Source of the DNA: Clytia hemisphaerica
Lineage: Eukaryota; Cnidaria; Hydrozoa; Leptothecata; Clytiidae
Length of the DNA: 64,000 nucleotides
Reading direction: 5' to 3'
Assembly: GCA_902728285.1 (NCBI GenBank)
Contig: CACVBU010000615.1
Location: 124,001 to 188,000 of the forward strand
The notes under the pieces were generated by a model that had not been told where the DNA came from, did no database searches, and was given only the letters and a program-made list of their open reading frames with translations. Positions 1-64,000 of the stretch are shown one piece after another; the stretch's first letter is position 1; the number at the start of each line of letters is the position of its first letter. The translations under genes and the position numbers were made by a program.

Positions 1-201
1 TTCACATCATTGAAAATGAGGAAATCCTGGACATGTTGTCTTAGATATCCTCTCTCCACCTACACATCATGGATGAGATAATGTGTATTGCACTAATATG
101 ACGCAAGAGAAGGATCTTTATATTATTCTTTACAGTTTCAAAGAGTGGACACTTAGCAGTATGTGTAGATTTTCTTATTAGACTATGCATAGTCTAAAAC
201 G

Positions 202-371
202 AATCACTATCTAAGAAATAAGCCCAAAGCCGAAGAAAATTCGCAAGCGGTTTTTTTTTGCCGAAAAGAGTTTACAGTCGGTAGAGTTTGCCAGTCTTCG
301 AAACTCTCCTGCCGATTTTTTTTTCCGTATACGACCATATTTTCCCGCCTTTACTATCACTGTAACGGACG
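202..371 (+). repeat. Dispersed repeat, copy 1 (about 170 bp)
   Basis: The segment starting ACTATCTAAGAAATA and ending ACTATCACTGTAAC recurs at 7651-7822 in the same orientation. Most positions match, with a few small indels. No terminal inverted repeats or coding capacity were recognised. It is a mobile or duplicated element of unknown class. Confidence 0.7.
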
Positions 372-1039
372 ATATCATCGTCCAACTTTTTATATGACGT
401 CAGCAAATAATTTTCAAATCTGCGTTTTCAGGATATTTTCTAGTTGCAGAAAAAGTGGATCTTGTACATTTTGCATTCATTGCCCTTGTAAAAGTGAGTG
501 TTAGAGTCTTCAAGATGGGGTACTCCGAAAGGCACTTGTAAAGTTGTAACTTCACAGTGTTGCCGAATCAGAAGAAGTTTATACAGCCTATGCAGGTCTC
601 ACTTTGTTTTTGGCATTTGGTATTTTGAAAGGTAAGACCATAGTGCATTCTTAAAGACTTGGAAATTTCCAAAATCCGGCAATATACTTTCCTCTCTTTC
701 GCTGTTAACAAAGCTTAAAATGATCAACTCTTTACGAGTTATGAGAATGAAAAGTGTCAGAGTTTTTGCATTTCTAGTCCATACACCTTTTCGCCCGTAG
801 CCGCCCATTGCCGCGCGTTCATTTTTTACCACCCTAAGGCCGTCCCAGTTATTTTTTCGCACCTATAGACAATAATAGAAAAAAAGACTGGGGCGGTTTT
901 ATGGTGGTAAGACGGACAAAAAAATGCCCACGCGGCAATTGGCGGCTACGGTCGAAAAGTTGTATTGCAGTCATGTGAATCCGTATCTGTCGAGAAAGCG
1001 ATTTTCCACAGTTTCCAAAGCCAGTCAGGTTAAAGAGAA

Positions 1040-1260
1040 ATGGTTTTTCCAAATGACGTCAACCTATTCTTCTCAACATTCAGGAACTTTGAAATATGTT
1101 CAATAAACTGCATTTAATGTAAAAAGAATGCTAAATTTTAGGATGCGATTTGTTACATTTCATTTCAATGGAATGCACACAGACAAGGGAAATAATAGAC
1201 CATACCCAAGTGACGTCAAACCATTCAGGAACTTTGCAAATGTTTTCAATTTCATTTTCA
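1040..1260 (+). repeat. Imperfect tandem duplication with TGACGTCA palindromes
   Basis: Two units about 157 bp apart share TGACGTCAA followed by CATTCAGGAACTTTG and a T-rich stretch. Each carries a perfect CRE-type palindrome, at 1054-1061 and 1211-1218. The units look like a diverged tandem duplication and not a gene. Confidence 0.45.
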
Positions 1261-2424
1261 TAAATATGACATCGCTTTTTTGTGTAGTTTTCAAAGACAA
1301 GGATATTCAGCTTTTCTTGGATTTCTATGGTATTTCAGTCCCATTCACAAATTTTGTAAAAGTTTTAAAAAAGGAAGAGTCCCACAACGTAGGGTCTATT
1401 TTTTCGGACCTCAGCAGCACACTCCACTCGGTCGACAAGGATAATACCCCCGGAAGTTCCAAGTGACGTGTTTCTAAAGGAGATGGATTCTCCATAATGG
1501 AGGTAAAAGAAAAGTACCCACTAGCAGCAAATCCCCACACCCCTTTTTGTCTAAGTCCCCCCCCATACCCGGGCCTGGAACACACCGTAAAATCAATATC
1601 TATTCTATTTAACACATAAATCGTCAAACAATGACGATAAAAGGACAGAGACTCTTCTCTCTGTTATACAGTTGCTAAAGCCATCGTCATGACACAAAAC
1701 CCGGTAAGATCGGATTCAACAAACGGGTTTCTCTCTCCAGGTTTCCGAGTTAAGACATTTCTTGTTGCTTAGAGAAACCCAAAATTGTCAAGTCAATGAA
1801 AATATGACATTAAAATAACATCCAAATATAATTTTATAATGATAATCCTTCAAACCACAACCTTTGTGTTTCAATTAAAATGGAGAAGTGTTTGGCGGGT
1901 TAGAGCGCTAGTGTATTACATGGGTGAGCTTCGTATTAAAGACATTGAGACATTCTATCGATTGATCCCACGTGTTGTAGGGACAATCGGATCTTCAAAC
2001 CCTCTTAACTGCATTGACATGAAAGGGGTCAGTAATTTGAACCTCTGGTTTATACAGCAGTAGCAATTGCTTAGGAAGCCAGATATGGTATAAACCCACA
2101 GGCAGAATTTGCGATGGTTTCTAAGCTAAAACAAGCAGGGAAACCACCACTGAAAGATATCCAGCCCTAAAAAACTACCACTCCGTAACTTCAAGTTTTC
2201 AAATATTTGCGATTTCAAATTCGCGTACACACCCTAACTAAGAAAAAATGCCAATCGCCTACCGGCGCAGGGCCGAAAAAATCTCGTAGGTATTATGCCA
2301 GTGGCACTTCAAGGGTTAACAACAGCAAACTGCTATACGTCACGATCTAAACATGGCACTCAGAGAGCGAAGCTCATACGTAGAAAACTTCACGAGTGTA
2401 TTGTATATACTTGTATCACATGAG

Positions 2425-2640
2425 CTAGTCAAAGGCTAGAGACGAACCATCAACCTTTTTAAAGCAAGCAAATGTGGTGCCTTTAAATTTGCGATGCATT
2501 TCAGAAGACAGATCGAATATACCGTTTTCATTTGTTTTGGGGTTTTGAATTTTCAAATTCTGGTGGTAAATGTTACTTCTAATCCAGCGTTTGTAGGAAA
2601 AGCATGCAGACCGTGGGCACAACTTATGTAGGAAAAAAGT
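2425..2640 (+). repeat. Dispersed repeat family A, diverged copy
   Basis: It resembles 3435-3710, sharing the order 'GGCTAGA.ACGAA', a T-rich block with GCAAG, an AATTT-rich middle and a GCATGC/GCGC end, but is strongly diverged. The family has a third copy in the opposite orientation at 29495-29755. Confidence 0.4.
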
Positions 2641-2870
2641 GTCTTCAGATCCTATAGGAGATTTGAATTAACCACTTCAATATAAAGCTTAAAGAAGGCT
2701 ACGTGCAATTTATGAGTGGATTAGAATCCCTACTTTTCTTTACATCCCAAAAAACCGTTACTATTCAGCTCTATTTCCCTTGAGGTTTTGTTAGGCTTAA
2801 AGTAATTTTAAACAGTTCACAGGAAAGTAAAAGTAAAACTTAACGACTCACTATTTCTAATCTCTCATAG

Positions 2871-3183
2871 GTACATCTTGGTATTGATTGCAGTATGTCA
2901 TTTCGCATTCCTCTTCAATGTAGCGGATGCTGAGCATGATAGACGATGTGTGTTCATCTGCAGGATGAGATTTAGTCATTGTGACCAGAAGAAGACTATC
3001 GACGGTGCTCCTGTCGGCGGTGGACCAAAATGCGATAAGCCAGAATTACGGCAACAATGTGTCCAGGACTGTGGTCTGCGATTTAAGTTAGAGAACTTCT
3101 GTCGGGGTAAAGGAAAATCCGACTCGTGGTGCCAAGGTGTCTTCAAAGGATACTTAAAAGCAAAAATGAAAAGTTTACTTTAA
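2871..3183 (+). CDS. Secreted cysteine-rich small peptide (3' exon)
   Basis: Open reading frame closing at TAA 3181-3183. An acceptor (TCTCTCATAG, AG at 2869-2870) sits right before it, and no ATG lies in frame at the 5' end. I read it as the last coding exon of a gene whose start codon is further upstream. The exon opens with a hydrophobic stretch (YILVLIAVCHFAFLFNVADA), a typical signal-peptide core and cleavage region. About 83 residues follow, basic and with eight cysteines spaced C-x3-C-x6-C-x16-C-x8-C-x3-C-x9-C-x9-C. The first and second halves look like a duplication of a C-V-x-x-C-x(2)-R-F...C unit. A polyadenylation motif AATAAA occurs at 3359-3364. Function is unknown; extracellular peptides of this type can be defence, venom or signalling molecules, but I cannot assign one. 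It could also be a decayed exon, since exon 1 was not found. Confidence 0.5.
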
Positions 3184-3434
3184 AAACTATGATATGGACA
3201 CCAAATGAAATGTTTGCTAATTTTGAAAAGGGTAGTCATTTTGGATAAGGACAGGGGATAGGTGATTGGAGTGTATCATTTATCTTGCATCTTGCAATGA
3301 AGGGACAATTTTTGTTGTTCTTGACGACAGATTGACTTCTACTTTTTATCTTTACGATAATAAAAAATGAGCTGTTGTGTTGTCAAGAGAAGGGAAAAGA
3401 AGAAACAGATGGAAAACCAATGTATAAGTATAAG

Positions 3435-3710
3435 TATAAGTCCCAAGGGCTAGAAACGAATCTTTAACTTTTCTCAGGCAAGAAAAAATGAAGCCTATGC
3501 GCTGTATTTTTGACAACGGATTTAATATAGCAATTCTTTTGTTTTTGAGTAATATTTTTTTCCGAAATTTAGCGGTAAATTTTAGTTTCAAACTGGCATT
3601 TGTGCAAAAACCAGGCGAGCCGCTCAAGGCCGCGCAACTTTGGTAGGATTTGTTGGCTTCAAATCCTACCAAGGAGATTCGCTTCTAACCCTTCGGGCTT
3701 ATACTTCATT
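3435..3710 (+). repeat. Dispersed repeat family A
   Basis: This block reappears in reverse complement at 29495-29755, with shared stretches such as CTTTTCTCAGGCAAGAAAAA, GCAATTCTTTTG and the GGTAGGATTTG...GGCTTCAAA end. An internal short inverted repeat (GGTAGGATTTG with CAAATCCTACC) lies near 3640-3670. There is no coding capacity. The class is unknown; a SINE or non-autonomous DNA element is possible. Confidence 0.65.
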
Positions 3711-3776
3711 GTGGAAAACCTATACAGTTCTGTATCAAGAAAAATGTCATAGTTTATAATATGTCGTTTATGCTTA

Positions 3777-3931
3777 TTCATGATATTCATGACGTAATGT
3801 TTTCTACGGAAACAACCCCGTTTTAGCCAGTAGTGGGAAACATTATACAACTTTTGTCTAGTTTAAATTTGCCACTACTGGCTAAAACCGGGGTTTTTCC
3901 GTAGAAAACATTACGTAATGAATATCATGAA
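3777..3931. mobile_element. Near-perfect hairpin (foldback/MITE)
   Basis: Left arm 3777-3839 and right arm 3869-3931 are reverse complements over about 63 bp, with only a few mismatches and single-base shifts, around a loop of about 29 bp. Both arms contain TTTTCTACGGAAA and TTTTAGCCAGTAGTGG. It has no ORF. It is most likely a small foldback element that would form a strong hairpin as RNA or single-stranded DNA. No clear target-site duplication was found. Confidence 0.75.
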
Positions 3932-3939
3932 TTCTCATC

Positions 3940-4165
3940 AGTGCAGTGAAACATCATCAAATGTTTTCAAGAATGCCATCTCCTTAATTATACTAATTTT
4001 CTAATCTATGATTGTGGATATACCATTAATTAATATATTGTTATTTTAAATAATTCACATTGAATTGTTAGTGTGTAATTCTTTTGGAATTTTTGATCAA
4101 AAAATGACCTGCGTTCATTTATTGCTTGAAGTCCAAAGATTTGAATAGAAAAGTTTCCTGATTTC
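3940..4165. other. Unassigned AT-rich spacer
   Basis: Nothing recognised except the 5' copy of a 25-bp direct repeat, at 4146-4170, that brackets the next element. Confidence 0.4.
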
Positions 4166-4170
4166 GTCGT

Positions 4171-4420
4171 GCACGTTTTTTTATAAGAAAAAACTATATA
4201 AAGAACATAGGGGCTTCGAAAGTAAAGAACAATAAGTTAAGAACATTTTAAGGACTTGTAGACTCTAAAACACCTGTTTTCTTAGAAAAATGGACAAAAA
4301 TGATCAAAAAATGGTGAAAATAAGAAAATGTTAAGAACATTTTTAGGCTGAAAACCCAAAAAGTTAAGAACATCCGAAGTCTCCAAAAACTTTGTTTGAA
4401 TGTTCTAATAAAAAAACGAG
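4171..4420 (-). mobile_element. MITE family B copy bracketed by a 25-bp direct repeat
   Basis: The ends carry CACGTTTTTTTATAAGAA on the left and TTCTAATAAAAAAACG on the right. The body contains the family's AAGAACATTTTTAGGCT and CACCTGTTTTCTTAG blocks. An identical 25-bp sequence starting TAGAAAAGTTTCC occurs immediately before (4146-4170) and after (4421-4445). Related copies lie at 25455-25704, 26734-26960 and 27441-27680. Confidence 0.7.
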
Positions 4421-4585
4421 TAGAAAAGTTTCCTGATTTCGTCGTATTAAAATCATGGTCTACAACCGTTTCAAATCTTGTTCTATCGCTGACTACATTT
4501 TACCGATGAGTCGTCAACAGTCGGCCTTCTTTCAGGAAATCACAAAATGATTTTATTGACACCTACACCATGCTAAATTTTCGCC

Positions 4586-5162
4586 AATGGGGGGGGGGGT
4601 CAGTATTAAAATCTCAGACATTATATGAGTACTAAAAAGGTTTCCGCAAAATTTTTTTGCATACCACCACCCCATTTTAAGTAAGTGGTATTGTAGTACT
4701 CATGCACTAAAATTTAGACACAAAGACCACCCAATTTTGGTATTTTCAGGATAAATTTTGTCTTATCGGGACCATTTTTCCCAAGAGTGCTGATTTTTGC
4801 AACATAATATTCATTTTTGTTGATACTTTTAAATTAATTGAGCTAACATTAAAGACATTTGAGTGAATTCAAAAATAATTGAACTCGGGGAATTTTCTAT
4901 GAATGCAAAAATCTTATTTTATTTTTGAAAAACAGCAAATATTCTGAAAAAAAATCTGAAAAAGATTCAAAAATGATGAAAATTACCAATTTTTGTACCA
5001 ATTTACTACAAATATTCGCAAATTTTAGTCTGCATACCACCTTTTTTGGTATTTTAGTACCCCGCATGTCACTAAAAGGATTTTAAAGTTTTTTGGGTAT
5101 ACTATACCACCAGGTCACTAAACATCATGATGTCCTTGATTTTAGTACCGCCCCCCCCAGGG
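4586..5162. mobile_element. TIR element with poly-G/poly-C ends (MITE)
   Basis: The left end is ATGGGGGGGG followed by TATTAAAATC and GACATTAT. The right end, reverse complemented, gives CCCTGGGGGGG followed by TACTAAAATC and GACATC. TTCGCC flanks both sides (4580-4585 and 5163-5168) and is probably part of a target-site duplication. The interior has repeated ATACCACC and CACTAAAAT motifs in both orientations and no ORF. Confidence 0.65.
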
Positions 5163-5169
5163 TTCGCCG

Positions 5170-6597
5170 TGAATGTTTTCGAATAAGAACAGGTGGAAAT
5201 AAGAAAAACGATAAAAGGTACCTTAAGGGAACTAATTTTTGTGGGGACTAAATTTTGCGGTTTTTGAGGATTTAGGCCCAAACCGCAAAATTAAGTTCCC
5301 GCCAAATTTTTCAAATGCGAAAAACAAAGGTCAAATAATTCACAGTACGGCTCTAATTTTCTTTCAAGTGAGAAATCCGCAAAATTAAGTTCCCGCAAAT
5401 ATTAAATATTAAATCTTGAACTGCGAACCGCAAAAATTAGTTCAGTACGGGGCCTAAACTGGCCTAACGATTACAATAACGACCAATTAATGTCATCCTT
5501 AGAACGTTAAAACGATGTGCCAGCAGAGGCGAATGCTAGAAAATGGTACTTGAAAGCATAATATTTATCCTATGGATCCATGGAAACGTATTGTTTTCAA
5601 AAGTGCCTAGCTTGCATCAATTTTTTAAGGGAAGGACAAAATTTCAGGTCTTGACAGGATTTAAAACAATTAAACACACATTGAGAAATTTTGGCACTTT
5701 AACCTATAAGTTCGTATAATCGATAAAGAGATAATCCCAGCTCAATATGAGTGTATCGTGTAAAAGACTAGGCGAGGCCCAAACCATTTTTTGAAAGTTG
5801 CTTGGGAAAGCAATTCTCATTTTACTTGATATTCGATTGAAAGAATATTTCTCACAAATACATGAGAGTAAAAAATCCTTAATTATTGGCCTTAATATAA
5901 AGGAAAGTATAGAATAAATCAAATAAATTAACCACGTTTACTTATGGCAATGTTTAATGGCAACTGACGTGGAACCTCGTAAAGCTCTCTAAAAATAAGA
6001 TAAATGTATTGGTAGAGTAGAATGCAGCCGATAGGCTCCTGCTAGCTCTATTGCATGGATTAGAAAGATTAAGCAGCAAATGTTTTATAAATAACAAGCT
6101 GGATGCTGATTGGACCTACCTGATAAAGACGCAAAGAAAAAGAATGGAACATTTTGGCCTTCAATATTTTAAAAATTAATGTAACCAATCAAAATGTAAG
6201 CAATTAACAATTCCTAAGAACAAAGAAAAGCTGGTATCAAAACAGCTGACAAGGAAACTAGGATAGGCAAAACTTAGTTCAAACACCTCCAGTTAGGTCC
6301 ATTATAAGGTGATCCTCTATATAGAGCATCAAAGCAAAAAAACTAGTAGAGGAATTTTTCTTCTCTTGTCTAGCGTCATGCCGACGTATTTGAACGCGCG
6401 TACATTTAGAAAATAAAAAGCCATTCAATTTTTAAGTACTAAGATAATCAAGCCAGCCTTTAAGGATGAATTTTGATGCAATATTCTGCAAACTGATTTT
6501 GTGCAGTTCAGCACTTTTTTCTATGTGCAAATTACAAGTTTAGATAGGATTAACGGAATTTGTAAAGAATTCCGGATACTATACAAGTTCGAAGTAT
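5170..6597. other. Non-coding, repeat remnants only
   Basis: No gene recognised. A short inverted pair around AACTAATTTTTG / CAAAAATTAGTTC (5229-5450) surrounds 'GCAAAATTAAGTTCCCGC' repeats and may be an old TIR element. TGGACCTACCTGAT at 6111 matches the end of the element at 60344-61291. Confidence 0.4.
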
Positions 6598-6601
6598 TTA
6601 A

Positions 6602-7078
6602 CCCTTTGCGTGCCGGTACCTTGTTTTTGTACCCCAATCCATTTGCCGAGGGGTAATTTTTTTTAGTAACCTGATTTGCCGATGTCGTATATATACGACA
6701 TGCAAATTTTAACTCGTGTTGCCGCATGTCGTATATATACGACAAGGATATTTTATTCCTATTTGCCAATGTTTGACATTTGTATTTGACATTTGTTTTA
6801 TATATTTTTTATGATAGACTAAAATAAACCTGAAATAAATCTTTTGAGCACTTAATATATACTTTCACTACTACTATGGATTTTTTTATGTCGGATATAT
6901 ACGACATTGGCAAATAAGAAAACCATTTTCCTAAAAGCTGATTTCTCGGCAATAGAGCTGCCTCTTTTTTAAAGGCCTCGGCAATTAGGTAAAAAAATTT
7001 GATGTCGGATATATCCGACATTGGCAAGTAGAGTGAAAATTTGCATGTCGGATATATACGACATCGGCACGGAAAGGG
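6602..7078. mobile_element. piggyBac-type MITE with five palindromes
   Basis: The ends CCCTTTGCGTGCCG and CGGCACGGAAAGGG are inverted repeats and are flanked on both sides by TTAA (6598-6601 and 7079-7082), the target-site signature of piggyBac. Inside are five copies of a palindrome of about 20 bp: perfect ATGTCGTATATATACGACAT at 6682-6701, a close copy at 6726-6744, and ATGTCGGATATATNCGACAT forms near 6888-6907, 7002-7021 and 7045-7064. TTGCC or TTGGC is usually adjacent. No transposase is encoded, so it is non-autonomous. Confidence 0.85.
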
Positions 7079-7082
7079 TTAA

Positions 7083-7650
7083 TAATCGCCTTGTTGTACA
7101 TTTGCATTTCATAGTGACGTCAAGGAGAGGTACTAACTCAATTAAATCATATATGTTGATCGTACCTTGTACTATAGACAGATATAATCGTTATTACTAT
7201 TCAAATCAACGAGATTAACGCGCGATAGTGGTCGAGACCTAGGGAGTGCATTATACTCCTTTTATCGCTGACCCATCAGAGAAAAAAAATTTCGCCACTG
7301 GCTGAAATCGATCAAATCATTTCACATTAAAAATCACTTCAAGTAACACATGGGAAAAAGATTTAACCCAAGTTGGAATCGGAATTCTGTCAATCTAATT
7401 TTCCCTCTATTTTCCATGGCCAACGTTTCAAAATTCCAAATTATTGCTCATAAACTAGTTCCCTGTGGTTCCCCCGGGTGCCCCCTTATAGATTACCTTT
7501 TAGAGTAGGTTTTAGCCTAACACCAAATCCTACAGTTCAACCTCTCTGGCAGAGGTACCTATGACCTTACATCCAGACTAGTTTTTGTACTGCCTCAGCG
7601 TAAAGGGTGAGTATCTGTAACAGTGCGCAAAGTTGCCAGTAAGACAAATT
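7083..7650. other. Non-coding spacer
   Basis: No supported gene. One TGACGTCA palindrome lies at 7115-7122. Confidence 0.4.
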
Positions 7651-7822
7651 ACACTATCTAAGAAATAGGCCCAAAGCCGAAGAAAATTCGCGAACGGGCT
7701 TTTTACCGAAAAGAGTTTATAGTCGGTAGAATTTGCCAGTCTTCCGCCGATTTTTTCTCCGTATACCGCCATAACGCCATACCGCCATATTTTCCCGCCT
7801 TTACTATCACTGTAACAGAGGA
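7651..7822 (+). repeat. Dispersed repeat, copy 2
   Basis: Second copy of the repeat at 202-371 in the same orientation. It carries small indels and an extra GCCATA triplication near its 3' side (CCGCCATAACGCCATACCGCCATA). Confidence 0.7.
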
Positions 7823-10188
7823 TAGGAAGCTAAAGAAAAGTAGCCACAACAGTCATAAACTACCAAATTTAGTGTTTTAGTTGTTTCAAAGGATGAGAGA
7901 AGTAAAGTTTTTGAGTTTTGCGAGGTGACGGGTATGTCCGAAACAAAAAGAGACTTTTCTAAAACTTTAGTCGATTTTCACTCGATTTTTGTCCAAATTT
8001 TGGAAGATTACGACCCTTTGAGGGAGGAAATTTTGAATTTCGTGATTTCTGGAACCTTACAGAGAAAAAAGTTTGTTTTAACGGTTTTTGTACCCCTTTG
8101 AGACTTTCGAGGGTGTGAAAAAGAGACCCTTATGGCTCGCACATACCCGGTACCCATTTTACCTAAGTACCCCCCCCCTCCCCGAATGACACTTACATTA
8201 CTATCTTTAATGATTCATTCATTCCTGATTAAGTTATAGTCAAAGAACATCTTATTATCAGAACATGATGTAATACGCCAGCCACCAGTAGTAAGTGATG
8301 AAAGAAAAAAATTCCTTTAACCAAAAAGGAATTCCACTTTGAAATATATTTGTCACTGAATTTCAAATTTAATCATCAAACATCGTTGATAAAAGTGTTT
8401 GTTTTTGGAAAGACATGGAAGATCTCAGGTGGGTAACTATTTAGCAGTTGAATTCAGGGCTACGTAGCCAAATATCTTTCGGATTGAGCGGGATATTTCG
8501 GACTCTCATTAAAATATGGGATAATTCATTGATGACAATGAATCGCAGGAAACGTTTCATCTTCCAAACATGATAGTATTTTTCTCCTGGGTTTGATTTT
8601 CGTTCTACTTTTTCAATGTTAACCCTTCAAAAAATTGCGCAGTAAGAGAAACACAGTGACATTTGTTAGTTAACACGTGAAAAGCATAAAATCGCGTGCT
8701 GGACATGTCACTGTATATTTTGTCTTGACGTCAACAATATTCTTGTAGTTTCTTTGTTCTACAAACTGTACCATGGGAGGTTTACTCTCTGGACTATGTA
8801 TAATACTTAAAATCAACAAACTCTTATGTAATATGATCAGGAAAGTAATATCAAATAATGTACAAAATTGTTTATTTTGATTCGTGTAGTAACCACTTGT
8901 AAAACACTATCACTCACAGACTCGCAAATCTCTTCATTGTTAATGGAGAGTGTGAATAGAGAGTGAACTTCTATAGGTGACGTCAACACGAAGGTTTTTT
9001 ACGAAAATGCGAAAGGGCAACACTTTGTCAACGTGCAACAGTGATTACTCTTACGTTTGCAAATGTGAAATCAGAAGTAAACATGTAGCCAAGCCTTCAG
9101 AAATATTGACGCGTTTAGCTTCTTAAAAGAGTATTGCGTGTTGGTTTACGCCCAAGTAAAGTTCTACTTTCGTGTCAAAAATAGTAAAATCAATATTTGG
9201 AAAAAATCACTCAGGATTACAGAAGATTTACGTTAATCCGAACCTTACTAACAAGGACCTCAATGGCTGAATGGGCTTTTACAGAAAAGAATTGAATATG
9301 ATAAAGGAAAAGAGGTAACCCCGGACAAGCATCAGTTGACCCCCGGATAGGGACAACCCAAATTACCCCCGAAACTCGTTAATCTCGTTAATCATAGCCC
9401 ACTTTCCAATCGTTTTCTTCTATCCAAACGACTCTTTCTCCTCGGGTCTTCCTTTAGGGAACGCCTGTGTTTCTATTTGTAAACCCCGTGTCACAGATCC
9501 GGCGGTGTGCGGTAATCCCCCCTGCCCCCCACTGGAAAATTTAGCAAAAATTTCGTCTCTATGTGCAAATAACCTACAGTTTTAGCCCCACTGGGAAATT
9601 GACTTTTTTGTCCCCATGTGAAAGTAATGGAAAAAATTGCAAAACCATCCCCTCTGGATATGTTGAGCTGGGAACAATAGAATTTCTATCCCAATTGGGC
9701 TTTTGATTTCCCCAATGTGGGAAAACGTTTTATCAGTTTTGTGAGACAAGGGTATAAAATTTGTTAAAAGCCAAAATTGTTTTCAATATTTAGACGTCAA
9801 AACCATTTAGAAATTACGATTAAATATTTCGAGAATATCAGAAATCATGTCAAGACCGCTGGAGTCAGCATTTGTGGTGAATTTTCCAAGAAAGCACATC
9901 AATAGTATATTATTGGTACATCCAAAAATATTGCTAACGTCTATGATAGTGTATTTTTAAATCTAAAATAGATTCACACGTGAAGTCGAGAGCCGATCAG
10001 TCCTAAAAATGAAAAACGTAAAACGAGATATCATCAATTCTTTTTTTACCCAAAAGGATTTTTTAAGGACATTTTAATCTTCAAAGAACCTCCCGATTTG
10101 TTATAAAGATGGAACGTATACTTCTTACATCTGGCAGCTAGAAAAATGTTCCAGAAATTCACAATCATGGGGAGTGCGTTTATTAGAG
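7823..10188. other. Non-coding region with old TIR remnants
   Basis: No gene was supported. GACGGGTATGTCCG (about 7926) and CGCACATACCCGG (about 8140) form a weak inverted pair similar to the ends of the hAT-like MITE at 23478-23812. This suggests a decayed relative. TGACGTCA palindromes occur at 8726-8733 and 8978-8985. The stretch 9290-9760 has many CCCC/TTTT tracts without a clear element boundary. Confidence 0.4.
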
Positions 10189-10195
10189 GCCCACC

Positions 10196-10362
10196 CATGT
10201 TCTTGATTTCGTGTTTTAAGATTTTGAAGTGCATGATTGCGTGATCGGAAGAACCAGCCTGATCAACGTAATCGTGATAGAAAGGAAATTTAACTCGTGA
10301 TAACGTGATTTTGGATTTCTTTTTGCGTGATGGCGTGATTTGAAAAGTGATTGGGGGGCCTC
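10196..10362. mobile_element. Small TIR MITE rich in CGTGAT
   Basis: The ends GAGGCCCACCC and GGGGGGCCTC are inverted. TTTATTA flanks both sides (10189-10195 and 10363-10369) as a 7-bp target-site duplication. The body repeats GTGAT and CGTGATNNCGTGAT several times. A decayed relative with a GAGGCCCCC end and the same CGTGAT repeats lies near 23940-24075. The duplication length would suit a hAT-like element. Confidence 0.7.
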
Positions 10363-10696
10363 TTTATTAGGCACCGTAGAGTAAGCCCTAAAGTTATATC
10401 ATGTAGACTGGTGCTTGAGTAAGAGCACACTTAGTTTTGTATACGTAAATACGGCTTCTATAATTAAATGTCACAACTTAATTACTTGACCTCTGATGAA
10501 CTAATGATAATCAAAGGTAATGAGGCATTTTCAGCCACTAATGAAAATAGGAGTCTGTTACGTATTCGGGAAAACAATTTCGATTCGAGTTGGCAATTTG
10601 GAATTTAAAATACGTACGTAATTGATGTCCCATTTTTTAACCGCAAGCAGGGTAGTGTTATAATTCTAATCTGAATGGTCAAAAGAGTACAATGAA

Positions 10697-10830
10697 GTCT
10701 CTATAACTCGAACCCGCACGAGGAACACACATTTGTTCGAGTTATGGAAATTTCGAGTTGAGGTAACTGGAGGGATGATAAAACTTGTTCGAGTTAAGGA
10801 GACATTCGCGATATAGAGGCTCTGGTTAAA
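10697..10830. mobile_element. Tigger/pogo-like MITE remnant
   Basis: CTCTATAACTCGAAC at the left and GTTCGAGTTAAGGAGAC...AGAGGCTC at the right are inverted. This motif resembles the ends of the copies at 62299-62412 and 63143-63275. It is decayed and has no clear target duplication. Confidence 0.5.
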
Positions 10831-11805
10831 GAATGCTACACTATTTTCTAAAACTATCATTATTTGTAAAATCTAGAAATACCCTTTGGACTGCTCTGCA
10901 GCAAACGGGCGGCAAAAGAGAAGAGAAACTAAAATTCTCCTCGAATTACTAATTTCAGCCCTCCCACACCTTATCTTACCCTACAAGCCGCACAAAACGT
11001 TGTAAAATTTCATTTTCTGAAAAAAATCTTTGGTGCAAGTAAAAATAGTTTCCGATTAAAAATTATCATATCGTTTTTTCTTTCAATTTCAATTTTTCTT
11101 TCCAATTCAATATTGGTTCACAAATAGTATTGGTCAGAGCTCTATTTTCTGAGCTCCAGCAATAAAAACCCCTCGTTCATCAGGGTTAGTCAGTGTCTCT
11201 CGGTCATCTAGAGGCACTTTGATGAACCATTTATGTTATCATAAAAAACATTAAATTCAAATAGCAGTTATTCATCATAACCAAAACTGTGGTAAGGAAC
11301 TAAAATACTTCATTAAGGCAATAACTAGATCAATGAGCAATCGAAATCAAGTCATGACCGATAACTCATACCTCAGATTGCATTTGGATGATGAGTACCT
11401 AGCAGACAACAATCAACCTATATTGAACGTACATAAAATGTTTTGATGGGTCGAACACCCTCCCATTCGGCAAAATACCTCCAAAATAACTAGCGTCCAT
11501 AACGTAAGCAGTTCGCCGAACATTGAAACAAAGGTGTTTGCTAACTATTGTTAGCTCAAAACATTTATCAATACAAGGAACTCCATCATTCTAGTTTTTG
11601 AAATACCTCTAACTAATTGCAAATATCCTTGACAAATCTTTTTCATCGTCTTATATTCACTGTGTCAATGAGCTGCCCTTTGTCAACTTTCTACTCTGCT
11701 CACTAAAGATCACAGATACAAATGTTTTAGTCAAGATGTTAACGTTCGATAGAGATATAGAGATGATTTACCCATATCGTATAATGTAGGTTTCTAAATT
11801 CTTGC
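10831..11805. other. Non-coding spacer
   Basis: I see no gene or bounded repeat in this stretch. Confidence 0.4.
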
Positions 11806-12053
11806 GACCGTAGTGCAGTGGTAGAGCATCCGGCTACGGTTCGCAAGATAAGTTCAATCTTTCATGACTTCGTACCTTAGTACAAAAATGGTACTTGATG
11901 CCTCTCAGTTTGATACTCGGCAATTAAGAGAAGGATCAAGGGTAAGTGGAGCAACCAATAGGAGGTAAAGTGGCGCCCGCCTTCGGGTATATAGCTGTTG
12001 ACAGAGGAGCCTTCGGGTCGCCTCCAACTGCGGTCGCAAACTTACTTACTTAG
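11806..12053 (+). mobile_element. tRNA-derived SINE
   Basis: The 5' head GCGACCGTAGTGCAGTGG followed by TAGAGCAT looks like a tRNA acceptor/D-arm with an A box (TAGTGCAGTGG). A CTACGGT anticodon-loop-like sequence follows, similar to tRNA-Arg(ACG), then a weak B box (AGTTCAATCT). An unrelated body contains CCTTCGGGT twice, and the copy ends in a TTAC-rich tail (TTACTTACTTAG). The 3' acceptor half is degraded, so this is a SINE copy and not a working tRNA gene. Confidence 0.6.
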
Positions 12054-14122
12054 ATTCTGAGTATTGAAAAAAATGACACGAACTTGTATTCTTCATAAGG
12101 GAAGAACTTTGAACTAAAAACTATGCAATGAAAATATCAGTCAACCTTCTCAAAATTCGTACGAAAAAATTATTTCAACAATCAATTTCTAGGTCAAAAT
12201 CAATTAAGTGAAAAGGAAAATTGAACTGAGGATGAAGACCAAGGATGAATCAAGCCAAGCAGATTTCAAACGAAGAGGATTTGGCTACTTTGTAAAAATA
12301 AATAATTTGGCGTGATACCTGTGTACTGACATAAAATTATAAAATAGGTCTAAATTTCAATCACCAATAATCAGCCACCCACTTAGCATCCTTCTTATTA
12401 GTTAGGACCAAATAATCTATACTGGATAAACAACAAATATTTCTTACAGTTATATCATAGTGATGCAGAAGCAGACCTGGTTTTGCATGCGCAAATGCAA
12501 CTAATTAAATATATCATTGTCACAACCTTAATTGATTGTTGATTTGATAATGTTGAGAGACGTTAATTGGTCAACGAGGCATTTCCAGTTTCTTTTTGGC
12601 AACTACATTCTCGAAATTTATAATGTAATCTCTACGCACATGAAACATTATACCGAGTTTATGTATGTGTGTTTTTCAGCGACGGAGACGGTAAGTTCTA
12701 ATTTGACTATATCCTGACCAGCTGAGGACGACGCTATATCAGCACCTTTACTGTCCTCGATTTTGCTAGGTCAGAACTGCGGGTTTTTCCAAATCGCGTC
12801 AGTCACTCTGCCGTCCTCAAAAGTGCAAATACATAAACTCGCTTATGTCAACATTATCGACGGCTAAAGATCTAGATCGGTATGACTTTTATCATATGTT
12901 ATTGAAACTTGGTTTAGTGTGATTACTACCCAAAAAACGTTTACCCAATGAATAACTTTTCTTCTTTTTTGCAAACCTTTTCCAGTGGGAAGGCGGTCTA
13001 TACGGCTTTGTTACATGAAAGCGTTATGAAAAATTGAAGGTATATTGACCTACTGTGACCTACTTTCAGCAAAAATGACACATTATTTTGCTTCACCTGT
13101 CTTGGCTTGGAAAAGATAGAGTAGCTCTACCTAGTGTTTTATATAAGATATATGTGGGTAAAATCGCCGTAAAGAGTCTTAGGGATATTCACTTGGAAGA
13201 TGACAAACAAGGATCATAACTACCAGAAGGTTTCGACCAGATCGTTTATTATTACACCCCTGTCTCACAGCCCTGATGGACAGGGTGGATTTAAACCAAA
13301 AACCAAATCCGCAAAAATTAATCCCCACCAAAATTAATACACTTAAGGTAGTTTATTGAGCTACAATTTGCCCCTCCTATTATTTTTTCCTTGTCTGAAT
13401 CTAGCCGTCTAGTATGTCAGCCTACAGAAAGTTCAACTAGAACAATCTGGCTGAAAAGCATCAATAAAGCATCATTTCAGGCAAACTTAGACGTAATGTG
13501 GTGAAATAACGATCAAAAGTTACATACAGGAGGTTGAAACATCAAAAATCTAGCAGGGGGAGTTTTTGTTTATGTATTCTCTTAATGACCCGGAATGGGT
13601 GCAGTCAAGAATTTGGCACAAAAAACCTGCATAAATGCTTACACCAGCAGAAGAGGTGAATTCTTTGCAAGCGCTCGTTTGCTTTGTACAAAAATTACGA
13701 TAAAATTTTGATAAGTGCACTTTGGCTCGCGTACAAATACTCCGCGCATGCATTTTTACAAAAAAAGGATAAACTTAACAGTGGGGGTACTTCCTAAAGA
13801 CTTTCCCAGGCTGCCATAATTTATGACGAATGAATTAAAGAGGAAGTAAAAAATTATGACATATATTATCAATTATAAAAGCCTATGATAGGTTAATCTT
13901 ATAACAATAGATAATTTATTACGTTTTTTTAGATCCGAATTATGATTTATGGTAATTATTCATTCAGAGGCATGTCTATAATTCTCGTTTTTCAAAGTCG
14001 TTTCTCGGTACTCATTCGTACACTCGGGTTTTTTTCTTGAGTGGTTATTTACAAAACGTCAAGCTATTTATTTCCTACGTCATCAGATTGTTCGATCAAC
14101 AAAAAGATGTTTTGTCAGAAAG
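12054..14122. other. Upstream region of the ETS gene, no gene seen
   Basis: No coding region was supported. Distal regulatory DNA of the ETS gene may lie here, but no site can be defended from sequence alone. Confidence 0.4.
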
Positions 14123-14130
14123 TATATAAG
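14123..14130 (+). promoter_or_regulatory. Candidate TATA box of the ETS gene
   Basis: TATATAAG lies about 290 bases before the proposed ATG at 14420. Transcription would start near 14155, giving a 5' UTR of about 265 bases. It is the best core-promoter match upstream of the gene, but it is a single weak motif. Confidence 0.45.
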
Positions 14131-14419
14131 TGATTATCTTCCTCCGAAACCTTTAACAACCTCGGCGAGGTAAAGACATCGTTTATAAACGCTCGATTTA
14201 CGACGAAGCAGCAAAATTTCAAGAATAAATATAGATAAAGAGAGAGGAGAATCGTTAAGCTAAAAAAAGGGGGGAGAGTAATTAAAACCGGTCAATTATT
14301 AAAAGATTGCTTTTAAATTTCTTTTGGATTAAAAAAAAGACAATAGTAGTCTCGGTTGATCGATCATCAATATAAAAGAGAGTAACATCCTTCGATACCG
14401 GTCAGTTATCTTACGAGCA

Positions 14420-15663
14420 ATGTTAAATACAGACCATTATTCAGCAGCTAATACTGTTAATAAAATGTGCTACCAAATGTATCCTCCAATAGGTTAGTAT
14501 CAATGTATTTTGTTGTTCTTTCGTATACTCTCATCTTCGTCAACCATGATAATAAACTTATTTTTCAATATAAAAGCATTGAGGAAAACGTGCATTGTTG
14601 CATTCGCTCTTACATTTTTCGTATTGCAAAATTTCTAAACTTAATTTTTTTAATTTTCATTATAGAAGACGAATATCCATGTTTCAACCGTCTCTCATTG
14701 TGGAGTTTCATCTTCAACCTACTGGAAGACCAGCATACACCTTGCGTCCGATGGACTGATCGAGAAAAACTGGAATTCAAAATCGAAGACACTGAAGGAT
14801 TAGCTCAAGAATGGGGCCAACGTAAGGGCAAGAATACAATGACTTGGGCTAAATTCGCCAGAGCTATGCGATATTATTACGGTAAAGACGTCTTAGAGAA
14901 AGTCGAACGTAAACGATTCACCTATAAATTTATCGATTCGCCCAAAACGCGATCAGTGATCAGATCAACTAACAGAGCTGGCAGATCAACAAATCCTTCA
15001 CCGGTTTCACCAGCAATGTCGTCTACAGATTCCTCCACACAATCCATCATCTCTGAAGAAGATTATGCCAATATCTCAACAGCAATTGATATTATGAATC
15101 CACCAACTATCACAACAGCTTCTGATGGAAACCTCCTCACAAACAACACCATCAGGATCAACAACAACACTTCTGCTTATACCAATGACAGCAAAGACTA
15201 TGAACAAGTCAAAATTGACCAAATCAAAAAAGAACTTGAAATCTGTGTCACACAATGTCAGCACGCAGAACAGAATTCATATACACAACAACAATCAACA
15301 AACTCTCTTTACAATTCAAACTCGTCTTTCAATACACAGACTACAAATGCCAACATACAAAACCGTTTTTATAACCACCACCAAAATGCTGTTTTCAATC
15401 TACCAACATTAAACGCGAATTACCAACCAACTGCATTCAACTCGTCATCAAATGACCAAAAGGTTCCAAACGGGTATTCAGCTTCTAACTTCACTGATTA
15501 TTTTGCCGAAGAAGACTTCTCACCTAGATCGAGTAACTCACCACAACAGAGTTACTCCCCACAACCGAGTTACTCCCCACAACCGAGTTATATTGAACGA
15601 CAAAACTCGTTAACTGCTTGTGAAAGAGCAATCTTAGCATCACTTGTTGATACTTTCCAATAA
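14420..15663 (+). CDS. ETS-domain transcription factor (two exons)
   Basis: Sequence-specific nuclear DNA-binding protein. Proposed exon 1 is 14420-14492, starting at ATG 14420. An intron of 173 bases follows (14493-14665, GTTAGT...TTCATTATAG), then exon 2, 14666-15663. Joining them keeps frame and gives about 356 residues. The ETS domain covers residues 25-113: LSLWSFIFNLL in helix 1, then EWGQRK, and a recognition helix MTWAKFARAMRYYY with both DNA-contacting arginines (R90, R93), closing with RFTYKF. The helix differs from the usual MNYxKLSRALRYYY. The domain is near the N-terminus, as in the ERF/ETV3 type, but the sequence is too divergent for me to name a subfamily. The rest is Asn/Ser/Thr/Gln-rich with three tandem SYSPQ-type repeats near residues 314-330 and no recognised domain. 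The uninterrupted frame from 14467 runs through the intron and should not be taken as the protein. Confidence 0.85.
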
Positions 15664-18600
15664 AAAGAGACAATTTTTCGACAACATTACAAAGACGCGT
15701 TATAAAAAACTAAATTATTTTCAGAAAAAGTTACAACAACAAAAAAAACAAAGAGAAAATTTATATTTGTAGGTAATGTTTATGTAGTTTAGGTATTATA
15801 TTATGGACTGTAAATATCAGAGTACTTGTAAATAATATTCGGGATATACAAAGGATTTAGAAAAAGATATCAATTTAAAAATAACATTGAAATATTTTGT
15901 GTCCAACATTATTTACGGTCTTTGAGTGCTGTTTTAAGGGGGTTACTAAGATACATCTAAGAGAAAGAAGATACTCCACAAGATACAGTCAGTATATTTC
16001 AAACAGAAAACAATTGGAATTTCTCTATGAGTTTCGTGCAACCGTCATTTCACCTTTGTTTTTCGGCGTTGTAAGATTCGCATTTTACAGGCTTTGTCGT
16101 TTATAGTAGCTCTGCCACCAGAGGGATATGCATATCATAGTGGGTGGAACCCGTTTAAGAAGAGACGCCGAAAGAAAAATAAGTTTTGTTGTATTTTAGG
16201 TTTCAGTAGTAACCTTTGTCAACATTAGATGGCATGGACATTGATAAGATGTTGTGAGCAGATGGGATGGAGAAAATAATCGAAAAAGAAGCTTCATCTT
16301 CTGACTCGGATTTGTTGGTTAAGGCGGTTAAGGGACACTAAGAATTACTTGCAAAGAAGTTTCTGAATTTTTTCATATACATATGGAGGTGGAATGACTG
16401 TACATCGTCTAATGAGGTCAGGACAATGAATGTCCATTAAAAATATCTTCGTTTGCCAAAAAATAACATTGAGACAATGATGTAGGTACCAATGATGCTC
16501 TGAAAAAAAATAAAACAAAATTCTTTTCAACTCAACTCTGATATCGTATCTCCAAAAGAAATATTTTTTTCAATCTGATGGTGTAACATTCGTCATAATA
16601 TCAAAGGTATTATCAAAAACATCTAATAAACTATTGATGATAATGAAAACTACAAAACAAATTATAAGATTTAACGAAAAACAACAAACATATTCTTACA
16701 ATGTGAAAAGGTCAGAAGGTCATGCTTTTAATGACCGGGTCAGCAATTCAAATTCGATTTCATGTAGATCAATAAAACTTTCTAATTGTATGCTCACATT
16801 GACTTTGATGTAAAGAAACTAATATGCTCTAAACAAGCCTGTATATAGATGAATTAAGAATTAAGAATTGACAACGACAATAATTTGATCTAACATTCAT
16901 CGATGACATGGCGATTGTCTGTCACTGCTGACTACAAATACCCAGCATTATTCTTAAAATTTTGAATAATCGCTCACACTAAACTTAGAACTTTTAAATT
17001 AGTCTAGCAACTTTAAATGAAGATACGTAAATATATAAACTCAGTATCGATATCAAAACAAATCTTTATTGTAATTCACAATCTATCTTTTTGAGCTTTG
17101 ACAGTTGGGCTTGCTTCAAACAGAGCAGCATTGACAATAACCTGGAAAAGCTTTTGATAAATACATTTTTGTATCAAAAATTTTCAATCGATAGATGAAT
17201 ATTTGTAAACAAAACAAAATAACTAAGTCTCAAAAAGAATATGTTTACATCAATGTTAATGTTATATGTTACAAGTGCTTATTTAGCTGCATACGTAAAT
17301 AACCTTTAGACAAACACAAAACAACAAAAATGGTAGCCTTCAAATAAAAAATACACAAACTTGATAAATGTAATTATTTTCGCTTTTAAATATTCTTATG
17401 AAAACTGACTGAAATAATCACATATTCTTCACATAAAGAAAATGTAAACTTTTCTGAAGTTAAAAACTGTGTGCTATAACTATTAATAAAGCTTTAGATA
17501 TAATAAGGAAAAATATACAAACAAAGAAGTCTGTCTGTAACGATCACCCTTCCAACAACAAGAAATTAAGCAAGTGAAATGCAAGATGAAATAAGGAGAA
17601 AAATGCATTGGAAAATAGTTTTTTCTTCGAACTCCTGACATATAAAATGCAATAGAATTGCAACAACATCAATAAGTTAAGGTTAAACCGCATCCGAACG
17701 TTAAATTAAGCGTCAAGACCAAACAATAATATTTTTCAGGTCAGGACATTTCTCGGTGAAGTTTTTGGTTTAATTGGTAAAAAAATTATAAATTTTGTCA
17801 GGACATAGAAGTTCCTTATCCACGATTATTAATAACTATAGTTTTTTATTTTTTTTAATGTTTCCATGTTGCAAATTAAGTCGAAACATTATTTAGTTTT
17901 GATGACTACTTTCCCCTGGAATTTCTCTCCTTACTGTTTTCTTTGTTCCCTTTTATTTTAAAATACAAAACTTTAGATAATAAAGTTTTTTTCTTTAAAA
18001 AAAAACATCATTTGTTTTATTTTGACGGGAAGACGGACAACGAAAAGGATGACATTTTTCATAAAATACTAATGCAGCAATGTGATAAATTTCAACAAAA
18101 CAAACTGTAATATTTATACTGGAGTATGCTTGAAATTATGATAATCTGTACGATATAGACTTTGTGTGGCCAACAAATCTTACTGATGTATTTCATGGTG
18201 TATTTGAATATTCAAATGCTTTTGAAAACAATATTTTTGGGAGATTTGTAAGAAATTCCTTTCGAAGGTAATTGTTTAGACCTAAATATTTTCTTTTTTG
18301 TTTTGTTTATTCACGATTGAATACAAAATGAAATGCTACAGTTTGTACTGCATTTTATTTTCAAGTTGTGTACCATTTTGTTCGAGTTTAGAAACTCTTT
18401 TGGTTCGATGTATTCTTTGTTGAAATCAAATATCAACTACTTCAAAATTTTTGGATTCGTTTTTTTTTTTTGGAATTATTCTTTCAGCATTTGTTTTCGT
18501 TTGGTATTATTCAATCAAAGAGAACAAATATTTCGTGTTTCAAAACTGGGTGGTACGATTTCCAACAAAAACTTACCATACACAATGCCACGTTTCAATA

Positions 18601-20122
18601 TTGATGCATGTGACATAGGCCGACACGTGACCTAAGCAAACTTAATTTTAGCTGCCACGTGACTTTAACAGATGATAATTTGCAGACCCGAAAAAATGTA
18701 TCAATTTTTCAGGAAATTAACGCCTTTTTAAGTATTTAGAAATTTATTTTGAAGATTGAATCATGAAAAAACTCAACTGGATTTTTTTTCACGTAATTTT
18801 AACAAGTATCGTGGAGTTATTTTCCGTTGAAAGAAGATGAAACAGTCGACAAAAGACTATTTTCATTATCTTTCCTTACCATTTATCGTTTAAGCTTTAT
18901 AACGTTAAAGCCTTACCTTTTTATGATAAAATTCAGACCAGAATGTCTGAAAAACGGGGTTGAAAAATCTCAAAGGAAAGATTGTAAAAAAGAGAAATTG
19001 GTTTAGTAAATTTTAACTTATAATTATTTTGATCTTCATCTTTCATCATATTCTATCTTCTTCACTAATGATAAAATTTGACCAGAAAATATAAATTTGA
19101 ATTATATTTTTGCTTGATAATTCTAAATGATAAAGAAATTGGTGAAAAAAGGAACATTTTCAGGCTCAAAACTCTAAAAGTTAAAAATATCCGATGGCTT
19201 TGAAAATTGTGGATATTTTTAAATATTTTGAATTTGCTTAAGGGACATCCTTTAACGTATCCTTTAACGTATCCTCTACCATTTCCTTACACAGCATTTT
19301 CGCAAACAAAAGGAGGAATAACTATTTCTCCCTCGTGCAAAAATAACGTCGTTTTCGATGTCTAAAATTCGACTAATTATTTTCAATACTAATGCTGTTG
19401 TTAAAAAATTCATCCATAAAAAATGTCGGAAAAATATCCGTCATTTTATGCCAGCATAAATTTTATCAATATAAAGTTGTGCTGAGTAATATCGGGTTTT
19501 CAGAGACACAGTGGAACACCAATAAATTGATCAATCATTACATTTCCGTTAATCTTTTATCTTTTTTTCTTTGTTGTGAATAAATCCAAGATTTAGCACC
19601 TGAGAATTTCAGTTTTAAAAGAAAAGAATTTCAAAGAATATCTAAAGTATAAAATTATTCGTAAGCAAAAATTTAACGTTGATGAAAATTGTTGTCACCA
19701 AACGATTTTATCGTCAATTTTTGCCGTCAATTTTTGCCGACAATTTTCTACTGATAAATGTATTCAAAAATTGCACAAAATAGCTTCTCGTTGAAATATT
19801 ACTAAAGAACGTAAGAAAAATGGACCAAAAGTTTGGATTTTTAACCTAAAAGCGGCGTTCATTTATTTCTAAACTATGTAAAGTGTAATTAGGAATAGAA
19901 TATTATAAGCTCTTTTTCTTTAGCCTAGTATTTCTCAGAGTTTGATTTTCAATAGAAATTTTAACAGTTATATCAACCGAAAATAAATATGAAATTCAAT
20001 ACCAATTTAATTAATTACATAATAAATATTTCAAAGCCCGCTTGGTGATTTTGTAGGTTTAAGCGTTATCTATGGTCTTTATTGGCGTAAATTCTTCGTA
20101 AATTGGGAAGGTATACCTTTCA
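15664..20122. other. 3' flank of ETS gene and non-coding DNA
   Basis: No gene supported. AATAAA at 16771-16776 could end a long ETS 3' UTR; none nearer was found. AATAAA at 17979-17984 followed by an A-run (17997-18005) looks like a transcript 3' end or a retroposed tail on the plus strand, with no recognisable gene before it. A partial family-B repeat lies near 19140-19230. Confidence 0.4.
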
Positions 20123-20346
20123 AGGTTTTGTTTTTACACAAGTGTTCCCGTTTCATATCAGACATATATTTCATATCAGGACAGTGTCTGCCTATTGTGA
20201 TATTGTGCGGATATAAGCAACAAATGTCTTTTCCTCTTTCTTACCAATCTTGCTCCACATACGTGTCAATTCAATGTGAAAAAGCTTGTACATTAAATTT
20301 GATGAGTAAGCAAACGATATCACTGTTATTTAAAAACAAAACCATT
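20123..20346. mobile_element. MITE with AAGGTTTTGTTTTTA ends, copy 1
   Basis: AAGGTTTTGTTTTTA at the left and TTTAAAAACAAAACCATT at the right are inverted. The body shares GTGTTCCCGTTTCATATCAG and TTTCATATCAGGACA with the copy at 23257-23396. This copy has about 85 bases more in the middle. Confidence 0.65.
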
Positions 20347-20349
20347 AAA

Positions 20350-21413
20350 TAAGGGCCAGCGTAAAAAGGGCCGATAAGGTAATATTTCAGTCTAGAATGC
20401 TACTTGTCTCCAAACTTTAGGAATCACTCCAATGAATTGGTTTCAGCTTTTTTTTGCTGCCGGCTGTCCTACAAAGTGAGCATATTTTCATAATTTAATA
20501 ATAAGTTGAAAACAAAATTATGAAATTTCAAAAAAATGCAGGTCTTCAAACGACGGTTTATACTATAAATGATACCCTCTTTTTTTACTAAAACTGGGTA
20601 GTTTAAATCTCGGTTTAAATCTCTCGTCGATTTGAAAAGAAAGAGAGAGAGAGAGACATAAAAAAGTTTTGATATAGCTTCAAACAATAAATGCTATCTG
20701 CAGGTCAAAGGATCTAAAAAGCATCTGATTATGCCCCTTTAAAAAATCATCTTTGTCATTTTCACCATTCTTGACAGTGATGGTGCAAAATGTCGAAATC
20801 GATAATGTGGATATAATGTAGTAAACTAAAACCTGAGAAATAAACAACTAATTCATTTTTACTTAAAAGGCGTAAAGCTTCCTAATTTCCGTATCTAAGT
20901 CATTGACTGTTAAAACCTGGACCAAGCTATATTCGCTTTTTTTAATCGAATTTTTTTGAAAAGTGGATACGTTAATGTTAGCACTCGACATGAGTCAATT
21001 TATAATTCAATGAAATTTTTCACCCACATTGTGTAGTGCTACCATTAGGGTAACAATTTTAAAAACTTCAAGTAAAGATTTAGGTTGGCCAGCATCGAAT
21101 TTGTCCAGGGTATTAAAATATCAACTATCTATGTGCTTTCCTAAAATATGAAAAACCAAATAGAAGAAAAACAACAAAAGATTTCAAGACAAGATTAATA
21201 TTTTGGTATTCTAGTTTATTCGCAGCGCAGAGAGGGAAGCAGGAATATTTGGGAAGTAAAGGGTTATGGCAATTTCTCTCAGCAAAGCACGGATAGGAAG
21301 AGCAAGGAAGTAGAATACTTTTAATCTCCTAAATCGACTGCACACAACCTTACTATCAACTTTATCGAGACCATTAATATATATAATATATATGATTTCA
21401 CGAGACCTGCTAA
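20350..21413. other. Non-coding spacer
   Basis: No gene recognised. A short (GA)n run lies near 20639-20656. Confidence 0.4.
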
Positions 21414-21414
21414 C

Positions 21415-22277
21415 CCTTTCCGTGCCGCTGTCGGCATATGCCGATAAGAGCATTTTCGATTTCTTTACTGGTGTCGGCATTTGCCGACAAGAAAGATCTC
21501 GACGTATTTGCCAGAGATTTTTTAAAAGTTTTTTTAAGAACTAGATTTCATTAAATACCACAGTTGAATAATCAAAATATATTTCAAAGATGTTTTTCAT
21601 AATTATACATTTTTCAACTCAAAATAAACACATATCACTTATATTTCTGATATTTTTCAGAAAATAAAGCTAAATGTGATGGTAAACTCTGTGGTCGCTC
21701 ACACCTGGCAAATAGGTCGAACCTTCATTGTTTTCCGTGGCAAATAGGTCGAATAATCACCAACGACAATCAAGTTCTGTTCTTATCAATATTTTTGATA
21801 GTTTCCTGTCTACGAATCTAAATCAACCTCCGGTGTTTCCAACGTTTTAGACAACCTCTTTATTAAAAACAATAATTTATAATCTAAAAGGTCGAAAGGC
21901 CCTCCCAAAATTATATAGAAGAACAGTCAGTAGAACAGATTTAATCGAAATATTTTTTCCATATTTTTGAAACCATACCATTGAGTGCGGGGAAACAATT
22001 GAATGGATTTAGATAGAGAATGATTTTCACGTTTTGTTAAGTTACGTTCGGATCTGTAGAGGTGATTTAGCATGGTTTTAGTTTGATTTTCCCTCATATT
22101 AAATGACAGTTGATATAAACAAATAACCGAAGCTCCTTTAAAAAGTTTTACTGCTGAAACTTTCTTAGAAAAAAGCGCGACTTTAAAAACTATTCGTCAA
22201 AAGTAACCAAAAATCCAACGAGGGTAACTTTCGAAATCCTGTAAAAATTCCAGAAAAAAATTTAAGCCTAAAAGGGT
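21415..22277. mobile_element. Possible piggyBac-type MITE, decayed
   Basis: The left end CTAACCCTTTCCGTGCCG matches the terminal motif of the element at 6602-7078. It is followed by TGTCGGCATATGCCGATA and TGTCGGCATTTGCCGACA palindromes. The likely right end AAAAGGGTTAA lies near 22272. TTAA is intact only on the right. CTGGCAAATAGGTCGAA and GTGGCAAATAGGTCGAA form an internal pair. The right boundary is uncertain. Confidence 0.45.
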
Positions 22278-22408
22278 TAAAGTATTGTCAGTAAGAACTC
22301 CAAGGGCGTATGTCACCAAAAGGTTACCTTGCTCAACAGAGACCTTTTTTGCTATAAAAGCCCAATAAAGGACAGTGATAATAAAATCACAAATTGAAAA
22401 TTATAAAT

Positions 22409-22670
22409 TAGGTGCCAAATAAACGCCACTTGATAATTTTTCGATTTTTTTCCAACCCCCTCTGACCTTATAAGGACCCCCCCTCGTTTATTTAAAAATT
22501 CCCAGTTACCAAAAGGAAAGTTCCTTGTTTTACTCTAAAAAGCCTAAATTTAGTCTATTTTGACCCTTTTTAGGGTTTTAAAGGTCAATTTTCCAACCCC
22601 CGCTAATTAACCCCCCCCGTTTATTTAATTTGAAATTTTTTTCCAATCCTCCATTTATTTGGCACCTAAG
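22409..22670. mobile_element. MITE with TTAGGTGCCAAATAAA ends, copy 1
   Basis: TTAGGTGCCAAATAAACG at the left and CATTTATTTGGCACCTAAG at the right are inverted. The interior is rich in CCCCCC and AAATTTTT tracts. A second copy lies at 26208-26345, and a fragment with TAAACGCCCC near 29800. No ORF was found. Confidence 0.7.
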
Positions 22671-22785
22671 ATTACTTATGATCAAAATTGTTAGTAGCTC
22701 TAACCCGCCGTGTTACGCGAGGGTTACTCAAAGCAGGAATTTTAATCTGAATGTGTGGAGAGCTTTAACGATCTCGACTTTCACA

Positions 22786-23010
22786 AAGTTTTTTTCGCGT
22801 TGGTGCAATGCAACATGCTCCATCCCACCAACCTGAAACGCTTTCTCGTGTCTCTACCCCACTTTTCTTTCTACCAATAAAAAGTGTGTCTTTTGGGTAT
22901 TTTCCTCACTTTTTAGCCCATGAAACAAAAAAAGAAACCATGGGACAGGCACTTTTTTCTTGTGTTGGTGGGATGGAGTATGTTGCATTGCACCAACGCG
23001 AAAAAAACTT
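22786..23010. mobile_element. MITE with about 47-bp terminal inverted repeats
   Basis: The left AAGTTTTTTTCGCGTTGGTG plus GCAATGCAACATGCTCCATC is repeated inverted at the right with one or two mismatches. The two arms account for almost half the element. The short ORFs here come from the palindrome and are not genes. No clear target duplication was found. Confidence 0.75.
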
Positions 23011-23082
23011 CTCGTGTCCCCAAGACTTTACTCTAAAGCTTTAAGAATTAGAATTTTGAATTTTTGGAGGGGGACTCTAGAG

Positions 23083-23209
23083 ATACACGTTTTTTTCCAA
23101 GAACATCCAAAGTTTTTGAAGCTTTAGGAGGTCCTTAAGTTTTTGCGTTTCAAGCCTAAAAGTGTTCTTAACATGTTCTTATTTTCACCATTCTGTGAGC
23201 CATTATTGT
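23083..23209 (+). repeat. MITE family B, partial copy
   Basis: It starts TACACGTTTTTTTCCAAGAA and continues with the family's AAGCCTAAAA and TGTTCTTATTTTCACCATT blocks, but lacks the 3' half. Confidence 0.6.
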
Positions 23210-23256
23210 AAGTAATTTGATTTAAGTCAAATGTAATAGTTACTGTACTGTACTGT

Positions 23257-23396
23257 AAAGGTTTTGTTTTTAAGAGTTTTATTTTTACATACTGTAAGTG
23301 TTCCCGTTTCATATCAGCCACATATTTCATATCAGGACACGATTAAAATTGATGAGAAAGCAAACGACTTCACTCTTATTTAAAAACAAAACCTTA
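23257..23396. mobile_element. MITE with AAGGTTTTGTTTTTA ends, copy 2
   Basis: Short copy of the element at 20123-20346, with both inverted ends and the TTTCATATCAG pair kept. Confidence 0.65.
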
Positions 23397-23477
23397 AAAA
23401 GAATGATATTTTTGAATGCAAATTAAGTTGAGAAGGCTTAAAAAATGAAAAATGTTGATCACAATCTGGGCAAACTT

Positions 23478-23812
23478 CCCGGGGGGGGCAGCTGGGCAAA
23501 AGGACTGACGGGTATGTGCGGGTCCTAAGGGTACCTTTTCCAATATGTTTAAAATGCACTGTAAGGGTCGGAAAAACTAGAGATGCACTGTAAGGGTAGA
23601 AATTTCAGAAAATTCTTGAAAAATTTAGATATTTTGACCAAAAATGCTAGAATTTTGACCATTTTTTGCACGAAAGGGATCGAAAATTTGGGGGAAAATG
23701 CACTCTAAGGGTATGATTTTCACTGATTTTTGCTGCACTGTAAGGGTGCAATTTTAAAAGCCAATTTTTGGCCCGCACATACCGTCAGTCCGCAAACCCA
23801 GTGCCCCCCGGG
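23478..23812. mobile_element. hAT-like MITE with 8-bp target-site duplication
   Basis: The ends are CCCGGGGGGGGCAGCTGGG and, reverse complemented, CCCGGGGGGCACTGGG. Both are followed by GGACTGACGG and TATGTGCGGG. GCAAACTT stands directly outside both ends (23470-23477 and 23813-23820), giving an 8-bp duplication as made by hAT transposases. Inside are several TGCACTGTAAGGGT-type units. There is no transposase. Confidence 0.8.
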
Positions 23813-23820
23813 GCAAACTT

Positions 23821-25130
23821 CTGCAGGATGAGGGAAAAATGTAGAGGATATCAAATTTATGGTTCAATTTAGTCATTATCAATCCAAAATTTAAGGTTTT
23901 AATAATATCTAAATTGTTCACAATAAAATTCTCCTTTAAAGAGGCCCCCTAGCCGTTTGCATGATGACGTGATAGGGACTTTTTTCTAGCGTGATTACGT
24001 GATTTTGGAATTTTTTTTTCGTGATTGCGTGATCAGAGGTCAAAACGTGATCGTGATTTAAAAGATTTTTGAGCCGTGATGCATTATTTAGAAAATAAAA
24101 AAAAACCAAAACACTAAAACCACTCTAGTAGACGGTAGTTTGGTCAGTGAACTGTTATCAGATAGAATAATATCTCACTTTTTTTGGCTACTTCGTCATC
24201 TATTCAGATTCCCTTTGTTAAAAGTGATTATTGGTCGTAAAAACAGTTTCTCAAAATCTGATGCGTGGATAGAAATCTCTTTATAAGGGTATGTTTGCAC
24301 CGTATTTTTTCTCAGTTACGAAATTTTTAGTTTTGGAAAACGATTGATATTTACAAATCTATTTTACCTTACAATCTGGAATTTTAGGAGCTGATATTTA
24401 GTGACTCCATCAATTTTAACTCCTAAAATTAAAAAATCAATTTTAGTCTATACGGAAAGAATAACTAATTTAGGTGAAAACTTGATACCCAAATTTCTTT
24501 TCTTAGAATTGCGTTTTCAAATAGTTTTCAACACTGATGAATCTATAAAATGAGCTGATTTCAAATATGTAATTCTTATTTGCATTGAGGGGACCGAAGT
24601 ACCCGAAACTTCCAGTTGAAAATAATCAAATTATGTGCATAATTTTTGAGAATTCAAAAGAATCCAATCAAGCATGAGAAAATATGCAATTAAAATAGGA
24701 TAAGAACAAAGAAATGACATTATCATTGCACACGTGCAATTGAATTCCCATTGCAACTAAGGGACCCCTTACAGACACGCTTCATTTTGAGGAGAAAAGC
24801 ATGAATTCATTCTATCTGATAATAATTCTATGGTTTGGTCTTGTGAAACGTGTAGAATATAAAAGTCAACCTAGAGATATTGGAAACCACGAAAAAGGCA
24901 GCCCTGAACTAAAAATCATCCTAATGATGTTGCATTTTAATTTTGCATGACAAGAAGATTGATTGTCATTTTAATTGGTTGAACTAATATCAGTTAATAT
25001 GACCATGTACATTTCAAAAGGTAGTTATGGTAAAAATGTATCTCACTTAAACCGACACTAAATTACTAGTACAGTTTTTTTATTAGAACCCAGATTTTAC
25101 GTATTTTAACTGAAATAAGAACACTACAGT
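23821..25130. other. Non-coding spacer
   Basis: No gene recognised. CGTGAT-rich sequence at 23940-24075 is a decayed relative of the element at 10196-10362. Confidence 0.4.
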
Positions 25131-25131
25131 A

Positions 25132-25275
25132 AATACACGTTTTGTTGACCATTTTGTGAGGATTTTTTCCTTAAGAGATCAGGTGTTATAGAGACTGCAA
25201 AGCCATAAAATGTTCTTAGCTTGTTCTTAATATTTTGGCCATCGAAGGCTTATGTTCTTATAGCGTTCTAAATTT
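25132..25275 (+). repeat. MITE family B, partial copy
   Basis: It shares CACGTTTTGTTGACC, GGTGTTATAGAG and CATCGAAGGCTTATGTTCTT with the full copies but lacks the left part. Confidence 0.55.
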
Positions 25276-25454
25276 AGAACTCAATGACCCGAATCAATTT
25301 CAAGAAAGTATATTTAGCCCATTTTAGAGCGAAATTTGGGTCCTGTCTAGACCCAATAAAATTTACGTGCATATATATAAAATATTTTGAAGAAAAACAG
25401 ATCTTCGTTCATTTTTTGCTTGATTAATGCGTCAGAAATATATAATGTCTAATA

Positions 25455-25704
25455 CCCTTTTCTTTTATAAGAACATCCAAAATTTTTGAAGCCTTCAAAT
25501 GTTCTTAGCTTTTTGAGTTTTAAGCCTAAAAATGTTCCTATAACATGTTCTTATTTTCACCGTTTTTTGAGCAATTTTGTCCATTTTCCTAAGAATTATG
25601 GTGTTTTTAAGTCCACAAAGCCTTAAAATGTTCTTAACTTGTTCTTAACATTTTCGCTGTCGATGCCTTATGTTCTTATATAGTTTGTTCTTATAAAAAC
25701 GTGT
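25455..25704 (+). mobile_element. MITE family B, full-length copy
   Basis: It begins TTTTATAAGAACATCCAAA and ends TTTGTTCTTATAAAAACGTG. The interior contains GAGTTTTAAGCCTAAAAATG and TTCTTATTTTCACC. The inverted ends and several nearby copies mark a MITE family without coding capacity. Confidence 0.7.
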
Positions 25705-26207
25705 ATTTATTTTAGAGTTTATTGCTTGGTAATCACAACATTATTCTCTGTCCTGACCATTTGGCATTTAATCTAAAAAGTTAATCCTGTTGTGTTTTCA
25801 ATAAACAAGAGCATTTTCATTGTCACTTCCGACATAATCTCAAAGGGATTTAATACCATATAACAAGACTAGTATAGAATAATACTTTTTTTATGATTTA
25901 TCAATAAGATAAGTATTTATTTAAAGTACACTTTAATCCTAATAATTTTACAGAGAAGAAAAAAAAATTGTGCTGAATTTTGCATTTTCCATTGATATGC
26001 CTCAGGCATTTTTATCTCCCTTATGACGTCAATGAAGGTAACTCATTCATGGGTCACCCATGGCAAAGATTAGTGCGATAATTAATTTCATGGTTATCGT
26101 GTTGTGTCCAAAACATAACACAATAGAATAATAATCGTCGTACATAGGTATTGAGTTGGTCCGGTCCTAAAGCTATTGATTTGATATAAGAATTTTTCTT
26201 ATGAATG

Positions 26208-26345
26208 TACTCTTAAGTTCCAAATAAAGGGGGGTTTCGAATAAACGACAATTTTAATAAACGGACCCCCCTAATTACCGGGGGGGTTGGAAAATTTTCG
26301 AAAAATTAACAAGCAGGGGGTCGTTTATTTGGCACCTAAGAGTAA
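26208..26345. mobile_element. MITE with TTAGGTGCCAAATAAA ends, copy 2
   Basis: The left ACTCTTAAGTTCCAAATAAA and the right TTTATTTGGCACCTAAGAGT are inverted with two mismatches. The interior is G/C-tract rich, like copy 1 at 22409-22670. Confidence 0.65.
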
Positions 26346-26733
26346 AAATAAAACTCCACATAAACGCGAAACATTTGTTAGCCTATTCTTTTTTCCTTCA
26401 GTGATAATATAATTGAAACTGAATAATTACAAGGCTTTCATGAAAAAGATAGTTTAGTCAAGTCAAGGCAATCTCATTTTTCGGTGCTAAAGTCATTGCT
26501 AGCTTATAATTAAAAGATGACGCAACTATATAAAAAATTGATGCAGCAGAGATAATGTGAGGAACCTTAGACAATTAAAATCAGATTTCAAATTTCTTAA
26601 AATGTGGTTGACACAGCACTGGCAAATAGGGCCCCAATTAGCAATCAAATATCTTTCTTGATGCAATAATCACGCTTAATCACCAATCAATATTCAAAAC
26701 GGAGTTAAAAATATGAAAAAACTACTAAGGGGT

Positions 26734-26960
26734 TCTACACGTTTTTTTTATAAGAACATCCAAAATTTTTGAAGGCTTCGAATGTTCTTAACTTTTTGAG
26801 TTTTAAGCCTAAAAATGTTCTTAGAATGTTCTTAATTTCACCATTTTGTGAGTATTTTTTTGCAATACCCTATCCGGAAAGGTTCTTAACTTGTTGTTAA
26901 AATTTTGGCCATCGAAGCCTTATGTTCTCATATAGTTTGTTCTTATAAAAATAACGTGTA
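26734..26960 (+). mobile_element. MITE family B, full-length copy
   Basis: CTACACGTTTTTTTTATAAG at the left and TTCTTATAAAAATAACGTGT with AG at the right form the inverted ends. Same orientation as 25455-25704. Confidence 0.7.
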
Positions 26961-27132
26961 GGCAAACAGATTATTCCCTAAGCGGTTGAATTTTAAAAGA
27001 ACCAGTAAAGGAAGTTGTATTAAAATCTTTGTTGTTGAATTGTATCAAAATCTTTTGTTGTTTAATAAGAACAATCAAAATTAATAACAAAGCCTGAAAT
27101 GATCATTCTGAATGATCAATCTAGTAATATAG

Positions 27133-27230
27133 CCCAGCTGGCACACAACGTTGTTTTAACGTTCAAATAACGTAATTTGGACGTTATGAATGTCAAATGG
27201 ACGTTATTTTGACGTTGTGTGCCGGCTGGG
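27133..27230. mobile_element. 98-bp palindromic MITE with ACGTT repeats
   Basis: CCCAGCTGGCACACAACGTT at the left is mirrored by AACGTTGTGTGCCGGCTGGG-type sequence at the right. The interior repeats AACGT or ACGTTAT several times in both orientations. No coding capacity. Confidence 0.75.
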
Positions 27231-27440
27231 AGGGTTTCAAGCTTTTATTACTCTAACAATTTGAGGCTCGAAGTGCAAAAAGATTAGAACAGCCGAACCC
27301 CAGCAATTTAAAATTAACTGATTCTTATAAATCCAAGAGCCTAGTCAAGGTATTAAAGTACTTTCTCGTGGTTAGTTATCGTTACATCGTTATAAAGGAC
27401 GAGCAATTATCTTTAATGATCTATTTACCTTTCCACATAA

Positions 27441-27680
27441 ATCTTTTTCTTATAAGGACAAACTATGTAAGAACATAAGGCTTCGGTGGCCAAGAACAAG
27501 TTAAGAACATTCTAAGGCCTCGCGGGTTCTAAAACACCTGTTTTCTCATGAAAATGGACAAAAATACTCAAAAAATGCTGATAATAAGAACATGTTAAGA
27601 ACATTTTTAGGCTTGAAACCCGAAAAGTTCAGATCTGAAGGCTTCAAAAATTTTCGATTTTCTTATAAAAAAACGTGTAC
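27441..27680 (-). mobile_element. MITE family B, inverted copy
   Basis: It runs opposite to the copies at 25455 and 26734. It starts TTTTTCTTATAAGGACAAAC and ends TCTTATAAAAAAACGTGTA. Confidence 0.7.
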
Positions 27681-28945
27681 ATAATCTGAACAAGATAATC
27701 ATACTTGATTAGAGGAGGCGGCAGTGAGCCAAAAACTTTATTTCTTTTATTAGGTTGGGACGTTTGTTTCGACGCGATTACAATGAGTGACAATTACTGG
27801 ATTTTTGAGCGTACTATAACTGGTACTTACATCATTAAATAAATTCTAAATGTCCTATCTGAATAATATTTACAGAGAATTGATTTAAGAATGGAAATCG
27901 TGTCAGCATATCGATACTGTCTTCAGTATACAATTCACCGACAAGCCTAAATCTCGTCCGTACATTCCATCTAGTCGAGAAGGTATAATATATCAAAGAA
28001 AATTCACGTCTTCAAATCAACAGGGCCGCTAAATAAATTGTAAGCTGGGGGGTTGAAAAAGGATGAGCTACTCCTTCAACATCCTCATAATGTTTTTTTT
28101 AGAGAAGTAGAGTAGCGTATCGCTTTACCGAAACTCTTATTCGTTGGTTTAGCTCCTTAAACATGGCTCAAAACCCTCTCCCCCTTTCTTTCTCAGTATT
28201 TGATAGAAACTTGGTGTCAACGCAAGGAACCAAAAATACGAACTTTTTCTCAAGGAGGAAACAGAAGTGTAAATCTAAAGTTGGTCACAAAATAATTTAC
28301 AGCGGAGACAAAAATTGCTTGTAACTTCTGATAGAAATATAATAGAAGAGCAGTTTTGTGCTCGTTGAAAAGATATTAAGGAGTGGACCATTATTTTGAA
28401 AAATAAAAACATTTGGAAATTGAAGATGAAAAAAATCAACTTCTTAAATAACAATGATATGTAATTATTATCTTCTATTTGATAAAATTCCACTTCTGAT
28501 TATCTTTTCAACAAATACAATGCAAAATTAGTAATATTCGTAACGGTCTTTTGGGAACGTCCATTGAGATTTAATATAATGACTAACTAAGATCCGCAAG
28601 GCATTGGCGCCCCTCGAGAAAAGTGTATCAAAATACTTTGTCCATAAATTTTTATTAAAATCACGAGGACAGAAATTCGGAGATATTGTTATTTTCTTTT
28701 TGAAATAGAATGGTTGCGACTAATTGGAAAGGAAAGATCGATTGTCTCCTACACATTCTGAGATGTCCGATCTCCATCATACACTTCAAAAGAACAATTG
28801 CAGTAAAAGAGTCTTGACAGAAGATATCATTTTATGGTGTAATTGGTGTCCGAGAAAATAATATCCAGTAATTAGAATTCCGTTAATTAATCGCGTCAAA
28901 ACGTCGCGACAATCGCTAAGCTTCTCCGCCACTTCCTCTTCTGTT
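27681..28945. other. Non-coding spacer
   Basis: I see no gene or bounded repeat in this stretch. Confidence 0.4.
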
Positions 28946-29416
28946 GGGCTATTCCAGAAATAGTCTGTAACCCCTATGTTGAGGAGGTGTGACGACCAGG
29001 GAGGTATGGAAAATAGAAAGCCAGGGTGGTTATCATATGTCGAGGAAGAAAATCCAGGGTGGTTATCATATGTTGAGGAGGAAAATTCAGGGTGGTTACC
29101 ATATGTTGAGGAAGAAAATCGAGGGTGGTTACCATATGTTGAGGAGGAAAATCCAGGGTTAAAATGGAGGCATAATAAAGGGTGGTCAGTAGAATAAGGT
29201 TGAAAATCAAAAGGGTTTTTGAATTTTGGACTCAAGATCCAAGTCTGACTGTGGGACTGCAGAACTTTATGTTGAGGAAGTAAATTCAGGGTAGACTTAA
29301 AATTGACAAAAAATCCAGGTGGGTCTTGAAAATTTGAAAAAAAAATCCAGGGTGTCACCTTTCCCGAAAAAGACATCCTTAACATAGGGGGTACAATTTT
29401 TTTTCTGGAATAGCCC
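28946..29416. mobile_element. TIR element containing a 33-bp minisatellite
   Basis: The left GGGCTATTCCAGAAA is followed by ACCCC-TATGTTGAGGA. The right end, reverse complemented, gives GGGCTATTCCAGAAA followed by ACCCCCTATGTTAAGGA. These are terminal inverted repeats of about 45 bp with variable spacers. The interior includes the minisatellite at 29021-29160 and further single TTGAGGA/CAGGGT units. The reading frames across it, on both strands, follow from the 33-base period and have no gene features. No target duplication was seen. Confidence 0.75.
29021..29160 (+). repeat. 33-bp minisatellite, four units plus a partial
   Basis: Units start at 29021, 29054, 29087, 29120 and 29153 (partial), each beginning near CAGGGTGGTTA and ending GAGGAAGAAAAT or GAGGAGGAAAAT. 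The exact 33-base period keeps both strands open. Confidence 0.9.
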
Positions 29417-29494
29417 ATTTATATAATCAGTTTCTAATCTTTCGAAATTAAAATCTTTACGTCCGCAGGAGTAGTTTCGTATACCTTTCAATCC

Positions 29495-29755
29495 AATGAA
29501 GTATAAGCCCGAAGTGCAAGAATCGAATCTCCTTGGTAGGATTTGGCAGGCTTCAAAAGTTGCGCCGCCTAGCGCGGTCCGCCAAGTTTTTACACAAATG
29601 ACAGATTGAAACTAAAATTTAGACCTAAATTTCGAAAAAGGATATCAATCTAAAGCAAAGGAATTGCTAGATTCAATCCGTAGTCAAAAATACGGCACAT
29701 ATTTTAAGGCTTCACTTTTTCTTGCCTGAGAAAGGTTAAAGATGTACCCAGATGT
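29495..29755 (-). repeat. Dispersed repeat family A, inverted copy
   Basis: Reverse-complement relative of 3435-3710. It shares the GGTAGGATTTGGCAGGCTTC block, TTTACACAAATG, AGCAAAGGAATTGCTA and CTTTTTCTTGCCTGAGAAAG. Confidence 0.65.
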
Positions 29756-31599
29756 ACCTTTAAGGGTTGTGGTTGATAGTGTTCTCTTGGTTGCATTATA
29801 AACGCCCCTTCCCCGTCTATTGATTTTCGATTTTTCTCCACGCTTATTAGGACACTAGGACAACCCGTTTATTTCCGCCCTAGCCTGTTTATCAGCAGGC
29901 ATAATTTACATCCGTTACTTTACAACCGATTTCAGTAGATTGGAAAGGGATAGTTCTTATTCCAATTTTGGCGGGGATTTTTCGATTTATGGTCTGTCTT
30001 TGATTTGGAACGAATTTTAGAAATAACTAACTAACTAGCTGTAAAAAATTATTAATAATGAAATGATAAGCTCAGATGATGCTAAAACTCAACACTCCAT
30101 AATTCAAAAGACAGCGATCTCAATAAACAAAATGAAACATGATCAAGCAGATTGCAAAATAGCAAATCAGTCTTTCACGAGACATTTGGCGCATGTAGCA
30201 GAATTAACGTGCAGGACATGCCAAATGTTATGGAGGCACTCGAGACAGAATAAACATTTATGAGGCACATTACTAGGCACTTCAAAAGGAACTCTTTCGA
30301 AATATTATGAGAGAGTGATTCAAGCCTAAACGTAAACCTTTGTAAATTGACGCACTAAGGACAGGAATTGACCGTTTGTTTATTAAAGGTCCTCAGAAAT
30401 TTAAGTGTAAACAAGGAGTTCTCTTGAGACACGGCTTCAACACTAAAGTAAACATCAAACTCGCTATTACCGAGTTTTTATGATTTATGCGTAAATAGCA
30501 AATAATTTATTCAATATATTAAAAAATTTGCGGTCAGAAACCACGAGTGGTTGATTAAGTAACATTTATGCATAATTATCGAAAGACGGCACATAATTTA
30601 CTCAAAATATTAAATTACTTTACAGTCGACGTTTGTGATTGGACAGTTACGAAGATATTACGTATGTCTATCGAAAGACCACGCATAATTTAATTAGAAT
30701 GTCAGAGTCATTAACCGAAAACAATTCTGATTGGATGAATTCTACACTATAGCGGTAGTGAATAATTTCATTGACGATTATCGTCGGTAATAACGAAAAA
30801 CGACGACAGATCAGAAACCGATCGTTTCGTTTTCGTATCGAGTTTACTTTAGATATCGGGTTGCATCACTTAAGCCTTGACTTTCAGAACGTCAACTCTT
30901 AGTGCTTAGCTCTCCAGACTGACGTCAGAGGATGGTTAAACTAATATGCCTCTTCCAATAAAAAATGTCAACCACTTAAAAGAAAACTTTGCATTATGTA
31001 AGCGCGGACATAATTGAATTTGTTGTTTTTACGCACACAAAATGTTGCAAGCTTTACAAAAAACATCAGGTCTGTGCAAGCCTTGTTGTAAGCTACCAAG
31101 AGGCACTCAAGGATGCTTGCACGAGACGTTTCAAATGATATTGTATAATCAAGTGAAACTGGCTCGATTTGGCCTTAATTTTAGCAGAAATTTAAATTTT
31201 TGCAAAAATATTGCCAAAATATTTTTCGATTTTTCCCAGAACCACCCCCCTGTTTATAGATGTTTGAAAAGCTGGCAAAGAATCCCTTATTTTACTCTAA
31301 AAGCCTGGTTTTAGTCTATGAGTAACTTAATTTTGGAGTACTTGGAGGTACAATATGGCAGTTATCTCCAATTTTATCAAAACTTTAACATTTTTCCAAT
31401 ACAATACAACCCCCTCTCTTGTTTGTTAGAAATTTAATTAATTTAACGGTTGACGAAAGGTGCTCCTGAACGGAAAAAATCGAAGTTGAGAAATCGCCAT
31501 CCCAGAAGCGGAATTTGAGGTGAGATCGAAATATTCAAGTTGCTCCGAATTCTAGAAACCACCGTCCACCACGAAATATCGCATCAGCCTTTGTTATTA
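29756..31599. other. Non-coding spacer
   Basis: No gene supported. Between 30480 and 30720 a degenerate unit recurs about 92 bases apart around TATCGAAAGAC. TGACGTCA occurs at 30920-30927. Confidence 0.4.
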
Positions 31600-34500
31600 T
31601 ACCGTGCGTCAAACAAATCTTAATCACATTCGATATTCGGTGTGAACGCGCAAATTTTCAACCAGTTGTTGAAAGTTTTGAGAAAGAGAGCCATTCTCGT
31701 CGACTCGCCCCTCTTTTTCTTGGTGAGTCGGTTCTCTTTCTTCTCGTACTCTTTTCCTTCCTGGAAATTTCGGGCTCTGCGGGAAGCCTATTACAGGGGA
31801 CCCCCCGATTTTCTGAAGTGTTCCGGCATTTCCAGCCTTTTCTGTCTTTATCTTTCTCCGGAGAGAAAGATAAGCGTTCACGCCACCGACCACAGAGACG
31901 AAAATGGTATCCGAGAACTAGAGCAGGTTTGAGTGCAGCAAAGTTTTGAAATCGAAACCAGGGAAAACTCTCCATCAAAATAAATGCACCAATAATCCTC
32001 AAAATCAGACGGAAGCTCCTGCATTGCCATCAACAGTAAAACTATCTGACGTCACATCCAAAAAATCGTCTTCGTCGTCAACAAACCCTACCGCTGACCT
32101 TACCAGCCCTCCTGATTTGTCAACAGCAGAGAACCCAAATCCAGAACCCCCAGATCCACCGGACGAACCCAACCCACCCGAAATCTTCCGCTGGGGAGAT
32201 TACAAAGGATCTGAGTATACCAAAATGTTGAACGTCGTCTACGAGAAAATAGTCTTTTGGCGTCAAAACCTATTTCGTTTACCATCCGGGAATGCTGGCA
32301 AAAGATTCATCCGCGAACTCAGTCGACTCATCAACAGCTGGGTGGAAGATTCGTCAATCAAAACCATATCCCTGAAAGCAATCATGATTATGCCAGCCCT
32401 CCTTTTGCAGAAACCTTCGCGCAAATCAAAATCTAAAGAGCACGCAACAGCACTTTCAAAACGCCTCGATCTATGGGAAAAGGGAGACCTTTTCGATCTT
32501 CTACACGAAGGAGAGACCATTCAAAGGCACCTACTGTCGTCTAAAACCAATAGATCGTCCGTTAAAGAGATCACAAAGGAGTTCATCAAGAAAATGTCGA
32601 AAGGCAACGTAAACGGCGCAATAAAACTACTCAGCAAAAACATGAGCAACGGAATCCTTCCTCTCGATGATGCGACATTGAACGCGCTGAAACAAAAACA
32701 TCCGCCACCTGAGCCAGCCGATCCGGATATTCTCCTCGACGACACGCCAATCAAACTTCACCCGGTCAGATTCGACGAAATCAACGGTGATATGATCAGA
32801 CAATCGGCATTGAGGACAAAAGGAGGGGCAGGACCTTCAGGACTGGATGGCGATGGATGGCGACGCATGCTTTGTTCGAACAGCTTTAAGACCGAATCAA
32901 ACGATCTATGCACGTCTTTAGCTGAATTTACGAAACGTCTATGCACCACTATCCAATCGGATGGATCTCTTGAAGCCTTCCTTTCCAGCCGGCTGATCCC
33001 CTTGAACAAAAACCCAGGCCTGAGACCGATCGGTATCGGCGAAACACTACGGAGAATCATCGGCAAGACAGTATCAAGATTGCTCAAACAAGACATCACC
33101 GATTCCGTCGGTTCATTGCAAGTATGTGCCGGCCAAGATGCAGGTTGTGAAGCCGCTATTCACGCCCTCAGGGAGATATTCAACAAACACGAGTGTGAAG
33201 CCGTGATGTTAGTCGACGCATCAAACGCCTTCAACGCAGTCAACCGTGAAGCATTTTTACACAACATAAAAGTCATCTGCCCCTCAATCGCAACATTTGC
33301 CTCCAATTGCTACAATACGCCCTCCAGACTCTTCGTCCTCGGTGGTGTCGAAATCCGTTCATCCGAAGGCACCACGCAGGGTGATCCCATTGCCGGCCTG
33401 CTGTACGCTATCGCAACAATCCCTTTGATTCTCTTCGCTGCTAGCGAGATACGTAACACCAACACTCGAGCAGCAGGATATGCTGACGACATATTCGGAG
33501 GCGGTACGATTCGTGGGCTCAAACGAATGTGGGGTACGATACTTCGCTGGGGCCCCAAATATGGCTACTTCCAGCACGCAGACAAAACTTGGATCATCGT
33601 CAAACCACAACACCTAGAACAAGCCCAAAAAGAATTCAAAGACACAAATATCCACATCACTACCGAAGGAAAAAAACACCTCGGAGCTGCCATCGGTTCA
33701 GACGACTACCGCGATGAGTTTGTCACTGAGAAGATCAGCACCTGGATCGGCGAAATTGAGCTATTGTCGGAGATTGCCAAAATCGCCCCTCAAGAAGCCT
33801 ACACTTGCTTCACGGCAGGTTACAAACACAAATTAAACTTCACCATGAGAACCATCCCCAACATTCAACACCACCTCTCAAAGCTAGACGAAACCATCAC
33901 CACCAAGTTCATCCCAGCCATCACAGGAGGAATTCATCCAAATAATGTAGAGCGCGAGTTGTTTACCCTCCCTCCAAGCCTAGGTGGTTTGGGAATTCCG
34001 AAGTTCAGCGATCTGGCCGAATCCGAATTCCGAAACTCAGAATTGCTCACCGAACAGCTCCGTGAGAACATTATCAAACAAGAAGAAAACGAAATCGACA
34101 AAGATGAAATCAAGAAATTGAAAGCGTCATTCAAACTCAAACGCACACAGTCTCATCGACAGAAGTTGGAAAAACATCAAGAACCAATCACAAGACGACA
34201 TGAAAAAGCTCCTCGAAATCAACCGCGAGCCTGGATCATCCCTCTGGTTATCCACACTCCCCATTCAAGACGAAGGTTTCCAGCTCGACAAGCAATCATT
34301 TTGGGACCTGATCAAGATTCGATACGGTCACCAAGTAAATCGTTTACCAAACGTTTGTGTATGTGGATCTTCGTTCAACTTGGAGCACGCGCTGACGTGC
34401 AAGAAGGGTGGCTTTGTCACTCTTCGCCACAACCAAATTCGTGACATTACTGCGTCCCTCCTGGCGCAAGTCTGCAAAGACGTGAAAGTTGAGCCAGCGT

Positions 34501-35202
34501 TGACTCCACTGTCAGGAGAGAACTTTGAAATGAAATCTACCAACACTCAAGACAATGCCCGTCTTGATATTGCTGCTAGGGGATTTTGGATTTCTGGCCA
34601 AAAGGCGTAAGGGTTTTCAACCCAATCGCCAAACGGTTCAGGAACTCCAGCATCTCCCAAGCATGCGATGTCAACGAAAGGGAAAAGAAACGCACGTACG
34701 GCTCCCGTATCCTACAAATCGAACACGGATCATTCACGCCAATCGTTTTCACCGCCATGGGCGGCATGGGAAGAGAGACAAAATGTTTTTATAAGAGACT
34801 TAGTGAACTTCTGTCTGAAAAACGTGACGAAAACCTGTCAGTCACAACGACTTGGGTAAGAAGAAAGGTGAACTTTGCACTATTGAGTTCGGTCCTCTTG
34901 TGCCTCCGCGGCAGCAGAACTCCATGGAACAAAGACCAGAGGAGAGCTCTTCACTCACGAAAAGTTCGAGTGACTGTGAGGTTATTTGCGCAATTTAATT
35001 CCTTTATTGAAAAATTTCTAAATTATTACTATTGACTACTTACGTTTGAGATAATATCAAGATCCATACCGGGACTGGCTCCGGACTAGTATTTTTTTAC
35101 ATAGATTTTCTTTTCTTTTTTTTAAACATCTTGGAAGTTATTTATGAGGTAAAATTTGTACATAATGCATAATATAATATTGCATACTCGAAAAAAAAAA
35201 AA
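31600..35202 (+). mobile_element. Non-LTR retrotransposon, RLE-type, damaged
   Basis: One long reverse transcriptase reading frame (see 31946-35035) is followed by about 155 bases and then a run of twelve A's with AATAAT (35191-35208). That is a typical retroposon 3' end. G+C content is clearly higher than in the surroundings. The 5' boundary is not visible; 31600 is only where composition starts to change. No long terminal repeats were found. Confidence 0.7.
31946..35035 (+). pseudogene. Retrotransposon polyprotein: RT plus CCHC and nuclease-like domain, frame broken twice
   Basis: It copies its own RNA and integrates by target-primed reverse transcription. Frame 1 (31946-34170) holds a proline-rich N-terminus and a reverse transcriptase: LRPIGIGETLRR near residue 359, VDASNAFN near 423 (first catalytic Asp), TTQGDP, AGYADDI with the YxDD pair D514-D515, and GYFQHADKTW. 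Near 34170-34174 (AAAAA) the frame shifts by one base. The new frame carries CVCG...H-A-L-T-C (C-x-C-x7-H-x3-C) and ARLDIAARGFW, the layout of restriction-like-endonuclease elements such as R2 and CRE. That frame stops at TAA 34608-34610, and the remainder (VRVFNP...) continues in a third frame to 35035. A small deletion probably removed the residues just before VRVF, where the second nuclease acid is expected. The first listed codon is TTG; the true start is unknown. The exact clade was not determined. Confidence 0.8.
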
Positions 35203-35215
35203 ATAATAAAAATTA

Positions 35216-38200
35216 ATTTAATAATTCAAACAAATCAAGGTTTAATCGCGAAATAAGTGCCATGGAAAATTGAAGATCTTTCAATTCTGTTCTGTTTTTA
35301 AGATTGGTCTTTTTATCATAGGAAAACATTGAATATTCCTCTGTATGACAAATGACGAATCTCAAATTCACACTCAAACTCAATTTCAAAGGTGAACACA
35401 GGTTAACATTGTTCTTCTAGTCGAATAATTAAATAAAGAAGTGATCCTGTTGGTTGATGTCCAACTATAATAAATGGTGAGTAACCACCAACACCACAGT
35501 AAGATTTTAAAATTTGTAAGGTACTAATTTTGAGATTAAGTTTTAAGTCATGAGAGCCATGATTTGACAAATCATTTGATGTGTTTCTCGAGTAATTTAA
35601 GCATGCTGTTATTTATAATTTTAGCATTGAGGAAATTAATAGCACTTCGTGGTGGCAATTAGAATTTCCAGAAACTTTTTATATTAAACGATTATCACCA
35701 GCTATTAACAAAGGTCTGAAAGCTTCGAAGACATATTTTTAAACTGACATTTTAGGTTTTTGAACATAACTTTTGAACCAATGAAGTAAATTGAATAGTA
35801 AAAGTTAGGCTTTCCTCTGAATGATTCCGAAACAATCTTTGAAAAATCTCTTTTCTACTGCCTACAATATCAAATCAAAGAGGGTAACTTATTTGTGGCA
35901 CACCCGGTAGATTAATTTAAAGGACCTCCGAGGTAGGTCCAAAAATACTTATAGACCGTGATGGACGAAAGATCATGTACCTCGATGAAAATTTGGAAAA
36001 TTCTCAATGCGTCATGGAGACAGGGGTGTTGTGTTTAGAACCCCTGGCTATTAGCCAATTCTGCCTGTATGGTGTCACTTTTGTCTACCATCTTGAATTA
36101 ACCATTAATGCCTGATTGTGGGCGAAACCTTTTTTCTATATCTTAAGAAACTTGATTTTTTATTTCATGTAAACTGGGTTTTAATGAAAAACGCCTTCCT
36201 TAACTCTCAATGGCAGCTGCGTAAATAAACAAAACAATTGTACGACAGCCGAAAGTATCAGAAACGGCCTATCATTTTCTAAATTTAAAAAAACTGGGGA
36301 TCTCCAGAATTGGGGGTGTTTTAAAAATCTCTAGACAATCTCTGATCAGAATGTAAAAAAGTAAAACTAAACGAAATAAGACTTACGCGTTTTCTCTAAA
36401 AGCACTTGAAAATCCATAATTGATTCCCAGTGTCTTGTATATTGGTTATTCGTGAAAATGAAAGTGTTTCTTCGCTTCTTCTACAATTTCATACAATTCG
36501 TTGGAGCATAAGTTTTTTGTAGAAGTATTTTTCTTTTATTTATACTTTAACTAAAAATGAAAACCATAAATTTTAGGAGTGTAAATAGATACTGATTCGT
36601 GGAAATATTATTAGTTCTAGTGTACATCTGATATGATTGTTGCTGTAAGCAGCATAAAACTATTAGTAATCTGTAGAAAATTTTTCACCTGTTAATGAAA
36701 TATATTTGATTTAGTTCTAGGGTAGTAAAATTTCATAATTGGGATCCCGCCGCAGTGCCCTATTCTTGTAAAATTTCGATCAACTATATTCTTTTAAAGG
36801 TCAAACCGGAAAATTGAAGTCTGCTATAAAGTTGGAAGCTATAAGCTGCTATAAAGTCCATAGTTGGTTTATGTATAGTGGAAAGGGTGGCAAATATTGT
36901 CAAATTATCCAAATAGTCCATTGTGTAATTAGCTGTTCCATTTAAAATGGACGAACCGTTTGAAGAAAAGAAATAATTCTTAAAAATGTGTGGACAACCC
37001 CTGGAAATTGGCAAAATTTGCAAAAAAAAAAACATGGAAAAATACTTCTTCACACCTTTAAAGTGAGGGTGGACGAACTAAAACCAGTCTTTACCCCCCC
37101 TGGAAGTATTTTACCCCCTGGAAAAATAGAAAACCTTTCCTTAAACCCCCAAGAAATTCTTCTTCGGATTACCCCCTGGAAAAGCTCGTCCACCACCCTG
37201 TATAGGTATAAAATGGAAAGGACCATTAAAGCCAAAAGAGGTCTATCTCCGACTAAACCCATCATATATGAAAAAGCCCCCGTTCATAGTAATGTAACAT
37301 ATTCATAAGAATTCTTTGTGTTCAGAATAAATATTGCGACTAACGGTATTATTTACAAAGGCGTACCGGTAAACTAGATTTTTTTAAATAAAATTAAAGC
37401 TGTTACCTTATTTATAACAAAAAATAAATTTGATTTACAACATTTTAAGGATACATTATTGTAAATAATGTAGTAATATAAATATAAATATAAAATATAC
37501 TTATGGTATTTAACAATTTCAACGAGTCAGGGTTCTAAAAATTCCTTCAAACTGACCATATTTCCAGCAAAATCTAGTCTCTATATGGTGTCGATTTTCT
37601 TTTACGAACTTCTCTTTAAGCTATAAAAGTTAGCGATCAGCTGACAAAAATAAAGCTTGTTAAAAGAGGAAACACAAAAGAAAAGAAAACTTATTGCAGG
37701 TCGAAATTCGTATAAGCTCCCTGGTATATTTTCTACATTTTTTATTCATTATTGAACCCCCACCCCTTCTTGCCCCAGTTAATTTTATTTCACAAAACAA
37801 CAAAAAATACAGCAAAAATATATCCTTATAACTCAAATCAAAAACGGTTGGTTGACCAAGATTGAGAGACTGTCGTCTCAAGGGTCTGTGTAAAGCTCAG
37901 TTTTTTAAATGATGAATAGAAATAATGTTATCAACCTCTGGGGCTTAGTTCAGACTCAAGACAATTTGTCAAATTTTACAATTATTATTCATCAAGACCA
38001 AGTAACACTAGAATATTTACCCTGGTTTCAATTCAAAGATTAAAGGAAAAACTTTTAATCAGATTTAAAGAAATCATCAAAAATAGTGGATGCTGGATAA
38101 TTCGAATGATTTTAACAGATTTTACCAAATACGCAAAAAGTTTTAATCAAGAAAATATAGCCTTTGTATCAAATTACATTATCTGTATGAGACAAAAAAA

Positions 38201-38229
38201 ATGAAATAAAATGATACTAGTCTCTAGTC
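35216..38229. other. Non-coding region with short TIR remnants
   Basis: No gene supported. GGACCTCCGAGGTAGGTCC (35922-35940) matches the right end of the element at 60344-61291. AGGGTGGACGAACT (37067) and AGCTCGTCCACCACCCT (37182) form a weak inverted pair about 130 bases apart around several CCCCCTGGAA units. Confidence 0.4.
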
Positions 38230-38235
38230 TTTATT
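38230..38235 (-). terminator. Polyadenylation signal of SERAC1
   Basis: TTTATT on the plus strand gives AATAAA on the minus strand, about 55 bases after the SERAC1 stop codon. Confidence 0.6.
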
Positions 38236-38289
38236 ATAATACCCCTGAATTGGAGCAAATGAATAAAAGTTTCACAATCACGTGACATA

Positions 38290-40188
38290 TTACTCTACAG
38301 TGCTCATCGACTTGAAGAGTTCATTATCTTCAGTTTTCTCATTTTCTTGTAACACCCTTCTTATCATTGCCGAAACTTCCCAGTACCTTGGATCCACCTT
38401 ATTGACTGGTTTACACACATCTTGGTGATTTGAATCCAACAACATGAACCGACCGTAACCAACATTGGATGAGGTTGACGGTACAATAACTTGCGCATAT
38501 TGGACGTAGGGTAATTTATACGGTTTCGATTCACCAAAATCTAAACATTCGATTTTAAATTTCCTAGCCAATTCTGAGAAATCTTGATGCAATTTCTTCA
38601 ACCCTTCCGCATTTTCTTCAATTTCGGATACCTCTTTTGACGGAAACAACACAAAACGGGCACGCCCGGTCGTTGTAGCGAATGGCGAGCCAAGGTGAGG
38701 AACGGAGTAAAAGACGAGACCTTTAGTAGAGGAAAGGAAATTGGACGTGTCTTCACAGGAGTTCGACAAGGATAACATCCGTTTAGTAATAAGCCCTCCC
38801 AGAGAATGAGTTACCCAAACGATAGGTCTCTCACCAACCCCGAATTCTTTTAGTTTCTCTTTGATAGCTATTGCTTTATTTTCAAGCGAGCGTTTCTCGT
38901 TATCGACAGGGCATGAAGAATACCAATCGGAGAAAAACGACTCGTAATGAACGCCAATGACTCGTATATTCGGATAATCTTCCGGCAACCAATCTTTAGG
39001 CCAGCAGTCTGTATACATTGCTTGGTCGAAAGCTTGTCTTTGACGCCACGTATGAAAAGGACTTCCCTGTATACCATGAACAAATACAACATCTACAATC
39101 GCCTCATCTGCTGATCTACAGTTGGGATGCAAAACATATATACCATCACACAATTTCTTGACACTGGTTTGAAAATCCAAGTTGGTCAGCGCGCGGTCGG
39201 CTACGATCTTCAACGTGTTATCCGTGGACGACTTCCAATTCATAAATAGCGGTAGATATCCTCTCTGGATAACAGCTTCTCGATTAGCATCAGTACACGA
39301 GAGATTCGCAACAATATTACCACACTTCTCCAACACTGATTTTCGGTCGGGGTTGCCTTCATCGTCATAAAAAGCAACGATATCTCTAACAACGTTAAGA
39401 ACAGATGCACTTAAATCTGGATTGGAACTAACCTTATCATTAGCAGTAAACTGGCGTAAGATTTTCAGATAATCAAACAATATATTGGTCGATAGAACAT
39501 CTGTTTTTTCATGGCTCAACGAATGGTGATCACGCCCTGTAGATAAATCATTCATCAGATTTGGTATTGGCTCATCTGGTAAATGCTCGTTGATGACTTT
39601 CTGAAAAAGCCATGTTGAGCATTGAGGTTGGCTATCAGGGTCTTCGTCATTCTCTAAAGATGACTGGATATCGTGAATTAGTTGTTGGATTTCACGACTT
39701 AATTGAAACCCACTTTCCTCAGTAAGCTCTCTTGGTAAAATATCCTCATTTGAAAACCATTTCAGGTTAACATCATGTGATCTAGCTAAACCAATCAATG
39801 TGTTGGAATCACATTTCTTAAGATAATACTCCATATCCACGTCCTGTGGGAATTCAATAGTTGACAATAATTTAATACAAATGCCATGTAAAAATGTTGT
39901 GTTTTGATTCTCAGCCAAGAAAATAAGCAATGAGGTCATATCCATTTTATGAAACAAAGTTGATTTCGACAGCCACTGGCAATACTTTATAAGGAATGAT
40001 TCAGTTTTCTCGTAAGCCATTTTGGATCTCAATTCTACCCAATGGTGAAGAACATCCAAGTTCTTGTTGACATGTTGATCTATCTTTTCACCGAACGTTT
40101 GTTGATATTGATGTGTCACAAAAGCAGTCACGAAACCAAAACTGACACTAATGAATTTGCAACTGGATTTCAACTTTTGTGCAAACAT
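38290..40188 (-). CDS. SERAC1: SERAC1-like lipase-fold protein
   Basis: A 632-residue protein with the alpha/beta-hydrolase layout of SERAC1. In animals SERAC1 acts at mitochondria-ER contacts in phosphatidylglycerol remodelling and cholesterol handling. The length is close to human SERAC1 (about 654). The first 350 residues are helical, armadillo-like in the family, with a hydrophobic stretch near residues 12-25 that could act in mitochondrial targeting or membrane anchoring. The hydrolase core starts at VVFVHGIQG (367-375), with HTW following. The nucleophile elbow is THSLGG with Ser462. The likely catalytic His is H588 in DSNHQDVCKP. The start is ATG at 40188; the gene is a single exon. 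It is the last gene of a four-gene minus-strand block, 755 bases after the CCSMST1-like gene. CTCACCAG lies 20 bases before the ATG and could serve as an acceptor. Confidence 0.9.
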   Translation of the reverse strand: MFAQKLKSSCKFISVSFGFVTAFVTHQYQQTFGEKIDQHVNKNLDVLHHWVELRSKMAYEKTESFLIKYCQWLSKSTLFHKMDMTSLLIFLAENQNTTFLHGICIKLLSTIEFPQDVDMEYYLKKCDSNTLIGLARSHDVNLKWFSNEDILPRELTEESGFQLSREIQQLIHDIQSSLENDEDPDSQPQCSTWLFQKVINEHLPDEPIPNLMNDLSTGRDHHSLSHEKTDVLSTNILFDYLKILRQFTANDKVSSNPDLSASVLNVVRDIVAFYDDEGNPDRKSVLEKCGNIVANLSCTDANREAVIQRGYLPLFMNWKSSTDNTLKIVADRALTNLDFQTSVKKLCDGIYVLHPNCRSADEAIVDVVFVHGIQGSPFHTWRQRQAFDQAMYTDCWPKDWLPEDYPNIRVIGVHYESFFSDWYSSCPVDNEKRSLENKAIAIKEKLKEFGVGERPIVWVTHSLGGLITKRMLSLSNSCEDTSNFLSSTKGLVFYSVPHLGSPFATTTGRARFVLFPSKEVSEIEENAEGLKKLHQDFSELARKFKIECLDFGESKPYKLPYVQYAQVIVPSTSSNVGYGRFMLLDSNHQDVCKPVNKVDPRYWEVSAMIRRVLQENEKTEDNELFKSMSTVE

Positions 40189-40943
40189 GATGATAATGAC
40201 AACGTCTGGTGAGTGTGTGGTGTATGGACCAGCAAAAAAAGTTTCTCGACTTTGTATTCTCCTTTTTTTATTTTATTTTTTTTATCAATTTTTCTGTAAA
40301 AATAAAAGAACAAGTTGTTACGGTTAAAATTTTGATATAAAGATAATCGCAAGTGCGTTTCAGTGACATCTTAAAAAACACGAAATAAAAAATCCAGAAT
40401 ATAGAAAGTTACTTTAAAATTGACCAGTAAAAAAATATTTTTCTTACTCCCTTAAAGTGCCTCTTATATATGATTATCAGACATTCTTTCACATCTCATA
40501 AAAAGTAAGAGTTTAAATATTTTTTCTATCTGCTGAAATAGGATCAGATAAAACACGTGATCAAAATAGACATGGCTTATCACTAAAGTATTCATTTGCT
40601 GATAAGAATTTTTTATTAACATTCTTACAATTACGTAATCAATAGACTAACCCATACTTTTCAGATTTTTAAAAGACTGTCTTTCAGTGATCAATCAAAT
40701 TTGATAAGAAAAATTTATGGTAAAAGTAAATAACTAGTACTTGTAAATTGTATCGAGTAAAACTTTGTGGGAGTTTCTCTTTGAAGAGAGTGATAAGGGA
40801 AATTGACATTTCAAACAAGAAAACGGCTTGGAAGGTCATTGAACTAACTGACGCAACAATGAATGATTTTTCAAAAGTAGCATAATCTATAAATTCTATA
40901 AAATGACATACAAACAAAAATAGAGCAAAATACTATCCAAAAA
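40189..40943. other. Spacer between SERAC1 and the CCSMST1-like gene
   Basis: AT-rich and without coding features. It must hold either the SERAC1 promoter or, if the block is co-transcribed, an intercistronic region. TTTATT near 40610 is a distant polyadenylation candidate for the CCSMST1-like gene. Confidence 0.4.
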
Positions 40944-41336
40944 TCATTGCTTTTCATCACTATCATCTTTGGCATCAATTTTATTGTCAGGATTTATAGA
41001 TTTTAAGTAGTTTTCCTTAACACTTTCCGGTGTGATCTGCATAAAAACATCATTTTTTTCGCCATCATATACAAACATAGCATACATCAATGCAGTAAAT
41101 GTTATTGCACCAATAATGAGAGGTTTATAAGAAATTTTACGTTCACTTTCCAGCCCGATCGTACTGTTAACTCTATGTTTTGCTGCTTTAGAAGTTGAAT
41201 AAACTACAACACCATCTTTCCATGTGTTCTCAATCTTCTCACTGTACAGTCTAACCAATGTATGTGATGACCGAGGAGCTGCTCTTAAAATGTTCCTTGA
41301 CAGATTCCTGCGTAAAATATATCCACAACATGCCAT
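40944..41336 (-). CDS. CCSMST1: CCSMST1-like small mitochondrial membrane protein
   Basis: A 130-residue, single-exon protein. The basic, Arg/Ser-rich N-terminus (RRNLSRNILRAAPRSS) looks like a mitochondrial presequence. The central motif VVVYSTSKAAKHRVNSTIG aligns by eye with the conserved 'SSSKA..HRW.V..T.G' region of CCSMST1. One membrane segment follows (about residues 71-89, PLIIGAITFTALMYAMFVY), then an acidic, lysine-rich tail. The vertebrate family is poorly characterised and has been linked to mitochondria; the exact role is unknown. The start ATG at 41336 is preceded about 14 bases upstream by an acceptor-like TTATTCAG. The assignment rests on one short motif plus topology, so it is less sure than its neighbours. 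Confidence 0.55.
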   Translation of the reverse strand: MACCGYILRRNLSRNILRAAPRSSHTLVRLYSEKIENTWKDGVVVYSTSKAAKHRVNSTIGLESERKISYKPLIIGAITFTALMYAMFVYDGEKNDVFMQITPESVKENYLKSINPDNKIDAKDDSDEKQ

Positions 41337-41598
41337 TATTTCATACGATACTGAATAATGATACCAATTAATTATGTAAACATTTTTTAATATTGTCTCT
41401 CTTTAAATTTGACTGAAAAAATGCGAATCATGAAAATAGAAAAATCATTCCTGTGACATAGTGAGAAAAAATTATTGTCAAATTTCATGGGAAAGAAAAG
41501 TTTTTGAAAAGATAAGTCAGTTTCAGGAATATTGAATAAATCTGTTCCTCCCATTGTATTTTAACACACGAGAACTCACACAGAATAAAATCAAAAAA

Positions 41599-41604
41599 TT
41601 TATT
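41599..41604 (-). terminator. Polyadenylation signal of CIAO1
   Basis: AATAAA on the minus strand, about 70 bases after the CIAO1 stop. Confidence 0.55.
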
Positions 41605-41674
41605 TCTGTAAAATGTATTTTTTGGGTTATCAAAACATTAAAAAAATTATATTTCCAAAAAGTAATTCACATCA

Positions 41675-42679
41675 TCACCCCTCATCAATAACACGCCAAA
41701 ACTTAACATTCATATCGTCCGAGCATGAAGCAACCAGTGTGGGATCAGTCGGGCACCACCTGACACTGTTGACATCTTGATAATGAGCTCTATCTACGGA
41801 TGCAACGCATTCAAAAACTGGTTCATTCTTATTTCCGGCACTTTGGTCTTCCTTGAAGACTTTGATATTATTATCACCCCCTGCAGAAACGATAAGACCA
41901 TTCTCTTTATTCCAATCAACATCATAGATAGGCCGAGTATGGAACCCAGATAGCGTACAAACACATTTCCAAGTAGGATCTCCACCAATAGTAGTGATCC
42001 CTTCAGCATTATTGGGTAAATAACATTGCCAGATCTTCATAGAACCATCATCAGAGCATGACACCAATCGATTACCAGATTTATCAAAAGATATGGACCA
42101 GATAGTGGATGTGTGACCAGTTAATGTATCATAACATTCCCAGTCATCGTCCTCTTCTTTGAATAACCGTATTGTATCATCATAACTACAGGATGCAAAC
42201 ACATCCAAATGCGGATGCCATACAACTTTTTTCACATCTTGTGTGTGTTTGGATAGAACACTAGCACATTCATAATCCTCATCAGCTACTTCCCAAACCC
42301 AAACAGATTTATCACGACTGCACGATGCTAAGTAAGATCCAGACACACTCCAATCAACTGATTTAACTTCATTTTCATGACCCTCAAGGGTGGCAACACA
42401 ATCAAATTCGCCACTGCTGCAATCCCAAATGGATACAGTTGAATCAAAACTGGCAGCTGCTAACAGCTTACCACAATGAGACCAAGATATAGAACGAATA
42501 GTTCTGTTGTGTTGGTCATCCAATGTTTCTTTACAAGTCCATTCTTCACCTTCTTTGCCCCAGATTTTTATTGTTTTATCACCACCAGAGGATGCTAGTA
42601 GTGTTCCTTTTGGGCTCCAGGCAACACACCAAACACGTTCTTGGTGTTTATCAATTGTTTGAACTGGTTTGATAATCAT
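41675..42679 (-). CDS. CIAO1: CIAO1, cytosolic Fe-S assembly WD40 protein
   Basis: A 334-residue, seven-bladed WD40 propeller. CIAO1 is a subunit of the cytosolic iron-sulfur targeting complex (with CIAO2 and MMS19) that passes clusters to apo-proteins such as DNA polymerases and helicases. Seven repeats are visible, each with the H/W-S...D-x-x-I/V-x-I/V-W pattern (GGDKTIKIWGKE, ASFDSTVSIWDC, SRDKSVWVWEV, SYDDTIRLFKE, SDDGSMKIWQC, GGDNNIKVFKE, SDDMNVKFWRV). Length agrees with animal CIAO1 (about 339). I chose ATG 42679 because it starts in the family context MIIKPVQTIDKH and because an acceptor, TTTTTCAG, ends one base before it (AG at 42682-42681). The longer open frame to 42763 would run through that acceptor. 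The transcript therefore begins with a spliced leader or a non-coding exon. Confidence 0.95.
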   Translation of the reverse strand: MIIKPVQTIDKHQERVWCVAWSPKGTLLASSGGDKTIKIWGKEGEEWTCKETLDDQHNRTIRSISWSHCGKLLAAASFDSTVSIWDCSSGEFDCVATLEGHENEVKSVDWSVSGSYLASCSRDKSVWVWEVADEDYECASVLSKHTQDVKKVVWHPHLDVFASCSYDDTIRLFKEEDDDWECYDTLTGHTSTIWSISFDKSGNRLVSCSDDGSMKIWQCYLPNNAEGITTIGGDPTWKCVCTLSGFHTRPIYDVDWNKENGLIVSAGGDNNIKVFKEDQSAGNKNEPVFECVASVDRAHYQDVNSVRWCPTDPTLVASCSDDMNVKFWRVIDEG

Positions 42680-42680
42680 G

Positions 42681-42694
42681 CTGAAAAATGAACC
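42681..42694 (-). promoter_or_regulatory. Splice acceptor one base before the CIAO1 start
   Basis: On the minus strand the sequence GGTTCATTTTTCAG is followed by C and the ATG. A pyrimidine tract and AG this close to the start imply a 5' UTR intron or trans-splicing. Confidence 0.65.
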
Positions 42695-42887
42695 AAAAGA
42701 ACTATAAGGACTGCAATAAGACAACACAGTTATTTTTTGTAAATATTGAAGAAAAAAGCACACAACCTAAAAACGTTAGAGAACATATAAACAAAACAGA
42801 GATAAATGACAAGAGGAGTATACAAACAAAAAGAAAATATTCGTTTTGAGCATTCATCTATATTGTCAATGATTTTGTGTGTGTGTG

Positions 42888-42893
42888 TTTATT
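42888..42893 (-). terminator. Polyadenylation signal of MMACHC
   Basis: TTTATT on the plus strand (AATAAA on the minus strand), about 75 bases after the MMACHC stop and about 200 bases before the CIAO1 acceptor. Confidence 0.5.
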
Positions 42894-42966
42894 TTTTTCA
42901 TCATAAATATTTTAGTATCATTATAAAAATGTCAAGCTCTATATATATTAATAAAAAAAAAAGTGC

Positions 42967-43698
42967 CTAGCTCTTCTCAAGAAAAAAATCATTCAAAAGT
43001 TCTTTCCGCTCAGATGGTTTGCATCGGAAATATTGTTTTTGTAAATCTGAGTATCTCTCACCACTCTCATTAGCAACATCACGAAAAGTCCAGTCTTGCC
43101 AACTAAAATTAAATTTCTCCAGCAGCTCAATTTTCTTTTCATTTGATAAAAGATCTTCTGGTTCCTTATATTCCAGAAATGATGCTGAGTGGTTTTTGAA
43201 AATAAGTGCTCCACGAAATCCAAACCACCCACCATATTTTGGGTGGTTACTCACACCAAATACCTTTTTCCCGTTCCACCTACTATTTTCATCAACAACA
43301 TCCTTCCTTTGGTAATAAAACGCTGATCCAGATACATGACCTGCAGTCTGAGTCAAAATTTTTGGTCTCCGATTTGAGTGTAGTTCAAAGTCATGAATAA
43401 CATCTATAGCTGCATCAAAATCTTCTTTGATATTCTGATAATTGCTGATCATACATTGGTCAAAAGGATCGTTCATACAAAACTCATGGTTTTTGACAAA
43501 AGGTAAAAACGACTTTTCGAAAAAGCTTGGAGTACTTATTACACAAAAAGCAAGTGTATCTTTGGGGTAGTCCAATTTAAAATTCCCGCTAACTCTGTCA
43601 TTATACCATCCTATGCAAAATGGATGAAATTCCAACCCAATTGATTCTTCATATTTCTTTAAGTTTTCCTCAATTTTTCCAAGGGAGGCTACTTGCAT
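42967..43698 (-). CDS. MMACHC: MMACHC, cobalamin processing enzyme
   Basis: A 243-residue cytosolic protein that removes the upper-axial ligand of incoming cobalamin (reductive decyanation or glutathione-dependent dealkylation), so that it can be made into methyl- and adenosylcobalamin. It contains the family landmarks: FHPFCIGWYND near the N-terminus, TLAFCVISTPSFFEK, DPFDQC, HSNRRPKILTQTAGHVSG with AFYYQRKDV (the cobalamin/glutathione-binding stretch), HPKYGGWFGFRGA and FNFSWQDWTFRD. ATG 43698 begins MQVASLGKIEENLKKYEE, equivalent to the human start. The open frame extends to 43926, but that extension has no family similarity and reaches the edge of a MITE at 43929. It lacks the proline-rich C-terminal tail of the mammalian protein. 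It is the first gene of the minus-strand block, 287 bases before CIAO1. An acceptor-like CATCTAG ends one base before the ATG. Confidence 0.93.
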   Translation of the reverse strand: MQVASLGKIEENLKKYEESIGLEFHPFCIGWYNDRVSGNFKLDYPKDTLAFCVISTPSFFEKSFLPFVKNHEFCMNDPFDQCMISNYQNIKEDFDAAIDVIHDFELHSNRRPKILTQTAGHVSGSAFYYQRKDVVDENSRWNGKKVFGVSNHPKYGGWFGFRGALIFKNHSASFLEYKEPEDLLSNEKKIELLEKFNFSWQDWTFRDVANESGERYSDLQKQYFRCKPSERKELLNDFFLEKS

Positions 43699-43928
43699 TC
43701 TAGATGCAATCAAAAAGAGTTTTGAGCTTTTGAAAACCGGATTAAACCTAATTTTTTCACAGGTGCAAAACTTCTTAACTTTTTGAAAAACAAACCATCC
43801 TAAAGAACTTTTAAAGCAAATAAGTATTATGCAACCTTTTTTCACATATTTCCAAAAGCAAACATTTGATTTCCACGCAACAAATCTCAAAGTTTTTATC
43901 AACCCTGGTTTCCCAGACCTGCACAATA

Positions 43929-44330
43929 CTGGGTGACCAAAAAAAAGGATACAGGTTTGTCAAACTTGGGTCTGTATTTAGTTTGCTGGTGTTGAAAATA
44001 TTCATGACGTGTAAATAAGATGGACAAACCGTTTGCAAAATATAAGATAGGAGAAAAAAGAATCAAAAAGCCAATAAAATTGTGTTTTTGTCATTTTGTC
44101 TTATTTATAGCGTGATTGCTGTTTTTAATGATTTTTTGAAATTTCGACATGGAAAAAAAGTCAGTTTTTTGGAAATAACTTTCGAACTACTTTTTCAAAT
44201 TTAATGTATAATAGCTCAAAATTCAAGTTGGAGCATCCTCTATGCGATAAAAAAAGAATGAACAAAAAATTTAAATCCTGAAGCTCACAATATCTCGACA
44301 AAGTTGTATACTTTTTTTTGATGCACCCGG
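43929..44330. mobile_element. mariner-type MITE with TA target sites
   Basis: The left CTGGGTGACCAAAAAAAAGG and the right end, reverse complemented, CCGGGTGCATCAAAAAAAAG form inverted ends, both continuing into ATAC. TA flanks both sides (43927-43928 and 44331-44332). The minus-strand frame through it (44161-44379) has no transposase motifs. It lies about 230 bases upstream of the MMACHC start. Confidence 0.75.
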
Positions 44331-44332
44331 TA

Positions 44333-47016
44333 TATGTCAATTTGGGGCCCCAATAAAATTTCACAGACCAAAACAACAAATTAACGCAACCATTTCTGGC
44401 TTTGTGACACCATAATCATAAACATCGACTGAATGGATGGATTGGACAGGATTTGTAATATCTACTTCAAAGGCAAAAAATGCATAGACAAATAGACAAA
44501 ATTAGAAATGTAAACATCTGTGACTATATTGTGTTGTATAAGCCAATCGAAATGCTTTACACAATAACTATATGTCATATTTTGATTATTTTTTGTGCAA
44601 TACATAACCTTTTTTTGCCAGACCTAACAAGCAACAGCAAGGTTTCAAACCATGCTGCCGCATTACTCAGGCTAGCTCTAAAGCTTTAAAACAGCATCTG
44701 GATCTGATAACATGAAAACCAAAATGTCACAGCTAATTCTACCATTTGAGGATTGAGCCAAGAACGCGGGCGGGTGAAAAACTTTAATCTGTCAATCATT
44801 TTCTCAAGCAAAAAGTATGCAAAGCAATTCTAGCTTTATAATAGTGTAGCGGATCATCAGTGGATACTATTCAATTATCATTATCCCTTTATTTTCATTC
44901 CTAGAATTTTTGCAAAAAAAAGGTAAAATTAGAAAAGTTCTATTTTTTACTGCTCTATTCACATACTCAAACCAATGTGCTCTAATACCATTTTGCACAA
45001 TTTATCTTCAAAAATCTTTATAAGTCGTCAAGACTTAGCTAATTTTCCCTTAGCAACACATTGTTTTCCCCTAGCATCCAGCTTTATCAAAATTTTACAA
45101 ACTGTTTCCTAGTGGTTCTAGACTAGGTAAATGTCTTAAATTGCAATATGAATATGAAAGTCATTAGCACAACTTTCACTGAATTTTAGGGAAAATTAGG
45201 GTTGCAGAGACAGAAATAGCAGACCCCAACAGGTAACGAGGAAGCAACTTTGGCTGATGCTTGTTGTGAAACTCAAGTCAAATCAAATTGATTCTAATGT
45301 TTTTGACATTATTGCAGAGGAAATAATAAGAGGGAATTGGGTGGGGGTTCTTACTCATAGAAGTTGAAGATTCTCTTAGCAGGTGAAATTAGGCTTTTGA
45401 GATTTTACCACTAAGACTAGAAAAGAACCTTGAAGAAAATTATGTCAAAATATTGCAATCTAGTTTTGAAAGTTTTTTGAGTTTGTAAAAGAGGTTTTAT
45501 GGTAAGTTAATCATGTGTCTGTCTGGGTTTCCAAAGTTTTGATAGTCTGTCAACAAGGGTTCACTCACAGTGAGCATAGTTACACCAGACTCTAAAATTT
45601 TAGAAACTTTGTAAGTTGAGTGAGGTAGGAGTTCTTTTTCTGAAATTTTGAGTCTGGATACCCAGGTTAGTGCTGTGAACAAAACGCACCCGCAAGCAGC
45701 CGCAAGCACTTATTTCCAAACTTTGAAAGAAGACATATCTTGATAAGGCTTTTTTGCAAAAGAAAGCTGAATAAATTCTCTTGAAGTTGAAAAAAACAAC
45801 CTTTCATACCTGGAGTTATGTAAGATTGAAGATTTTTTTTCAAATTCCTGTTTTTGTTAAGTTACTGCCGGGGGGGGGGGACACTCATTACCGTGAGTGG
45901 TCCTAAACCCAAAAGCCCTGCCTAATTCTGACCCCCCAAATAGCTGTTATGAAAAAAATTCTATGTTTACAAACATTCCCTCTCCAAGTTGAACGATAAA
46001 CTATTGCAAGAACTCTTGAAACAAAAAATCTAACAAGATGGCTATAATGTCAAGATGCCAATTTATGTTGGTAATCTAAAAAGTGTGAATCGTAAAAAAA
46101 ATTACATTTTATGATGCTGTTTTATTGCTGTTGTCATTTTATGACATTGTAGTACATATTGCAATAAAAATTATGTTTTGTATAAGAAGCAATTATTGCT
46201 ATTTCTTTTTGGTTCATTTGGTTCAATGTATCAAATCTCTCAGTTTAGTTGACACTTTGGTATAGTCAACTCAGGTAATCGTCACGCACTCCTAATTCTT
46301 ACGCACTTTTTGAATCACCAATATTTCATGATATACTTGGTTTCTAACCTTGAAGTAAAATTATTATGAAAGCCATTGAAAGACAAGAATATTTTTCTCA
46401 GTTTTTCTTTGAAACAGAAAATTTCCCAATCTTCTTTTTTACGCAGACAGTTGAGAAATATAGTGCACTAAAAGGGTTGGGTAGATCAAGAGAAAATGCA
46501 CTGAAAGGGTACCTTTTCAGCCACATTGAACTGCACTGCACTGTAAGAAGAGTACGATTTTGAAAAGCAGATTTTGCTGCGCGGCACATACCGTCGTTTG
46601 GAAAGCGAGTGCCGTGGGCGCACAAGCAGTTACATCAATATGCCTTCTTACCTGTCTTTAAAAATATAAATAAAAGTAATCACGTAAAAGGACGCGAAAA
46701 AAAAGACATAAGTGTGAGAACAGAGTAATCAAACTCGTTAGAAAAAGTACCATTAGAAGTCATAAAAAATCAACCTGAATAAATGCAATCGAAATTCCAG
46801 AGAGCTTCATATTCCCCAAACAACATTACATTACTATGTCAAACTCCCATCACATAAATTTTACAATTACATCAGAGTAGACTACGCTCGCCACCGAACA
46901 GGTTTATTTGGAAAGGGTAATTATATTTTATTGTTCACTTCTTTTTCAAAGATTCGCCGGGTTGGAAAAGTATGAATTTCTTTGTACATATTTTACCTAC
47001 CCCAAATATTTAGGAG
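44333..47016. other. Non-coding region upstream of the four-gene block
   Basis: No gene supported. CCGGGGGGGGGGACACTC at about 45868 and GGCACATACCGTCG...GAGTGCCG at about 46579-46612 look like decayed ends of a relative of the MITE at 23478-23812. TGCACTGAAAGGGT-type units lie in between. The rest shows nothing. Confidence 0.4.
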
Positions 47017-47024
47017 GCTGAGTT

Positions 47025-47719
47025 CAGTAGCGGCCTGGCTTAAATTTCTTGGTGGTGCAAACTTTGAAATTGGCGCCCCCTGGTATTTTTGTCCTTATTT
47101 GCGCCCTCCATCATTAAGTTAAAATATTAAACTATCAGAGACAATTTGATTATCTTTGAAACGCGAGATGGTCTTACTTTACTCTCCATTAAAGATCAAA
47201 GGCTGAAAGCTCGGCTGAAAGAGGCTCCAAAAATTCAGAAGTTGGGAGGAAGGGTTCCGTGTAATTTAGGCGCTGCAGGCAAAAAAATTTGATGTAAGAA
47301 AGGTCAAACTCCCTAAAAGATCTTCTAAAACGGAGAAAGTTAGTCAGTATAAGACCACAAATACCACAGCGAGAATTAACAAGTTTTGATCATTTTGGCA
47401 AACTCTCATTTTGGGGGTGAGCATTCTCTTTAACCCCCTCGGTGGATACACAACACTTCTGTTACTTCTGATTCAATATTGATAGAAGTTTTGAAAAATG
47501 AAAGAGAAAGGGTGTAAGAGGGTAAAATAAAGCGCCGCAGGCGAAAAAAATTAACATTGTACTCATAGAAGGCGCTATAAACGTGCCGAAGGGCGCCAAA
47601 TTGCCCAATTAAACATGAACAAAATTTTGGCGCCCCCTTGAAAAGCTCTTTTGGCGCCCCTCTCAGATCTTTCTGGGTGGTGCACTGCACACCCTGCACC
47701 CCCTGCCAGGCCGCCACTG
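47025..47719. mobile_element. hAT-type non-autonomous element with 8-bp duplication
   Basis: The left CAGTAGCGGCCTGGC and the right GCCAGGCCGCCACTG are inverted with one mismatch. GCTGAGTT stands directly outside both ends (47017-47024 and 47720-47727), an exact 8-bp target-site duplication. GGTGGTGCAAAC/GGTGGTGCACTG and GGCGCCCCC units recur near both ends. No transposase was found. Confidence 0.85.
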
Positions 47720-48295
47720 GCTGAGTTTTAAACGCATCGTCAAGTTGAAACGAACGATAAATGTATCAAGGTCTGTTTTATTTACCCCCTGCTGACTTAA
47801 CAAAAGAGACTTTAACTCGATGTTACAATCCAATTATTGAAAGTTTGACTCTGCCTTTTTATAATGAGCATTTTCTGATTATGCAATTTTCATATGGCGG
47901 CAATCACAAATATGTTCATTTTGCGTCCTCGTTGGGTCTAAAAAGTGAGTCGGTCGGTCGGTCATAAAAATTTTCGGGTTTCCATTTTTCCGTCCATTTT
48001 TTGAGTGCAATCTTGGAGTAAACGGTGAAGGCTTCTTCGTAAAAGCGAAAGACATGTATCTATTTTTCGGATCCGGCATGCGGGAATAGTGTCAGGACCT
48101 GCAGTCGACCTGGTAGGGTTGGGTATGGGTGTGGTTTGGGTGTGGTTACGTATCAGATTGGCTAGGAATTTGGTTATTATCAGTTAGGGTTAGGGTTGGA
48201 GCTCGAAAAAAGCACTCTTTTATGATTTTCTCTTAATACAGTCAGGTCTGTAGTTTGTACAATATAAATAGCCGTCAGAAACGCTCTTTCGGCAT

Positions 48296-48387
48296 GAATC
48301 CGTGGCGCAGTGGATAAGGCATTGGGTTTCAAAACATCGGAACTCTGCGGAACTTTGCATTTAGTGGGTTTGAATCCCACCGGTGGC
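48296..48387 (+). pseudogene. tRNA-like sequence (decayed tRNA or SINE head)
   Basis: The A box TGGCGCAGTGG (48303-48313) and a perfect T-arm (GTGGG-TTTGAAT-CCCAC, 48364-48380) with its B box are intact. The D-arm resembles tRNA-Ser, and the long middle would allow a variable arm. The acceptor stem pairs at only four of seven positions. The anticodon stem does not close around TTTCAAA. I therefore do not call a functional tRNA. Confidence 0.5.
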
Positions 48388-48556
48388 CATCTGTCGGTAA
48401 GTCATTCAGTAAGTTAGAAAACATAGTAAATAACTCACACAGAACCAGAAAGTCAGAAAAACTACGAACAAGAGACTGGAAAGTACGAAATAAGTCCAGA
48501 TCTGTCTTTCGTCTTTACGAAGAAGCCACGACCGGAGTAAACTGCCAGCCAGCCAG

Positions 48557-49133
48557 ACGACCCTCGACATGGCCCGAGAATTCTCGGGCCAAAACTTTTA
48601 TTGGAATTCGCGTAAAGCCCGAGTATGGCCCGAGCTGGCCCGAGAATTCGGGCCGTGTTCGGGCCACGCACGGGCCACACTCGGGCCAATTTTTGAAAAC
48701 ATGATTTAAATAGGCGTGTAATTTCAGGACTGAATTTTTTAAACATTTTCTTTGAGAAAAACTTGGTTTCTCTTAATTATATTAAATATATGAATGTTGT
48801 AAATTCATATAATATAAATATTAAATGTCTTATTTGGTATGAAAACATAGTTATAAATATACTTAGGGTGGAAATATTTGCTAGTAAACTGGTCCTGGTT
48901 TTAAACTGAAGCGTGTTCACGGGAAGCTCGTAAAGTTTTTTTGAGCGATATAAACAAAACAGACAAATCTTATTTTGTTTGACTGGACATGCTGAATCAA
49001 TTTAACATTTAACTTGGCCCGAACATGGCCCGAATGACTCGGGTCATGTTCGGGCCAACAGAATTGATAGGGTCTCTCGGCCCGAGCATGGCTCGAAGAG
49101 GCCCGAGAATTTTCGGGCCATGTCGAGGGTCGT
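48557..49133. mobile_element. hAT-like MITE with CCCGAG-rich ends, nested
   Basis: The left ACGACCCTCGACATGGCCCG plus AGAATTCTCGGGCC is repeated inverted at the right with 33 of 34 positions equal. CCAGCCAG flanks both ends (48549-48556 and 49134-49141). Because the target itself is a CCAG repeat, the duplication could look longer than it was. Many further CCCGAR or YTCGGG units lie near both ends. Confidence 0.85.
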
Positions 49134-49209
49134 CCAGCCAGCAGCCAAAACAACCGCTTGTAATGGGTGGTTTAAACTTGTGACCTCCGACCCCAAAATG
49201 GCGCATGTA

Positions 49210-50197
49210 GAGTCCCCTGCCCAGTTGGCGACCGGTCTAGTTGGCGACCGAACGTCTTTGAACCCAGAAAAGTCATACAAAAACAAACCTCTGGAGAATT
49301 TCTTTTGGTAGTTATCTGCCTTGACCTATTTCCCGTACTGTGTAAAAAAGGTTTTAGAAAAAAACGAGTAGAATCCGAAAGATCCAACTTTGCACGGAAG
49401 CACACGAAAAAGCCGGATTTTTCAAAAAAAATAAAAAATGGCTACCTGTGGACAAAAAAGCTTCGTAAGAAAAAACGCTTCAACTCCCACGCCAAAAAAT
49501 ACTTGTCCAAAACAATGAGTATGTTAGAAAGCATTTCTGTAAAAATCAGCTCGATACAGTTTCCTTCGTATGAAATATTGATAAAAAAGTTGATGCAATC
49601 AGCTTCGAAATTTGACGTCCAGTCTGCGACCGACCAAACTCAAAAAATGAAAAAGAAGACTCTACATTGCGATCAAAAAATTCCAGACGCGAAGAGAAAA
49701 AAACAGGCATAAAAAATTCCCGCGTTTTTATCAAATGAAGACTCTCCATAGACCGCCACTTTCTAAACAAAACAAAAACAAACTTTAGAAAAAAATGGCG
49801 ACTTGAAGAAAAATTCTGAAAAAACATGCCGAAGGGAAATGTAAGTGAGCTATTTTAAAACAAAAGAACGAGTGTAAATAAATTTAATACTCGAAAGCTT
49901 ATGAGTTTTTTTATCATCCTGATCAATTAATATGACCTTACCTGTAAGTAGAGCACTGATTTTCTCTTTTTAACGATCGGTCGCAGACTGGTACGTCGGT
50001 CGGGAACTGGGCACTAGTACCGCTCGCTTCGAAAGTTTTTTATTCTAAGAAGATCGCCTCAAATAAAAAATCAAAACAAACACGAAGAACATGTTAAAAG
50101 TTGTCTAACCGTTGGTTGAAAAGGATTTTCAAAAAAGTTAAAAGTAAGTGAAAAATTCGAATCCAAAAATTTCGGTCGCCAACTGGGCAGGGTACTC
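49210..50197. mobile_element. TA-flanked TIR element, nested
   Basis: The left GAGTCCCCTGCCCAGTTGGC plus GACCG equals the inverted right end except for one base. TA lies outside both ends (49208-49209 and 50198-50199). The TTGGCGACCG motif is repeated inside the left end, and GGTCGGGAACTGGGCA occurs near 50003. A lysine-rich frame at 49305-49712 has no transposase features, so the element is probably a non-autonomous Tc1/mariner-type copy. Confidence 0.7.
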
Positions 50198-50199
50198 TA

Positions 50200-50811
50200 A
50201 TGATAAACATAGTCAAAATGCTGCGAATGCGCTAGAAATCGCTCGCACAAAAAATCGACAATAATAAAATTTTTGAATAAAGGAAAGGTCATGACAGAAA
50301 AAGTCTGACAAATTTACCGACTCACCGACTCAATTCTACTTAATTTTCGAGAGTCGGTCGGGCGACGCGAAACAAAGATATTTGTGATTGCCGCCTATTG
50401 CTATTGACATTTTCGTACATTTTCGAGGCATTTTTTATGTAACTGACAAGCTTTGACCCCCTACAAGGTTGATGACCACTTTTATACCACAGTGTCAGTA
50501 CCATGAGATCGGGAAACTTGCATCCAGTGGAGGCTAAACATGCATAGATACCCTCAAATGACCTGGCCTGTGGGCTGGATGGTCATTTAAAATACAAAAT
50601 TAATATTTCCTCCGCTTTTTCTGAATCCTTAACTGAGACTGAGAACAACATTAACAAGAGCAAAGTTTGAAGACAAAAAATATATATCATACTATACTAC
50701 ATGCCATTCACACAACACAATTTATTGAGAAGAAAATTTAAATATGCTGACAAAACAGAAAAATTTTATCATCTTGAAAAATTTGAAAAATCTCACCACC
50801 AAAGTACAGTA
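50200..50811. other. Spacer before the P-like element
   Basis: It holds the right arm of the outer element (to 50395) and then non-coding AT-rich DNA. Confidence 0.4.
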
Positions 50812-50818
50812 GCCTGAT

Positions 50819-50920
50819 CAGTCAGGAATCGAACAATGGGCCTTTTGTTTTCGCGGCTCTGATGTTGAGACATTCGGGCCCAGTCCACGGGTAGTGGATA
50901 AACAAACAAAATGGCGGCTG
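50819..50920 (+). repeat. Left terminal inverted repeat of the P-like element
   Basis: The outer block AGTCAGGAATCGAACAATGG and the inner block CCCAGTCCACGGGTAGTGG, then AAACAAACAAAATGGCG, match the right terminus. The middle 40 bases are diverged. The inner end contains the ATG of the zinc-finger gene. Confidence 0.85.
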
Positions 50921-52632
50921 CACAAGAGGTTCTTGAGCAGGATTATTATACACTAGACAAAGTTTATGGATTATTGGAGAGTGGTTTTTTCGATACTGGA
51001 AAAGAAGATGATGGTCAAGACCATTTTGATTTAGAAACCATAGGAGTAATGATGGACAATGGTGTTTTTGATGACGTAGACGAAATCAAAAACGAAATAG
51101 AGTCTATGGAATCTGAGGTGACTTTCCCTTTATTTTTATACCAGTATACTTTGCACTTTTGTATCTTGGAAATATAAGACTGTTTTAGGAGGTTGGGTTT
51201 TGTAGTTTGGAAGAAGTACCTATATAATAAAATTCTTACCTAACTTTTCTTACCTAATAGAGGTGAGTATAGGTGGAGGTGGAAAATTATAAAGATCCTT
51301 TTTAAATGTATTTACTTAAGCACTTTATTAGCACAACCCAGTGAGTTTCTTTGAAGAGGGCATGCAATTTTACATAGTATATCATATATTATTAATGAGT
51401 AAGCTTTACTTCAACAGTTTATGGTTTGATTATAGCTTTCTAGTCTATCAAATGAGTCAAGTTTTGCATGTGATGTACAAGGATGTGACAAAGTCTGCAA
51501 GACAAAGGGAGGGATCAAACGACACAAACAGGCAAAACATCCTGACGATGTTTTACTTGAAAAACAACAAATAGAACAACTACAGTCACAACAAGCTGCT
51601 CGTCTCCTTCACCCTCTTGACATCAAGAAAAACATGAAAAAGGCACTGGAAAACATTAAAAGTGATGAAAATTTTCCAGCCACGTTCAGAGAAGGATTCA
51701 ATTTAACAGATGAAATTACAGGTGATCAGGGACGGGCATTTTTCAGAACATTGAAAGACGATATTCTTAAATTTGAAAGAAAAAAGGATCTTGAACTTTT
51801 CTTACAAGTCTTTAAAGAAAAGCTGAATACTCAGAATGACACACTGATGAAAGATAAAGATAATAGCAAGGAATCGAAGAAGCAAAACGAAGAAGATCAA
51901 AGGAAAGAAAAGGAAAGAGAAGAAGATCAAAAATACATCAATGAGCTCAAAAATAAATTTTCAAACATTCAAGCATATCAATTATTCCTATTTGAAGTAG
52001 CTGCACTTTGCCTTGCTACATTACAAGAGCCAAAAGAATCTTCATCACAGGAAACAAATAAAACAAAAGTTGTCTTGGCTAAACGGGAAATCGAGTCTTT
52101 AGAATATTTGACCGGACACGTGTTCCATAAAATTTATCTTAAATTGAGAAAGAATCGTAACTATTGGAAAGTTTCTTTCCAGCAAATGATAGCTTTGATT
52201 TGTGAATTTAAAGTTGAAGCTACAGAGGAGCAAAAGTTCATTCACGCAAAAGATAGAGGAGGATTATGGTATACACGAAAGGAAGCTATTGCTATTTTTC
52301 ACTCTGTTGAATTGATTTTCAGAAATTTCACTAAAAAGAAAAAAATGACAGTTCGTAAAATTGATTACAAATTAATCAAACAAAATTGTGTGAAAAATAT
52401 AGAGGTCAGAATCAATTTTGACAAAGTCTTAAAATCACATGAAAGTGCCATTACAAAAGATCTTGCATACGATTTGCTTGATACTCTTGTTGGTCTTTAT
52501 ATCAGAATCAGAGCACATTCCTATGCTAAAAATGTGAGGGAGAAATTCAAGCTAGCATTAAAATTAAATAGACAGAAATCCCTGAGAGAGGAGCTGAAAA
52601 GGGCAAGCAATGATGACCCATCTACATGCTAG
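50911..52632 (+). CDS. C2H2 zinc-finger protein encoded by the P-like element (two exons)
   Basis: Exon 1 is 50911-51117 and exon 2 is 51436-52632. The intron starts GTGACT and ends TTGATTATAG, and both splice borders are in phase 0. The product has about 467 residues. An acidic N-terminus (residues 1-69) has LESGFFD/MDNGVFDD repeats. A single C2H2 finger follows: C81-x4-C86-x12-H99-x4-H104 with KVCKTKGGIKRH. Next come a glutamine/charged linker and a likely coiled coil (about 205-245). The C-terminal part contains LEYLTGHVFHKIY, AKDRGGLWYTRKE, FHSVELIFRNFT and LVGLYIRIRAHSYAKN. From memory, a YxxGxxxxK...RGGL pattern is common near the C-termini of P/THAP-type and related transposases. I infer a transposition accessory factor, binding DNA by the finger, but no function is shown. 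AATAAA follows at 52845. Confidence 0.8.
51118..51435 (+). other. Intron of the zinc-finger gene
   Basis: GTGACTTTCC at the 5' border and GTTTGATTATAG at the 3' border. Removal joins two phase-0 exons and places the zinc finger just after the junction. Confidence 0.75.
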
Positions 52633-52844
52633 ATAGATATTATTTTGATTATTTGAAGGCAGTTTGTTGACTTCTTGATGTTGATATTTTGATTACATTT
52701 TACACTGTTGTTTAGAGATCATTGTATTCATTCCTAGTATTTAGTCTTTTATCAATTAGAAAATTGCAAAGAAATGTTACTTTTTTAGATACTTTACTTA
52801 ATAGTTTTGAAAAAAATTTGGAAAGTGACTTTTTTTATCCCAGC

Positions 52845-52850
52845 AATAAA
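52845..52850 (+). terminator. Polyadenylation signal of the zinc-finger gene
   Basis: AATAAA 213 bases after the stop codon; the first good match downstream. Confidence 0.55.
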
Positions 52851-54236
52851 ACAGAAAGTGTTTGCATTTTGCTTAAAAACTATTTGTTTTGCTTCTTCGT
52901 TAGAAGGAAAATTAGTTATATTGATATATCGTTAGAAAGAAAATTAGTTATATTGATATATTAATAACTATTACATTTTGTATATTTGATATTTTTTATA
53001 AAGTATTTAGGCAATTACTTTTTTAGTCTGGTTTATGGAAATGCTGACGATTTTTTTGCAAAAATAGAAAAAAATAAAATTCACAGAAATTTATTTCTGC
53101 ACTTCCGACTATGTCTGATCTTCCATGAAATGGACTTTTTTAGAAAACTTCCTTTTGTAAGAGCAGGAAAGGAAGATAAAAGGGTACAGTCATCTCTTTT
53201 TCCCAATATGCTTCCTCTAATGGCGCTCAACACAATTTTCCCGCTGAAAAACTTGCAATCTGTTGGAAATTATGAATATGAAATTGCTTTGTCCTGTTTT
53301 GAAAGTTTTTTCCTTTTTTTAACATTATTAGTATATTATGATAATGCAAAATGACTTTTTTTTAATTATGAAATTTTTTGTGAAGGTGAAGCGTGACGCT
53401 ACAGATCAAATCTGTGTTTTGACTGGACTCACCAACCTTTATGATTATAAGGGTACAGTTTGTTTTTTATTTTTTTAAATTCAAAATACCCTGAATGTGT
53501 TACTGTAGTGTTTTCATCTTACTTTTCTTACATTATTGTTTCTTTAAACTTTTTGCTATTTATTCTAGAAAATGAAAAATAGAACGGTTGGAGCTTCATT
53601 TTTCATCAATGAGAGAATCTACAGATGTTGATTTTTTGTAAGAAAAAATCTTTAATGATTTTGTTTGCTCTATAATATAATTTCTGTCAACAAGTTGCCA
53701 AAGAAATACATAAAGCCCCACTGACAATCATATCATTATTTCACTTTGTATTACTTTTCAGTATTAAGGCAAGATAAAATATTTAAAGTAAAAGAATTTG
53801 AAATTTCCTTAGCCCTGTAAGAGGTAAAAAGCTTTTCAAAGAATTTTATGTAGCAGGGCTAAGTTATCCGAAAATAGCTTTAGATATTTCAAAATGATAG
53901 AAGAAGTCCTCATAACATCAGGATTCAATAATATAAAGTGTGTTGTACCTGTGTTTAGATTATTTTTTGTTTTATTTTTAATCTTAACAAAAAAATAATG
54001 CAGTTTGAACAAATAGTATATATAATATATGTAATAAAACTGTTCTGTTCAAACAAAAATCTGTGAAATATTTATGAAGAACTATATTTTGAGGGACAAA
54101 TTTTCGAACTTTCAGAGAGTAAAATTCAAATATGATTTAAAACTTAAAAAAGAGCAACGAGAACCAAAAAAAATTGGAACCGGAAAATAAACTACATGGG
54201 AAAAAAATCTAAAAAATTTACCGAGACTTTTTAATG
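52851..54236. other. Interior of the P-like element between the two genes
   Basis: A 32-base tandem pair lies at 52901-52962 (TTAGTTATATTGATATAT twice). The plus-strand frames at 52986-53354 and around 53384-53450 (KVKRDATDQICVLTGL) read like protein in places but lack a start, splice borders or a family. They are left unannotated. Confidence 0.4.
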
Positions 54237-54322
54237 AATTCACGGTGAAAAGCTGCAATCTTTCAGTAATTTACGGTGAAAAATTGAAATTTCGCCGTGA
54301 ATTGTTAAAAGATTGCAGCTTT
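54237..54322. repeat. Interleaved inverted repeats between the convergent genes
   Basis: AATTCACGGTGAAA (54237-54250) pairs with TTTCGCCGTGAATT (54290-54303). AAAGCTGCAATCTTTCAGTAATT-type sequence (54249-54271) pairs with its inverse at 54300-54322. The two pairs are in crossing order, so a pseudoknot-like fold or alternative hairpins are possible. Confidence 0.7.
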
Positions 54323-54555
54323 GATTTTTTCCTGTACTAATTGGAAGAAAATGAATCAACATTAGTTTAATTAAAGAAATTATTTTTTCAATTAATTTAA
54401 GAAGACTTTCTGTGTGTAGCATTAAGTAGTCAGCAATTTCTGGTCACTAATCTGTAAGGATTTTGGAAAACTGCTAGTTAAAATGCAAATAATATAACAA
54501 ATAAAATGTAAGAATATAAGAACCTTTGCTTTCATTATCAAATCTACAACTGTTC

Positions 54556-57500
54556 TTATGCAGGACAATTACCACCTTCGATAGGTCTAGGATCTAATTG
54601 ATTTTTTATGATCCGATCGTTTCGAATAGTGTCTCGAGAATTAGGATTGGTTTTACGGCTTCCAATAGCCCTTTGTCGTCCAAAGTAATTTTCAAGATCA
54701 TCTTGACAAAAATTTTCACTTAAAACGTAATCAAATCCATTTCTCAACAAATAAGGAATTATTTCCTGCAATGATTTAATTGAAATCTTGATTCCTTCAT
54801 ATGTTGGTAAAGAAATAAACATATTGTTCCTTTGAGTCTGGGTAAATTCGCCTGGTCTCTTTGCAATATTTTGTTTCCACTCGTCAAGATATGCAATAAA
54901 GGAATTCAGCCAATTAAAACGTACATCATCTTCGCTTTCATATTTTTTCAAGAATGGTTTGATCTTCTTTTTGCTTTGCTGGGTGTCTTTGACGTTAAAA
55001 CAATCAAAGAACTTGTCGAATTGGCGACAAAAGAGAGCTGTTTCTTTTGCTCCTGGTGGACCATATACTTGTAAGCTGACACAAGTACTTTCGCTCAAGA
55101 CACTGGCTGCCAATTTGACATTCATCACTGAGTACGAGTTCAGCATAACGTGTTCTGTCGTAAGATGCGTGACGGATTTTAGGCCATACTCGAGGTCTTC
55201 AAAGAATAAATCCTTTATGTGTTTCCAAAATAGGTAACATTCTAAAAAGTGAAATATAGTTTTTAAAATTTTTATGAGAACAATTTGATAAACACAATGT
55301 CAGGCTAAAAAACACTAAAAAAATTCAAGAACAATTCTGAGCCTGGAATTGGAACTGTCTATTTTTAAGTAAAATAAGGGCTAAATCAATGAAATTAGGG
55401 TACAAACCAAGAAGTACCCCCAAATAGCCTAAATTAAAGTTTACGAGCTATGTTTACGTACCGTTATTCCACATATATCTTCCAGAAATATCGTTTCCTG
55501 ACTTCCATAATGCATTACGTGCTGTCTTGATAAGATGGGGTGGGTCAGCAATAAAATAGATATAACGATCTGGTGCATACAAGTTCTTTGTTCGGTAAGT
55601 TACATCAGTACATTTCTCATCATCAACACCCTGAAAAAGTTGAGTGAGAAAATCATGGTTAAGGACAGTAAATCAGACTATTTGAACTAAAATTAGAGCA
55701 CTCCTCTACGATTTCATAGAAAACTTCATAGATTTACCAAAAAAAGCTTGAGCAACTGTTGTAACCAGTTAGCTAGCAATATAATCTCTCCCCACCAAAA
55801 TCAAATAACCAAAAGACAGGTCCTTAAAATTTACACACTTGTTTTAAAAAGAACTTATAAATTTGACCTAAACAAATGTCTTAAAAAGGGCCAAAGTTAG
55901 AATAATGAAAATTCCAATAAAATAGTTCTTAAAGACGAAAAACAAGTGAAGTGAACTCAAACCTTGTTCATCTTTATGAATTTTCGATTTGTTGAGGCAC
56001 CATCTGAAACAGTACAAATAACTTTCAGCTGGCAGGATATTTCCAAAATTGCAACACATTTCCAAAAGAGCAAGTGAATTTGTGCTGCTGAAGCTCCATC
56101 AGTTGCAAAGTTAGCAAAACTAAACGACAATTTGTTCTTAATGCTTTTCACCAGAAATACCATTACGTGAGAGGCTAACTTTTCCCTATCTGTGATAGTG
56201 CTTTCGTTCATGCTCTCATTGCCAAGATCAAGGAATCCAATCAGTTCACCACTGCTTCGGTCCCATACCAGGTCTTCCTGTACTTTCATCTCGTCAATTA
56301 CAATACTAACATATTTGTCAGCAGAAGAAAAACCAGCTGTCATTTCCGCAAGGTCTTTTGTAATCTGAGGATTAAACCCATGTTCAGGTTTGACATAGTT
56401 ACGATATTGTCTTAAAGTTCTCTGAGAGGGTAACACCAAGACACCGGTGCCATTTTCAAGGTCAAGTTTCAATTGTTTGTATGCTGCAGATGACTTTGCA
56501 CATATATTGAGACAATATTTAATGATTGCCGGGTGGTATCTGAGTTGCTTTTTGTTCGTACAGCGGATATATTTCATTTGCTCAGTCCAAAAAAGTCGCA
56601 TGAAAGGTGTAATGTTCTCTTGGGGAACTCCATCAAAAATTTTCATCAAATCATCACTGAGATCTTCTTGAACATCAACAGAGTTTTTTATGCAGAGCCT
56701 CTTGTAATTGTTTTTGTCAATCTATCGTTTTCAGCTTTCAATTTCTTATTTTCCTGTCTGGTGGCTTTAAGAGTCAACACTACTCGTTCTTTTGATGTCA
56801 CAGACAGAGGAGCAAAGTTTGATGCTGGTGTCTCAGATACTTTCCTTTTCTGACCAATTTCAAAGCGTAGTTTCATTTCAAATTTACTGCATTCTGAACA
56901 TATTTCTTTATTTTTCAACAAAATATGACACTTTTGTGACCTTTTAAATTCATCTTGATGCAATGGATTGCTACCCAGAGTCTCTTCAAATTTAAATTTC
57001 TTTGGAATCACATGGTGAGTAACATGATGGGCTTTCTGAAATTCGACCAAATTGATCCCTGAACATAGAAGAAAAAGCATAGAAATTTTTAGACTTCAAA
57101 TAAGTACTAAATCAAATTTAATAACCTACCATCATTGTATACTTCTCTACATGCCAAGAAAATCTTTTAGAATGACAGTATATAATAATAATAATAGTCT
57201 AGGCCTTTTATGATACCAGTACAAAAAAGTTATTTTGAATTTTATACCTTTACAAAGATGATAGCTTTCCAAAACTTGAATATAATCGGACAAGTAAAGT
57301 AAATGTCATTTAAGGAATCAATTTCTTTCATAATTGGTGATTCCTTTGGCAGCAACCAGCCATAGCAACGTAGATTGATGCTCAAGTCTGTGTTACTGTT
57401 GATGAATATTTGGAAGGCCGGTATGGATAGACTTTCATCCTCCTTGACGACTTCAGTCAGCTGTTCATGATGGGTAATTTTCCAGCCACGAGGGAGCTTC

Positions 57501-58145
57501 AATTTGTCAGCTCTTTTGACAAAATCTTGGAAGTTTTTATATTTCTTATCAACAATACTACCCTGATCATTGGACTGCTGGTACTGATCTCGTTTCTGTA
57601 TTGATGTCGTTGATCGCTGTGGTGTGTCTGCTATGGGTAGTGACTTTTGAGGGAGATTTTGGGTTGGTAGAGGATAAGCTTCAGCTCTGAGTTCTTTTCG
57701 TGAAGGATCTGAGGGAAAAATTGAAATACTTTTATAATATTTATCTTAGGTATTAAAGGTGAAACCTAAAACTGATCATGCACTTGTATGAATTTTCATA
57801 CTTTTGGATTATTTATCGTACTTAGATATTGTTAGACCAACCAAGACATTATATGTTGCATCATAACTTCATTAATATTTGTAGATTTATTCATCTATAC
57901 TTACAATGATACATATCTTCTTCTCTGAAATGTTTTTCACAGATGAAGATTGTGTTTTTTTCAACTTTGTTCTTAAAAACCGCATCAGCAACCCTGTCTT
58001 TTGTAATCGAATTAATCATATCGGATCTCCATTGAGCAAATCGATCATTTTTTGCAGTGGGGAGCCGGAACAATGAAAGACCGTGTTTTCGACATGTACT
58101 ACAACCAAAGATTGCACAGTGGGCCCCATTTCCACGACCAGGCAT
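54556..58145 (-). pseudogene. THAP/P-element transposase, five exons, one frameshift
   Basis: Minus-strand exons: 58145-57905, 57708-57248, 57035-55963, 55630-55462 and 55241-54556. All have GT-AG borders and consistent phases. The protein would have about 876 residues. Exon 1 is a THAP zinc finger (MPGRGNGAHC, CAIFGC, FRLP, CEKHF). Exon 2 contains LPRGWKITHHE. Exon 3 has a coiled coil (ENKKLKAENDRL), then the RNase-H-like catalytic core: LPSQRTLRQYRNY, VIDEMKVQEDLVWD (first Asp) and SDGASTNRKF. Exon 4 has IADPPHLIKTARN (second Asp). Exon 5 ends with SENFCQDDLENYFGRQRAIG, carrying the catalytic Glu, and NPNSRDTIRND. It stops about 40 residues later, without a longer C-terminal domain. Exon 3 changes frame by one base at the T5 run 56711-56715, so it is broken as written. 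If that is a sequence error, the gene is intact. Family: P superfamily, like THAP9. Confidence 0.88.
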
Positions 58146-58663
58146 TTTGAAAGACAATATTCTTCTTTCACAGATACAGTTGATTCACTTTTTATATTCA
58201 CTAGTTATGAAAGAAAATATAAACAAAGTTCAGACTATGTAATATGCTAGCCAACTAGCCATTAATAGTCATATATGAGAAAGTTTACTGTTGAATTTTA
58301 CTTGCAAACAGGTCTCTTCTTAAAAATATTTTCACACTAAGGCAGTCAAACTGTTTTAAAGAAGAGCCCTGGGTTAAATCTCACAAAAAAATGCACCATA
58401 AGCTTTATAAATTAGAGGAAGAAAACATCAAAATGGATCAAAGAACTAATCATCTTCTTTAACTCTAGTTATACTTGACATTGTGACACAAAAACACCTA
58501 ATATCGTTTATTCTTTCTTGATCACCACTTCAAACAGCTTATGAAATGAGTAAAAAACCTTTCCAGACATTCAAAAAAATCAAAACAGATGAATTGAACT
58601 TTCAAACCCAGTTAAACATCCAAAAATACAGACTATATTCTTCCATTTTCCCACTCTTTCCCG

Positions 58664-58793
58664 TCGCCATTTTGGTTTGTTTACAAAATGTACCCACCAC
58701 CCGCGGACTGGGACCGAGTAAAATCGAGATGAATAAGCTAGAACAATGCGCCATTGTTCGATTCCTGACTATGGTAATTTTCTTGTGACTATG
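58664..58793 (-). repeat. Right terminal inverted repeat of the P-like element
   Basis: Reverse complement of the left terminus in its outer (AGTCAGGAATCGAACAATGG) and inner (CCCAGTCCGCGGGTGGTGG) blocks. An ATG at the same inner position (58670) opens a 22-codon frame only. Confidence 0.85.
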
Positions 58794-60172
58794 GCCTGAT
58801 GTTAGAATTATTTTCCCGATCCGAACAATTCAAAATAAAGAGAAATGGACATGAAATTGCTATTTTTGGTACGCTCCGCATGCCTAAAAAGATTAAACAA
58901 CGAAACTCAACTTAACCTCCAAATAGCTCAACGCATTCCACGCATACGCTCTAAATTAACGGAAGGGTCCGGAAGAGCCTCTTTCTGTTTTTATAAAGCT
59001 ATAATCTGAATTTTATTGCAATTGCAATTGCAATTGCTTCCAATGATGGTACATCAAAGTTAGGAAAGCCGCTTGAAGTTTGAATGGATTTATAAAAGAT
59101 TTGAACGAATGAATAAATTTATATGATTAAATCTAGATAAGTCATTACCGAAAGGTTTTCACTCAATCTATCTTTATTACCTTCATGTTGAAAATTTGCG
59201 TTGTTATTTCTACGCGAAAAAAAATCTCATAGTCTTTCCTCAGATGAGTTAAATTAAATGGAAAGCTAAACTGTGGTGTTTAGGGTATGCTTACGCACCT
59301 TCGGAATTCAGGGGAAATGCTCTAATGTGAGCAAAAAAGGACGCACCATACTTCCACCTAGTCTATTTATGAGGAAAGCAAATGACACAAAAATGTATTG
59401 TTTAAATAATTACTATATTTGAAGCCAATGCAAAATATGAAAAATATTCAAAACTTATAAAAGTGTTCTGCAACAAATCTGATATGAAAGTTTCATTAGA
59501 TTTCAAGGATTTCAATATTCAAAAACCAAACATAGAATAAAATATTTTGACGGTTTTTGGAAACCTTTTACAGAAAGTAAAGATTAATCGAAACGCGAAA
59601 TAGATTTTTTCCGGTGGCACTTAAGCCTTCCTCCAATTTCTTCTTTTTTTAATTCAAAACTTTTATAAGATTTCACCAAAGCTTGTTTAGCTTGAGAGCT
59701 TTTTTCATACATAGAAAACGGTTTTTGCTCCTTAAAAAAGTCAAGTGGTCAGCAATGACCAAATGTCCAGGACTTGGTATTTCAATCGCAATTGAACGAG
59801 TTTTCTGCATCTTTAAGAGTTAATGTTTTTCATAAACCAGTGGTTGACCGAACACTAATGTTTACAGTTGAGGCTCTCTCATTCGATTTTCGAGGGGGAT
59901 TGGGTCGGAGCGTATCCAGTAGTAGAGCGTCATATAAAAGAATCTCTTGTTGACGGCGACTTTCAATATTATCAAATCATGGAGCTTATCAAATAGTAGA
60001 GCGTTGTTTATGAGAGTTTCTTGTTGATCACAACTTTCAATATTATCGAATAATGGAGCGTATCGAATAGTAACAGGACGTCGAATTAAAGAGCGTCAAC
60101 TGTAGTTGTGTAGCGAGTGTTAATTTCATTCCAATTCACAATGCAAACAATTAGCCATCTTCACAACCACCA
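58794..60172. other. Spacer between the P-like element and GPD1
   Basis: No gene supported. A short (TTGCAA)n run occurs at 59016-59037. A degenerate unit with 'GAGCGT...TCTTGTTGA' recurs about 65 bases apart at 59920-60090. The 3' UTR of GPD1 should lie here. Confidence 0.4.
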
Positions 60173-63126
60173 TCAATAATGATCCCGTAAAGTATCAATC
60201 AAATGAGAAGGATCTTCATTTTCGTAACAAATACGATACACACTGGTGAAAAGTGGAAACCTAAGAAAAGAAAACACAAAACGAAAGTAAAAAAGACACA
60301 CTGGTGAAAAGTGGAAACCTATTTAAACAAGCTAGATGCTGAATGGACCTACCTGATGATGAAAGTTAGATAGCAATGCGAGGAGAAAAAAATCAGTCAG
60401 AAAATATAGCGTTTAGCGAAAATGCATAACGCAATAAATTCATCATTGATTGTTGATAAGGGGAGAGGGAAGGGTTGTAGGGAAAAATAAATAGAAAGTT
60501 CTGGTCGCAAAAATCAGTTTTATTGACAATTGAATCATGCTTGATGGTGAGCATTGATATCAATAATGTTTTTGTGTCAAAAACATAGAAATACAAGGAA
60601 AAAAATCTAATGAAAATCTGCCAAAACGGCAACAAAAATTTCTCAAAAATCGAACTCAGCCATGTTTTGAGCATTGCGAATACGCATCTTTCTGCAAAAA
60701 AATCAGAAAAAAATTCATGAAAATGTAAAAAAACCGGTTTTTCCGGCATATTTCCAGCATTTTCGGCCGGAAAAAATGTTTTTTCGAAAATCGGGCTCCG
60801 TCACATTTTAGGTATTGTCATATTGCATCAGTGTGAAAAATTTCATAAAAAAATATAAAGTACAGCTCGAGAAATTCAAGAAATACTGTCTTTCCGTCGA
60901 AAATAGGTTGTTCCGGCGATTTTTAAATAGTTCCGGCTTCAAAAATAAATTTTATTGAAAATTGAAACATGCTTGATGGTGGGCATTCCTATTAATAATG
61001 TTTTTGAATGAAAAAATAACCATTTATAAGGAAAAAGCCCAATGAAAATCCAGAAAAACGGCGATTTCCGGCATATTTCCGGCATTATCGGCCGGAAAAG
61101 AATTTTTCTCAAAAATCAAACTCTGTCATGTTTTGGGCATTGCTAATACGCATCTTTGTGCCAAAAATCAGAAAAAACTAATGAGCCAATCTCGAGAAAA
61201 GCTGGTAACAGACGGACGGACGGACGGACGGACGGACGGACGGACGGACGGACGGACAAAGTATAATTTATAGGACCTCCAGGTAGGTCCAAAAAACAGA
61301 TACTTCAGCCAAATATGGATAGAAAATAATACAAACACTTTATAGTGTACCGTCGTACATCGGTTTACCATTTAAATGCTTCAAAATCAGCCGCTCGAAA
61401 ATACCTTTCTAGCGAGATATTACTTATTTTTTTAACGAAGACCTTTCTTTCCTTTAAGAAAAATTTAGTAATCAAAATCAAAATTAGAATTCGTCTAAAT
61501 TTATCAAATTCAATAGTCAACATACATTAAAGAGGGCGTGTTAGATTAGAGAAATGACGCGGTAGTTAGTTTTGCCGACGAATTATTTACTAGATAACGT
61601 CGTTTTTTCAGAGGAATTAAGTAGTGTTTTCACCACAATGAACTGAGTCATTTCTGCATTTGTTTTACTTTCTGTTGCAACCCTTTGCGTTAAACCCAAA
61701 ATTTAGCGCTTTTCAATTTTAAACGAAACAATGTTCAAAGTAACCTAGACTGGATAGTAACCAAAAATTATTTGGCAGTTAATATTCGCCGGCAAAAATC
61801 CAATTTTCTACTGATAAGTGTAAGTGTGAGTTTCCCACGTTATGCAATTTTATGTCACTTGAGAAGTTAAAGAATCAATATGAACTTACTGTTTTTCGAT
61901 GTTCTTTTCTTTGAGTAATTGGTAGACTTGAAATGCAGTATGAGGTCCTTGCAATTTCTGTCCGTTCAACATTTCAGCTTCTAATTCTTCTAAGGACTAG
62001 ACGAAAATATTTTTTATATAATATTTTTTAAGTTTCCGAAATCGATTCAAGAAATAAGTACATAACAGCCTTAAGTCCTAAATTTTAGTGCAAATTTTAT
62101 TTTCTATGAAACATTGACATAAAATGTGTAGCCTTAAGTCCAACACATCTCAACCTTTAAAGTCAATTATCTCAAAATCGAAAAAATGGACTTAAGGCTG
62201 TCTTGAATTGACACGGCGATATAGACATTATTCTAGAAAACATGATGACATGATGTGAGCTACTTTGTATCTAATAAAAAAAAATTCTATTTGTATTCCA
62301 GTGGAGTCTATTTAACTCGAATGTTTCCTCAACAACTTTTATGGTCCCTTCAGTTAACAATGCCTTAAAAATCTTACTCCATAAGCAAATTCGAGTTATG
62401 GAGACGCCACTGTAATACGAGGCTGGCTAAGTTGCCTGGATGAAGTGGGTTGAGTGGGTGCATGGGTCAGTTTTCTTCCTACTTAAAAGTCATCTAAGTA
62501 AAATACCCACGCAAAACTGTTAAATTTCACATATTTGTAAAATTGTATCAGTTACTTTAAGATACTGTGATGACGTGTATTTACCTTTCCGGTGCGTACG
62601 AACGCTTCCGCTACTTTTCTGTTCCGGCCACCATAACAAGTAGTTATAAGATCAGCCAATCCACATGATTCGAAAAAAGTTGTTTCCTCGACTCCGGAAA
62701 AGAAATGTTTAGCGAATAGCCGCATTTCTATCAAACCCAATCGAATGACAGCAGCTTTGGTGTTGTCTCCAAATCTAAAAGGGAAGTTCATTTAATTCGG
62801 TTTATGTTTGGGTTCAACTATTGTTCAAACCAGTGTTTGATCAAAAATCTTAAAAAGCTTAGGACTTGGTTATAGCTTGTTAGTAACGTTTCAAGGATAA
62901 ATTTTAAATTATGATAGGAGATAAAACAACCAAAATCTGGTGATTTTTCACACTTTTTACATTCTGCTATGTCCCGTTATATAACATTTTAGCTTGCTTT
63001 AAAGGCATAAATCACTGAAAGATCCGAAAAGAGAATACGAATCTGATCAAGCTACCTATAAAAACACATTTTGAAGATTTCTTACTCTAAAGCATCGATG
63101 ATTCCAGCGCCCACAGCTACCGCATT
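60173..63126 (-). CDS. GPD1: Cytosolic glycerol-3-phosphate dehydrogenase, C-terminal exons
   Basis: NAD-dependent enzyme interconverting dihydroxyacetone phosphate and glycerol-3-phosphate, linking glycolysis, lipid synthesis and NADH shuttling. Minus-strand exons with GT-AG borders and matching phases: 63126-63086 (41 bases, [13 protein letters not shown]), 62774-62585 ([41 protein letters not shown]), 61996-61890 ([20 protein letters not shown]) and 60260-60173 ([18 protein letters not shown], ending LRDHY). [12 protein letters not shown] and [11 protein letters not shown] are signature substrate/NAD-binding segments of the family. The piece covers about 128 residues. The N-terminal Rossmann domain must lie beyond the window, since no earlier exon was found up to 64000. 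The introns carry two related MITEs. TGA is at 60173-60175. Confidence 0.92.
60237..60321. repeat. Local duplication of the GPD1 last-exon acceptor
   Basis: ACACTGGTGAAAAGTGGAAA followed by CCT occurs at 60239-60261 (the 5' end of the last exon) and again at 60299-60321. The outer copy is preceded on the minus strand by AAATAG, so a second acceptor may exist. Confidence 0.75.
60344..61291. mobile_element. TIR-bounded repeat region with a diverged internal duplication
   Basis: TGGACCTACCTG at the left and CAGGTAGGTCCA at the right are inverted. Two units about 432 bases apart share TTTATTGANAATTGAANCAT followed by GCTTGATGGTG, and GCATTGCNAATACGCATCTTT. The same terminal motif occurs at 6111 and near 35922. 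It lies in the last intron of GPD1. The TIR is short, so the element boundary is tentative. Confidence 0.55.
61211..61257 (+). repeat. (GACG)n microsatellite
   Basis: About 11 uninterrupted GACG units at the right side of the preceding element. It forces a repeated RPSV frame on the minus strand. Confidence 0.95.
62299..62412. mobile_element. Tigger/pogo-like MITE in a GPD1 intron, copy 1
   Basis: The left CAGTGGAGTCTATTTAACTC and the right GAGTTATGGAGACGCCACTG are inverted. TA follows the right end. It shares ACTTTTATGGT...CAGTTAACAATGC with the copy at 63143-63275. Confidence 0.7.
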
Positions 63127-63142
63127 CTAAGAGAAACGCAAA

Positions 63143-63275
63143 AACCTCTGTAACTCGAATGTCTCCTTAACTCGAAAAACTTTTATGGTTCAGTTAACAA
63201 TGCGTAGACCGTACTCCGTAACTCGGAATTTCCTTAACTCGATCAAATTGTGTCCGAGTTATGGAGACTCCACTG
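63143..63275. mobile_element. Tigger/pogo-like MITE upstream of the GPD1 microexon, copy 2
   Basis: The right end GAGTTATGGAGACTCCACTG with TA matches copy 1. The left end (CTCTGTAACTCGAATGTC) is decayed. It lies only about 17 bases beyond the 41-base exon's 5' border. Confidence 0.65.
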
Positions 63276-63775
63276 TATAAAGAAAAATTAAACACCCACA
63301 GTTAGGCCGAGAAGACGAGAGCAACAGTGAGTTTCTTATGTTATATAAATTTGAATGTACCCCGATTTCGTTTGATATATTGACATACTATAATTGACTG
63401 TGAAGCCGAGACAATCTTTAATGATAATACTCAGAGCTAAATGCGACATATTGATCATCGTAGCATAAAGCCACGGGAAGCACTTCATATGATCATGTTT
63501 GTACCCCACCTAACATCTACGGCCAACTCAAAATGCATTATCGTAAATTACCAGCATAAACGTAAGATATACAGAGTACCAAGTATAAGTTTCATCAAGG
63601 ATTGCCTCGACTTCAATCAATTATATTGTTGATTTCATGAAGTTTCAGTTCAAAGTTTTTTTCTAATAGAAGGGACAAAGAAACTAATCCATTGAGTTGG
63701 CCCTTTGGGCATCAAAATAGCACCAAGAACTGCCAAGAATAACCCGGAAATTTGGGCTTTAATATTCATACAGCT
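63276..63775. other. Presumed intronic DNA of GPD1
   Basis: No exon or repeat recognised. Confidence 0.35.
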
Positions 63776-63992
63776 TTTTCTCGCAAACCCGGTGGGACCC
63801 CTCCAACTGGAAAAATTGGCAAAAATATCGTTCCCGGTAATTTTCTTAATTCTCCTTTAAGAATTTCTGATTTGAAAACAATGGAATTCAAATCCCCAGC
63901 AAAAAAAGAGAATATCAATCCCATCGAGTGTCAGTCCGTTATTTTTACCTCTACTGTCTGAAAAATCTTACCGGGTCTGCGAGAAGGGGGCG
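63776..63992. repeat. Inverted repeat at the window edge
   Basis: TTCTCGCAAACCCGGT (about 63779) and ACCGGGTCTGCGAGAA (about 63970) are inverted with one mismatch. It is probably a small TIR element whose outer end may run past the window. The frame inside (63752-63961) is not supported as a gene. Confidence 0.5.
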
Positions 63993-64000
63993 TATTTATG

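Follow-up and report, generated by a model that had tools for sequence, protein, structure and literature searches.

P elements serve as a model transposon, and the transposase of the Drosophila P element (DmTNP) is 751 aa long. In the parts of PMC7776569 drawn on here, P transposase is described as consisting of a THAP domain, a coiled coil, an HTH region, an RNase H domain with a GTP-binding insertion and an all-helical C-terminal domain (CTD), which touches both transposon and target DNA; the third catalytic acid of DmTNP is given as E531 in the excerpts available. Because the CTD sits in the catalytic chain, its role in P elements is difficult to tell apart from catalysis. A two-gene or split P element was not found by title and abstract in the literature searched, a body of partial coverage, with subscription journals mostly outside it, that offers no proof of absence; portions of further papers (PMC4168063, PMC10983969, PMC8230255, PMC6004289 and PMC4411706) were also drawn on. 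Here we describe an element that apparently isolates the CTD as a protein of its own.

The window, a stretch of 64,000 nucleotides (C431:124001-188000) in the Clytia hemisphaerica assembly of 417 Mb and 951 contigs, carries two convergent genes enclosed by one pair of inverted ends (Table 1). The inverted termini, the 7-bp flanking repeat GCCTGAT and the two-exon C2H2 gene proposed in the initial annotation were all recovered, with the ends of the window element being perfectly inverted over 20 nt (50820-50839 and 58751-58770). The inverted match continues imperfectly inward for about 100 bp, up to AAACAAA.CAAAATGGCG, and the inner match of the left terminal region reads CCCAGTCC.CGGGT.GTGG, plus AAACAAACAAAATGGCG at the start codon. 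The full inverted repeat, as seen in the C768 copy, is 43 bp (CATAGTCACAAGAAAATTACCATAGTCAGGAATCGAACAATGG), and compared with that copy about 22 outer nt of the repeat are absent from the left end in the window. The terminal motif CATAGTyA recurs 20 bp inward in the window family, or 19 bp inward in C458 (window 58751-58793; ends of L007 and L050), and the shortened left end has lost roughly the outer unit; this repeat is perhaps linked to staggered cutting. Between the 3' ends of both genes, an imperfect tandem repeat and a 33-nt hairpin (54230-54322) were observed, which are also present in C768.

Table 1. Features of the two-gene element, in positions of the window.
Feature	Position	Strand	Remarks
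Target site duplication, left copy GCCTGAT	50812..50818		From sequence; own 7-bp duplications at two other insertions
Left terminal region, shortened inverted repeat	50819..50931	+	Outer ~22 nt gone; 20 nt perfect at 50820-50839
Gene 2 coding exon 1	50911..51117	+	69 aa, acidic; exons 1 and 2 together translate exactly to P0001
Gene 2 coding exon 2	51436..52632	+	C2H2 finger, helical middle, predicted P-transposase CTD (protein residues 281-443)
Transposase exon 5, GTP-binding insertion domain	54556..55241	-	QDDLENYFG with third catalytic acid; stop 54556-54558
Transposase exon 4	55462..55630	-	
Transposase exon 3, HTH region and RNase H N part	55963..57058	-	Frame broken near 56700
Transposase exon 2	57250 (about)..57708	-	Frame broken near 3' end
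Transposase exon 1, THAP domain	57905..58145	-	Pfam THAP, E 1.7e-6
Right terminal region	58665..58793	-	Intact 43-bp inverted repeat 58751-58793; inner part with CAAAATGGCG
Target site duplication, right copy GCCTGAT	58794..58800		From sequence

Duplications of 8 bp had been anticipated in the initial annotation; those observed are 7 bp long, at three insertions (GCCTGAT in the window, GTTTATA on each side of C768 and ATTGATG on each side of C792). In C768 and C792 the base at the eighth position beyond the right end is identical to the element's first base, so that 8 bp are possible at these two insertions, while the window shows 7. Both C458 and C760 were also checked, with no clear duplication at the former and none found at the latter.

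Gene 1, on the minus strand, had been annotated as a five-exon THAP transposase. The exons stood, as did the THAP, RNase H and GTP-binding domains according to Pfam, but the reading frame is broken twice (at the end of exon 2 and in exon 3 near 56700) in comparison with the UniRef Clytia record P0007 and the family profile, and a full transposase from the window copy is therefore unlikely. Significant matches were obtained to PF05485 (E 1.7e-6, above cut-off), PF21787 (E 1.2e-27) and PF21788 (E 2.4e-12), named THAP, TNP-like_RNaseH_N and TNP-like_GBD, and the HTH domain PF12017 reached E 0.031 with 15.1 bits, under its cut-off of 23. The profile of the transposase family matches 6p5a_A at E 1.6e-23, and gene 1 has relatives among the records of Hydra, Rhopilema and Holothuria. 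The window gene stops soon after QDDLENYFG, before any CTD. Among the best 120 of 207 relatives, 107 contain the motif QDxxExx(F/Y)G, the listed numbers of residues after it ranging from 1 to 134 (median 61), and none of these 120 beats E 0.28 against the gene-2 profile. Scanning of seven copies gave good CTD matches on the gene 2 strand only.

Gene 2 in the window is unbroken and stop-free, and its product is letter for letter the NCBI Clytia hemisphaerica protein P0001, an 'uncharacterized' protein of 467 aa, with a predicted layout of an acidic N-terminus, one C2H2 zinc finger, a helical linker and a P-type CTD. In both structure searches 6p5a_B ranked first, well ahead of the next entry and aligned over almost the entire chain, and the predicted structure of gene 2 has the CTD fold of this chain. 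As gene 1 shows no CTD and gene 2 carries a predicted one, gene 2 holds the very domain that gene 1 is without. The dedicated partner protein suggested in the initial annotation is carried by the element, but is better described as the transposase's missing CTD fused to a zinc finger.

Two other roles for gene 2 were considered. One is that it encodes a target-site or anti-silencing factor which shares a helical fold with the P CTD by chance, since middling Z values are common among helical domains. The best match of PF12596 to the gene-2 family spans only about 34 residues, no P transposase chain was matched in PDB sequence searches with the zinc-finger family, and for P0001 none of the 122 hits from Foldseek, used without the second aligner, was significant at E 0.001. 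P0001 itself has no PF12596 match in hmmscan against Pfam, one gene-2 relative lies at the cut-off (22.5-23 bits, or 22.1 against a cut-off of 22.6), and an NCBIfam search with the family gave nothing of use. Against a chance resemblance, PF12596 singles out this same family among 417 Mb, and the first rank of 6p5a_B, nearly full-length and well separated in both structure searches, makes such a coincidence distinctly improbable. A precomputed Pfam label, PF22824, is attached to P0001, P0003, P0126 and P0127; it was not reproduced by hmmscan even at E 10 and is not mentioned in the literature searched.

The other is that the P element has two genes and encodes in gene 2 its own regulator or repressor, dispensable for catalysis, with the CTD docking on transposition complexes or the ends and the finger binding DNA. 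The acidic N-terminus and DNA-binding finger of gene 2 would suit such a role, and Drosophila P makes a truncated repressor according to passages of PMC7776569. However, the Drosophila repressor described there retains the THAP end and is missing the C-terminal third, an arrangement opposite to that of gene 2, and a purely repressing free CTD would leave the enzyme without one, given that no CTD is seen in gene 1 of this clade. A regulator is therefore considered unlikely, though it is the least improbable of the alternatives.

Substitution patterns in gene-2 frames were compared, with pairs whose dS lies outside 0.05-1.6 dropped and the single row involving L046 discarded on account of a wrong open frame. 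C628 versus C680/C662 gave dN 0.12 and dS 1.08 over 349 codons, a ratio of 0.11 that counts as one independent comparison because L032 and L034 are 98.65% identical, and four younger pairs gave ratios of 0.64 to 0.84. This pattern would be expected of a protein that is needed while elements move and decays after insertion, as far as one independent comparison can indicate.

Copies in the Clytia genome were counted both via left ends and via genes. Searching with the left end gave two weakly matching loci and four at 99-100% identity; three of these four have the complete pair of ends with the two genes inside. In the fourth, C617, the left end and gene 2 are retained, after which the element breaks off; a repeat in the window (60325-61200) is 78-88% similar to stretches downstream of this broken copy. 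C768 (L007) is structurally complete, with 7976 bp, both genes, a 43-bp inverted repeat at each end and 99.07% identity over 50820-58794; within it, gene 2 contains a single internal stop, and a change of frame affects gene 1 as well. C760 (L008) has both genes and both ends, a broken gene 2 and a nested insert of 820 bp, which has the ends CAGGGGGGGGTCAAGCAG and CTGCTTGACCCCCCCCTG, is flanked on each side by the 7-bp repeat CTGCCAA and may be a non-autonomous member of the same superfamily. C760 and C768 have 2.86 kb of left flank in common and different right flanks, with a scaffold gap just beyond the common flank; segmental duplication, recombination between copies or misassembly are possible causes.

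More distant relatives were found in the same genome. A search with the gene 2 protein gave 107 matches at 75 loci, down to 27% identity, and one with the Clytia transposase P0006, 64% identical to that of the window, gave at least 71 matches at no fewer than 45 loci, with 51 of 563 candidates scored. At 31 of the 75 gene-2 loci a transposase lies within 10 kb, convergent in all 31 cases, compared with 0.18 gene pairs expected from random placement; these involve 30 transposase loci, as two zinc-finger loci of C432 share one transposase, and a convergent pair of C781, 12.5 kb apart, was left out. The relative in C792, of 6146 bp, has perfect 42-bp ends, a transposase that covers profile positions 1-890 of 892 in one frame with no stop in 882 codons and, facing it, a gene 2 that starts with an ATG and runs through 413 codons without a change of frame. 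In C458, gene 2 is about 44% identical and the ends of 127 bp are homologous to those of the window (CATAGTTATAAGAGAATTCCATAGTTAGGAAGCGAACAATAG...). The pairing and the convergent layout are thus conserved across distant families of the Clytia genome. Among the viral contigs searched no relative was confirmed, and the phage records searched contained none.

These counts bear on a third alternative, that the two genes are chance neighbours, that a host gene was captured or that two elements are nested. No partner was found within 10 kb at 44 of the 75 zinc-finger loci and 15 of the 45 transposase loci, as might be expected of unrelated neighbours. However, the uniformly convergent close pairs far exceed the random expectation, and a single pair of ends with matching duplications surrounds both genes in the window, C768 and C792, so that this explanation is hardly credible. 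By copy number and pairing, a host gene or chance neighbours were rejected. The initial annotation had itself pointed to a single-copy host gene, or to termini elsewhere that never contain the zinc-finger gene, as ways in which its reading could fail; neither was borne out in the Clytia genome, and the further copies with both genes between the same ends, which it had named as support, do occur.

Taken together, both genes lie within one pair of ends in several copies, a CTD fold is predicted in gene 2 and none is found in gene 1. The reading that we prefer, with a probability of roughly 0.77, is that of a cut-and-paste P-superfamily transposon with its transposase split over two genes and the CTD supplied in trans by gene 2. 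Gene 1 would make a chain of THAP domain, HTH region and RNase H with GTP-binding insertion that ends soon after the third catalytic acid, and gene 2 would supply the acidic N-terminus, the C2H2 finger, the helical linker and the P-type CTD. Both proteins may assemble into one synaptic complex, in which cutting would be done by the catalytic chain; the trans-acting CTD would guide the target and the cut strand, a task that falls to the CTD in cis in Drosophila. The THAP domain and the zinc finger would both bind the ends, the finger possibly adding a second sequence-specific contact, e.g. with a palindrome inside the ends or with target DNA. We are also inclined, with less assurance, to regard these elements as an animal P-superfamily clade with an obligate two-subunit transposase, in which the CTD was lost from the THAP-RNase H chain and is supplied in trans by the tail-to-tail zinc-finger protein. 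As the CTD is apparently a separate protein, omitting it would offer a test of what it contributes to end pairing, target capture and regulation.

Further elements shared among the ends were observed. The 20-bp palindrome GAACAATAGCGCTATTGTTC is perfect in the ends of C458, near-perfect in the right end of the window element and present only by half in its left end. A YY1-like site, AAnATGGCG, is found near each end of C768 and C458 and near the right end of the window element, always at a distance of 111-121 bp; C792 carries it 95 bp from the left end and has none at the right end; in the 55.7 kb of the window outside the element it occurs three times. It covers the gene 2 start codon in the window and C792, and in C458 its ATG opens only 21 codons. 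Each end may drive the adjoining gene, with the YY1-like site helping the end to act as a promoter. In ProtoRAG ends YY1 binds GCCATCTTG, as reported in passages of PMC7481187, and the reverse complement CAAGATGGC is present in the left end of C768 and in both ends of C458.

As judged from transposase domains and ends, the element is a member of the P superfamily, having an RNase H domain with GTP-binding insertion, an N-terminal THAP domain, inverted repeats (43-bp and 42-bp ends) and 7-bp duplications. Kolobok transposases also bear THAP domains, but the descriptions consulted give TTAA target sites and other terminal letters for this superfamily; Kolobok, suggested by the THAP domain, was rejected on the sites GCCTGAT, GTTTATA and ATTGATG, which are not TTAA, the CAT ends and the differing domains. 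THAP, RNase H with GTP-binding insertion and the CTD fold are shared with Drosophila P and zebrafish Pdre2/THAP9, and the Clytia ends begin with CAT, as in the Pdre2 ends described. Drosophila P ends also begin with CAT. The element is not a canonical one-chain P element: instead of CTD and RNase H in one polypeptide, a single transposition gene and an 8-bp duplication, it has two genes, a CTD outside the catalytic chain and 7-bp duplications. According to the excerpts available, the CTD of Drosophila P and Pdre2 lies in the catalytic chain and their duplications are 8 bp, whereas in Clytia the CTD is on a second, convergent gene with a zinc finger. Galileo, a Drosophila member of the P superfamily, has mostly 7-bp duplications like the Clytia element; unlike it, Galileo has very long ends, and the passages on Galileo mention no second gene. 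Annotation of P elements as one-gene units would overlook half of each such element and leave the rest labelled as an uncharacterized protein, which is the present state of the NCBI record P0001.

PIF/Harbinger, En/Spm and MuDR are eukaryotic transposons with a second, DNA-binding protein and unrelated transposases; to our knowledge, this second protein is not a detached transposase domain in any of them. ProtoRAG/TransibVDJ, with RAG1-like and RAG2-like genes, likewise has two genes tail to tail between inverted ends and a YY1 site in the ends, as far as the accounts drawn on describe it, but differs in its Transib-type transposase, 5-bp duplications and RAG2-like partner, and the resemblance is a likeness, not kinship. 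Next to the RAG transposon, the Clytia element would be a second example of a DNA transposon with two genes tail to tail, and bears on how transposase subunits are gained or split off; if our reading is correct, it represents a eukaryotic heteromeric transposase that arose independently of RAG1/RAG2, the gene layout and the type of YY1 site in the ends being common to both.
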